Shown here piece after piece: positions 1-38,091 of a stretch of DNA of 38,091 bases (position 1 is its first letter; each line of letters begins with the position of its first letter). This DNA comes from a virus: IMG/VR virus record IMGVR_UViG_3300022591_000027, positions 1 to 38,091 of that record; one strand, written 5' to 3'. The notes under the pieces are model-generated. The model was not told the DNA's origin. It ran no database searches and saw nothing but the letters and a program-made list of their open reading frames with translations. The translations under genes were made by a program, and so were the position numbers.

Positions 1-117
1 GCGATGGCCTGCGGAGCCTTGCGCATTAGCGAGCCCATGGTAAACGAATATTGGGACCAAGCGGTACAGCTAGACGCAGAAGCGGTTTTGGCGCAGATGA
101 ATCGCGAGCAGAAATGA
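1..117 (+). CDS. C-terminal end of an unknown small protein (partial)
   Basis: The reading frame is open from the first base and stops at a TGA at 115-117, giving 38 residues that end in a charged, helical-looking tail (QMNREQK). It is followed at once by a rightward terminator. No family is recognisable. If the window closes into a circle, the codon before base 1 is a stop, and the gene would start at the ATG at 4 (37 aa) or at the ATG at 37 (26 aa). It would then be the last gene of the rightward operon at the right edge. Confidence 0.5.
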   Translation, partial: AMACGALRISEPMVNEYWDQAVQLDAEAVLAQMNREQK

Positions 118-121
118 TTGC

Positions 122-157
122 GACCCCTATCCAGATTGCTGGGCAGGGGTCTTATTT
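122..157 (+). terminator. Rightward intrinsic terminator
   Basis: Perfect arms GACCCCT (122-128) and AGGGGTC (145-151) enclose a second inner stem CCAG/CTGG, and the tail TTATTT follows. It lies 5 bp after a rightward stop codon and before the end of a convergent leftward gene. The T-rich tail is only on the rightward side. Confidence 0.65.
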
Positions 158-166
158 GCATTCGGT

Positions 167-499
167 TTACGCCGTCATTGGATCGGCATCTCGAAAATCT
201 TCTCCCACGAACGCGCCATTTGGGTCCCGAAAGCCCCCATGGGGATATTCCGTTGCGCGCAATACGTTTTCATTTTCGTGTGGAACTCCGGGCTGACTCG
301 GAATGAAACCAACTTTGTGCCGTCTGAGAATTTGACTTTCACGTTCCTCCAGTTTTTTTATGATTTTTTCCACGCGCCATATGAGGCCTCGACAGAGTGC
401 GGAGCCGTCATTATCGCGCCTGAATTTGCTAATTTGTCTGTGTTCGATTTCTATATCGTGCCGCAGCCTAGCGAGCTCGATTTCCCATCCCGTCAGCAT
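167..499 (-). CDS. Hypothetical protein, 110 aa
   Basis: The ATG start is preceded by a strong AGGAG six bases upstream. The N-terminal half is rich in Arg, Lys and Glu and looks like a long helix or coiled coil (about residues 1-62). The C-terminal half is more polar with Gly and Pro. The opposite strand is also open but has the Phe/Leu/Ser-rich composition of a shadow. I recognise no family. It is the last gene of the leftward block after the integrase, and could be a small regulatory or recombination-accessory protein, though nothing shows that. Confidence 0.6.
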   Translation of the reverse strand: MLTGWEIELARLRHDIEIEHRQISKFRRDNDGSALCRGLIWRVEKIIKKLEERESQILRRHKVGFIPSQPGVPHENENVLRATEYPHGGFRDPNGAFVGEDFRDADPMTA

Positions 500-587
500 T
501 TTTTCTCCTGCGTCTTCATTGCTGTTGCGTTAAATTGCGCTCGGCCTCTATGCTGAGGGGAGCCGTTCATGCGGTGGTTGTGTCTAG

Positions 588-626
588 CGGAGGGGCTTAG
601 TGAGTTGGGCCTCTCCGTTTTTTTTT
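588..626 (+). terminator. Rightward intrinsic terminator next to the integrase stop
   Basis: A 9-bp stem with one G-U pair (CGGAGGGGC at 588-596, GCCTCTCCG at 609-617) and a 12-nt loop is followed by nine T (618-626), which overlap the integrase stop codon. It points right although both flanking genes are leftward. It would stop rightward readthrough past the first terminator, protecting int from antisense transcription. Confidence 0.7.
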
Positions 627-1605
627 ATTCTTTTCTTTTCCTAGCAAAAGCCTGCTGAATGTCTTCTGCGGCGGCGATTCCTGTGGCATTTTCGATATAC
701 CCGAACGTCGTTTTCGTGTCCGCATGCCTCAGTTGCGTGGCAATTTGTGATAGCGGCATCCCGCAATCGTTCATCTCGGTGGCTAACCCACGCCGAAAGC
801 TGTGGCCCGAATACTGCGCACCAAACATTCGCTTGATAGCCTGATTAAATGAGTTGGCCGCTAAATGAACGGAACCGAGCTTGCCTTTTGCTGCGGGTCG
901 AATCAATGGGCCCTCCGTAATTCCTGTGCGATTGCGCCACTCCTCTATCGTCCGTACAGGGCACAAGCGGCCATCCGCGCTATTCGAATTGCGCGCTACG
1001 TGCAACGTGACCGGCTGATCAGACGTTTTGGATTGTAACAAAACAATTTCAATATTTCCACAAGGAAGCGCGCGCACATGCTCGGATTTGAGCGAAACCA
1101 CTTCACAGCGCCGAAATCCCGCATAGAATGTCAGCAAAAACATAGCGCGATCCCGGAGTCCGAGCAGCGTGTCCGGCAAGCTTGCGCACACCTTTTCCAG
1201 GAGCTCGAGGTCGATTTCGGGCGCCTTTCTCACAACTCTTGCGTAGCTTTTGTGAAATGCCTCCAACGCCATTGAAATCGTGTTCTGATTGCCCTCAATG
1301 TTTACTTCGTGCCATAAATGCTTGAATTTGATTGCCGAAACGATGCTATTTACCAGCGAGTAGCTCCGCTGAATCGGGATCGTGCTCAGGTAATTCACAA
1401 CCACATTCGATTGCGTAGGCAGCACAGGGCACCCATTGCGCACACACCATTCGGCGAAATCCCGCCACAGGCTGCTATACACGCGAGCAGTTTCAGGGGC
1501 AAGGACCCTCTGCCGGAGCTGCTCGGCTTCGGGGGACAACGGGATTTGCACGGCATCTAATTGCGCTTCGAAAGGCATCATTTGAGAAGATTCGAACGTG
1601 ATCAC
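625..1605 (-). CDS. int: Tyrosine recombinase / phage integrase
   Basis: A 326-aa protein of the lambda-integrase family, which catalyses site-specific recombination between phage and host attachment sites. The N-terminal part (about 25-115) resembles a SAM-like core-binding domain. The catalytic domain carries Arg165 (GFRRCE), Lys193 (SKT), His268/Arg271 (GHSFRRG), His294 (LRHAD) and the nucleophile Tyr303 (FGYIE), so the full set is present. The start is GTG at 1605 with AAGGAGAG seven bases upstream; an internal ATG-ATG at residues 9-10 lacks a comparable ribosome site. It is the penultimate gene of the leftward block. No excisionase is recognisable, though one of the small genes nearby could be one. 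Confidence 0.93.
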   Translation of the reverse strand: MITFESSQMMPFEAQLDAVQIPLSPEAEQLRQRVLAPETARVYSSLWRDFAEWCVRNGCPVLPTQSNVVVNYLSTIPIQRSYSLVNSIVSAIKFKHLWHEVNIEGNQNTISMALEAFHKSYARVVRKAPEIDLELLEKVCASLPDTLLGLRDRAMFLLTFYAGFRRCEVVSLKSEHVRALPCGNIEIVLLQSKTSDQPVTLHVARNSNSADGRLCPVRTIEEWRNRTGITEGPLIRPAAKGKLGSVHLAANSFNQAIKRMFGAQYSGHSFRRGLATEMNDCGMPLSQIATQLRHADTKTTFGYIENATGIAAAEDIQQAFARKRKE

Positions 1606-1639
1606 TTATTCTCTCCTTTTTCCATATTTTCTCCCGAAA

Positions 1640-1663
1640 AGGGGCCCGATTACCCGGACCCCT
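1640..1663 (-). promoter_or_regulatory. GC-rich intercistronic hairpin 1
   Basis: The arms 1663-1655 and 1648-1640 form a 9-bp stem with one U-G wobble in the leftward transcript, where the rightward strand would have a C-A mismatch. So the structure favours the leftward RNA. It has no U-tract. It sits between the 106-aa gene and int. Confidence 0.45.
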
Positions 1664-1675
1664 AGGTTGATTTGT

Positions 1676-1996
1676 TTAAAACTTGATTCCGTGAGCCTCT
1701 TTCCACTCGCATTCATATTCGTACACGATGCGTTGAATCCTTTCTTTGGCTTCTTGCTCTATTCCTGCGTAAAATAGGCGATGGTCGTCAATGAGTTCGC
1801 AAAAATTATCAGCCAGATACATTTCAACCGAGCCTTTTTCCAAAAGAGACTTCAATTCCTCAAGCTGCTGGCCTTCGTTCGCTATTGCATTTTCGACGTC
1901 TTCCGAGTCACAATTACATTCGCTGGCGAGAATGTGGTAAATCGCGCGCTCTCTAAATTCCCGCAATTCGTAATCGTCAAAAACTATTGATGGCAT
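1676..1996 (-). CDS. Hypothetical acidic protein, 106 aa
   Basis: The ATG start is preceded by AAGGAA in a 16-nt leader identical to that of the gene at 2601-3062. The protein is strongly acidic and mostly helical, with Cys28 and Cys30 close together and an aromatic C-terminus (YEYECEW). I recognise no family. Small acidic proteins of this kind in early phage operons are often inhibitors of host proteins, but that is only a possibility. Confidence 0.6.
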   Translation of the reverse strand: MPSIVFDDYELREFRERAIYHILASECNCDSEDVENAIANEGQQLEELKSLLEKGSVEMYLADNFCELIDDHRLFYAGIEQEAKERIQRIVYEYECEWKEAHGIKF

Positions 1997-2031
1997 ATTT
2001 TTCCTTGAGTTGATTTTGTGTTGTGTTGTAT

Positions 2032-2053
2032 CCGCCCGGGACGCCCCGAGCGG
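2032..2053 (-). promoter_or_regulatory. GC-rich intercistronic hairpin 2
   Basis: In the leftward transcript CCGCUCGGG pairs with CCCGGGCGG across a 4-nt loop, a 9-bp stem with one U-G pair. The rightward strand has a C-A mismatch at that place. No U-tract follows. It lies between the LAGLIDADG-like gene and the 106-aa gene. Confidence 0.45.
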
Positions 2054-2061
2054 TTGAGACT

Positions 2062-2547
2062 CTATTGCTTTACTGTTTTTGTTCTCACATAAGTTTTCCT
2101 TGTCGATTGGAATTCTGTGAAAATTAGTGCCCTTTTAATGTTAAGCTCTCTGACTGCTACACGATCTATGTTTTTCCCGTCTAAAATCGTTTTTCTCATT
2201 TCTAAAATCGTTTGTTTCATTTCAAGAGTCAGCTCACATTTTCTTTTCTGAACCTTTAAATAAGGCAAACATAAACTGCACAAGGGAGCCAAAGAATGGG
2301 TTCCTTTTACATGCACTCGGAGTGGTCCGCCCGCGCCTCTCGATTGCAGTAGCGGTATGCCGAAACCCGAAAAAGTGTCATACACCAATTTTCGAAACTC
2401 CTCTTGTGTAACAGTAAATGAAATCCAACATACATATCGATCCACACTGCTGCCTTTCGTTGGCACGCGTTTCTGTATGTAAAAAACCCCGCGTAGGTCT
2501 ATCAGGGCTGCCATGTATTTTATCGCGTCTAACTTTTCAGGCTCCAT
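2062..2547 (-). CDS. LAGLIDADG-type homing-endonuclease-like protein, probably not a nuclease
   Basis: A 161-aa protein with one LAGLIDADG-like helix at residues 11-22 (YMAALIDLRGVF). It is followed by the expected beta-strand material and a second helical segment around residues 88-104 (LCLPYLKVQKRKCEL) that is typical of single-motif family members. In active enzymes the acidic residue two positions after the Asp of LID binds the catalytic metal (Asp20 of I-CreI). Here that position is Arg19, so DNA cleavage is doubtful while DNA binding may remain. The ribosome site AAGGAGA lies close to the ATG. The gene is free-standing inside the leftward operon, not inside an intron. Confidence 0.7.
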   Translation of the reverse strand: MEPEKLDAIKYMAALIDLRGVFYIQKRVPTKGSSVDRYVCWISFTVTQEEFRKLVYDTFSGFGIPLLQSRGAGGPLRVHVKGTHSLAPLCSLCLPYLKVQKRKCELTLEMKQTILEMRKTILDGKNIDRVAVRELNIKRALIFTEFQSTRKTYVRTKTVKQ

Positions 2548-2563
2548 TTCTCTCCTTGGAAGT

Positions 2564-2585
2564 GCAGCCCGATTGCTCGAGCTGC
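2564..2585 (-). promoter_or_regulatory. Intercistronic hairpin 3
   Basis: GCAGC and GCTGC arms, extended by an inner CGA/TCG pair block across single mismatches, lie between the 153-aa gene and the LAGLIDADG-like gene. It is weaker than the other three hairpins. Confidence 0.3.
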
Positions 2586-2600
2586 AATTTAGTTTGTGTT

Positions 2601-3062
2601 TTATCGTGAATTCGAGCTGTAGGGGTCGATTTCCTTAAGGCGGAAATAATTAACATATGGGTCCACCTCGATGCAAGTCGGATCAAAGCCCCTTTCTCTC
2701 TCTAAGTCATGATATTCTATTCTTTCATGATATTGCGACGTTACGTCTGTAAAGTTCTCTTTATAAGTTGCTTCATCGGTAACGTCGAGATACTCGTAGC
2801 CTAAAAGTTTTGCCGCGTAAAACCAAAAATTATACATAATTTGTTTGTTCTGATTGTGATGCTTTCGGGATAGCTCATTCTCGTATATGTAGTCAAGCAG
2901 CTCCTCATCAGTGTCAAATCCTCCTCCCACATGCAAAGGATTGCCGTCTTCTGCGAATCCGTAAATCGGGTTTCCATGTGAAATGTTAAGTAAATATTCT
3001 AATTCTGGCGGGTTTTGCCGAACGAGTTCTGCTAATGCCGCTGCTGTTATGGTCTTTTCCAT
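2601..3062 (-). CDS. Hypothetical protein, 153 aa
   Basis: The ATG is preceded by AAGGAAAAAT, in a leader identical to that of the gene at 1676-1996. The protein is acidic, rich in Tyr, Asn and Glu, and has no membrane segment or recognisable motif. Its composition is clearly that of a coding sequence. It is the second gene of the leftward operon that starts at the promoter near 3391. No function can be assigned. Confidence 0.6.
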   Translation of the reverse strand: MEKTITAAALAELVRQNPPELEYLLNISHGNPIYGFAEDGNPLHVGGGFDTDEELLDYIYENELSRKHHNQNKQIMYNFWFYAAKLLGYEYLDVTDEATYKENFTDVTSQYHERIEYHDLERERGFDPTCIEVDPYVNYFRLKEIDPYSSNSR

Positions 3063-3131
3063 ATTTTTCCTTGAGTTGTTAGGCCGTTAGCTCCGCCCGC
3101 GTCACTACGCGAACGGGGATAAAGGTCGAAC

Positions 3132-3149
3132 GCCCCTCCGAAGAGGGGC
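3132..3149 (-). promoter_or_regulatory. GC-rich intercistronic hairpin 4 with UUCG loop
   Basis: A perfect 7-bp stem GCCCCTC/GAGGGGC encloses TTCG on the leftward strand, i.e. a C(UUCG)G loop, which is known to be exceptionally stable in RNA. The rightward strand would have CGAA instead. It follows the first gene of the leftward operon. No U-tract follows, so it is more likely an RNA-stability or processing element than a terminator. Confidence 0.55.
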
Positions 3150-3155
3150 TCGGGG

Positions 3156-3320
3156 TTACATGCAACAAAGTTGGTGTTGGGCCTCTCGGAGCAAGTCAAA
3201 TAATTCTTCGAGCTCGAGCATATGAACAAGGCCCTCCGAGCCGAGAGTGCGCATGCTTTTCTCAAAATCGGAATTCCTCTTATGTTCCCAGTAGCTCGTC
3301 ACGCTGTCTAAAATATCCAT
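3156..3320 (-). CDS. Hypothetical small protein, 54 aa
   Basis: The ATG at 3320 has AAGGA eight bases upstream and the frame stops with TAA at 3156. The protein is mostly helical, with an acidic central helix rich in Leu and Glu (LELEELFDLL) and ending CCM. It is the first gene of the leftward operon, about 64 bp downstream of the predicted transcription start. First genes of such operons are often regulators, but no DNA-binding motif is visible. Confidence 0.6.
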   Translation of the reverse strand: MDILDSVTSYWEHKRNSDFEKSMRTLGSEGLVHMLELEELFDLLREAQHQLCCM

Positions 3321-3390
3321 TTTATCGTCCTTGTGAGTTGTGTTCCGATCAACCCGGCAGCCGTTGCCGCCGTTGTTGTTCTATACCATA

Positions 3391-3419
3391 ACTATAACAC
3401 GAGCGTGTTAATTTTACAA
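3391..3419 (-). promoter_or_regulatory. Leftward promoter with embedded operator palindrome
   Basis: On the leftward strand -35 TTGTAA (3419-3414), a 17-bp spacer and -10 TATAGT (3396-3391), with an extended TG motif in front of the -10, fit a sigma70 promoter well. The perfect palindrome TAACACG-AG-CGTGTTA (3395-3410) fills the spacer and touches the -10, the usual place for a repressor operator. It would drive the genes from 3320 down to int. The repressor is not identified. Confidence 0.6.
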
Positions 3420-3420
3420 C

Positions 3421-3710
3421 ACGAAAAGAGAGAATCCGCAAAACTTTTCGTAAACCGCTCAATATCAGGGCGTTACGCGCGATTCACACCAAAGCACCTA
3501 AAACCGGGGTGCGATAACCGGCCGCCTGCTGCAAAACGGCTCCCGGCGTGGGATTTTCGGGCCCGGAAACGCGCTATATATCAATGGCGGAAGGTGCCGG
3601 TTTCTAAGAGAGAAAAATTTGAACTTTACAATAATGCCGTTATCAGCATGATCCGGGCATGACTCGCCGAAAAGAGAAGCGGGGGCAATAACCTAAAAAG
3701 GAGGTTGATC
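3421..3710. other. Intergenic region between divergent leftward operon and terS
   Basis: No convincing gene is seen. A weak rightward promoter candidate for terS lies at 3619-3646 (TTGAAC, 16-bp spacer, TATCAG). A rightward open frame ending at 3662 crosses the leftward promoter and has no ribosome site. The middle part is GC-rich with short inverted repeats. Confidence 0.35.
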
Positions 3711-4148
3711 ATGTCCAGGCCGAAACGAGTGCTCGAAAAGGATGTACACAAAAAACTTGAAGAAAGCGTGGAATATAGGTATAAAATATTTGAAAAGCTG
3801 TTGTCACATATCAGCGAGGGGTATTCGATCGATTGTTTTAGCGACATGTCCGTGGGCGCCGTACATGCTGCGATCGGGCGGTATCCACAAGAGTTCGATA
3901 AAGAGAGCTTAGCGAGGGCAGAAAGGGACGGCAAAGCGGGTTGGGAGCGGATCGGCAGGGAGCAGGCAACCGGTCGATGTCTAGGAAATTCAAGAAGTTG
4001 GTATTACAATATGGCGCATCGCTACGGTTGGAGCGATCGGGTTGACGCGCGGGTCGAACACGCCGGCTCCGTGGCTGTAGAGGTCGTTTCCTATGCCCGG
4101 CCGAAACCGGATGTAAAGCCGCTTGACAGTGACGTTAACACCCCTTAA
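3711..4148 (+). CDS. terS: Putative terminase small subunit
   Basis: A 145-aa protein. In tailed phages the small subunit binds the packaging site and regulates the large subunit. The layout fits that family: an N-terminal helical region, a helix-turn-helix-like part (about 30-60, SIDCFSDMSVGAVHAAIGRY), a central helical stretch, and the characteristic end NMAHRYGWSDRV followed by an E-H-x-G beta segment. AAGGAGG lies six bases before the ATG at 3711; an in-frame TTG at 3705 overlaps the ribosome site and is unlikely. It is separated from terL by 3.3 kb, which is unusual. Confidence 0.65.
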   Translation: MSRPKRVLEKDVHKKLEESVEYRYKIFEKLLSHISEGYSIDCFSDMSVGAVHAAIGRYPQEFDKESLARAERDGKAGWERIGREQATGRCLGNSRSWYYNMAHRYGWSDRVDARVEHAGSVAVEVVSYARPKPDVKPLDSDVNTP

Positions 4149-4900
4149 CGATTGATAAATGCAAAATTGAATTGTACGTGCGTGGGTGACGCTTGCACGC
4201 GTGAGGGGGTGCCTTTGGGTGCTGACAACCAAAGACTTAGGTTGAATGACAACTAAAGGCTTTACTCAAAGGCCTCCTCGACTTCAGTGGATTAAAATCT
4301 TTAATAGCACTTTTCTAGGGGCGCGAGGGGGCATGGACCCCATGCTAGGGTGTGGATGTATGTATAGGAACCCCACAAAAATCTCCACAATTCAGGAGCT
4401 TTTTTTCCGCACTTCAGTAGCTTTTCCCCTTGAGAGGCTGCCGAGAAGCGTTTGGTTTTCAAAAAAAGGCTTTACACTCTGCGCACTTCAGGAGCTTTTT
4501 TCTCAATTCAAGCGCTGATTCCCGCCATGCCTTCAAGAAAAGACTTTACATTCCCGCACTTCAGGAGCTTTTTTTTCCCATCAGAGCTTGTGTGCCTTAT
4601 GTGAGCGGTCTTTGCCCCAGAGATTCAAAAAAAGAGTTGTCGTTCACGCAATTCATAAGCTTTTTTTCCATTCAGGATCTTTTCCCCGCAATTCAGGAGC
4701 CATCTTCGCCAGGCACTCAAGAAAAAACTTGACACCTGAATCACTCAAGATCCTTCCCCTGCATTTGCTTCGGGTGCTTTTGGCGACAAAACTCGATTGG
4801 CTGAATTTTCTGTGTGGCTGGAAAGTGTTAAAATAAAGACTTGACACTCGAAGCACAAAAAAGTTATCGAGAGCTTGCAGGCCCCCGATAACCATGCGAC
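4149..4900. repeat. Gene-free region with degenerate direct repeats
   Basis: No credible gene. Two short motifs recur. AAAGRCTTKACA occurs as TTTACT or a close variant at 4261, 4471, 4545, 4637, 4729 and 4841. TTCAGGAGCTTTT or variants starts near 4283, 4391, 4413, 4487, 4560, 4652, 4671, 4692 and 4744. Together they form imperfect 45-50 bp units spaced about 75-110 bp. The open frames through the region cut the repeats in different phases, so the conservation is at DNA level. Placement right after terS suggests a packaging or replication recognition site; this is inference. Confidence 0.6.
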
Positions 4901-5000
4901 TTTGAAGAGCTAGCGCCATCATTGTAGCGTGCCGGGATTTGGCTGTCAAGGATTGGGCGTTCCATGTCTGTCATTGTGTGCTCAAGGGTCTTTGTGTTTT

Positions 5001-5642
5001 TTATTGTTTCTTAGATTGATGATTTCGTTTTTCGAACTCGGTCTGGGCGATTTTATATACCTGCTCTTTTGGTAGGGAGGCATCGATAACGAAGATGCGC
5101 TCCGGGTTTTGCTTGGCGATTTCGAGGTAGCCTTCTCGAACCGTGGTGTAAAAACGCAGGTATGTCTCGTGTCTGTTTATTAGGTCGACGACGTCCCACA
5201 TGTTTTCAAATGCTGGTATTGGCTGGGGTTTCCTCTGCATCGCCAATGTTGGTTCGATATCCAAAAGGAACGTCAAGTCTGGAACCGAGCCTTCCGAAAT
5301 TACTCCGCACAGGCCTTTGAGCCAATCAATATCTAAACCCCTTCCATAGCCTTGGTATGCAAGAGTGCTATCGGTATATCGATCCATAAAAGTATGCTGC
5401 GTTGGATATCTGATGGGCCCCTGACGCTGTGATTGTAGACCTAGAAAGAAAAATGCTTCTGCCATGGGAGACAGGAACCCTGCTTCTGAATGATTCAGAA
5501 TACACTCTATCAGGTCACAAGAAGCTCCTATAAAGGTATCCATCTGGTAAAAGGACTGCTCAGTTGCAGTGCAATACATACTCATCTTCTTTACGAGAGA
5601 AGTTTTTCCCGAGCCATCAATGCCTTCAAACGTTATGAACAT
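5001..5642 (-). CDS. tmk: Thymidylate kinase (dTMP kinase)
   Basis: A 213-aa protein that phosphorylates dTMP to dTDP in DNA precursor synthesis, of the usual length for bacterial enzymes. Visible motifs: P-loop GIDGSGKT (7-14), the DRY motif at 87-89 with the following helix (YTDSTLAYQGYGRG) that binds thymidine monophosphate, and the LDIEP strand near the lid. The start overlaps the preceding small gene by 10 bp, and the ribosome site is weak (GAAAGAAAA), so translation is probably coupled. A phage-owned tmk suggests supply of dTTP independent of the host. Confidence 0.92.
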   Translation of the reverse strand: MFITFEGIDGSGKTSLVKKMSMYCTATEQSFYQMDTFIGASCDLIECILNHSEAGFLSPMAEAFFFLGLQSQRQGPIRYPTQHTFMDRYTDSTLAYQGYGRGLDIDWLKGLCGVISEGSVPDLTFLLDIEPTLAMQRKPQPIPAFENMWDVVDLINRHETYLRFYTTVREGYLEIAKQNPERIFVIDASLPKEQVYKIAQTEFEKRNHQSKKQ

Positions 5643-5803
5643 AGATTTTCTTTCGCACGCGCCGAATCATCTCGAGCTTTTTTACGTATGCAATCAAAAA
5701 CAGCTTGAAAGTCTCCTGTTTTGGGGGCTAGATCCATTTCTTTTTGAAAGAGGTGGTCTTGTCTTCGCATAAAGTGTGAAAGTTTTTCATTCGGTGGTGT
5801 CAT
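5633..5803 (-). CDS. Small charged protein, 56 aa, coupled to tmk
   Basis: The frame is open further upstream, but the ATG at 5803 is the likely start because AGGAG lies just before it and the upstream part runs through the leader hairpins. The protein is highly charged and helical, with no cysteine pair or membrane segment. It ends inside the start of tmk and is probably co-translated with it. No family recognised. Confidence 0.6.
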   Translation of the reverse strand: MTPPNEKLSHFMRRQDHLFQKEMDLAPKTGDFQAVFDCIRKKARDDSARAKENLCS

Positions 5804-5812
5804 AGATGCTCC

Positions 5813-5861
5813 TAAAAAACACCTCCCAGCGGTTCGGGTCCTCTTCGCCGCCAAGAGGTGT
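5813..5861 (-). promoter_or_regulatory. Attenuator-like leader upstream of the tmk operon
   Basis: In the leftward transcript ACACCTC (5861-5855) can pair with GAGGTGT (5825-5819), followed by a run of T (to 5814) and at once by AGGAG of the first gene: a terminator-like form. CCTCTT (5858-5853) can instead pair with AAGAGG (5845-5840). The two stems share bases and exclude each other, as in attenuators and riboswitches. No ligand class is recognised. Confidence 0.45.
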
Positions 5862-6032
5862 CGGGGTAGTCTAGCGATGACGAATGCTACTGTGATGAGA
5901 CGGTCTGTCACCCCTCCCATAACAGGAGGCGGCCTAATAATCGCCAATCCGGGGATTTCCTCGCAACGCATTTCTGAAAACTTGTAAAAAAATATCGGTT
6001 CCATAGAGAATGTAGGAAAAAATGGAGAACTT
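5862..6032. other. Intergenic region between divergent tmk operon and the gene at 6033
   Basis: It holds a short inverted repeat CCTCC/GGAGG (about 5927-5941). I see no convincing promoter on either strand, although both neighbouring transcription units should start here. Confidence 0.3.
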
Positions 6033-6335
6033 ATGCAGTCAAATGAGGTGTCTGGATTATTTGTGGTGCCTGAGGTAGCGCTGGAAGTGGGGCTCTTGGC
6101 TGGAAAAGACGAAAAAGAAACAATTCAGCAGGTCTCGAATGCAACGAAGGGCGTTTTCGCGCATTTGAGCACGTACACTGACGCGCAAAGCTACGCGGCG
6201 GCGATGAATGCTGCTGCGTTTTACGCTGAACGCGTTTCCACGTGCACTCAATTTGTAGCCGATTCCAGCCGCGCATATCGGTTCTATGCTGTGGACAGAG
6301 AAAACAAACAACGCAGGAGGTCTTGTGAGGGATAG
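6033..6335 (+). CDS. Hypothetical protein, 100 aa
   Basis: The ATG is preceded by GGAGA. The protein is rich in Ala, Val and Thr in its middle part (about 50-85), likely helical, with a basic C-terminus (NKQRRRS). It is one of only two rightward genes between terS and terL and overlaps the next gene by 11 bp. No family is recognised; the Ala-rich helical character would fit a small structural or scaffolding-like protein, without proof. Confidence 0.6.
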   Translation: MQSNEVSGLFVVPEVALEVGLLAGKDEKETIQQVSNATKGVFAHLSTYTDAQSYAAAMNAAAFYAERVSTCTQFVADSSRAYRFYAVDRENKQRRRSCEG

Positions 6336-6498
6336 CGCAACCAGATACGTTCCTCTGTCGAAATGGCTAGAGGAACACCACGCACAGGAGCTGGCGTCCC
6401 ACAACGATGCAGGGAGGTCTTTCCCCACGCAGGAGGGGATAAACCGTAAAAAGAAGCCCTTGAGAGAACGGGAACTTCTCCCAAGGGGTAGCGCCTAG
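6325..6498 (+). CDS. Hypothetical small protein, 57 aa
   Basis: The GTG start at 6325 has a strong AGGAGG four bases upstream. The protein is polar and basic, with a Lys/Arg-rich stretch near the C-terminus (INRKKKPLRERELL). It overlaps the upstream gene and its stop codon overlaps the stop of the convergent gene in a CTAG. Function unknown. Confidence 0.55.
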   Translation: MRDSATRYVPLSKWLEEHHAQELASHNDAGRSFPTQEGINRKKKPLRERELLPRGSA

Positions 6499-6815
6499 GC
6501 GTCTCGCTGTTCTTTTTGTCGAGGTCGGGATCGTTGCCCGGCTTCGGTATTCAGGAATATTTGACTGGGATTTCGTTTCGCCTTGGGGAATAGTGGTTTG
6601 GATATTTTTGTGTTGATCGGCTCGGACACTTCTTTTGGAATCGGCAAAAGTTTCGCCCAAAGTTTGATCCGGTTCAGTAGAATTGGCGTTCCGTCTCGAG
6701 TGTTTCCGCCCCCATCCGAATAAAACAGCGCAATTTCGGGGAGATGCTTCCTATAAACGAGGACTTCCGTGAGAATTGGTGGCTTTTCATGCTCAGTAAA
6801 TATCCAAGGGCTCAA
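6495..6815 (-). CDS. DUF551-like hypothetical protein, 106 aa
   Basis: Start TTG at 6815 with GGAGG five bases upstream. The N-terminal 55 residues follow the pattern seen in small DUF551-type phage proteins: W near the start, PPI-x-x-EVLVY, then a Gly-rich turn, LLNRIKLWAKLLPIP. That family is common in phage accessory regions and has no established function. The basic C-terminal third has no known counterpart. It is the last gene of a leftward set running from 7508. Confidence 0.5.
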   Translation of the reverse strand: MSPWIFTEHEKPPILTEVLVYRKHLPEIALFYSDGGGNTRDGTPILLNRIKLWAKLLPIPKEVSEPINTKISKPLFPKAKRNPSQIFLNTEAGQRSRPRQKEQRDA

Positions 6816-6831
6816 GGCTTCCTCCGAATTG

Positions 6832-6945
6832 TTATTTGTGTTTCTTCATCTGCTTTTTTCCGGCTTCTACGAATTTGTCTCGTTTCTTGTCTTCCGTTTC
6901 AAGCGATTTCATTTCTTTCTCGATTTTCCTGATCTTCTTGTCCAT
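6832..6945 (-). CDS. Tiny charged coiled-coil protein, 37 aa
   Basis: Start ATG at 6945 with AAGGAG eight bases upstream; an overlapping ATG four bases earlier gives only a 16-residue frame. Nearly half the residues are Lys or Glu, spaced as in one continuous amphipathic helix (KKIRKIEKEMKSLE). It lies between two leftward genes with normal spacing. No function can be assigned. Confidence 0.5.
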   Translation of the reverse strand: MDKKIRKIEKEMKSLETEDKKRDKFVEAGKKQMKKHK

Positions 6946-6960
6946 TCATTTCTCCTTGTG

Positions 6961-7302
6961 TTATGATTCTTTTGGTCTTGATCCTTTTCTTACTGTTGCG
7001 TCAAGGTCTATTTTTTGTCCGTGCTCGTCTTTGTATTTGATGTAATCTATTTTGTCGTCCCCTTTAGGCCCTATAAATATCCAGTTTGGTTTATTTTGGT
7101 ATCGCGTTGATCGTTCGTTAACTTGTTCGGCATTAGGCGTATTTATTATCCTGTCATTCGATTTTGCTATTCTTCCTTGAATTGTTTTAGGGTATTTATG
7201 GTCGTTTTTCACCCGGCAATCTTTGCAGCAATAGATTTGTTTTTCGAGGTGAGTGACGAACCTGGATTTGCACGTTAAACAATATTTAGCCCACGATGGC
7301 AT
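6961..7302 (-). CDS. Zinc-ribbon-like small protein, 113 aa
   Basis: A strong AGGAGG precedes the ATG. The N-terminus carries Cys8-x2-Cys11 and Cys26-x2-Cys29 (plus Cys25), a likely zinc ribbon. The rest is basic and polar with a strand-like segment (NWIFIGPKG) near residue 72. Such N-terminal ribbons are frequent in small phage nucleases and DNA- or RNA-binding proteins, but no catalytic motif is seen. It overlaps the gene upstream by 17 bp. Confidence 0.6.
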   Translation of the reverse strand: MPSWAKYCLTCKSRFVTHLEKQIYCCKDCRVKNDHKYPKTIQGRIAKSNDRIINTPNAEQVNERSTRYQNKPNWIFIGPKGDDKIDYIKYKDEHGQKIDLDATVRKGSRPKES

Positions 7303-7417
7303 TTCCCCTCCTGATGCGATTCATTCGTTCGATAATTGATTCGGCTAGTGCATCCCACGTGCTTTTTGAGACATCTTTCGTTTGCGCATCAACCACAATT
7401 GCATCCGGTTGCCTCAT
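7286..7417 (-). CDS. Small protein, 43 aa
   Basis: Start ATG at 7417 with GAGG six bases upstream. The second half is an amphipathic helix (DALAESIIERMNRI) ending basic. It overlaps the zinc-ribbon gene by 17 bp and the gene upstream by 29 bp, as expected in a compact leftward set. Function unknown. Confidence 0.45.
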   Translation of the reverse strand: MRQPDAIVVDAQTKDVSKSTWDALAESIIERMNRIRRGNAIVG

Positions 7418-7508
7418 ATTCCGCCTCGTTTTTTTTAGATTGGCAGATCCGGGACATTGACTCAATAAATTTCTTCGCGTATAGCTGAAAATCTCTAGGA
7501 GGATCCAT
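7389..7508 (-). CDS. Possible tiny protein, 39 aa, starting opposite terL
   Basis: The ATG lies in the same CATG as the terL start, on the other strand. The peptide looks protein-like (amphipathic helix around QLYAKKFIESM, then three Cys), but no ribosome site is visible and the terL promoter lies inside it. It may be spurious, or expressed from a transcript starting inside terL. Confidence 0.3.
   Translation of the reverse strand: MDPPRDFQLYAKKFIESMSRICQSKKNEAEYEATGCNCG
7457..7485 (+). promoter_or_regulatory. Rightward promoter of terL
   Basis: TTGACT, a 17-bp spacer and TATAGC lie just upstream of the AGGAGG (7497-7502) of terL. The expected start point near 7492 leaves a very short leader. 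The match is 5/6 at -35 and 4/6 at -10. Confidence 0.5.
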
Positions 7509-8844
7509 GTCAAAAGAAAAAATCAAGTTGCCACACGGGTTTGAGCCACGTCCATACCAACTGAACATCTTGCAGGCTCTGGACGAGGGTGTGAAAAACG
7601 CCTGTTGGGTGGTGCACCGTCGCGGAGGCAAAGACACGACTTTATGGAACCACATGATAAAACAGGCCTACATGGTGCCTGGGGTGTATTATTACCTGTT
7701 GCCAACCTTCGCCCAGGCCAAGAGGGTACTGTGGGACGGTATGACCAATGATGGCAGGCGGTTTATCGATTACATTCCGAAAAGCATCATTGACGGGCAT
7801 TGGAACAATACCGAGATGAAGGTCTGGATCAACGGAGCATACGGGAAAAGCCTTATTCAGCTCTCTGGCGGCGATTCTTACGATAACCTTATGGGTACCA
7901 ACCCTCGCGGCGTCGTGTTCTCAGAATGGTCCCTAACGGATCCTCAGGCCTACGAGTTCATGAAGCCGATTTTGCTGGCGAACGGCGGCTGGTGCGCGTT
8001 CATTTACACACCTCGCGGGGAGAATCACGGATGGGATTTGGCCGAGATCGCACGACGCAACCCGAGTGAATGGTTTTTCGAAGTTCTTACCGTCGAGGAT
8101 ACAGGCGTGATGACTCCGGAGCAGATCGAGTCCGAACGCCGCAAAGGCATGAGCGAGGACCTAATTCAGCAGGAGTACTTTTGCTCCTTCAAAAGGGGTC
8201 AGGAGGGCAGTTACTACGGCAGGCAGATGGACGAGATTCGCAAGAAGGGCCAGCTTTGCAGTGTGCCGTATGATTCGGCGGTCCCTGTCCGAACCTCCTG
8301 GGACCTAGGCATAGGCGATAGTACAGCCATCGTTTGGTATCAGGAGGTCGGCAGAGAGTTGCATTTGATTAATTATTACGAAAATTCGGGGGAGGGTCTT
8401 GCTCATTACGCGCGCATTCTTGACGAATACCGCCTGAGAACGGGTTGTACGTACGATTTGCACATAGCGCCGCACGATATCTCTGCACGAGAGCTGAGTA
8501 CCGGTCTGAGTCGACTGGAGGCAGCTCGGCGCATAGGGATTCCTTTTCGCGTGGCACCTAAACTGTCCCTCGAGTCGGGTATCGAGGCTGTCCGGGCCAT
8601 TCTCCCAAGGTGCTGGTTTGATGAAACGAACGCTGCGGGGTTGATAAAGGCGCTTCAGAACTATCGCAAGGAGTACAACGAAAAGCACCGGGTTTACTCG
8701 GATAGGCCGAAGCACGACTTTTCGTCTCACGGTTCAGATGCGTTTCGGATGATGGCGGTTGCGCACAGCAATTTTCGCAGTGATGGCGGGGTGGACGATT
8801 CGCAGTATGAGCGCATGAAGGGCCTGTGGGGTTGGAAGACCTAG
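7507..8844 (+). CDS. terL: Terminase large subunit (packaging ATPase/nuclease)
   Basis: A 445-aa protein that drives DNA into the prohead and cuts the concatemer. The ATPase half has the deviant Walker A HRRGGKDT (37-44), a Walker B-like strand GVVFSEW (135-141, Glu140) and motif TPRG (168-171). The nuclease half has acidic residues at Asp266 (SWDLGIGD), Asp324 (PHD) and the C-terminal HDFSSHGSDAFR block (Asp404, Asp411). AGGAGG lies five bases before the ATG. Length and motif spacing suit the family. It is separated from both terS and the portal gene by islands of leftward genes. Confidence 0.93.
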   Translation: MSKEKIKLPHGFEPRPYQLNILQALDEGVKNACWVVHRRGGKDTTLWNHMIKQAYMVPGVYYYLLPTFAQAKRVLWDGMTNDGRRFIDYIPKSIIDGHWNNTEMKVWINGAYGKSLIQLSGGDSYDNLMGTNPRGVVFSEWSLTDPQAYEFMKPILLANGGWCAFIYTPRGENHGWDLAEIARRNPSEWFFEVLTVEDTGVMTPEQIESERRKGMSEDLIQQEYFCSFKRGQEGSYYGRQMDEIRKKGQLCSVPYDSAVPVRTSWDLGIGDSTAIVWYQEVGRELHLINYYENSGEGLAHYARILDEYRLRTGCTYDLHIAPHDISARELSTGLSRLEAARRIGIPFRVAPKLSLESGIEAVRAILPRCWFDETNAAGLIKALQNYRKEYNEKHRVYSDRPKHDFSSHGSDAFRMMAVAHSNFRSDGGVDDSQYERMKGLWGWKT

Positions 8845-9064
8845 CGGACAGGACCTGCGCAAAATAGTCGTTAGAGTGGTCTACAATTGCGTCGCGAGCT
8901 TGGTCGTGTGCGGCAGCTCGGCCGGCGATGAGATAGGCGAACAGCTCGGCCTCTACGATGTTGGCGACAGATTCGATAAGGGGAGCCTCGAGCAGATTCG
9001 GGAATAGGTCCTGGATCGTTTCCCGGACTAGCTGCTGAATGAATTCGTTCATCGGAGTTGGCAT
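8558..9064 (-). CDS. Hypothetical protein, 168 aa, with antisense overlap of terL
   Basis: The first 75 residues look like a genuine acidic helical protein (for example LLEAPLIESVANIVEAEL). The rest lies antisense to the terL 3' end for 287 bp and has the Pro/Ser/Cys-rich composition of a shadow frame, but no stop codon intervenes. Starts at 9064 or 9052 are possible and neither has a clear ribosome site. It could be a real gene that lost its own end, or one that extends into terL. No family recognised. Confidence 0.4.
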   Translation of the reverse strand: MPTPMNEFIQQLVRETIQDLFPNLLEAPLIESVANIVEAELFAYLIAGRAAAHDQARDAIVDHSNDYFAQVLSARSSNPTGPSCAHTANRPPRHHCENCCAQPPSSETHLNRETKSRASAYPSKPGAFRCTPCDSSEAPLSTPQRSFHQTSTLGEWPGQPRYPTRGTV

Positions 9065-9401
9065 GGAAAAGCTGTGTTTGGGGTTAAGCGAAATAAATTT
9101 CTCTTGTATGATGCATGAAAGCGTGATTTGCGTCTAATCTATTTTCACTCTATCGTCCCAGTGAGGTAGAGGCAGCCAGTCTCCTGAGAGCTTTTCCAAC
9201 CTATATGTGCCCGTAGACGTATAAGCCGCCATGTCTTGTCATAGGGCGGTAGCATGGATAAAGAATTCGCTCGTGAGGCCATCAACGGTTTTTTGGTTGA
9301 TTCACCCTATCGTCCCCATCCACGTAGAGGCAGCTAGTCACCCTCAACTCCCTCCTCAAGGCTAAAAAATCGCCAATGACTCCCGAGTAGGAGCCTCAGC
9401 G
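9065..9401. repeat. Gene-free region with a pair of 40-bp direct repeats
   Basis: Copies at 9145-9184 and 9302-9342 share the blocks TCAC-CTATCGTCCC and GTAGAGGCAGC-AGTC with a variable middle. Between them lies an inverted repeat CCGCC/GGCGG (about 9228-9250) and a 28-codon rightward frame from 9254 that runs through the second repeat. The pair sits just downstream of the replication-initiator gene. It may be a binding site; no function is shown. Confidence 0.5.
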
Positions 9402-10946
9402 TTATTCGTTCGCGTTATGAAGCGATGCACTCGCTATTTTTTGCCTCAACGCCTCCATCTCACGGGCCATTTCAATTTTAGCTGTCCTTTCTGAGGATTC
9501 GATTTCCAGGATTTTCGCTTGAACCATTTCAACAAAATGCGTTTGAGAGGCCTTGACGATGAACTTTAGCTCTCCTTCCCTTTTTAGCCTGGTCCTGCCC
9601 TTGTACAGAGCAAATGAATCGTTTTCCACAGCAACGAATAGGCCTGCCAGGTATGTTCCGTGCATGTTTTCGATTTCGTGTAGATATTCCCGGTTCTCTG
9701 CGGGTATCTCCGGTTCGGTTTGAATGGGTTCTGGCGCTTTCACAACCGGTGGCATTCTGTCCCTGCGTTTTTTTAGGGATTGCTCAACCGATAGCCGATA
9801 AGTCACGAGTTCAATGAATTTTTTGTCTTCTATTGAAATGTAGTTTCCTCCGAATTCCACCCCGTCGTTGTACGCGTTTCCCCCGAGCTCCTCGATTTCT
9901 CGGCAATGCTGGGCTAGGTAGGCCTGGTTTTCCTCGATGCGGATGCGTTTGGGCTTTGTGTAATACTCTCCCTCGTCGTTTAGGAGCCACTTCAGGAAGC
10001 TGACGTGATTGCGAATAGGGTTGTCGCTGCCCCTGCAACGTATTTCATTCCTCAATTTTGTGATATTTTCGTGAATATCTTCGCTGGTGTGTTCGGCGCA
10101 GAGGCGGATTTTCCACCCTGCGGTGACGTTGACGTCCTGAAATTTTTTGTTCATTGCGATGGCCTCGGCATAGGTGGCATTTTCGGGGATTAGGTCAAGT
10201 AGGCCTCGGTCCGGATTCGACAAGGCCTTAAAAGCGACGTTTAAGGCATCTCTGGTCGATTTTTGGGGGTCGAGGCATATCAAGGTAGCGTAGAACATCA
10301 CTCGTTGAAAATAGGGGTGTTTGCGATCGTTTTTGAGAGATTCGGCTTTTGGCCCCGTGAAAAGTCGTAGGATCGGCTCAAAATCAGCAGCAGCATCGGA
10401 AAAAAGACAGACCTTTTTTTCTGTTTCGGGGTTTGAAGGCTCAATTTTTTGAAGGGGTCGCGTGCTACGCGGAAGCGAGTAAAAAGGTTTGTTTCTCTCT
10501 CTGTGTTGTTTGCCTTGTTGCGTAAGCAACAAGGTATTATTATGTGCACCCTCCGATTCAAATATTTCCCCAAGAGAAAAAAAGCTGGCTCCGCTACCTG
10601 ACTCCGCTAGCTGGCTCCGCGGTTTTTGAGCTGACTCCGCGGTTTTTGAGCTGACTCCGCTACCTGACTCCGCGGTCCTAAATTGCGGTTTTGATGTGGT
10701 ATACCGGATTCCGATTCTGCGCTGTTTTTCGCCACAATCAATGGTAATTTGTGTTTTGAAAATGATTCCTAGCTGGATGCCCTTTTTGAGGAGTCGAGCA
10801 CTTTTGTGTTCGCCAAATCCGCTATTTTCTCTGAATTGCTGGAAAGAGACCGTGTCCGAAGCGCCGAACCCGGTCATGATGGTCCAGTATTCCCTTTCGG
10901 AGGAAAGTCGGTCTATAGGCTGTGTGGGGGCGATTGTAGAATTCAT
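9402..10946 (-). CDS. Putative replication initiator with an internal origin (lambda O-like organisation)
   Basis: A 514-aa protein. Residues 25-85 fit a winged-helix DNA-binding domain (TMTGFGASDTVSFQQF, then GEHKSARLLKKGIQLGII and a basic wing), as in phage and plasmid initiators. Residues 92-121 are a low-complexity linker encoded by six iterons. The middle (about 190-400) is helical and unknown; the end is a charged helix. Start ATG at 10946 with AGGA upstream. The initiator role is inferred from the winged helix plus the iteron cluster, as in lambda O. No catalytic primase or helicase motif is visible. It is the only large gene in the leftward island between terL and portal. Confidence 0.55.
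   Translation of the reverse strand: MNSTIAPTQPIDRLSSEREYWTIMTGFGASDTVSFQQFRENSGFGEHKSARLLKKGIQLGIIFKTQITIDCGEKQRRIGIRYTTSKPQFRTAESGSGVSSKTAESAQKPRSQLAESGSGASFFSLGEIFESEGAHNNTLLLTQQGKQHRERNKPFYSLPRSTRPLQKIEPSNPETEKKVCLFSDAAADFEPILRLFTGPKAESLKNDRKHPYFQRVMFYATLICLDPQKSTRDALNVAFKALSNPDRGLLDLIPENATYAEAIAMNKKFQDVNVTAGWKIRLCAEHTSEDIHENITKLRNEIRCRGSDNPIRNHVSFLKWLLNDEGEYYTKPKRIRIEENQAYLAQHCREIEELGGNAYNDGVEFGGNYISIEDKKFIELVTYRLSVEQSLKKRRDRMPPVVKAPEPIQTEPEIPAENREYLHEIENMHGTYLAGLFVAVENDSFALYKGRTRLKREGELKFIVKASQTHFVEMVQAKILEIESSERTAKIEMAREMEALRQKIASASLHNANE
10513..10534. repeat. Perfect inverted repeat inside the initiator gene
   Basis: CCTTGTTGC and GCAACAAGG surround a 4-nt centre: a 22-bp palindrome with 9-bp arms. 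It lies about 50 bp from the iterons, across an AT-rich stretch (10535-10584). A protein-coding constraint would not produce this. Confidence 0.7.
10585..10673. repeat. Six iterons within the initiator gene (candidate origin of replication)
   Basis: CTGRCTCCGC (GCGGAGYCAG on the gene strand) starts at 10585, 10598, 10611, 10631, 10651 and 10664. The spacings of 13, 13, 20, 20 and 13 bp are not multiples of three, so the same DNA word is read in different codon phases. This points to selection on DNA, as for initiator-binding iterons. An AT-rich stretch follows on the side of the gene's 3' end. Confidence 0.7.
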
Positions 10947-11182
10947 AAGGCGTCCTGGTTAAAAGAATTTCTGTTATTGCCAGAAATGCCCCAGACACGA
11001 TATGCTCGAAGATACGGTATGAATGTATCGTGTTTGAAGCTTAAGGTATGGTGGTGACATCGTATCTGAAGCTTTCTGAAGCTTAAGGTATGATGGTGGC
11101 ATCGTATCCGAAGCTGAAATCCTGTGTCCGAAGCTAAAGGCCTTGTGTCTGAAGCTGTTGGCTTCTTATAACAACGGAGGGC
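10947..11182. repeat. Repeat region upstream of the initiator gene
   Basis: GTRTYYGAAGCT occurs at 11030, 11062, 11104, 11124 and 11145, with a partial copy at 11073. Two 40-bp copies (11034-11073 and 11076-11115) differ at only four places. No gene is seen here. The position in front of the initiator gene suggests operators for its control or a second set of binding sites. I see no convincing promoter. Confidence 0.6.
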
Positions 11183-11410
11183 TCATACACGTTTTTCTTG
11201 CATATATGGTGTCTGGGTGGAGGCTCGCTGTACTTTTCTGGGTGACAGGCGGGCCTCTTCATTTTCAGCCATTATGGCTATCCTATCAGCCCTCGCGTTT
11301 CCCTTCCAGCTCTTTTCAGTTGCCTCCTCTAAAAATAATATCTTGATTGTTTCCATCGTCTTTGCATAATGCCGAGTTAGCCCCGCATACCGCGGTGTAG
11401 AGGGATTCAT
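11183..11410 (-). CDS. Hypothetical protein, 75 aa, starting opposite portal
   Basis: From residue 10 on the composition is that of a real protein: charged and helical (TMETIKILFLEEATEKSW, then a basic Arg/Lys tail). The first ATG at 11410 shares a CATG with the portal start on the other strand; the internal ATG at 11356 would give 57 aa. Neither start has a good ribosome site. The portal promoter lies within it. No family recognised. It precedes the initiator gene on the same strand. Confidence 0.45.
   Translation of the reverse strand: MNPSTPRYAGLTRHYAKTMETIKILFLEEATEKSWKGNARADRIAIMAENEEARLSPRKVQRASTQTPYMQEKRV
11343..11370 (+). promoter_or_regulatory. Rightward promoter of the structural operon
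   Basis: TTGATT, a 16-bp spacer and CATAAT (5/6 match) lie 39 bp before the portal start. It would be the first promoter of the long rightward block that runs to 32577, which has no other clear promoter. Confidence 0.45.
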
Positions 11411-13376
11411 GCCGACAGACTACGACGTTGTGAGCGACTTTTCGCAGGACTACAACAGGGCTTGGATGCTCCTAAACCCCTATTACTCAGCGGCTTACGA
11501 AGACGTAGGATGCTATTTGGGGCAGCAATGGACTTTAGAGCAGCAAAAATACCTGAACGAGGAGCGGCGCAATTCGTATACGTTTAACAAGGTGCGGAAG
11601 ACCATCGACACCACCTCCGGGTACCACAAAGCCAATCAGCAGGCGTCTGTGGTGGTCCCCTACGAGAACTCAAGCGAAGAAACCGCCGATCAGCTTACCG
11701 AACTCCTCCGACACGCCATGCAGCCAAACGGATATGCGGCAGACAGTAAAGCATTCCATGGAAGCCTTGTCTCTGGTATTAACTGGGTGTCTCCTTGGAT
11801 CGACTACCGTAATGATTATGTTAACGGTAGGATTAGCTTTCACGTCGATAATTGGAATGATGTTATCTTCGATCCTTTCTTTACTCGGTTTGATTTAGAG
11901 GATTGCACGTTTATTGCGAGAAGAAAATACCTAAGCAAAGACGTTATCAAGTCATTGGTTCCCGGGTGTGAAAGGGAAATCAATGCAATGGGATATGGAA
12001 ATCGGGACGAAAAGTTTTCTTTTGAGCCGTATGCGCGTCAATGGGGGCTGCAAGCGCTTTTGGCTTACAACGAATATTGGAAGCAGCGATATAAAAAAGG
12101 CTGGCTGCTTGTAGACAAAACAACCGGTGAACAAAAGCCTTGGAAGGGAGACCAAAATCGCCTTAAGATAATGCAGCAATTCTTCCCGAATCTTGCTGTC
12201 ATTGAGGGATACTACAAAACAATTGAATACAACATAATTGTCGAAAACAGGCTGTTGTATAGTGGCGAAGATCCTTGGGGCATTGGCGAATATCCTTTTG
12301 TGCCATACATTGCGGTTTGGGATACAAGCTACGATTTGTTTCAATGGAAAATACAGAGCTTGGTTCGCATATTGAAAGATCCGCAAACCGAATATAATAT
12401 GCGGAAAAGCAAATTGCTGGACATCATGGACTCGCAAATAGGGAGTGGCTGGAAAGCGAAAAGCGGCGCAGTTTCGAACCCCAAGGCCCTGTTCCAGAGT
12501 GGCCAAGGCAAGGTGATCTTTTTCAATCCAGGCTTCGAGCTAGGAGATGCCGAACGCATTGACCCGCCGAACATTCCCGAGAGCCTATTTGCGCTTCAGG
12601 AGTCATTCGCAAAAGATATCACGGACATGGTCGACCTGACGCAGATGGCGTCTGAGGTGCCTGACCGCATGAGTGCCGCCCTGTTTCTTCAGAGGCAGGC
12701 AAGCGCAGTTCTGGGTTTGGGGCCTATTTTCGACAACCAAAAGACGAGCCAGCGACTGCTAAGCAAAAAAGTCCTGAAAATGATTCAGAACTACAGTTTG
12801 GATAAGGTCCGTCGCATTATCAAGCAGGAGCCGACCGCAGAATTCCATTCGGGGACATTTCTGGAATACGACGTGGCACTTACCGAGACTGTGATGAGCA
12901 GCACGCAGAAACAGATGTCGTTCCTGCAGAAATTAGGCCTGAAAGCGGCTGGCGTCAACGTTTCGGATAAACTGATCTTCGAGGATGCGCCGTTCCCTGT
13001 GAGCAAGAGTTTGCGTGCCGAACTCGAGCAAGAGGCGGAAGCAGCCAAGGCGGCTCAGGCTCAGGAAGCGGCCGACAAGCAACAAATCAACCAGTTCTTG
13101 CAAGCAAAATCTTTCAGCGACATATCGCTTGGGGAGGAGAGGTTGAGCAAGATCAAATACGACGCGGCATTGTCCGAGGAGCGCCTAGCAGCGGCCGCCG
13201 AGGAACGCGAACGAGCTGTGCTTGATAGAATTCGCGCCATAAAAGAGCTCGAGGGCATGGACATTGAACACGCGCATAAAATCCTGGAGATAATTCGCGG
13301 TATTGAGGAGGAGCAGAGGCTGAAATCCGCCGACACTGTGGTTCCGCAACCGGCAGTAACTGGAAAAACGAAATGA
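11409..13376 (+). CDS. Portal protein, P22-like
   Basis: A 655-aa protein expected to form the dodecameric DNA entry vertex. It shows the family layout: an N-terminal segment with FSQDYNRAWMLLNPYY and an EQQKYL region, a central core with the typical IRILK/LLDIMDSQIGSG region, TDMVDLTQMASEVPDRMSAA, and a long C-terminal charged helix (about 555-645) that corresponds to the barrel of P22-type portals. GAGGG lies shortly before the ATG. It opens the structural operon and its stop overlaps the next start as ATGA. Confidence 0.88.
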   Translation: MPTDYDVVSDFSQDYNRAWMLLNPYYSAAYEDVGCYLGQQWTLEQQKYLNEERRNSYTFNKVRKTIDTTSGYHKANQQASVVVPYENSSEETADQLTELLRHAMQPNGYAADSKAFHGSLVSGINWVSPWIDYRNDYVNGRISFHVDNWNDVIFDPFFTRFDLEDCTFIARRKYLSKDVIKSLVPGCEREINAMGYGNRDEKFSFEPYARQWGLQALLAYNEYWKQRYKKGWLLVDKTTGEQKPWKGDQNRLKIMQQFFPNLAVIEGYYKTIEYNIIVENRLLYSGEDPWGIGEYPFVPYIAVWDTSYDLFQWKIQSLVRILKDPQTEYNMRKSKLLDIMDSQIGSGWKAKSGAVSNPKALFQSGQGKVIFFNPGFELGDAERIDPPNIPESLFALQESFAKDITDMVDLTQMASEVPDRMSAALFLQRQASAVLGLGPIFDNQKTSQRLLSKKVLKMIQNYSLDKVRRIIKQEPTAEFHSGTFLEYDVALTETVMSSTQKQMSFLQKLGLKAAGVNVSDKLIFEDAPFPVSKSLRAELEQEAEAAKAAQAQEAADKQQINQFLQAKSFSDISLGEERLSKIKYDAALSEERLAAAAEERERAVLDRIRAIKELEGMDIEHAHKILEIIRGIEEEQRLKSADTVVPQPAVTGKTK

Positions 13377-13612
13377 ACCCTGTGACCCAGCGCGATATAG
13401 AGCTGCGATCTGTGCTACAGACCGAATCCGATTTCGAGGCAGAGGCGGAACTATTACGACAACGGGCGATCGAACAGCACGTCGCGCAGATGCTCCAAAT
13501 GTGGGAGGACGAATTTGAACAACGACGGATGGGGCCAGGTCGGAGCGGGCCGGGGAGACAACAGGATAGCAGCGGAAGGGTTTCCCGCGGGGAAAATTCC
13601 GACAGAGCATAG
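13373..13612 (+). CDS. Hypothetical protein, 79 aa
   Basis: The start overlaps the portal stop (ATGA), so translation is coupled. The first 50 residues are an acidic helix with many Glu and Gln (for example RDIELRSVLQTESDFEAEAE); the last 30 are Arg/Gly/Ser-rich and probably disordered. Unknown family. It is the first of eight very small genes between portal and scaffold. Confidence 0.6.
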   Translation: MNPVTQRDIELRSVLQTESDFEAEAELLRQRAIEQHVAQMLQMWEDEFEQRRMGPGRSGPGRQQDSSGRVSRGENSDRA

Positions 13613-13646
13613 GGTAGTGAGAGCAAACGCTGGAGGAGGCGGACCA

Positions 13647-13817
13647 ATGAAAGAGCACCTGGAGATGCATGGCGCGCTGGGCATGGAAAAGGCTCGGCAT
13701 GCGGCGGCAATGAGCCACAACGAACACCATTTAGAAAAACACCATAAGCGGCATCACGATTCGCAATATGGCCATGACTCGCATGAGCATAAATATCCAG
13801 AAAACGACATATTTTAG
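13647..13817 (+). CDS. Histidine-rich small protein, 56 aa
   Basis: The ATG at 13647 has a strong GGAGGAGG seven bases upstream; an in-frame TTG at 13515 would extend it into the previous gene. Thirteen of 56 residues are His, many in pairs (EHHLEKHHKRHH), plus four Met. The protein is hydrophilic throughout. Such a composition suggests binding of metal ions, but nothing of this size is known to me at this place in phage genomes. Confidence 0.6.
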   Translation: MKEHLEMHGALGMEKARHAAAMSHNEHHLEKHHKRHHDSQYGHDSHEHKYPENDIF

Positions 13818-13825
13818 AGGTATTC

Positions 13826-14029
13826 ATGCGCGGATATTTAAACGAGCAGCAGCGAGACGAGCTTGAACCGAGCTGGTGTTCGCAGCTGGACAGGATTGGG
13901 ATGCAACCACACTCACGGGAGTTCCTGGAGCGCGAGATGAATTGCATTCGCAGCTGGGGCAAATTCGAATGCCTCACGGGCGAAACGATGGACGATCCCA
14001 CAGGTATTCATTTTGGGGACACGCCATGA
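13826..14029 (+). CDS. Hypothetical protein, 67 aa
   Basis: ATG with GAGG upstream, 8 bp after the previous stop. It contains three Cys and four Trp/Phe in a polar sequence, including WCSQLDRIGMQPHSREFLE. Its stop overlaps the next start as ATGA. No family recognised. Small virion or head-completion accessory proteins are common at this position. Confidence 0.55.
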   Translation: MRGYLNEQQRDELEPSWCSQLDRIGMQPHSREFLEREMNCIRSWGKFECLTGETMDDPTGIHFGDTP

Positions 14030-14247
14030 CGGCCATGTTCACTGGGCCTGGAATGGGCTCTCAGGTGGTTGGTCAGGCTCCGCAGGGTCAATTGCCTCAG
14101 CCGGTAAATCCGGGTGACGGGCAGAGGGCCTTGAGCGACTTGCAACGGATGATGCGCGACGAGCAGGCACAACATATGGGCGCGTATAAATATGCAAACG
14201 GCAATACGGCGAACAGCAGCACTCCTCTAGGCGAACCCTCATTCTAG
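14026..14247 (+). CDS. Hypothetical protein, 73 aa, DLQR-motif
   Basis: It starts in the ATGA overlap with the previous gene. The N-terminus is rich in Gly, Gln and Pro and probably flexible; the motif ALSDLQRMMRDEQAQH (about residues 35-50) is followed by a polar tail. A related motif occurs in the next gene, so the two may be diverged copies. Unknown function. Confidence 0.55.
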   Translation: MTAMFTGPGMGSQVVGQAPQGQLPQPVNPGDGQRALSDLQRMMRDEQAQHMGAYKYANGNTANSSTPLGEPSF

Positions 14248-14253
14248 GTGCAC

Positions 14254-14589
14254 ATGAGCAGGATTATCGACGAACACGGCTCTCTAAATACGCTGAAGCC
14301 CCAGCCGGGTCAATACGACAGTTACACTCCGCGTTTTCATCCGTTGCCTGGCAAATGGGCGGCGGAACAGTTGGCTGGCAAATCGTCATCGAGGCCCGGA
14401 AGCACTTCTGGGGAGGCTAGGCCTTCCACGGACTTGCAGAGGGCTCTTTCTGCGGAACGGGGGCAACATGAATATTGGGAGCAATGGCAGGGAGTGACCC
14501 CCGGAAAACCTATCTACGAGGATCCGCGTGCATTCCAGAACACGCTTTTGCCGGTTGCCCGATTCGGAACAAACGGGCGGGGAGACTAA
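14254..14589 (+). CDS. Hypothetical protein, 111 aa, DLQR-motif
   Basis: ATG at 14254 with AGGTG upstream; a GTG at 14248 is an alternative. Polar and Pro/Ser/Gly-rich, with STDLQRALSAERGQHEYWEQ around residues 55-75, similar to the motif of the previous gene. The stop overlaps the next start (TAATG). Unknown function, most likely an intrinsically flexible virion-associated protein. Confidence 0.55.
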   Translation: MSRIIDEHGSLNTLKPQPGQYDSYTPRFHPLPGKWAAEQLAGKSSSRPGSTSGEARPSTDLQRALSAERGQHEYWEQWQGVTPGKPIYEDPRAFQNTLLPVARFGTNGRGD

Positions 14590-14702
14590 TGCAGGCACGC
14601 GCACTACTATCAAAGGCCACTCGAGTGACAAAGAAAATCGAGGAGGCCGCTACGCCGAGCAGGTTGATCAAAAAAATGACTAAAAAAAGGAAAACCAAAT
14701 GA
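14589..14702 (+). CDS. Tiny basic protein, 37 aa
   Basis: Start ATG overlaps the previous stop (TAATG), and its stop overlaps the next start (ATGA). Thirteen Lys or Arg and only two acidic residues; the C-terminus is KKMTKKRKTK. It could bind nucleic acid or the acidic scaffold. The overlaps on both sides support that it is translated. Confidence 0.5.
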   Translation: MQARALLSKATRVTKKIEEAATPSRLIKKMTKKRKTK

Positions 14703-14941
14703 AAGAGAACCCTAGTGGCCGCCAGGGCGGTTTTGAGTCTATGGAGCGCGACAATCGACGTGAGCCGATGGTCAGCCATCAATCGGAGACTACCCCCATG
14801 TCGATCGCGGACAATTGGAACACCGTGAACGAGATGAAGGGCGAAGCGATGGACGAGGCATACGGCTTGGCGGGGAAACGCGGAGTCGAAAAGTCCATGA
14901 AAATGGCGCATTCCCAATTCCGTTCGTACGAGTGGGCCTAA
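14699..14941 (+). CDS. Hypothetical protein, 80 aa
   Basis: ATGA start overlap. Polar with many Glu, Met and Ser, probably disordered in its first half (NPSGRQGGFESMERDNRRE) and helical in the second (NWNTVNEMKGEAMDEAYGL). Its stop overlaps the next start (TAATG). Unknown family. Confidence 0.55.
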   Translation: MKENPSGRQGGFESMERDNRREPMVSHQSETTPMSIADNWNTVNEMKGEAMDEAYGLAGKRGVEKSMKMAHSQFRSYEWA

Positions 14942-15351
14942 TGCAAACGACGCTGATCGGGGAAAAACGTCATTCCGGACAACAGCTCATGGGCGAGACT
15001 CGTGAACCGATGAGCTCCGATTGCTGGAATGACGCGCAGAACCTGGCCGAGAAATATGCCGAAATCCTTAAAAAAGATTTCTGGATCTTATACGCGGCGA
15101 AACCCCACACGAGGCACGGTCACGCGATAGTGGCCGGCTGGGATATTCAGGTGAAGCGGCCTCCTTCAGCAATGGTCGGGGTTCTCACGTTCAGGTGGTG
15201 TCACGCCGAGAAGCGGCTCGTGGTAGAGCCTGAACTGTGTTTGCCCTATGACGTTCCGATCAGTGAAGCCGAGATGTCCAAGAAGTCGGCGGATTATTTC
15301 CCGTCGATGGCGTCTGCGGCTAAAAAAAGCGGGGGAATTTTGCTCGCATAA
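14941..15351 (+). CDS. Hypothetical protein, 136 aa
   Basis: Coupled start (TAATG). It is the only gene in the small-gene cluster that looks like a folded globular domain: a helix (DAQNLAEKYAEILKKDFWIL) followed by alternating strands (GHAIVAGWDIQVK, MVGVLTFRWC, LVVEPELCLPYD). I do not recognise the family. The position before the scaffold suggests a head-assembly or virion role. Confidence 0.6.
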   Translation: MQTTLIGEKRHSGQQLMGETREPMSSDCWNDAQNLAEKYAEILKKDFWILYAAKPHTRHGHAIVAGWDIQVKRPPSAMVGVLTFRWCHAEKRLVVEPELCLPYDVPISEAEMSKKSADYFPSMASAAKKSGGILLA

Positions 15352-15405
15352 GATTATTTCCAAACCAAAAAGGCGTAACGGGTTCTCGCCGTACCCAGGA
15401 GATGG

Positions 15406-16152
15406 ATGAGCGAATTAGACATGTCGAAACCGGGTTCAGAGCTGTTTCCCGAGTTGTCGAGTCAGAACTATAACAGCTACGCGGACGTAATATCGGATTC
15501 TGCCGTCGGGGATCCTCTCGATATGGGCGTGACACCAGCAGCCGAGCTCGCCCCTCAGCAATTGTCAGATAAAGAATTGAATTTTAAAGCGCTCCGAGAG
15601 GAAGCCTCGAAACTCAAGAGCGAACGCGAGTATTGGAAGGGCCAGGCGGAGGCATACAATCGGATCAATCAACAGCCAGCAGCCAAGCCGGAACCGGCCG
15701 AAAAGTTGGACTGGGACGATGCCGATGATGTTCGGCGTGCCTGGGAAACGATGCGGGACGATAACGAGCGGCTCAGAAATGAGATGCGAGATTTCCAGGC
15801 GTCGATTCAGGCCAAAAGCCAGCGTAGCGATTGGGATGCGATGGTCACTAAACATGTGCCGGAGCTTGTTTCAAAAAATCCGATGTTCGCCGAGATGATT
15901 CAAAAAAGTTCTAATCCTTATGAGGCGGCGTATCTCGTGGCCGAATTGAACGCTCGTGCGGGTCAACCGCAGCAGGAGTTACGGACGGATACGCGTCCGA
16001 CAAACGCACAGAGGGCCCTCGCCAATATGCAGAAACCGCAGACGTTAGCGAGCGCTGGCGGACAGTCCACGTTGAGCAATGCCGACTACTATGCGCAGAT
16101 GTCGGATGAGGACTTCATGAAGATTGCAGCAAAGAATTTGGCGAACGTCTAA
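15406..16152 (+). CDS. Putative scaffolding protein
   Basis: 248 aa, directly upstream of the major capsid gene, with AGGAG before the ATG. The protein is hydrophilic and helical: an acidic N-terminal part, a coiled coil at about 60-150 (FKALREEASKLKSEREYWKG, later DDNERLRNEMRDFQ), a more compact part at about 145-195 and a flexible Gln/Ala-rich end. Gene order and composition fit an internal scaffold that guides capsid assembly and leaves before packaging. Sequence alone cannot prove it. Confidence 0.7.
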   Translation: MSELDMSKPGSELFPELSSQNYNSYADVISDSAVGDPLDMGVTPAAELAPQQLSDKELNFKALREEASKLKSEREYWKGQAEAYNRINQQPAAKPEPAEKLDWDDADDVRRAWETMRDDNERLRNEMRDFQASIQAKSQRSDWDAMVTKHVPELVSKNPMFAEMIQKSSNPYEAAYLVAELNARAGQPQQELRTDTRPTNAQRALANMQKPQTLASAGGQSTLSNADYYAQMSDEDFMKIAAKNLANV

Positions 16153-16167
16153 ACCGTAAGGTGTTAG

Positions 16168-17112
16168 ATGCCAATTACGACTACTTCGCAAGTGCCGCCA
16201 GAAGTGCGCACTTATTTTGACAGACTTTTGTTAACTCTTGCACGACCGTATTACATCTATGATATGTTTGGGCAAAAGCGAACAATCCCACTAAACTCCG
16301 GCGATCAGATGATCTTCCGGCGTTATTCCACGCTTAGCGCGGCAACCGTTCCTCTTCAGGACGGAACAACTCCGCCAGGTGATTCTCTTAGTGTCACGGA
16401 CTTTAGCACGCAGATTAAATGGTACGGCAACTTCTGTGTGATAACAGACCAAGTTCAATTCACTGTACAAGACAGGGTGTTAAACGAAGCAACTCGTGTT
16501 CTGTCTTTGCAGCTAGGGCTTACTATAGACAACTTGATTAGAAACATGATGGTGTCGACGGCGAGTTCTATTTGGTGCAGTAACGGTGTAAACGGAAAGA
16601 CACCGACAGAGATCACCACGCCGGACATTAAAACCGCAGTGCGGGCCTTGCGCCTAGGTAACGCGCGACTGATGACCAAGCCGATTCCGGGTGAAAATCG
16701 GTTTGCGACAAGCCCGGTTCGTTCCAGCTACTGGGGCTTTATGGATGTCACGATCCAGAACGACCTTGAGGCTTGCGCGGACTTCTTGAGTGCGGCTAAC
16801 TACCCGAACCCCATGGATGCGTTAGAAGCGGAATGGGGCTCGACAAATAATATAAGGTGGCTTTTATCGACGGCAGGTTACAATAACGGCGCTGCAACTC
16901 CGGTATGGAACAATATCATACTTGGGCAAGAAGCATATGGTGTTGTTCGCCTTGGAAGTAAAGAAGCGGAGTTCCTTGTAAAACCTTTGGGAAGCGCTGG
17001 GACAAGCGATCCATTGAACCAAAGAGGCTCGGTGGGATACAAATATCCTTTCGCAACGAGGTTGTTGAACGACAATTGGATCACGCGTCTATTATCAACT
17101 CAGCGGCTATAG
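16168..17112 (+). CDS. Major capsid protein, N4-gp56 family
   Basis: 314 aa. The sequence follows the N4-gp56 pattern: LARPYYIYDMFGQKRTIPLN, then the E-loop-like IFRRYSTLSAATVPLQDGTTPPG, then a strand-rich part with KWYGNFCVITD and a helix (LSLQLGLTIDNLIRNMM). Members of this family have the HK97 fold and form the icosahedral shell. The length is at the short end for the family. AAGGTG lies before the ATG. It follows the scaffold gene directly. Confidence 0.9.
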   Translation: MPITTTSQVPPEVRTYFDRLLLTLARPYYIYDMFGQKRTIPLNSGDQMIFRRYSTLSAATVPLQDGTTPPGDSLSVTDFSTQIKWYGNFCVITDQVQFTVQDRVLNEATRVLSLQLGLTIDNLIRNMMVSTASSIWCSNGVNGKTPTEITTPDIKTAVRALRLGNARLMTKPIPGENRFATSPVRSSYWGFMDVTIQNDLEACADFLSAANYPNPMDALEAEWGSTNNIRWLLSTAGYNNGAATPVWNNIILGQEAYGVVRLGSKEAEFLVKPLGSAGTSDPLNQRGSVGYKYPFATRLLNDNWITRLLSTQRL

Positions 17113-17122
17113 GGGGTAAAGC

Positions 17123-17899
17123 ATGCAATATAGATTTGGTTACTTCACTATGGCGACTGCGACCACGCAAACAGCTGTGGTTCCGCAAACAATCACTCTG
17201 GGGTTTATACCGTCCAAGTTCCAGATGATAAACTATAGCACTTGGAGCACAACAACAACTAGTTTAGTTGCTCCGTTTCCGGTGACAAGCAATATTTGGT
17301 ATTCTGGAATGCCATCGGGGTCGGCAATACAGACTGTGAATATTGGGTATACAACAACCACAACCCCAGTTCTAACGACTGTGGCTCTCAGCAGTAACGC
17401 CTCCATCGCGTCTAATGGCGTGACTCCGTTTATGAATGGGGCAGATTGGCCTCCTGAGCAAGCGACGATCACGAACGTGACCAAAGCAATCCCTGCGGTC
17501 GTTACGGCAACCAATACATTTGTGAACGGTGATATTGTCACGATCTCGGGTGTTGCGGGAATGACGCAGCTGAACACAAACCGCTACGTGGTCACGAACG
17601 CGAGCGGATCATCCTTCTCGCTGTACGATTTGTTTGGCAATCCTGTCGACAGTACGGGATACGGCACCTATGTGGCGGCTCCCGGTGGATTTCCTGGAGG
17701 TTTTGCCAACTGCATTTCGACGCCTCCGACTGCTCCTGTTCTCAATGCGTTAACTGGCGCAGTGGTGACTCCTGGTGGGCCTCCTGGCAACTTTTACGAC
17801 ATAGGATCTGCCGGACTAACTTTGGGATATTCCTTGTTCAACACTTCCGCAGATACATGGTATTGGGAAGCGTTTTATCAAACCCCAACAGGCTGGTAA
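17123..17899 (+). CDS. Structural protein with FCCH-like repeat domain, 258 aa
   Basis: It starts 10 bp after the capsid gene with GGGGG before the ATG. The N-terminal 110 residues are Thr/Ser-rich and beta-like. Residues 114-190 resemble the small beta domain often labelled ubiquitin-activating E1 FCCH-like in phage proteins: ITNVT, VNGDIVTISGVAGMTQLN, then FSLYDLFGNPVDSTGY. The next gene carries a second copy. Position suggests a capsid decoration or head-stabilising protein. Confidence 0.65.
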   Translation: MQYRFGYFTMATATTQTAVVPQTITLGFIPSKFQMINYSTWSTTTTSLVAPFPVTSNIWYSGMPSGSAIQTVNIGYTTTTTPVLTTVALSSNASIASNGVTPFMNGADWPPEQATITNVTKAIPAVVTATNTFVNGDIVTISGVAGMTQLNTNRYVVTNASGSSFSLYDLFGNPVDSTGYGTYVAAPGGFPGGFANCISTPPTAPVLNALTGAVVTPGGPPGNFYDIGSAGLTLGYSLFNTSADTWYWEAFYQTPTGW

Positions 17900-17900
17900 A

Positions 17901-18254
17901 ATGACTGCTTTGATCGGATTTCCGCTTGGGACTGTATACAACATAGTCAATGTCACGAATGCTTATCCTGGCGTAGTGACATTGTCTTCTATTGCGGATC
18001 CAAATTCCTTTGCGGTGTCGATCGGGCAGACTGTGACGATTAGCAAAGTCGTAGGGATGTTTCATCTGAATGATGTGCGGTTTAATGTGGCGGCATTGGA
18101 CCCTGTAGCGTTTACGTTTCAGCTCTACGACCTGCAATTCAATCCTGTCGACACTCGTTCGTTTTCCCCATATGTGGGAGGCGGCGAAATCAACATTGTC
18201 TCTTATCCTGCGGGAGCCGGACAGCCTCCGGGACTCATGTACAATAACCAATAG
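17901..18254 (+). CDS. Structural protein, single FCCH-like domain, 117 aa
   Basis: It starts 1 bp after the previous stop. Almost the whole protein is one domain of the type found at the end of the preceding gene: IGQTVTISKVVGMFHLN, FQLYDLQFNPVDT, then YVGGGE. It is therefore a diverged duplicate of that domain. A shared partner on the capsid surface is likely but inferred. Confidence 0.65.
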   Translation: MTALIGFPLGTVYNIVNVTNAYPGVVTLSSIADPNSFAVSIGQTVTISKVVGMFHLNDVRFNVAALDPVAFTFQLYDLQFNPVDTRSFSPYVGGGEINIVSYPAGAGQPPGLMYNNQ

Positions 18255-18260
18255 GAATTT

Positions 18261-18653
18261 ATGCTCAAGACCGCTCCGAAAAAAGAACCAGTCGAAGTTT
18301 TGCAAGAGAAACATCTGTCAGGGCCCGCAGATGAGCCGATGCACGTTGTGGCCAAAGAGCTCCAGGACGGGGAAATCGTTTTCGCTACACAGGAATCCGC
18401 GCGTGTGGAGAATGTGGTTTTTAGGAACCAGCGTGACCCTGGGACCCCTTTGGAGTTCCATTTCGCGAGCGCCACGCATCCGTTCAAACAATACAAATTG
18501 TTCGACGGGCACACATACGTGCTTCCGGTTGAGGTCATCAGGAACCTGGAGCAGTCCCGCGAGAACGTCGAGAAATATCGCAAAAATGCCGACGGGGTTC
18601 CCGAGGTATACGTGGCTGGATATAAAACACATTTTGTGTGTGAGAGGGTCTGA
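18261..18653 (+). CDS. Hypothetical virion-associated protein, 130 aa
   Basis: ATG with AGGA a little upstream. The first 35 residues are charged and flexible; the central part alternates strands (EIVFATQESARVENVVFRN, PLEFHFASATH), and the end is helical then beta. Its stop overlaps the connector gene start (TGATG). It may be a head-completion or decoration protein; no family recognised. Confidence 0.55.
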   Translation: MLKTAPKKEPVEVLQEKHLSGPADEPMHVVAKELQDGEIVFATQESARVENVVFRNQRDPGTPLEFHFASATHPFKQYKLFDGHTYVLPVEVIRNLEQSRENVEKYRKNADGVPEVYVAGYKTHFVCERV

Positions 18654-19630
18654 TGACGTTTTCGAGTAACGTTGGCATTTGGCGGTTGAGCGAAATCATC
18701 GCGGAGTTCCGTGGCATCACTGGCCGCCCGAACAACGTTTACCCGAATGGAAACGCCCCGAACCCGCAGTTCGATGACGGACAAATCGTTCAGCTTATCA
18801 ATTACTATTATCAGTATGTTTTAACAAAAGAACTAAAGGTCTTTTGGGAATATACGACATACCAATTCTATGCTCAAGCGAATGTCGCCGAGTACATAGC
18901 GCCCAAGAGTTTTCAGCAATTGAACCCCGAGGTTTACGCTGACGGCTGGCGGATGAATTGGTACATCGATCCTGGCGTGTTTTACCAAGATTTCCCTCAG
19001 CAGGACAGCAAGCAGGTGGTCGGCCAGGGGGATGGCGTCAGCAATAGTTTTTCGTTTCAGGTGTCTGCCTATCCGATTTTACCCGGGAGCGTTTATGTCA
19101 CCGATGGGACCCAAGTGGCCCAGGATAACGGAAATGGAGGTTTTTTTGATCCTAATGCTCCTACTGTGCTTTTGCCTGGTTCGATTAATTATATTTCAGG
19201 CACTGTAGCCTCGCTGGGGTTTACCTCTATTCCTGCGTCTGGCGCGACAATCACGTGTGCGTTTTTCACGTACCTACCGAACCGCCCGCAAGGCATCCTC
19301 TTTTACAAGCAGCAGCCGCTTGCAGATTCCAGGCAGGTGACGCTCGCTGCGGTTGACATGTTCGTTTTGCGTCCGGTTCCGGATCAGCCATACCTGATCA
19401 AGATGAACGGCATTCAGCTGCCGCCACCGCTTGTAAATTACACAGACGTGCCATTCCGCCCGGATCTTGGGCCTTTAATTGCTCTCGGCGCGGCCTTGCA
19501 CATGTTCAAATTGTACGGGCAGGTCGATCAATATGCGCAGTTCTATCCCGAGTACTTGCGATTTAAAGATATTTGTATGCAGGACACGTACGAGCTATAC
19601 CTGTACCAGAGATCGTTGCCCAAATTTTAG
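18653..19630 (+). CDS. Head-to-tail connector / tail accessory protein (P22 gp4-like by position)
   Basis: 325 aa. An N-terminal helical part (LSEIIAEFRGITGR, then DGQIVQLINYYYQYVL) and a C-terminal helical part (PLIALGAALHMFKLYGQVDQ, RFKDICMQDTYELYL) flank a beta-rich insert at about 115-215 that looks like a tail-type Ig or carbohydrate-binding sandwich (GDGVSNSFSFQVSAYPILPG). The terminal helices match those of ring-forming adaptors below the portal. The insert is an unusual addition. Confidence 0.65.
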   Translation: MTFSSNVGIWRLSEIIAEFRGITGRPNNVYPNGNAPNPQFDDGQIVQLINYYYQYVLTKELKVFWEYTTYQFYAQANVAEYIAPKSFQQLNPEVYADGWRMNWYIDPGVFYQDFPQQDSKQVVGQGDGVSNSFSFQVSAYPILPGSVYVTDGTQVAQDNGNGGFFDPNAPTVLLPGSINYISGTVASLGFTSIPASGATITCAFFTYLPNRPQGILFYKQQPLADSRQVTLAAVDMFVLRPVPDQPYLIKMNGIQLPPPLVNYTDVPFRPDLGPLIALGAALHMFKLYGQVDQYAQFYPEYLRFKDICMQDTYELYLYQRSLPKF

Positions 19631-19638
19631 GAGTCGTC

Positions 19639-20211
19639 ATGACATATACCCCAACCGTTCCTCAGGCGAACCAAACGATTGCCTCCACGCAGCCCCTAAT
19701 CTCGGCGAATTTCGGCTATCTCGCGACGGCTATCGGGACCGAGCATAATTTTACGGGCACAAGCGCTTCAGAGACGTACCATACGCAGATGTCGTTGCCG
19801 AACAAGGCTCTCGCGGAGACGGCAAACCCGACTCCGGTTACTGGGGCAGACGGCATTTTATATGCGCAAGCGGGCGGTCCTGGAACGGCGGGACAGTCCG
19901 GCTTGCGATATTATAGCACATCTGGCAACCAGATTTGTCGGCTAACCGATGCATTCGTTGGGACGCCTGGATTTCAATGGACGGGGCAAACGTTGAGGCA
20001 ATGGGGGTCAAATACAATATCATTGTCTTCCACCACATGCACATTCAAGACTCCATTTCCAACCGCCGTTTACTGCATACAATTAACAGTGATTGGAACT
20101 TTTGATGCTAAAGTTTATGTTGCCAGTAACACCTTAACTTCTTTTAAGGTTGGCGTGTCTTTCAGCTCTATAACATCAGCTCAGATTTACTGGGAGGCAA
20201 TAGGCTCTTAA
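19639..20211 (+). CDS. Tail protein with gp53-like C-terminal domain, 190 aa
   Basis: AGGAG precedes the ATG. The first half is a flexible Thr/Gln/Ala-rich stretch. The end, WGSNTISLSSTTCTFKTPFP with following TAVYCIQLTVIG and YWEAIG, follows the gp53-like beta domain found at the ends of many phage tail fibres. It ends overlapping the start of the tail hub gene (TAATG). A fibre-like gene at this place, away from the fibre cluster, suggests a short fibre or a tail-tip part. Confidence 0.6.
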   Translation: MTYTPTVPQANQTIASTQPLISANFGYLATAIGTEHNFTGTSASETYHTQMSLPNKALAETANPTPVTGADGILYAQAGGPGTAGQSGLRYYSTSGNQICRLTDAFVGTPGFQWTGQTLRQWGSNTISLSSTTCTFKTPFPTAVYCIQLTVIGTFDAKVYVASNTLTSFKVGVSFSSITSAQIYWEAIGS

Positions 20212-22598
20212 TGGGGTATCAGCCGTTTCTCATAGGCAACTTCCGCACGGGACTGAATATGGCTGTGGAACCGTGGCTTCTACCTCGGGATGCGTTTCAA
20301 TCGCTCATCAACGCGCGCCTTTATCGAGGAGTGGTAGAAAAAGTTTCCGGTTACAGCCCATATGCGAGAACCTACGAGGGTGTGATTTCACGGCTTTTTC
20401 CAGCTCCAAACGGAACCAATCAGACATTTACCGCGACTCTAGGCCGGACACCCAGAACGGTTAATTTCGCGGGTTACGCCGTGATCACGACGGGCCTAAA
20501 CTCTGAGATTTTCACATATCAATCGGATTCGATCGTCGCTGGCCAGCCTGTCGTTGTCCTGAAAGGCTCGGGGCTGACCGGGTCAGGCACGTTAAATTTG
20601 GCGACAAACGCCCTGTCGATAACCACAACGGTTCCACCTCCAGCCGGCAGCATTGTCATTTTCAAATACTGGGCGAATCCCACGAATGTTTCGACGCGCT
20701 ACCCGATCATGGGAATCAAACCCTATTACACACCTCTAGGCGAGTCGCAAACGCTTGTTTTCGATTATCAAAAAATGTGTGTAATAGTGTCTCAGAACAC
20801 GACGGCTGTTTCTCCGACAATATTTGCCACCACCGAGCGGTTGAATAACGCCGCCGTGGAGGTCCCTCACGACTACTACAGCTCTGCCACGATCACTGGA
20901 AACGGGGTCACAAAAACATTTAGCGGCACATTCACCAATCCAATTGTGCCCGGGACAGTGAACTTTTATCAGTTTCTCTCGACGGGTGCCCCTGTTCCGG
21001 CATCCTCGTTTGACGACAACGTTGCAGACATTTCGGATAACGCGCAGGGGGCCCTTACTGGAATCGGGGCAAGCGCTGGCTCTGGGTCAATTGATTATTA
21101 TACAGGCGTGTGGACGTTCACTTTTCTCACAGCTCCAGCCACAGGGAACTATTTTGACTCCACCGTTGGGGTGTTTGGGCAAGTGTTCCATGGCGGGAAC
21201 AAGAACTTCTTTTCGGTGGCAAACTACCAGAACAAAGCCTTCATCTGCAACAACTATGACCCCGTTTTTTACTACGACGGCTCCACGCTAAAGTTTCTGC
21301 GGACCAATTTGACTGTCACGCCAATCACGTCAGCGGGAGGGGTCCCGAACAACACGTCGCCATATATTACAAGCGCGCTGCACGTTTTCGTGAATCGCGA
21401 GAGGCTCCTGTTGCTTTCGCCGCGTGTGATTTTGGACGTGGTGGGCCAGACGCTACAGAGCACGGGCGTCTATTGGTCAGACACGAGCAACCCTCTAGTG
21501 TGGACAAATGGCGGAGCCCTATTCGGCCCCACGAGTCAGCCAATAATCACGGCAGGATTCGTCAACTCTGATTTGATTGTACGATTCACAAACTCCGAGG
21601 CGGTTTTTAGATATACTGGAGATGCATTCGGGCCGTTCAGGTTTGACCCAACAAACAACATTTGGAATTGCAGCTCTCAGCACGGGACGATCAGTTACGA
21701 CTCGTGGATTTCGTCTGTTGGCACGTCTGCAATTGTCGGCTCTGACGGCTGGAACATCAAGCGGGTGGACGACGCGATCCCGGATTTCACCGACGCGTAT
21801 CGCATTCCGGGCCAATATCCCATTCCGTATTTGAGCGAGCCCGACATCGAATATTGCTACGGTCAGCGGTTTGACGACGTAAAAGAGGGGTGGCTTTGCT
21901 ACGTGTCGGACATTCCGAATCCGGTCTCGGAAGCTTTGACGTTTAGCGATAACGTTTTGGCGTTCAATTATTTGGACGGAACATACTCGATTTACAGTTT
22001 CCCTTTAACATGCTTGGGCGTTTCCACCTCGACCGATTCACTGGAAACATGGGGAACGATTTTCACCGCCTGGGAGCAGCATCAGGACACGTGGGGGAGC
22101 TATCAACAAATTAAAGGCTCTCTGATAGATTTGGGTGGAGATTCACTCGGATACGTCCACGAGCTAAACGACGGGCAGCTTATCTACCAAGGCGCTTCGG
22201 GGGAAGACTTCGATTTAACTTTGATCACTAAAGATTTCAATCCGTTCATCGAGCAGGGACAGTTGTGTAGGCTGGGGTACATTGATTTCTTGGTTTCCAC
22301 GTTTGACGACGAGCTTGAGTTTGACGTTTCCATTTATTGTAACAACAACCTCAGCGCAATCCCAACTCCGGGATTCCCGTTTCAAACGAATTCTTTTGAT
22401 TACACGGTGACAGTCGCGGCCACTGACGCGATGAGCCCATATTTCGCGCAGGAAAAAGCGTGGGTTCGCGTGTACGTAGGTTTGGTGGCAAAATCGCATA
22501 CGATTAAAATCACGCAGATAGGCGACCACAATACCAACCCATTGAACCTGCATGCGATGACCTTGTATATGCAACCGGCAGGGAGGCTCTTCAATTAA
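20211..22598 (+). CDS. Tail hub / DNA-stabilisation protein (P22 gp10-like)
   Basis: 795 aa. The start FLIGNFRTGLNMAVEPWLLPRDAFQSLINARLYRGVVEKVSGY, cut here into pieces, is typical for this class: FRTGLNMAVEPWLLP then DAFQSLINARLYRG. The body contains beta-propeller-like repeats with Trp and Asp and a sandwich insert (TKTFSGTFTNPIVPGTVNFY). It probably forms the tail tube/hub that plugs the portal and carries fibres. The assignment rests on length, order and composition. Confidence 0.7.
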   Translation: MGYQPFLIGNFRTGLNMAVEPWLLPRDAFQSLINARLYRGVVEKVSGYSPYARTYEGVISRLFPAPNGTNQTFTATLGRTPRTVNFAGYAVITTGLNSEIFTYQSDSIVAGQPVVVLKGSGLTGSGTLNLATNALSITTTVPPPAGSIVIFKYWANPTNVSTRYPIMGIKPYYTPLGESQTLVFDYQKMCVIVSQNTTAVSPTIFATTERLNNAAVEVPHDYYSSATITGNGVTKTFSGTFTNPIVPGTVNFYQFLSTGAPVPASSFDDNVADISDNAQGALTGIGASAGSGSIDYYTGVWTFTFLTAPATGNYFDSTVGVFGQVFHGGNKNFFSVANYQNKAFICNNYDPVFYYDGSTLKFLRTNLTVTPITSAGGVPNNTSPYITSALHVFVNRERLLLLSPRVILDVVGQTLQSTGVYWSDTSNPLVWTNGGALFGPTSQPIITAGFVNSDLIVRFTNSEAVFRYTGDAFGPFRFDPTNNIWNCSSQHGTISYDSWISSVGTSAIVGSDGWNIKRVDDAIPDFTDAYRIPGQYPIPYLSEPDIEYCYGQRFDDVKEGWLCYVSDIPNPVSEALTFSDNVLAFNYLDGTYSIYSFPLTCLGVSTSTDSLETWGTIFTAWEQHQDTWGSYQQIKGSLIDLGGDSLGYVHELNDGQLIYQGASGEDFDLTLITKDFNPFIEQGQLCRLGYIDFLVSTFDDELEFDVSIYCNNNLSAIPTPGFPFQTNSFDYTVTVAATDAMSPYFAQEKAWVRVYVGLVAKSHTIKITQIGDHNTNPLNLHAMTLYMQPAGRLFN

Positions 22599-23164
22599 TG
22601 GGCAAGCTCCAGCCGAATTTCTCGTTCAAATACACAGACGCGCCCAGCTCAGCGGGATATCGCGGAGAGAAGGGCATCGTGTCTGGGCCACCGAAAAAAG
22701 AGTCTAACACAGCCGCGACCACCAACAATTCCATCGTGGACTCTCAAAACGACAATCGGTTCCAATTCGAAATGGCTCAGGAGCATATTTTGGTCTCCAA
22801 CTCACTCAATGCGACGATTGACGACGCGAGCTATTTCACGCGGCCGAGGCAGACGTCGTTTACGTGGGTCAACGGGAGTGCCATTTATACCGTCACGCTA
22901 CCTACAGGGGCGTTGAGCACAGGCGCAATAACGATTGCCACAGGAATCGAGGGCAATTTTCTTGTGGTTGACCTGAAAGGATCCGTGAGCAATGGGATTG
23001 TGTACAACAGCTTTACATTGCCGCTGCCGTACCTTGACGTGACGGTTGCTGCGAACAGCATTGGCCTGGTCAGAAACGGCGCAAATATCGTCGTCACAAG
23101 CGGTGGAACCGACTATAGCGCCTACTCGGGATGGGTTACCGTCTATTATATAAAGGAACCTTGA
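22598..23164 (+). CDS. Hypothetical tail protein, 188 aa
   Basis: Coupled start (TAATG). The N-terminal 60 residues are polar and probably disordered; the rest is strand-rich (FTWVNGSAIYTVTLPTGAL, YLDVTVAANSIGLVRNGA) with a compact end (YSGWVTVYYIKEP). The stop overlaps the next start. It lies between the tail hub and the ejection genes. No family recognised. Confidence 0.55.
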   Translation: MGKLQPNFSFKYTDAPSSAGYRGEKGIVSGPPKKESNTAATTNNSIVDSQNDNRFQFEMAQEHILVSNSLNATIDDASYFTRPRQTSFTWVNGSAIYTVTLPTGALSTGAITIATGIEGNFLVVDLKGSVSNGIVYNSFTLPLPYLDVTVAANSIGLVRNGANIVVTSGGTDYSAYSGWVTVYYIKEP

Positions 23165-23688
23165 TGAAAACGAAAACTTTAAGCACCCTGTCGAAGGGGC
23201 AACAAGAACTGGAAAAACTGATCACCGAGGCGCTTCAGAGCGGAACGGGTCCTCTTGCGGACATGTTCGGCAAATTCAATGCCGAGGGGTTCAATCAGGG
23301 GGTGGCTAAGCCCGCGATCGAGAACTTCAAAAACGAGATTCTCCCCCAGTTGCACGAGCAGTATATCGGCAGCAATCGGGGTCTGTCTACGGCTCGAGGC
23401 GCTGCGGCAACGAAGGCGGGTGCGGACCTACAGAGCAAGCTTGCGGCGTTGCTGTATCAGGCGCAGGAACAGCAAAAGCAAAATCGCATCGGCGGGGCGA
23501 ACACTCTGTTCGGCAAACAGGCCGTCGAAAATGTCGTGCAACAGCCGGCAGCTGGAGGCGGTGGCCTTTCTCAAATCCTGGGACCTCTCGCTAGTGTGGC
23601 TGGCGGTTTCCTTGGTGGTCCAGGGGGGGCAGCAGCAGCAAATGCTATATTTGGAGGCGGAGCTAAAATGGCTCCGACGGTGGGCTAA
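23164..23688 (+). CDS. Putative ejection (internal head) protein, 174 aa
   Basis: The start overlaps the previous stop (TGATG). Helical and Gln/Ala-rich for the first 120 residues, then a Gly/Ala-rich hydrophobic end (about 130-165, LASVAGGFLGG) that could insert into a membrane. This layout and the position as first of three genes resemble gp7-type ejection proteins of P22-like phages. No sequence motif is diagnostic. Confidence 0.55.
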   Translation: MKTKTLSTLSKGQQELEKLITEALQSGTGPLADMFGKFNAEGFNQGVAKPAIENFKNEILPQLHEQYIGSNRGLSTARGAAATKAGADLQSKLAALLYQAQEQQKQNRIGGANTLFGKQAVENVVQQPAAGGGGLSQILGPLASVAGGFLGGPGGAAAANAIFGGGAKMAPTVG

Positions 23689-25019
23689 TGGCAACGGTAA
23701 TTCAAGGTCAGCCCTCGAGGGGGCAGCAGAACACGGCGGCGATCGGAGGGGCATTAGCGAAGGCTCTAGAGGGTGCTTGGGGCGGCTACACGCAGCATCA
23801 CGATCAGCGGGCGATTCAGGACGCGGTGCACAACCTTCCTAAAAACGCCAGCCCTAGGGACATTCTCGACGCGGTGACGAATACGCGAACGTATAGCCCT
23901 GAAGCAAAACAGAAAGCGCTCGTCAATTATTTGAGTGTCGCACAACAAGCGGAGCAATCCCGCCATGCCAGAGCCATGGAGGAGACGGCCCTTGCGAGGG
24001 CTTCTGCTCCCAAGGGTGCTCAGAAAAAGGAAGTTACTCCAGAAGAAAAAGCCGAGAAAATTCAGGATTACGTTGATCGGGGCATGAGTCCGCTAGAGGC
24101 AAAAATCGCCGCAAATGCGAGTCCAGCACTCGAAAAAGAGATTTATTCGACACACAGCAAAAACCTCTCGCAGGAAACCTACGATCAACGGAGAAAAGAA
24201 CAGGAGCAAGAGTTCGACGAAAAGCAAGACGCCCAGAATAAGGAAATCCTGTCATCGAAAGCCCCGAACAAGGACCCTTGGCCCAAGATCAGACAAATTC
24301 CATTAGGCGAGACCCCAAAACAGGTTGCTGATCTAAAAAAGGAATATCGATCCGAGAATGCAAAGAGAGACGAGGGATACACAAAGGCCGCTCAGACATA
24401 TGCAAAATCACGACTACGACTAAATGGCATCGACAAAGCGAATGAGGCTGTGAAAGAATTGGGTGGCCTTCAAAACTTCTTGCTAATTGACGACGACGGG
24501 CAGGTGCGGCCGATAGCAAGCAAGCTGAAGCTGGTGCCTCCCGAGGTTCAGCTCCTTATAAAAGAGGTGTCCGAAGCCTTGAGTGGCGCAAAAGATTTCG
24601 TTGCTGGGCGAGTGTCAGGGTTCGAATTCGGCCTGTTTGGAAAGACGTTGCCTTCCATGATGAACACAAAGCTTGGAAGAAAATTGATCGTTAAGAGCTT
24701 GCGAATCAAGTCAGAACTGGATTTTCTTAGGGACAAAACGACGAATGAAGTCATTCAGCACTATGGAAGAGACGCGCCACCAGAAGAAATAACTCGTGTC
24801 GTGAACGATAGGATGACAAGAGAAGAGGAACGTCTCGAAAAACAGCAAGACGTTCTTGTCAAGGGGATGATGGAACAAACAAAAGCGATAAACGGAACGG
24901 CAAAAGAAAAAGCTGATGCGAAAGGAAAAACATTGATGCACACCCCCAAAGGCACTGTAATTTGGGTCAGAGACGCAGACGTTAAAGAGGCATTAGAGAA
25001 TGGGATCAAACAATGGTAG
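23688..25019 (+). CDS. Putative ejection (internal head) protein, 443 aa
   Basis: Coupled start (TAATG). Mostly charged helix, with coiled-coil-like stretches at about 95-215 (YDQRRKEQEQEFDEKQ) and 375-410, and a short beta-like end (TPKGTVIWVRDADV). No signal peptide or membrane helix. The second of three genes after the tail, it fits the pattern of virion proteins that enter the cell with DNA. No lysozyme or other enzyme motif is seen. Confidence 0.6.
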   Translation: MATVIQGQPSRGQQNTAAIGGALAKALEGAWGGYTQHHDQRAIQDAVHNLPKNASPRDILDAVTNTRTYSPEAKQKALVNYLSVAQQAEQSRHARAMEETALARASAPKGAQKKEVTPEEKAEKIQDYVDRGMSPLEAKIAANASPALEKEIYSTHSKNLSQETYDQRRKEQEQEFDEKQDAQNKEILSSKAPNKDPWPKIRQIPLGETPKQVADLKKEYRSENAKRDEGYTKAAQTYAKSRLRLNGIDKANEAVKELGGLQNFLLIDDDGQVRPIASKLKLVPPEVQLLIKEVSEALSGAKDFVAGRVSGFEFGLFGKTLPSMMNTKLGRKLIVKSLRIKSELDFLRDKTTNEVIQHYGRDAPPEEITRVVNDRMTREEERLEKQQDVLVKGMMEQTKAINGTAKEKADAKGKTLMHTPKGTVIWVRDADVKEALENGIKQW

Positions 25020-27391
25020 ACGAAGAAGAATGGGCCTCACAGTATCTCGCCAGGCAGTCTAACAAAACAGATGAAAGCACCCCTCCCGTGACTGCTCCTG
25101 AAGAGGAAGAGCAAGAGGAAGAGGAGCCGGACGAGCAAGCCTCAGAGCAGGCGGAAAACTGGGCGGAGCGTTATGCGCCTGCGGTCAAGAGCGTTGCGCC
25201 ACAGACGCCGGCCCAAAGTCCTCAGCCACGACAGGAAGGCGACGGGGCATGGAGACCTTGGGGGACAATCCCCAAAAAAGTGACCGAGAAAGAAGACGAG
25301 GAAATTAAGTCCGCCTTTAAAACGGTAGCACAAATCCCCTTGAGTGTGATTGAAGCCGCCTCTGGGGCTGTTGACCTTGCAAAATCCGGGTTGATGCACA
25401 CAAATGCCTTGGCAGGACATGTTATCGACTATTGGAAAGGTAAGCCACAAGATTTAACGTCGACAAGGGAAGCGTATAATGCAAGGTTGAAAGAGTCCCC
25501 AGCTTACACGGAAAACCAAGAGCGAACATACAAAAGATTCACGGAAAAAGCTAAGGAATGGGGGATTAATCTTGATGCTGAGACTGATGCGGAAAAGGAT
25601 ATTCTTCAAGGCGCTGGGGTTGCAATTCCTTTACTGGCGAGTGGCATCGGGCTTCCTGCTGTTGTAGGAGCAACTTTAGCGGCTGTGGGCATAAAACATG
25701 CGGCGCGATCTTTGGGCGCTGAAGAAGACACTGCCCGCACTATTGGAGACTTGTCGACTTTAATATCCCCAGCATTTGCATATAAACATGTAACTGAGAC
25801 TTTTTCTAACACAGCTATTGGGCTGCAAAAGGTGGCAAATAAATTTGGTCTTCCATTTTTGAGAGCAATGACGTTAGATCGGAAGCCGTTTATTACCGCT
25901 GCTGTAGAATCGTCGGTCGCTCGTAGGGCTCGTACGCAAATGAACCTGAGCCAGAATGTCGCGATCGAGAAAATTGCGGCCGAGGGAGTCAATTCTAAAA
26001 CGCTTCAGGAATTAGGCCTCACGCGAGATACGGCGCAGAGGGCGGCTCATTCTGCTGTGGATGCATCTGCCGCGGCCAATCCGACTCAGTTCAGCAATGA
26101 CAACCTCATTAATAAAATAAAGCGGCGACACGAGGAATTGGAGAAGCGTGGGCATCAGCGGACGGCGGCTCCTAATGCGGAGGAAAACATTCTCGAAAGC
26201 CGGATGCACGACATCAGCCCGACTCCTGGCCGCGAACCGACCGCTCAGGAGCTGGGGGATTGGGCGAGAGCAGAAAGCGCCGGCGAAAAGGCGGCGAAAG
26301 CTCGTGAAGCAGAATCGTTACCGGGACGCCTAAAAGCAAAAACGTATGCCGAGAGATATCAAGCGCAAATTGAGGTCGCCAAACACAAGCGAAAAATAGA
26401 AGAGGCCCGTGAGGCATTAGAGGCAAGGAAAACGGCCGAGGCATCTAGGCAAGAGCAGGCGGCTAAAATGTCTCGGGTGCGCGGTGGTGCCGCAAAAAGC
26501 GGGGGTATTTCGAAAAGCGAGGCGACGAAAAGGACCGCCGCGAATGCCGAGATTCAAAAACTACAAGAGAAATTTGACGAGGCTAAATCGGCCTATAAAA
26601 CAGCGATGAGCCCGGCTGTTCCCCACGTGCCTCAGCCGCGACCCATTGCCCCTGCGCCGACGCCTAAAACGTCGACGTTGTCACAATTGGTGACGGATTA
26701 TCGCAGGTTTGGGGAGGAAGTCGCGGTGATCCAGGCAAAAGCTAAACCGCATACCCCTCTAGAGCGAGCCAAGGAACGGTCATACGGATTTCTCAAACAA
26801 ATTTACATGTCGGAAATTAAGCGCAGGGATCCAAAACTGGCCAATCAGTTGCACGAGGCCAACGAGCTGACGAAACAGGCGAAGCGGACCCAAGAGGCCG
26901 AGAAGATATTGATGCCATTTATGGGAGAAAACGAGTATGGCTCAAAAAAGTTTGCAACAATGTTGGACTCTAAAGATGGAGAGACTCTTAAAAAAGCTAT
27001 AGGGGCCAAAGCTTTTTCCGAGCTGAAAGAAGTTAATAAGTACGTCAAGAAAGCGGAAGAGAACATGCACGACTTTGTGGGCATACAAGCTCACAACCTA
27101 ACAAGTGACGACCAAGCGGCGATTAGGATTGGGGTAGATATAATTAGAGGCCGTCTAATACAGGCATCAGGAAATATAGCAGGTCGACTAAACCGACGAA
27201 TGTCTGCGGAGTTCCTTCTTGAGCCGGCGATCCAAAAGCCATACCGACGTTTTGTTCTCGATGCGGGACAGAAGAAATACCGCAGAGTTGTCCAGGACGC
27301 GCACGATCTGGTCAATGCGGTGGAAGACGCTTTCGGGGGGTTTACAGAATTTCTAGAGTCCACGGCGATCAACGAGTTTTCCGAGGAATAG
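25013..27391 (+). CDS. Putative large ejection (internal head) protein, 792 aa
   Basis: Overlaps the previous gene by 7 bp. The N-terminus has two short related motifs (EEWASQYLARQ and ENWAERYAPAV) around a very acidic Glu/Pro stretch. A hydrophobic region at about 200-230 (GVAIPLLASGIGLPAVVGAT) may contact a membrane. The remainder is long Ala/Lys/Glu helix (about 340-540) and a helical end. Size and position fit the largest ejection protein. No peptidoglycan hydrolase motif is visible. Confidence 0.6.
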   Translation: MVDEEEWASQYLARQSNKTDESTPPVTAPEEEEQEEEEPDEQASEQAENWAERYAPAVKSVAPQTPAQSPQPRQEGDGAWRPWGTIPKKVTEKEDEEIKSAFKTVAQIPLSVIEAASGAVDLAKSGLMHTNALAGHVIDYWKGKPQDLTSTREAYNARLKESPAYTENQERTYKRFTEKAKEWGINLDAETDAEKDILQGAGVAIPLLASGIGLPAVVGATLAAVGIKHAARSLGAEEDTARTIGDLSTLISPAFAYKHVTETFSNTAIGLQKVANKFGLPFLRAMTLDRKPFITAAVESSVARRARTQMNLSQNVAIEKIAAEGVNSKTLQELGLTRDTAQRAAHSAVDASAAANPTQFSNDNLINKIKRRHEELEKRGHQRTAAPNAEENILESRMHDISPTPGREPTAQELGDWARAESAGEKAAKAREAESLPGRLKAKTYAERYQAQIEVAKHKRKIEEAREALEARKTAEASRQEQAAKMSRVRGGAAKSGGISKSEATKRTAANAEIQKLQEKFDEAKSAYKTAMSPAVPHVPQPRPIAPAPTPKTSTLSQLVTDYRRFGEEVAVIQAKAKPHTPLERAKERSYGFLKQIYMSEIKRRDPKLANQLHEANELTKQAKRTQEAEKILMPFMGENEYGSKKFATMLDSKDGETLKKAIGAKAFSELKEVNKYVKKAEENMHDFVGIQAHNLTSDDQAAIRIGVDIIRGRLIQASGNIAGRLNRRMSAEFLLEPAIQKPYRRFVLDAGQKKYRRVVQDAHDLVNAVEDAFGGFTEFLESTAINEFSEE

Positions 27392-27443
27392 CCTCGACAT
27401 ATAATCCTGCACAGGCAAAATACGAATCAAAAAGGAGCTCATC

Positions 27444-28226
27444 ATGGGACTATTTTCCAACCCTCTCGGCCACGCAGGTTATCCTCCTGGCGCATCAGCC
27501 CCGGCAAATGTGGTCAACAGCTCGGTGAGGGCGGCGACTCAGGCAGAGGCACTCGCGGGGACATCAACCAACGCGTATGTTTCTCCGTCGACAGCTAGCG
27601 GGTCTAGCGCGGCGCTGTTTGCCTCTCCTCCTGCGTTGGGTAGTACGGCGCCAAACGTAGTTAACTCGACCACTCTGAATGCGTCAGGAAACACAAGCCT
27701 GGCAACGGCTGCCACGGCGACGAGCGTCAACATCGCAAATGCGGTGAACACTGGCGCCCTTGTGGTCAATATTGCGTCGGGAGCCAGCGCGGCCAATTCG
27801 ACGGTGAACATTCTGAACGGCACGCCTTCATCTGGAAATCAAGTTATTAATATACTAAATGGAACGGCGTCGCCTGGAGTCCAAACATTCAATTTGTCGA
27901 CGGCGTCAAGCTCTGCCACAATTAATATCGGAACTGGATCAGCTGCAAACACTTTATTTTTAGGGACAGGAAGTGCGTCTAATGTCGTCAAAATAGCGTC
28001 TGCTTCTTCTAAGGTGGGATTTTACGGCGCAAACTCTGTGGTCCAACAAACGGTTGGTTTATTAACAAATAGCGTTACTGGGGTGTATTCAGGAACAGTG
28101 AGCGACCTTACAGATACATCAGTATATGCAAGCGCAGCAGCGGGCATTTCTAGCAACTTTTATCAGCTAGCTTTTGCGGTGAACCAGTTAACAGCAGCAG
28201 TAAGGAACCTAGGCTTAGGAGCATGA
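27444..28226 (+). CDS. Tail fibre-like protein, 260 aa, with Asn/Ile beta repeats
   Basis: AAGGAG lies before the ATG. The start includes the fibre-type sequence ATQAEALAGTSTNAYVSPST. Residues 60-185 consist of short irregular repeats of the type VNIxNG / INIGTGSA, as in trimeric beta-helical fibre shafts. The end (about 210-258) is helical and may be the trimerisation or attachment part. It opens the fibre cassette that runs to 31690. Confidence 0.65.
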   Translation: MGLFSNPLGHAGYPPGASAPANVVNSSVRAATQAEALAGTSTNAYVSPSTASGSSAALFASPPALGSTAPNVVNSTTLNASGNTSLATAATATSVNIANAVNTGALVVNIASGASAANSTVNILNGTPSSGNQVINILNGTASPGVQTFNLSTASSSATINIGTGSAANTLFLGTGSASNVVKIASASSKVGFYGANSVVQQTVGLLTNSVTGVYSGTVSDLTDTSVYASAAAGISSNFYQLAFAVNQLTAAVRNLGLGA

Positions 28227-28232
28227 TTTACT

Positions 28233-28571
28233 ATGGCCGTAGTTCGATTTGACGCTTTGCGGACCATCGCCGCAGGAGCCATTACCGCTTCGTATGCTGC
28301 GGTGGGATCTGCAACCGCATACAACATGCGATTGCTTAAGGTTGTGAACAACACAAATGGGGACATCCTTATATCTTTTGACGGAACAACTGATAATGAC
28401 TTCATTTCAGCCGGCGCTTATGAGGTGTATGATTTCTCGACGAATGCTCCGAACATAAACGATTCTGATTCATTTGTTTTAGCGGTGAACACACAGATTT
28501 ACGCCAAGTATTCCACTGCGCCCACGACTGGCTCGGTGTGGATCACGGGCATTTATGCGCGGGGGGTCTAA
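28233..28571 (+). CDS. Small tail-associated beta protein, 112 aa
   Basis: Starts 6 bp after the previous gene. The sequence is one beta domain: MAVVRFDALRTI, a central LKVVNNTNGDILISFDGTTD and an end WITGIYARG. Similar single-domain proteins occur beside tail fibres in many phages and are thought to sit on the tail tip; this is by analogy. The stop overlaps the next start (TAATG). Confidence 0.6.
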   Translation: MAVVRFDALRTIAAGAITASYAAVGSATAYNMRLLKVVNNTNGDILISFDGTTDNDFISAGAYEVYDFSTNAPNINDSDSFVLAVNTQIYAKYSTAPTTGSVWITGIYARGV

Positions 28572-29074
28572 TGAGCCAGGTCGGATCCGCCAGCATTGCA
28601 GGCACGCCGGTTGTTCCCACGCAATTCACCACAAATAGCGGTATAGCAATCCCGGTCGCGCACAACCTGAACGTCCTCGGCTCGGCTGGGGCGACCACGT
28701 CGGGTTCTGGCAGCACGATCACGATCACTGTTTCTGGGGCGGGATTCACCTGGAATGTCGTCACTAGCGCAAGCAACCCGATCACGTTGATTCCAGAGAA
28801 CGGCTACATTTCTAAAGGCGGAACTCAGGTTGTTTTCGCGCTGCCATTGATCGCCGCTGTTGGAGACACATATAAGCTTGTTGGGTACGGAAACCTGTTT
28901 AAGGTCTCGCAGAACGCCGGGCAAAGCATTAGTTTAGGTTTCAGCACAACGACGGTAGGGGTAACTGGGGACATAACAGCAACTGCCGCGCGAGACACAA
29001 TGGAGATAGTTTGCGTTACGGCAAATTCCGAGTTTCAAATAGTTTCATGCGTTGGAAATCCAAGCTTTACATAG
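28571..29074 (+). CDS. Tail fibre module A1, 167 aa
   Basis: Coupled start. Residues 1-60 are a short shaft-like segment with ITITVSGAG. Residues 61-167 form a beta domain: FTWNVVTSASNPITLIPENG, then AVGDTYKLVGYG, then RDTMEIVCVTANSEFQIVS. The next gene has the same domain (TWTVVTG, AVGDVFEITG, RDTVKLVCIVAN). This type recurs at the ends of phage and prophage fibres, presumably binding receptors. Confidence 0.65.
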   Translation: MSQVGSASIAGTPVVPTQFTTNSGIAIPVAHNLNVLGSAGATTSGSGSTITITVSGAGFTWNVVTSASNPITLIPENGYISKGGTQVVFALPLIAAVGDTYKLVGYGNLFKVSQNAGQSISLGFSTTTVGVTGDITATAARDTMEIVCVTANSEFQIVSCVGNPSFT

Positions 29075-29081
29075 GACATTT

Positions 29082-29678
29082 ATGGCAACAAATAATTCGA
29101 TTAACCTCAAAGATTCTGGCGCCATACGATACGACGGGGCGGGAACGTTCGCGGCGTCTACACTGACAAACCACGCGACGTTGATCGGCGGTGCGTCGAG
29201 CGCAATCACGTCGGTGTTGCAGGGTGCAGGCCAGCTGTTAATCGGAACCACCGCAGGGGATCCGACTGCGGCCGCGCTAACCGCGGGAACCGGGGTGGCC
29301 ATTACGAGCGCCTCCGGGTCGATCACGATCAACACAACGGGTGGCGGGATGACCTGGACGGTTGTCACCGGAACATCGCAATCGGTTGCCGTGAATAACG
29401 GCTATATTGCGAATAATGCTGGACTGATAACGTTTACAATGCCAACCACAAGCGCTGTGGGGGACGTTTTCGAGATCACCGGGATGAACACTGCGCTCGG
29501 GTGGAAGATCGCGCAGTCCGCAAACCAACAAATATTTTATGGCATTTTGTCTACAACGGTCGGAACTGGCGGGTCCCTGGCGTCAACGCAAACGCGCGAT
29601 ACTGTAAAATTGGTTTGCATCGTGGCAAATCTGACCTGGAATGTCGTTTTCTCTATCGGAAATATCACGGTGGTGTAA
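29082..29678 (+). CDS. Tail fibre module A2, 198 aa
   Basis: AGGA lies before the ATG at 29082. A longer N-terminal segment (1-95) includes ITSVLQGAGQLLIGTTAGD and SGSITINTTGGG, typical of fibre shafts. The C-terminal domain (from about 96) is paralogous to that of the gene before it. Its first residues (MATNNS) resemble those of the next three genes. It ends 1 bp before the next start. Confidence 0.65.
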   Translation: MATNNSINLKDSGAIRYDGAGTFAASTLTNHATLIGGASSAITSVLQGAGQLLIGTTAGDPTAAALTAGTGVAITSASGSITINTTGGGMTWTVVTGTSQSVAVNNGYIANNAGLITFTMPTTSAVGDVFEITGMNTALGWKIAQSANQQIFYGILSTTVGTGGSLASTQTRDTVKLVCIVANLTWNVVFSIGNITVV

Positions 29679-29679
29679 A

Positions 29680-30330
29680 ATGGCGACGAACAATGCAGCG
29701 AATTTCGGGACGGGGGTAGCCGGACAGGTTCTGACTAGCAACGGTTCTGGGGCGTCACCGACGTTTCAGGCTGTTCCCGAGGAGGCGGACATAAAATCAA
29801 GTCCGGCGTGGCTAGGGATCAACAACACTCTGCTATACTGGAACACCTCCCCGTATATCACGTCTGCGGCGATAACCCCATCGTCAAAACAAACGTATCT
29901 AGTTCCGTTCAGCACGCAGGGGGCGTTTACCCTGAACCGCATTGCCGTTTTGTGTGCGGTCTACTCTGCGCCGCTGGATGTTTTGCGATTTGGGATTTAC
30001 ACGATGGACAGCTCCACAGGTGCGGCGACGCTGCTGACCGATTTCGGTACCGTCAACGCGACTGGAACCGGCAGAATCGGACTCACAGCGTTAGGACAGG
30101 CAATTACGCCAGGGTTTTATTACCTGGCGGTGATTTTTAACACCGTCAACAATACTTATACGGCGAATTCGGGAAACGTCGCCGTCGTCGTCGACACCGG
30201 GACCGGAAACCTTATCGCAGGGTTTGTGTATAACAACGGTTCGGCCGCACTGCCGTCGAGCATTTCGTCGGCAAACCTGAGCGGAACGCAGATCGTTTCT
30301 CCGCCGCTCATCCTGATCAACGGAACGTAA
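29680..30330 (+). CDS. Tail fibre module B1, 216 aa
   Basis: Start ATG at 29680. The first 33 residues (FGTGVAGQVLTSNGSG, then PTFQ) form a module shared with the next two genes. The remaining part is a beta-rich domain with LNRIAVLCAVYSAPLDVLRFGIY-like strands, here split by turns, and GFYYLAVIF. The next gene has the same kind of domain (ALYSCASAGTGTL, GWYYLCF). Probably a receptor-binding or fibre-tip protein. Confidence 0.65.
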   Translation: MATNNAANFGTGVAGQVLTSNGSGASPTFQAVPEEADIKSSPAWLGINNTLLYWNTSPYITSAAITPSSKQTYLVPFSTQGAFTLNRIAVLCAVYSAPLDVLRFGIYTMDSSTGAATLLTDFGTVNATGTGRIGLTALGQAITPGFYYLAVIFNTVNNTYTANSGNVAVVVDTGTGNLIAGFVYNNGSAALPSSISSANLSGTQIVSPPLILINGT

Positions 30331-30977
30331 TGGCAACCAACTGCGCATCAAATTTTGGAACCGGCACTGCTGGGCAAATCCTGACGAGCAACGGCGAGGG
30401 GAATGCCCCGACGTTTCAGGACCTGGCAGCGCGCGGAGGAATACCGTCGATCCCAAAATGGGCCAAAGTCAATTCAAATCTTTGGTGGAGCCCTGTTCCA
30501 TATAAGGCACTGGGGAATATTGGGGTTACGGGGAGCACGATTTACGGTACGCCGTTTGTTACGTATGGGTCATTCACGATTACAGCTGTGGCGATAACAT
30601 GCGGGTTTTATTCTGTCTCATCCTCCCTGGAATTTGCGCTTTACTCCTGTGCAAGTGCTGGCACAGGAACTTTGATTAATTCCCTGGGGACGGTTTCAGT
30701 CACTGGAACAGGGTTAAAAACGATTACCTCCTTGTCTCAGGCCGTTTCTCCAGGCTGGTATTATTTGTGTTTTCAGCCAAGCAATTCTGCCAATCAATAT
30801 AACTATGCGAGCACGACAAACACCGCTTGTTTCGTGAACAAAACGGACACTGGTGTTACGATGGGTGGGGTCTCCTATGCCAAAGGAACCGCCGGCTTTC
30901 CGGCGTCAATCACGGCTGGACAATTCGGAACAATCCTAGGTTCGAATTCGTTTGTTTTGTTAATGCAGGGCGCGTAA
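30330..30977 (+). CDS. Tail fibre module B2, 215 aa
   Basis: Coupled start (TAATG). The N-terminal module matches those of B1 and B3. The DNA for it is nearly identical to that of B3, including a 38-bp identical stretch at 30381-30418. The C-terminal domain is a diverged relative of B1 (ITAVAITCGFYSVSSSLEF, LSQAVSPGWYYLCFQ). It contains four Cys and looks like a second version of the same binding domain. Confidence 0.65.
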   Translation: MATNCASNFGTGTAGQILTSNGEGNAPTFQDLAARGGIPSIPKWAKVNSNLWWSPVPYKALGNIGVTGSTIYGTPFVTYGSFTITAVAITCGFYSVSSSLEFALYSCASAGTGTLINSLGTVSVTGTGLKTITSLSQAVSPGWYYLCFQPSNSANQYNYASTTNTACFVNKTDTGVTMGGVSYAKGTAGFPASITAGQFGTILGSNSFVLLMQGA

Positions 30978-31000
30978 GAAAGACAATAAGGAAATACAGA

Positions 31001-31690
31001 ATGGTAACGAATAATGCATCAAATTTTGGAACTGGAACGTCTGGGCAGGCCCTGACGAGCAACGGCGAGGGGAATGCCCCGACGTTTCAAGCGGTAGCGC
31101 AGCAGCCAGGGCACCCCTATGCCGTCGGTACTGCGCTGGCTCTGGGCCTAACGGCTGTGTGCATCCCATGGGTGGTCTGTGGTCACGGAGGTCCGGTGCC
31201 GGGCACTGCAGCTATATCGAATACCTCTATTTTTCTAATACCTATGTATATAGACGAGAAAATTACATATACAAAAATAGGCTGTCAAGTGATCGGCACT
31301 CCTGGGGCTGGATCAACTATAGATTTAATAATATATAGCAATTCCGGGACTGGCGGGTTGCCTGGAGCTGTTTTGATTACAGCAACCAACCTGTCGTCGG
31401 CCGCGGCGGGCCTAGTAGAAGGGACGATTTCTTTCTCTCCCACACCGGGATATTACTGGGTTGGTGTACAGAGAAACGCAACGGCAGCCGTTAGTTTAAC
31501 AGGATATTCAAATGCAGACGATTTTGCTTTTTTTACCAATAGGGCTCTTATAAGTTTAGGCGTCCCAACGACTGTAATACAAATACAATCCCAGCTAGCA
31601 GCAACAAATACATATGGAACATACAACGCCAATCCAACTATAACATCAAACAGCCCTGTGTTTAACATCCCATTGATCTACCTTAGGTAA
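31001..31690 (+). CDS. Tail fibre module B3, 229 aa
   Basis: AAGGAA lies before the ATG at 31001. The N-terminal module is that of B1 and B2. The following domain (about 45-229) shares only the general pattern: a jelly-roll-like series with KITYTKIGCQVIGTPGAGS, PGYYWVGVQRNATAAV and a different end. Its codon use is visibly more AT-rich after about 31210 than in B1 and B2, which suggests a domain acquired by exchange. Confidence 0.65.
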   Translation: MVTNNASNFGTGTSGQALTSNGEGNAPTFQAVAQQPGHPYAVGTALALGLTAVCIPWVVCGHGGPVPGTAAISNTSIFLIPMYIDEKITYTKIGCQVIGTPGAGSTIDLIIYSNSGTGGLPGAVLITATNLSSAAAGLVEGTISFSPTPGYYWVGVQRNATAAVSLTGYSNADDFAFFTNRALISLGVPTTVIQIQSQLAATNTYGTYNANPTITSNSPVFNIPLIYLR

Positions 31691-31692
31691 AC

Positions 31693-32211
31693 ATGAAAAA
31701 GCTTTTGATCTCCACACCAGCACAAAACGGCCTAGTGACCGGGACATACGCCATCGCTTTAGCGGAGACATATGCCCTTCTGCTTGCCAGTGGGATCACG
31801 TGTGTTTTGAGTATTCGCCCGTCCGGATCGCTGCTCATGTCGGCACGAAACGGCATCCTAGCGGATTTTCTCAGGATGGATTTCACCCACATTTTGTGTG
31901 TGGACGCCGATATCGCCTGGAATCCTCAAGACGTACTCAGGATGCTCGGCTACGATCAAGACTTCGTGGCAGCTTGTTACGTGGCTCGGGGTGCGAACCA
32001 TTTCTGTTTTCGCCCGGAATTGGACCCGAACGGCAATTTCGTGGAGACCGCTCAAGGACTGCTTGAAATGCAAACGATTCCTGCGGGGTTTATGCTCCTG
32101 AGCCGAAAAATGATCCAATCCATGTGCGATCAGAACCCCAATCTATACTACAAGCCCAAAAATCAAGGCCCAAAATGCAGTGGAGAAATTATTCGTCAGG
32201 AGGCACAATGA
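31693..32211 (+). CDS. Glycosyltransferase, N-terminal part (GT-A fold)
   Basis: 172 aa. KKLLISTPAQNG at the start and HILCVDADIAWNP (about 67-78) with the metal-binding DxD-like VDADI are typical of phage family-2-like glycosyltransferases. It continues through VAACYVARG and IPAGFMLLSRKMI. The part expected next, with a GEDYxFC motif and a His near the end, is found in the overlapping next frame. So the enzyme is split. It may modify fibres or a host polysaccharide. Confidence 0.75.
   Translation: MKKLLISTPAQNGLVTGTYAIALAETYALLLASGITCVLSIRPSGSLLMSARNGILADFLRMDFTHILCVDADIAWNPQDVLRMLGYDQDFVAACYVARGANHFCFRPELDPNGNFVETAQGLLEMQTIPAGFMLLSRKMIQSMCDQNPNLYYKPKNQGPKCSGEIIRQEAQ
32169..32175 (+). other. 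Candidate slippery heptamer C CCA AAA
   Basis: In the frame of the N-terminal glycosyltransferase gene the codons read GGC-CCA-AAA, so the heptamer is in phase for -1 slippage. A -1 shift here continues without a stop into the frame of the C-terminal part. Whether it is used is unknown, since the second part also has its own start. Confidence 0.35.
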
Positions 32212-32438
32212 GCTCTATGGAACAAGTCGTTGCTTCGGATGACGGATTCGCTTTATTTAACTGCGAAATCATTGACGGTGAGTTTTGGGGTGAGGATTAC
32301 GTTTTCTGTATACGCGCGAGGCAAGCTGGATTCAAGGTGCTTGTGGACCCTCGAATTGAATTAAATCACGCGGGCGCAAGATGCTCATTACAGTCAGTCA
32401 TAGAAAGCCAGAAAAAGGAGTCCTTCGATGCCACTTAA
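32208..32438 (+). CDS. Glycosyltransferase, C-terminal part
   Basis: 76 aa. ATG at 32208 in an ATGA overlap with the previous stop and with AGGAGG upstream. Residues 14-50 hold the family elements DGFALFNCEI, GEFWGEDYVFCIRARQAGF and VLVDPRIELNHAG, which include the predicted catalytic and acceptor-site residues. These normally belong to the same chain as VDADI. It may be a separate subunit, or be joined to the first part by frameshifting; a recent frameshift mutation is the third option. Confidence 0.7.
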   Translation: MSSMEQVVASDDGFALFNCEIIDGEFWGEDYVFCIRARQAGFKVLVDPRIELNHAGARCSLQSVIESQKKESFDAT

Positions 32439-32577
32439 GAAAGGCAAATCTAAAGCTGTTATTTCTTCGAATATTCGTAAAGAGCGCGAAGCGGGCAAAC
32501 CGGAAAAGCAGGCGGTGGCCATTGCTCTTGCCTCCGCCCGCAGAGCTGGAGCAAAGATTACCAAGAAGAAACGCTAA
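32428..32577 (+). CDS. Small basic protein, DUF6496-like, 49 aa
   Basis: GGAG lies before the ATG at 32428. Rich in Lys, Arg and Ala: KKGKSKAVISSNIRKERE, GKPEKQAVAIALASARR, ending KKKR. Proteins of this pattern are widespread in phages and bacteria without a known role; nucleic-acid binding is plausible. Its TAA stop overlaps the TAG stop of the convergent lipoprotein gene in CTAA. Confidence 0.7.
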   Translation: MPLKKGKSKAVISSNIRKEREAGKPEKQAVAIALASARRAGAKITKKKR

Positions 32578-32705
32578 TTCGCCAGCGTCTTTTCCTCTTC
32601 GATCGCGAACTCTATCGTATCAGCTACAGCCCTTTCTGCACGGAAAATGTTTGGTATCGAGCACCCCGTTAGAACGGCTGCCAGTACAAGCATAAATAAT
32701 TTCAT
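32574..32705 (-). CDS. Small lipoprotein, 43 aa
   Basis: The sequence begins with a signal peptide and lipobox (MKLFMLVLAAVLTGC, Cys15), followed by 28 polar residues ending in an acidic helix. It should be exported and lipid-anchored. A GAGG/GGTGG-type ribosome site lies upstream and the start overlaps the ERF stop (ATGA). Possible roles are superinfection exclusion or an outer-membrane spanin of the Rz1 kind; the lack of prolines and of a partner makes the second doubtful. Confidence 0.65.
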   Translation of the reverse strand: MKLFMLVLAAVLTGCSIPNIFRAERAVADTIEFAIEEEKTLAN

Positions 32706-33316
32706 TCTTCCACCCTCTTTTTATCGGTCCATTTTTTGAACGCTATCATGAATTCTTCGAACCGTTTTACGGCCTCTCGCTTTACTTCCTCGACGTCTGT
32801 GCGCATGATCTCGGCGCTATGAGCAAGGAAGGCGTTCATTTTATCCCGCTCCCTTTTATTCATAGTCTTCGGTAGCTGCAATTCGAATTCTAGGCACTGT
32901 GCGGGCTCGTAGGCGGCTTTCGCGTCCTCGTCGGGGTCCTCCCCTGTCTCAAGCGCAAACGTCTTCAGGAGGGCGTATTTGTACGCGTACGACACGGCCT
33001 TTCCGGGTCCTTTATCCCCTGCATCAACGCCATACCCATACCAAATCGACGAGAAGCAATCGTTTGGGTCATCGGCATTTTTGAAAACGACGCATAGTTT
33101 TACTACGGTTCGGTTTCCCTCCTGTCGCAGCTCATCAATCGTGGGAATTACGACGATGCCGCTTTTCACCAATCGCGGGTGAACTGCGGCGGTTACCTGG
33201 TCGTGGCTGGCAAAACGGTACTGCCCGTTTACGGTTTTGTCGCTTTTCTGGACGTAATCCAGATCCTGCATGATCTCAATAATCTTTTGATATATGTTTT
33301 TAGGTTTTGAGTCCAC
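32702..33316 (-). CDS. erf: ERF-family single-strand annealing protein
   Basis: 204 aa from the GTG at 33316, which has AGGGGA before it; an upstream ATG at 33361 has no ribosome site and would overlap the exonuclease more. The ERF core is clear: NIYQKIIEIMQDLDYVQKS, YRFASHDQVTAAVHPRL, then the hallmark GPGKAVSYAYKYALLKTF and ETGEDPD. These proteins anneal complementary strands in phage recombination. The exonuclease gene upstream overlaps it by 17 bp, forming a Red-like pair. Confidence 0.88.
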   Translation of the reverse strand: MDSKPKNIYQKIIEIMQDLDYVQKSDKTVNGQYRFASHDQVTAAVHPRLVKSGIVVIPTIDELRQEGNRTVVKLCVVFKNADDPNDCFSSIWYGYGVDAGDKGPGKAVSYAYKYALLKTFALETGEDPDEDAKAAYEPAQCLEFELQLPKTMNKRERDKMNAFLAHSAEIMRTDVEEVKREAVKRFEEFMIAFKKWTDKKRVEE

Positions 33317-33926
33317 TTTTCCCCTTTCGTTTGTTGAAGAATTTGTATAACACCAATGCATGGTGAAACATGTTCACAAGCCGCCTGAGAGACATCGTCT
33401 TTTTCTTAACATCGCATCTGGTATTATCGAACGTGTGCACGCGGGCCTCTGAACCGTCTTTGTTCAGGTAAACCAGAGCCGCAGCCTGCACGGGCATATC
33501 GTGCATCTTGAGCAGCTGGCTATATGCGGCAACCTGAATCGGGTGCGAGCTGACTGGCTGAGAGGTGGTTTTGAGGTCCACGACAATCCGCCGCCCGTCG
33601 ACGTGCTCGATTAGTAGGTCGATTTGTCCGGTATATCCGAAATGCGAATCCTCCTCCTCCTCCCCTTCAGGCTCCTCTGCGGTAAATCGGCGCTCCACCA
33701 GGATCACGTCGCGAACATTAGCGGCCATCCATGCCCTAAAGCAATCGACATAACCGCGGAACTCCGCCGGGACCATGTTTTCGGGCATCCATTCACCGGA
33801 TGCGATCGCCGAACAGAACGCGTGCACCGCTGTACCGCGTGCGGCCGCCCTTTGCAGGGTGTCTTGTGGAACGTGTTGGTAGCCTGTAAACGGTTTGAGA
33901 ATCTCTGTGACGCGTGCATATTCCAT
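33300..33926 (-). CDS. PD-(D/E)XK exonuclease (RecB/Cas4-like recombination nuclease)
   Basis: 208 aa. Motifs in order: GTAVHAFC with His35, Glu78 in LVERRF, GYTGQIDLL with Asp103, IVVDLKTT with Asp117 and Lys119, then QVAAYSQLL with Gln131 and Tyr135. This is the RecB-type nuclease order. No iron-sulphur Cys set as in Cas4 is seen. Working with the ERF protein, it would resect double-strand ends so that strands can be annealed. It is the first gene of a three-gene leftward operon. Confidence 0.85.
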   Translation of the reverse strand: MEYARVTEILKPFTGYQHVPQDTLQRAAARGTAVHAFCSAIASGEWMPENMVPAEFRGYVDCFRAWMAANVRDVILVERRFTAEEPEGEEEEDSHFGYTGQIDLLIEHVDGRRIVVDLKTTSQPVSSHPIQVAAYSQLLKMHDMPVQAAALVYLNKDGSEARVHTFDNTRCDVKKKTMSLRRLVNMFHHALVLYKFFNKRKGKSGLKT

Positions 33927-33996
33927 ATTCGAAAAAATCTCTTTGTGATAACTTAAATTTCAAGGTACCATACACGTAAAATTTTAGGTATAGGAA
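33927..33996. promoter_or_regulatory. Divergent control region between recombination and replication operons
   Basis: The 70-bp AT-rich gap must serve both directions. A rightward candidate is TTGTGA (33943-33948), 17-bp spacer, TACCAT (33966-33971), 4/6 matches each. For the leftward side TTGAAA with a 17-bp spacer is possible but weak. The two following rightward genes have similar leaders with TTTTAGG. Confidence 0.35.
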
Positions 33997-34311
33997 TTGG
34001 CAGAAAAAGCAGAACCTCCAGTCAAGCGCGGTCCTGGCCGTCCTCGCGTGCCTAAACCTCCCAAGCGCCCTCCAGGAAGGCCCAGGCTGCCCAATGCGAT
34101 GATCAAAATCAATCTGTATATCGAGAAACAGGAGTACGAGCGCCTCAAGGAAATCGCCCGGGTGGAGTCGATCGCTCATGGGAAACCGATCGGAGCGCTT
34201 TTCCTGATTCGAGAGGCCGTGAATTATATTTATCGGGACGAAATGCGGCTCAGGGACATGTTCCGGCGATACCGAACAAGATCCGTTCGGCGTTTGATGA
34301 ATTTACGTTGA
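33997..34311 (+). CDS. AT-hook DNA-binding protein, 104 aa
   Basis: The start is probably TTG at 33997 with AGGT/AGGA upstream. The N-terminal 35 residues contain two AT-hook-like cores, GPGRPRVP and PPGRPRLP, set in Pro/Lys-rich sequence. The rest resembles a ribbon-helix-helix: a strand (IKINLYIEKQEYERL), then a helix (IGALFLIREAVNYIYRD), and a very basic end. As first gene of the rightward replication operon it may be a regulator or nucleoid-type protein. Confidence 0.6.
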   Translation: MAEKAEPPVKRGPGRPRVPKPPKRPPGRPRLPNAMIKINLYIEKQEYERLKEIARVESIAHGKPIGALFLIREAVNYIYRDEMRLRDMFRRYRTRSVRRLMNLR

Positions 34312-34339
34312 ACAGATATATTAAAAGTTTTAGGATACC

Positions 34340-34654
34340 ATGAGAATCACATACGACCGAGAGACGAGGCAGTTTGTAGGCATCGACGAGCGGGTTTTGG
34401 CGAATCTGTCGCTCTTGTTTCCGGGGGTCAACATACAGCGCGAGCTCGTAAAAATGGGTATGTGGCTGGATGATTCTCCGAAAGCAAAGAAGCATCGTGG
34501 GACACTGTGTTTTATCAACGCCTGGTTGCGCCGAATCCGCGTGACTGAGCCCGTCGCTCCCGCTGTGGAATCGAACCTGTCCCGTGAACGATATGTCGAG
34601 GATTTATGGAAGGGCCGAAGATCAATCCTAGAAATGAACACACACCATTCCTGA
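34340..34654 (+). CDS. Helicase-loader / initiator C-domain-like protein, 104 aa
   Basis: AGGAT lies before the ATG. Residues 28-65 follow a pattern common at the ends of phage replication-initiator proteins: FPGVNIQRELVKMGMWL, then SPKAKKHRGTLCFINAWLRR. That region is thought to contact the helicase. Here it is a stand-alone gene, overlapping the helicase gene by 49 bp, while the DNA-binding initiator candidate is encoded elsewhere. The role is inferred from this pattern and neighbourhood. Confidence 0.55.
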   Translation: MRITYDRETRQFVGIDERVLANLSLLFPGVNIQRELVKMGMWLDDSPKAKKHRGTLCFINAWLRRIRVTEPVAPAVESNLSRERYVEDLWKGRRSILEMNTHHS

Positions 34655-35511
34655 GGGCCTCAAGAGAGCTTTACACAGATTATATCGTTCCTGTGGCAGA
34701 GCTACCGCAGAGTTACCGCGACGAAATCGATCCTGGCTATACGACGGGGTGGTCGGATCTCGACCGCCTGTTGATGGGAATTCGGCTTGGAGAGGTCACC
34801 GTAATTTCGGCAGACACAGGCAGCGGAAAAACGACATTCGCAACACAGCTGCTGTGTAATGTTGCCATGCAGGGGGTGGCCGTGTGGATCAATAGCTGGG
34901 AAATGGCCCCATCTAGCATCGTTCGCAAAATGGCGTCGCTCGTCCTGCGCAAAAACATGAAATTGGAACGTTTCACCGTCGAGGATAATTCCGCATTTGA
35001 TGCCTGGTGCCTGAGATATAGCGTGTTCCTGAATCCTGTGACGATTGGATTGAGCCTGGAACAGCTAGCTGAGCAGCTCAAAAAGGCTGCCGAGTTGGGC
35101 ATAAAAGTTGTGCTTTTAGATCACCTGGATTATCTCGTGCACTCACGGCGAGAAAAGCATTATGAGGACGTCGATGCCACGGTGAAAGCCTTGCATGAGA
35201 TGGCGTTTCTCTTGAAAATGCATCTTATCCTCATATGCCACCCTAAACAATCCGCGACAGGACAGGAAGAAATCGGCATTCATTCTCTCAAAGGAAGCAG
35301 CTCGATCAAACAATATGCGGACAACATCATTGTGCTGCACAGGTGTTCGCGCACAGATTCGCAGGCACACTCGAGCAAAACGAAAGTTCGCGTGGTGAAG
35401 AATCGCGCTTTAGGCTCCGAAGGCACCACTTACCTTTTCTATGAGGCGTGGGACGGATACACACAAATAAAGGAGATTCATGCGCGTTGCAGTAAAGAAC
35501 AGCAAGACTGA
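34606..35511 (+). CDS. DnaB-like replicative helicase (RecA-fold domain only)
   Basis: 301 aa. Walker A is ADTGSGKTT (69-77), then Glu99 in NSWEM, Walker B VVLLDHLDYL (168-177), the CHPKQ sensor (His212) and a GSSSIKQYADNIIVLHR segment, all of the DnaB C-terminal family. The N-terminal DnaB domain is missing, so it corresponds to a minimal phage helicase. GAGG lies four bases before the ATG. It would unwind DNA at the phage fork. Confidence 0.85.
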   Translation: MEGPKINPRNEHTPFLRASRELYTDYIVPVAELPQSYRDEIDPGYTTGWSDLDRLLMGIRLGEVTVISADTGSGKTTFATQLLCNVAMQGVAVWINSWEMAPSSIVRKMASLVLRKNMKLERFTVEDNSAFDAWCLRYSVFLNPVTIGLSLEQLAEQLKKAAELGIKVVLLDHLDYLVHSRREKHYEDVDATVKALHEMAFLLKMHLILICHPKQSATGQEEIGIHSLKGSSSIKQYADNIIVLHRCSRTDSQAHSSKTKVRVVKNRALGSEGTTYLFYEAWDGYTQIKEIHARCSKEQQD

Positions 35512-35851
35512 GGTTGAATGTCTGAATTACAGGCCCGTCAGCAAAGGAGCGCTTGTAGGCTTTTTCACGCTCGTGGAGTATTCGCCAGACTATCCGCTAG
35601 GTAGGAAAACGTCCGATTGTTGTCTGTTCACAAAGGCAGATCGATCCTGGATTACATTCCCGAGCCGGCCTGGAAAAACCGAATCGCCAGATGGGAAAAC
35701 CGTGTATTTTCCGTATGTGGCGTTTCCTGATAAGACGTTTCAAAACAATCTCTCGTCAGCGGCTGTGGAGGCGCTACAAGATGAAAGGCCTAAACCTCAA
35801 CTCAAAGTTCCCTCAGATGCAATACAAGATAGTGCATCCTTTGATTGGTAA
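35480..35851 (+). CDS. Hypothetical protein, 123 aa (SpoVG-like pattern possible)
   Basis: AAGGAG lies before the ATG; overlaps the helicase gene by 32 bp. Central strands KGALVGFFTLVEY, SDCCLFTKADRSWITFP, and VYFPYVAFPDKTF resemble the order of small beta-sheet nucleic-acid-binding proteins such as SpoVG. The end is polar and ends in an acidic-aromatic tip (SASFDW), a feature also of single-stranded DNA-binding proteins. A role at single-stranded DNA is therefore possible but unproved. Confidence 0.5.
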   Translation: MRVAVKNSKTEVECLNYRPVSKGALVGFFTLVEYSPDYPLGRKTSDCCLFTKADRSWITFPSRPGKTESPDGKTVYFPYVAFPDKTFQNNLSSAAVEALQDERPKPQLKVPSDAIQDSASFDW

Positions 35852-35996
35852 TGCCGTGTTCGCGTCCGCTCAGGATGCTAGGGCGGAAGCCGCTCGAATG
35901 GCTATTGTTGAGGCCGAGGAATTCTACACGCCTAGAATTCATTATCGTGCATGTGAGAATTTATCTGAAATGTTGGATTGTATGGAGGAAGTCTGA
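35781..35996 (+). CDS. Hypothetical protein, 71 aa
   Basis: ATG at 35781 with GGAGG nine bases upstream, overlapping the previous gene by 71 bp; an internal ATG at 35817 lacks a ribosome site. Ala-rich helix in the middle (SAQDARAEAARMAIVEAEEF) and an acidic C-terminus. The stop overlaps the next start (TGATG). No family recognised. Confidence 0.5.
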   Translation: MKGLNLNSKFPQMQYKIVHPLIGNAVFASAQDARAEAARMAIVEAEEFYTPRIHYRACENLSEMLDCMEEV

Positions 35997-36172
35997 TGAA
36001 AAAAGAAGAGCACAGATTAAATGGCAACGTGTCATTTGCGACTGTTTTAGATGAAAAAAGGTTTAACAAGATGAAGCTTCATTGCTGCGTCGAAGGAACA
36101 ACAATCCGAGAGTGGCTGAGAGCAATGGTTGACACTTTGCCTGATCGAGAAGTTAAGCTTTTGTCTAAATAA
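35996..36172 (+). CDS. Small ribbon-helix-helix-like protein, 58 aa
   Basis: Coupled start. A strand-like segment (NVSFATVLDEKRFNKMKLH) and a helix (TIREWLRAMVDTLPDR) recall small ribbon-helix-helix repressors, but the match is loose. The stop overlaps the next start. It could regulate the operon; no clear evidence. Confidence 0.5.
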   Translation: MKKEEHRLNGNVSFATVLDEKRFNKMKLHCCVEGTTIREWLRAMVDTLPDREVKLLSK

Positions 36173-36861
36173 TGGGCTTAAAGGACATCATCCGGCGAAA
36201 GAAGCTCATCGAAATGTTCGGGCACGAGATGCAGATGACGTTGCCGGGTGAGCCCTTGATTTATAGCGTTCAAACGCGCCTCACAAACCGAACTGACGGT
36301 CCCGATTATTTCCGGGATAGGCAGCACATTCCGAAAATGAAATGCATTTTCCCGAAATATATCAGCCCAAAATCACCCGTCGTTCTTTTGGTGAATTTCT
36401 ACGTGAGCCCACTGCCGTTTATGGACGTGCCGGAGAAGATCGTCAAATCTGAGGCGGTGGCGACGCATGCGTACGAAATTTGCGAGTATTTGTTGTCATT
36501 TATGCAAATGGTTCGATGCGCGCTTTTGAACAGCTATCGCCAGATCGTGAAAATCGACGCAGAAAAGTACTATAGTAGCGATCCGAGGACCGTTTTCAAA
36601 TTCATGTCTTGGAGCAATTATGAGACCCTTTTACGAGGTGAAAATCCCGTGGACGCCACAGCCCAGCTCCAAAGTGCAGCTCAGCGTAAACAACCAATAC
36701 CGCCCTCCCGTGCGCGGAAAACTAGCGATACGGGACTTTGTGTGCCGGGACCTGGCTCTGACGGAAATCCCCCTGTTCTCGGGTCCGGTGATGGTCCTGG
36801 TGTGGTTTTGCATGCCCCTACCAGGGAGCATCGGGAAAAGCCGGCGAGCGATCCTGTCTGA
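36172..36861 (+). CDS. RusA-like fold protein without catalytic acids (probable), 229 aa
   Basis: Residues 1-150 look like a folded domain. Strand PVVLLVNFYVSPLP, helix HAYEICEYLLSFMQMVRCAL and following IVKIDAEKYY align by eye with the order seen in the next gene. The paired acids of RusA are not where expected. From about residue 150 the frame overlaps the next gene by 242 bp and has the Pro/Gly/Ser composition of a shadow, so the useful protein may end near 36640 or the tail may be disordered. Function unknown. Confidence 0.5.
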   Translation: MGLKDIIRRKKLIEMFGHEMQMTLPGEPLIYSVQTRLTNRTDGPDYFRDRQHIPKMKCIFPKYISPKSPVVLLVNFYVSPLPFMDVPEKIVKSEAVATHAYEICEYLLSFMQMVRCALLNSYRQIVKIDAEKYYSSDPRTVFKFMSWSNYETLLRGENPVDATAQLQSAAQRKQPIPPSRARKTSDTGLCVPGPGSDGNPPVLGSGDGPGVVLHAPTREHREKPASDPV

Positions 36862-37111
36862 AATGCCGCACGACACGCCTCCAGAACTCGAGGACCTGTT
36901 CAAAACCGTGAAAATGTCTCTTCGCGGTGTGATTTGGGAGCGGGATTGCCAGATTTGCAGCCAGAATTTGCAAAAGGTCGTGGTCGACCACCATCAGGGT
37001 TCGACGCTGATTCGCGTGAAACCCATTGAGGCCATTCGTGTTGACCCGCTATTGTGGGCAGACAAAATCAGAGACGGAATGGATTTCGCCGATGCCTATG
37101 CCACCGCCTAG
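36620..37111 (+). CDS. RusA-like Holliday-junction resolvase
   Basis: 163 aa with GGAG five bases before the ATG. The order fits RusA: a Pro-rich start (KIPWTPQPSSK), strand PVMVLVWFCMPLPG, then TPPELEDLFKTVKMSLRGVIWERDCQI. In RusA the metal-binding residues are in a P-D-x-D-N block and a later D-D pair. Here these read P-E-L-E-D and R-D, so acids are kept but changed. It would resolve branched DNA before packaging, if active. Confidence 0.65.
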   Translation: MRPFYEVKIPWTPQPSSKVQLSVNNQYRPPVRGKLAIRDFVCRDLALTEIPLFSGPVMVLVWFCMPLPGSIGKSRRAILSEMPHDTPPELEDLFKTVKMSLRGVIWERDCQICSQNLQKVVVDHHQGSTLIRVKPIEAIRVDPLLWADKIRDGMDFADAYATA

Positions 37112-37292
37112 TCTGGAACAATCTCTCCTGTCGCAAGCGGTCCTCGTGTCGGCCATGGTCGATTATCTGGTGGAAAAAGTCGGTCAATCGCATCTTGCCG
37201 GCAGTGACGCAGAGGACGTTTTGCGGCTCATGCAACACCACTGCAATTCCCTCCAGATCGCCATTTTCTGCGACGAAAACCGTCATTATTGA
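37092..37292 (+). CDS. Hypothetical protein, 66 aa
   Basis: The ATG at 37092 overlaps the end of the resolvase gene in another frame, with only a weak ribosome site. A helical protein: LEQSLLSQAVLVSAMVDYLVEKV-type amphipathic helix, here split by a turn, and DAEDVLRLMQHHCNSLQIAI. No membrane segment. Unknown function. Confidence 0.5.
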   Translation: MPMPPPSLEQSLLSQAVLVSAMVDYLVEKVGQSHLAGSDAEDVLRLMQHHCNSLQIAIFCDENRHY

Positions 37293-37317
37293 CAGAATTC
37301 GCCTTTTGTGGCATTCT
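37289..37317 (+). promoter_or_regulatory. Weak rightward promoter candidate
   Basis: A perfect -35 TTGACA (37289-37294) and a 17-bp spacer are followed by CATTCT, a poor -10. It lies 26 bp before the start of the membrane protein gene. Confidence 0.25.
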
Positions 37318-37342
37318 CAGCTCCTCTACACGGAGGGCCCTC

Positions 37343-37915
37343 ATGTTGCACGACAGCTCGCTATTCGTTCCCGCATTCCCAGCAGAATCGATTTTCTGGG
37401 ACTGGACGCGGCAACCCAAGACAAGGGATTATTTGAACAGAACGGAGCCATTTCCTTCAGGGATCGTGGCCTGCGCCGAGCTGGAGGGCGTTTCTCCCAG
37501 TCAGTATATGAACGATTTGTGGTGCTCAAAGTCCGGCGAACAGAGGCAGGCCGAGTTCCTCGACACGTCTCCGGTTCTGAGCGGGAACACAGTGCGCCAG
37601 CTCCTTCCGGGCGCTCGTGAGGCGGTTGATAAATTCGTTGTAAAAGCCGATTCTGGCGCAATCTACGTTCGGTTCGAGACTGAAACGGGGCATGAGTTTG
37701 TGCCTATCGACGATGTAACGAGCTATGTTCCTGTCGAAAAGCCCCCAAGCGTGGTCAGCCGAGTTGGTTATATAGCGAAAGTTTTATTTGCCGCATTAGC
37801 CTACATTACGATTCTTGCCGTGTGTTTCGCCCCTACGATTATGCACAAAATGTTTGCCTCTCGTAAGCCTGAAAGCGACGACGAAAACACGTTGCCGGAC
37901 TCTGTGAGACTGTGA
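37343..37915 (+). CDS. C-terminally membrane-anchored protein, 190 aa
   Basis: The ATG at 37343 has GGAGG six bases upstream; an in-frame TTG at 37289 lacks one. The soluble N-terminal 135 residues include GIVACAELEGVSPSQYMNDL and a beta segment (GAIYVRFETETGHEFVPIDD). A single hydrophobic helix at about 141-166 (IAKVLFAALAYITILAVCFA) is followed by a charged tail. It should be an inner-membrane protein with its bulk in the cytoplasm. Superinfection exclusion, abortive infection and lysis control are options; none is shown. Confidence 0.65.
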   Translation: MLHDSSLFVPAFPAESIFWDWTRQPKTRDYLNRTEPFPSGIVACAELEGVSPSQYMNDLWCSKSGEQRQAEFLDTSPVLSGNTVRQLLPGAREAVDKFVVKADSGAIYVRFETETGHEFVPIDDVTSYVPVEKPPSVVSRVGYIAKVLFAALAYITILAVCFAPTIMHKMFASRKPESDDENTLPDSVRL

Positions 37916-37946
37916 TATGTTGGGCTAAAACAACACAAGGATTCAT

Positions 37947-38091
37947 ATGGATTTATTGAATAGAATCGGTTCTGATCCCCGTCCCGATCAAATATACGTC
38001 AGGCCAGACAGTCCCGAATCACTGAAACTGTTTTTGCGCAGGGAATCGGACGCGTCTCTAAAGGGGCTCCTCGCCACCCTGAAAGTCATGA
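37947..38091 (+). CDS. Unknown small protein (partial, runs off the edge)
   Basis: ATG at 37947 with AAGGA upstream; 48 codons are open to the window end. It contains a polar start with Pro and Asp (GSDPRPDQIYVRPDSPE) and then an amphipathic helix. If the window is circular the frame continues into the left edge and stops at 27-29, giving 57 aa. No family recognised. Confidence 0.55.
   Translation, partial: MDLLNRIGSDPRPDQIYVRPDSPESLKLFLRRESDASLKGLLATLKVM

Follow-up and report, generated by a model that had tools for sequence, protein, structure and literature searches.

Where does this phage start to copy its genome, and could the start site lie within the gene of the very protein that acts on it? 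The question is raised by a 514-aa open reading frame (ORF) with a conspicuous repeat array in its interior, found in a viral stretch of 38,091 nt (the whole of which is referred to here as the window). An earlier note had proposed that this array is the phage origin and the otherwise unrecognised 514-aa protein its initiator. The position of the gene and the arrays found in related phages speak for this proposal, while homology does not, as the protein is without match to initiator families. Taken as a whole, we consider it likely (probability roughly 0.78) that a tailed, integrase-carrying phage has its theta-replication origin in this region, and that the gene harbouring it encodes the phage's own initiator. 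The features concerned are:

9402 to 10946, minus strand: ORF of the 514-aa orphan protein, without family match, placed where related phages have their initiator gene; proposed replication initiator containing the origin
10662 to 10946, minus strand: first 95 codons, proposed to encode a DNA-binding domain of the winged-helix type, weakly indicated by low-confidence models and by insignificant profile and fold matches
10664 to 10673, minus strand: iteron 1, exact match to GCGGAGTCAG
10651 to 10660, minus strand: iteron 2, exact match to GCGGAGTCAG
10631 to 10640, minus strand: iteron 3, exact match to GCGGAGTCAG
10611 to 10620, minus strand: iteron 4, exact match to GCGGAGCCAG
10598 to 10607, minus strand: iteron 5, exact match to GCGGAGTCAG
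10585 to 10594, minus strand: iteron 6, exact match to GCGGAGCCAG
10535 to 10584, no strand: AT-rich tract, within the 2.1% of 50-mers in the window that are least stable; proposed DNA unwinding element
10513 to 10534, no strand: inverted repeat with 9-bp perfect arms and an asymmetric 4-nt GTAA loop

The six copies of CTGRCTCCGC reported in the earlier note are exact (10585, 10598, 10611, 10631, 10651 and 10664), and the remainder of the window contains no match free of mismatches. On the coding (minus) strand they read GCGGAGYCAG, start at gene nucleotides 274, 287, 307, 327, 340 and 353 (span 274-362) and are spaced by 13, 20, 20, 13 and 13 bp. The 10-bp core has a single variable position, whereas the spacers differ and are far less well kept. 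An internal multi-copy array of this kind, here of six exact decamers, is expected of an origin inside an initiator gene, and it exceeds what shuffling of the gene produces, where the best 10-mer cluster had at most three copies. The copies fall in all three codon phases (0, 1, 0, 2, 0, 1, translated as AES, SGVS, AES, PRSQ, AES and SGAS), from which it had been argued that protein selection cannot explain them. This argument holds in part but is weaker than it was put: a 33-bp (11-codon) super-period takes in five of the six iterons, so the pattern is partly also an 11-residue repeat of the protein (AESGSGVSSKT/AESAQKPRSQL/AESGSGASFFS). The super-period favours an explanation in which the repeats, functionless at the DNA level, are tandem duplications within a stretch coding for a disordered linker; linkers tolerate duplications, and the period is divisible by three in half of the arrays of related phages. 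We regard this as very unlikely given the conservation of the core over the spacers in three codon phases, the periods of eight linker arrays in relatives, which are not multiples of three and would break the frame, and the behaviour of the array period among relatives described below.

Next to the iterons, the AT-rich stretch noticed earlier was borne out at 10535-10584, and an AT-rich tract beside the array is again a trait of origins within initiator genes; a still less stable 50-mer exists in the same gene, near 9797. The 'perfect 22-bp palindrome' that was said to follow is an inverted repeat, its arms perfect over 9 bp, but owing to its asymmetric loop not a strict palindrome. No other such stem occurs in the window; shuffled windows yield zero to three, so only its position is notable. 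Hairpins after the AT-rich tract have no consistent counterpart among the relatives, and therefore we do not count this one with confidence as a part of the origin. On the plus strand it scores like a terminator, a reading that was rejected as such matches are no commoner than in shuffles. GC skew, which had been put forward as a check, does not mark the site: it does not turn at 10.6 kb and is uninformative.

The 514-aa protein is as unrecognised, and as unlike lambda O, as had been supposed. It has no meaningful match in Pfam, PHROG or NCBIfam, O-like and Rep_O profiles included, so that the suggested profile search, once run, gave no significant family match. Relatives were likewise absent from phage records, IMG/VR, contigs of species genomes, PDB sequences and 234 Chlamydiota genomes, the one other copy found being an identical partial one on contig 3300023311_000016; three matches in Chlamydiota (E 0.004-0.04) were short and unconvincing. 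The protein is also missing from 28 related phage records, whose loci are mostly 66-76% identical in portal and terminase, and neither tblastn nor hhalign gave a significant match to its syntenic counterparts there. In the profile comparison the sole N-terminal piece that aligned to these counterparts, insignificantly, falls on their helix-plus-wing region. Single-sequence AlphaFold2 models had a mean pLDDT of 35 for the whole protein and 41 for residues 1-95, and at this low confidence (pLDDT 35-41) the order of parts is a winged-helix-like start, an unstructured region at about 71-178 that includes the iterons, and then a helical part; a Foldseek search with the model gave no significant match. 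These models weakly suggest that the N terminus might be a winged helix.

What speaks most clearly about the role of the gene is its surroundings. Related loci were fetched by portal (34) and terminase (5) queries, some of them on the same contigs, and their portal and terminase proteins are mostly 66-76% identical to those of the window. The two genes border the slot in which the 514-aa gene lies:

7507 to 8844, plus strand: terminase large subunit (phrog_2), left border of the slot
11409 to 13376, plus strand: P22-type portal protein (PF16510, phrog_156), right border of the slot

As in the window, the gap between terminase and portal holds an ORF on the opposite strand in 22 related phages, there of 285-371 aa. 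Most of these 22 ORFs match PHROG families of replication initiation, DNA-binding, O-like or DnaD-like helicase loader proteins, 13 of them phrog_270 (replication initiation protein), and for ten there is a low-scoring match to a helix-turn-helix Pfam model. In at least five related phages an IstB/DnaC-type AAA+ protein, the helicase loader type, comes next after the slot ORF. The initiator-type matches together with these AAA+ proteins identify the space between terminase and portal as a replication-initiation slot, and the 514-aa gene has the position and strand of the relatives' initiators (PHROG 270/428/4707 group). One relative (L007, 2887-7753) differs from the other phages in that its terminase and a winged-helix-initiator-like ORF are flipped with respect to the portal.

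From this position we infer that the 514-aa protein is the initiator. It might instead be a DNA-binding regulator or another non-replicative protein, the repeats being its operator or the sites of an unrelated protein and the true initiator being encoded elsewhere; the protein does lack homology to initiators and its C-terminal half is unclassified. This explanation is hardly probable, however, since the gene occupies the slot of the relatives' initiators, a mid-gene array would be unusual for an operator, and no other initiator candidate was seen among the window proteins scanned.

Repeat arrays inside the gene are strongly enriched in this slot. Most slot genes carry an array of about two to three copies shortly after the winged-helix part (Tandem Repeats Finder, TRF). 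At a TRF score of at least 50, 17 of 23 slot genes with the window, and 16 of 22 without it, contain an array, compared to 1 of 156 controls, for which other ORFs of these loci (200-520 aa) were taken; the corresponding Fisher p of ~5e-17 (without the window) overstates certainty because related genomes are not independent. Among the 16 is L019, where the array lies near the 3' end of the slot gene. Most arrays of the relatives have a period of 15 or 22/23 bp, and 17 and 30 bp were seen once each. AT content exceeds that of the gene in the 60 nt after the arrays (p = 0.0008), the arrays themselves being less AT-rich; the upstream flank is AT-rich too, so that AT-richness is not one-sided. A scan of viral contigs for three clustered copies of the iteron pattern led to L059 and L060, which were rejected as carrying an unrelated low-complexity array.

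Judged from their sequences, the slot initiators of the relatives are modular, and the period of the array follows the type of winged helix and not that of the C terminus. It was common to 21 of 24 pairs with related winged helices versus 2 of 12 pairs related only C-terminally, in a version where positions and periods were partly chosen by eye (among others for L011, L026 and L016, the last set to 11). When the domain cuts were fixed and only TRF output was used, the period was shared by 17 of 29 winged-helix pairs versus 1 of 11 C-terminal pairs (permutation p = 0.004 and 0.99, respectively). If, as predicted, the winged helix binds the arrays, such tracking is expected, and as the array adjoins the part coding for the winged helix, shared descent of the DNA contributes to the match in period.

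A second array of repeats lies between the 514-aa gene and the portal gene:

11030 to 11156, minus strand: intergenic AGCTTCNGAYAC array preceding the 514-aa gene, possibly a rival origin, an auxiliary site or an operator

Its 12-mers (four exact, one with one mismatch and one with two, spaced by ~20, 21 and 42 bp) are unrelated to the internal iterons, and one near copy is located inside the gene at 10852-10863. With so many copies directly upstream of the gene, this array could be the working origin or the main binding region, leaving the internal repeats an auxiliary role in copy control or autoregulation. We think this improbable, albeit less so than the two alternatives above: only a few relatives (L004, L013, L017 and L033) have a clear array upstream, against a majority with an internal one, and the array of the window would also fit the operator of an early promoter. 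It is thus read, from its sequence and place, as a putative operator or auxiliary site. The array of L004 consists of six 10-bp tandem copies of GACTCCCCCG in the gap between initiator and portal, upstream of the initiator gene (~1660-1720 of the locus).

For the internal origin, the following course of initiation can be envisaged. The winged helix of the 514-aa protein would bind the six iterons, which directly follow the codons for the winged helix and fall in the stretch encoding the flexible linker, and several bound copies would open the adjacent AT-rich tract. The helical C-terminal part might then recruit the replicative helicase, either that of the host or, more probably, the one encoded by the phage itself:

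34606 to 35511, plus strand: DnaB-like replicative helicase (phrog_239, phrog_19, phrog_243), possible partner of the initiator

The 301-aa DnaB-like helicase is encoded together with an Erf-like annealing protein and an exonuclease at 32702-35511, far from the initiator. At the left end of the window, a tyrosine-recombinase-type integrase (625-1605, minus strand) points to a temperate phage, and a thymidylate kinase gene (PF02223) is located at 5001-5642 on the minus strand.

Several known systems resemble this arrangement. In lambda, iterons followed by an AT-rich tract lie in the middle of the initiator gene O, and in a Stx phage whose origin has six iterons the O protein is 13 residues longer, hence the number of iterons can change within the gene (PMC3349717, PMC7466680). 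This central placement of iterons and AT-rich tract is what is proposed for the 514-aa gene. However, lambda iterons are inverted repeats of 18-19 bp bound by O dimers (PMC5043065), whereas those of the window are 10-bp cores without clear dyad at 13/20-bp spacing, and lambda O-like profiles have no detectable similarity to the 514-aa protein. The oriL of SPP1 has direct repeats and an AT-rich unwinding element inside gene 38, which encodes the origin-binding protein, and the phage has a DnaB-type helicase (PMC6316719); both traits recur here, with a putative origin-binding gene. SPP1 additionally possesses a second origin of like organisation, oriR, and a separate loader, gp39 (PMC6316719), while the window is without a second copy of the internal iterons and no AAA+ loader was recognised beside the 514-aa gene. 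Iteron plasmids of the R6K, P1, RK2 and pSC101 type share direct, non-symmetric repeats near an AT-rich region. Their iterons are generally helix-phased and accompanied by DnaA sites (PMC5043065), in contrast to those of the window, which lie inside a gene and at 13/20-bp spacing are not helix-phased. The slot initiators of the relatives (L003-L034) have the same position and strand and an array that is usually internal and after the winged helix. Their proteins are shorter and bear no recognisable resemblance in sequence to the 514-aa protein, and their arrays have fewer copies, longer periods and other repeat sequences. The locus would best be read as an origin-in-initiator design of the lambda/SPP1 kind whose initiator is an orphan and whose repeats are its own.

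A further-reaching scenario is conceivable, though we find it doubtful when all its parts are taken jointly. The 514-aa protein might found a new family of initiators without kinship to O, DnaD-like or plasmid Rep proteins; as one self-contained cassette with its embedded origin, it might have replaced the resident initiator, in a slot reserved for such cassettes. The origin-in-gene design would then have been reached more than once and travel as a unit, and recombination within the group would exchange two halves, one made up of winged helix and iterons, the other of the C terminus that recruits the helicase.

As to the host, the sole close relative of the portal among 84,980 species genomes was found on a 5.3-kb contig of a Chlamydiales metagenome-assembled genome (L042). 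Beside the portal, which is 70% identical, this contig has a winged-helix-initiator-like gene in the same slot (1-2734), resembling by eye, from its translation, the initiators of L028 and L032. Portal homologues were present in 10 of 234 genomes of Chlamydiota. This group of tailed phages probably has its host in Chlamydiota, the relatives of Chlamydia; we hold this with moderate confidence because the L042 contig is short and Chlamydiota was the only phylum searched in this way.

The locus would add to the lambda/SPP1-type design a case in which an orphan initiator comes with repeats of its own. The related phages amount to a natural series of domain swaps, and as the iteron period follows the DNA-binding half of the initiator in this series, it allows a direct test of how initiator and origin co-evolve. 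And if the host does belong to Chlamydiota, where genetic tools are few, the compact cassette of initiator plus origin could serve as a replicon.
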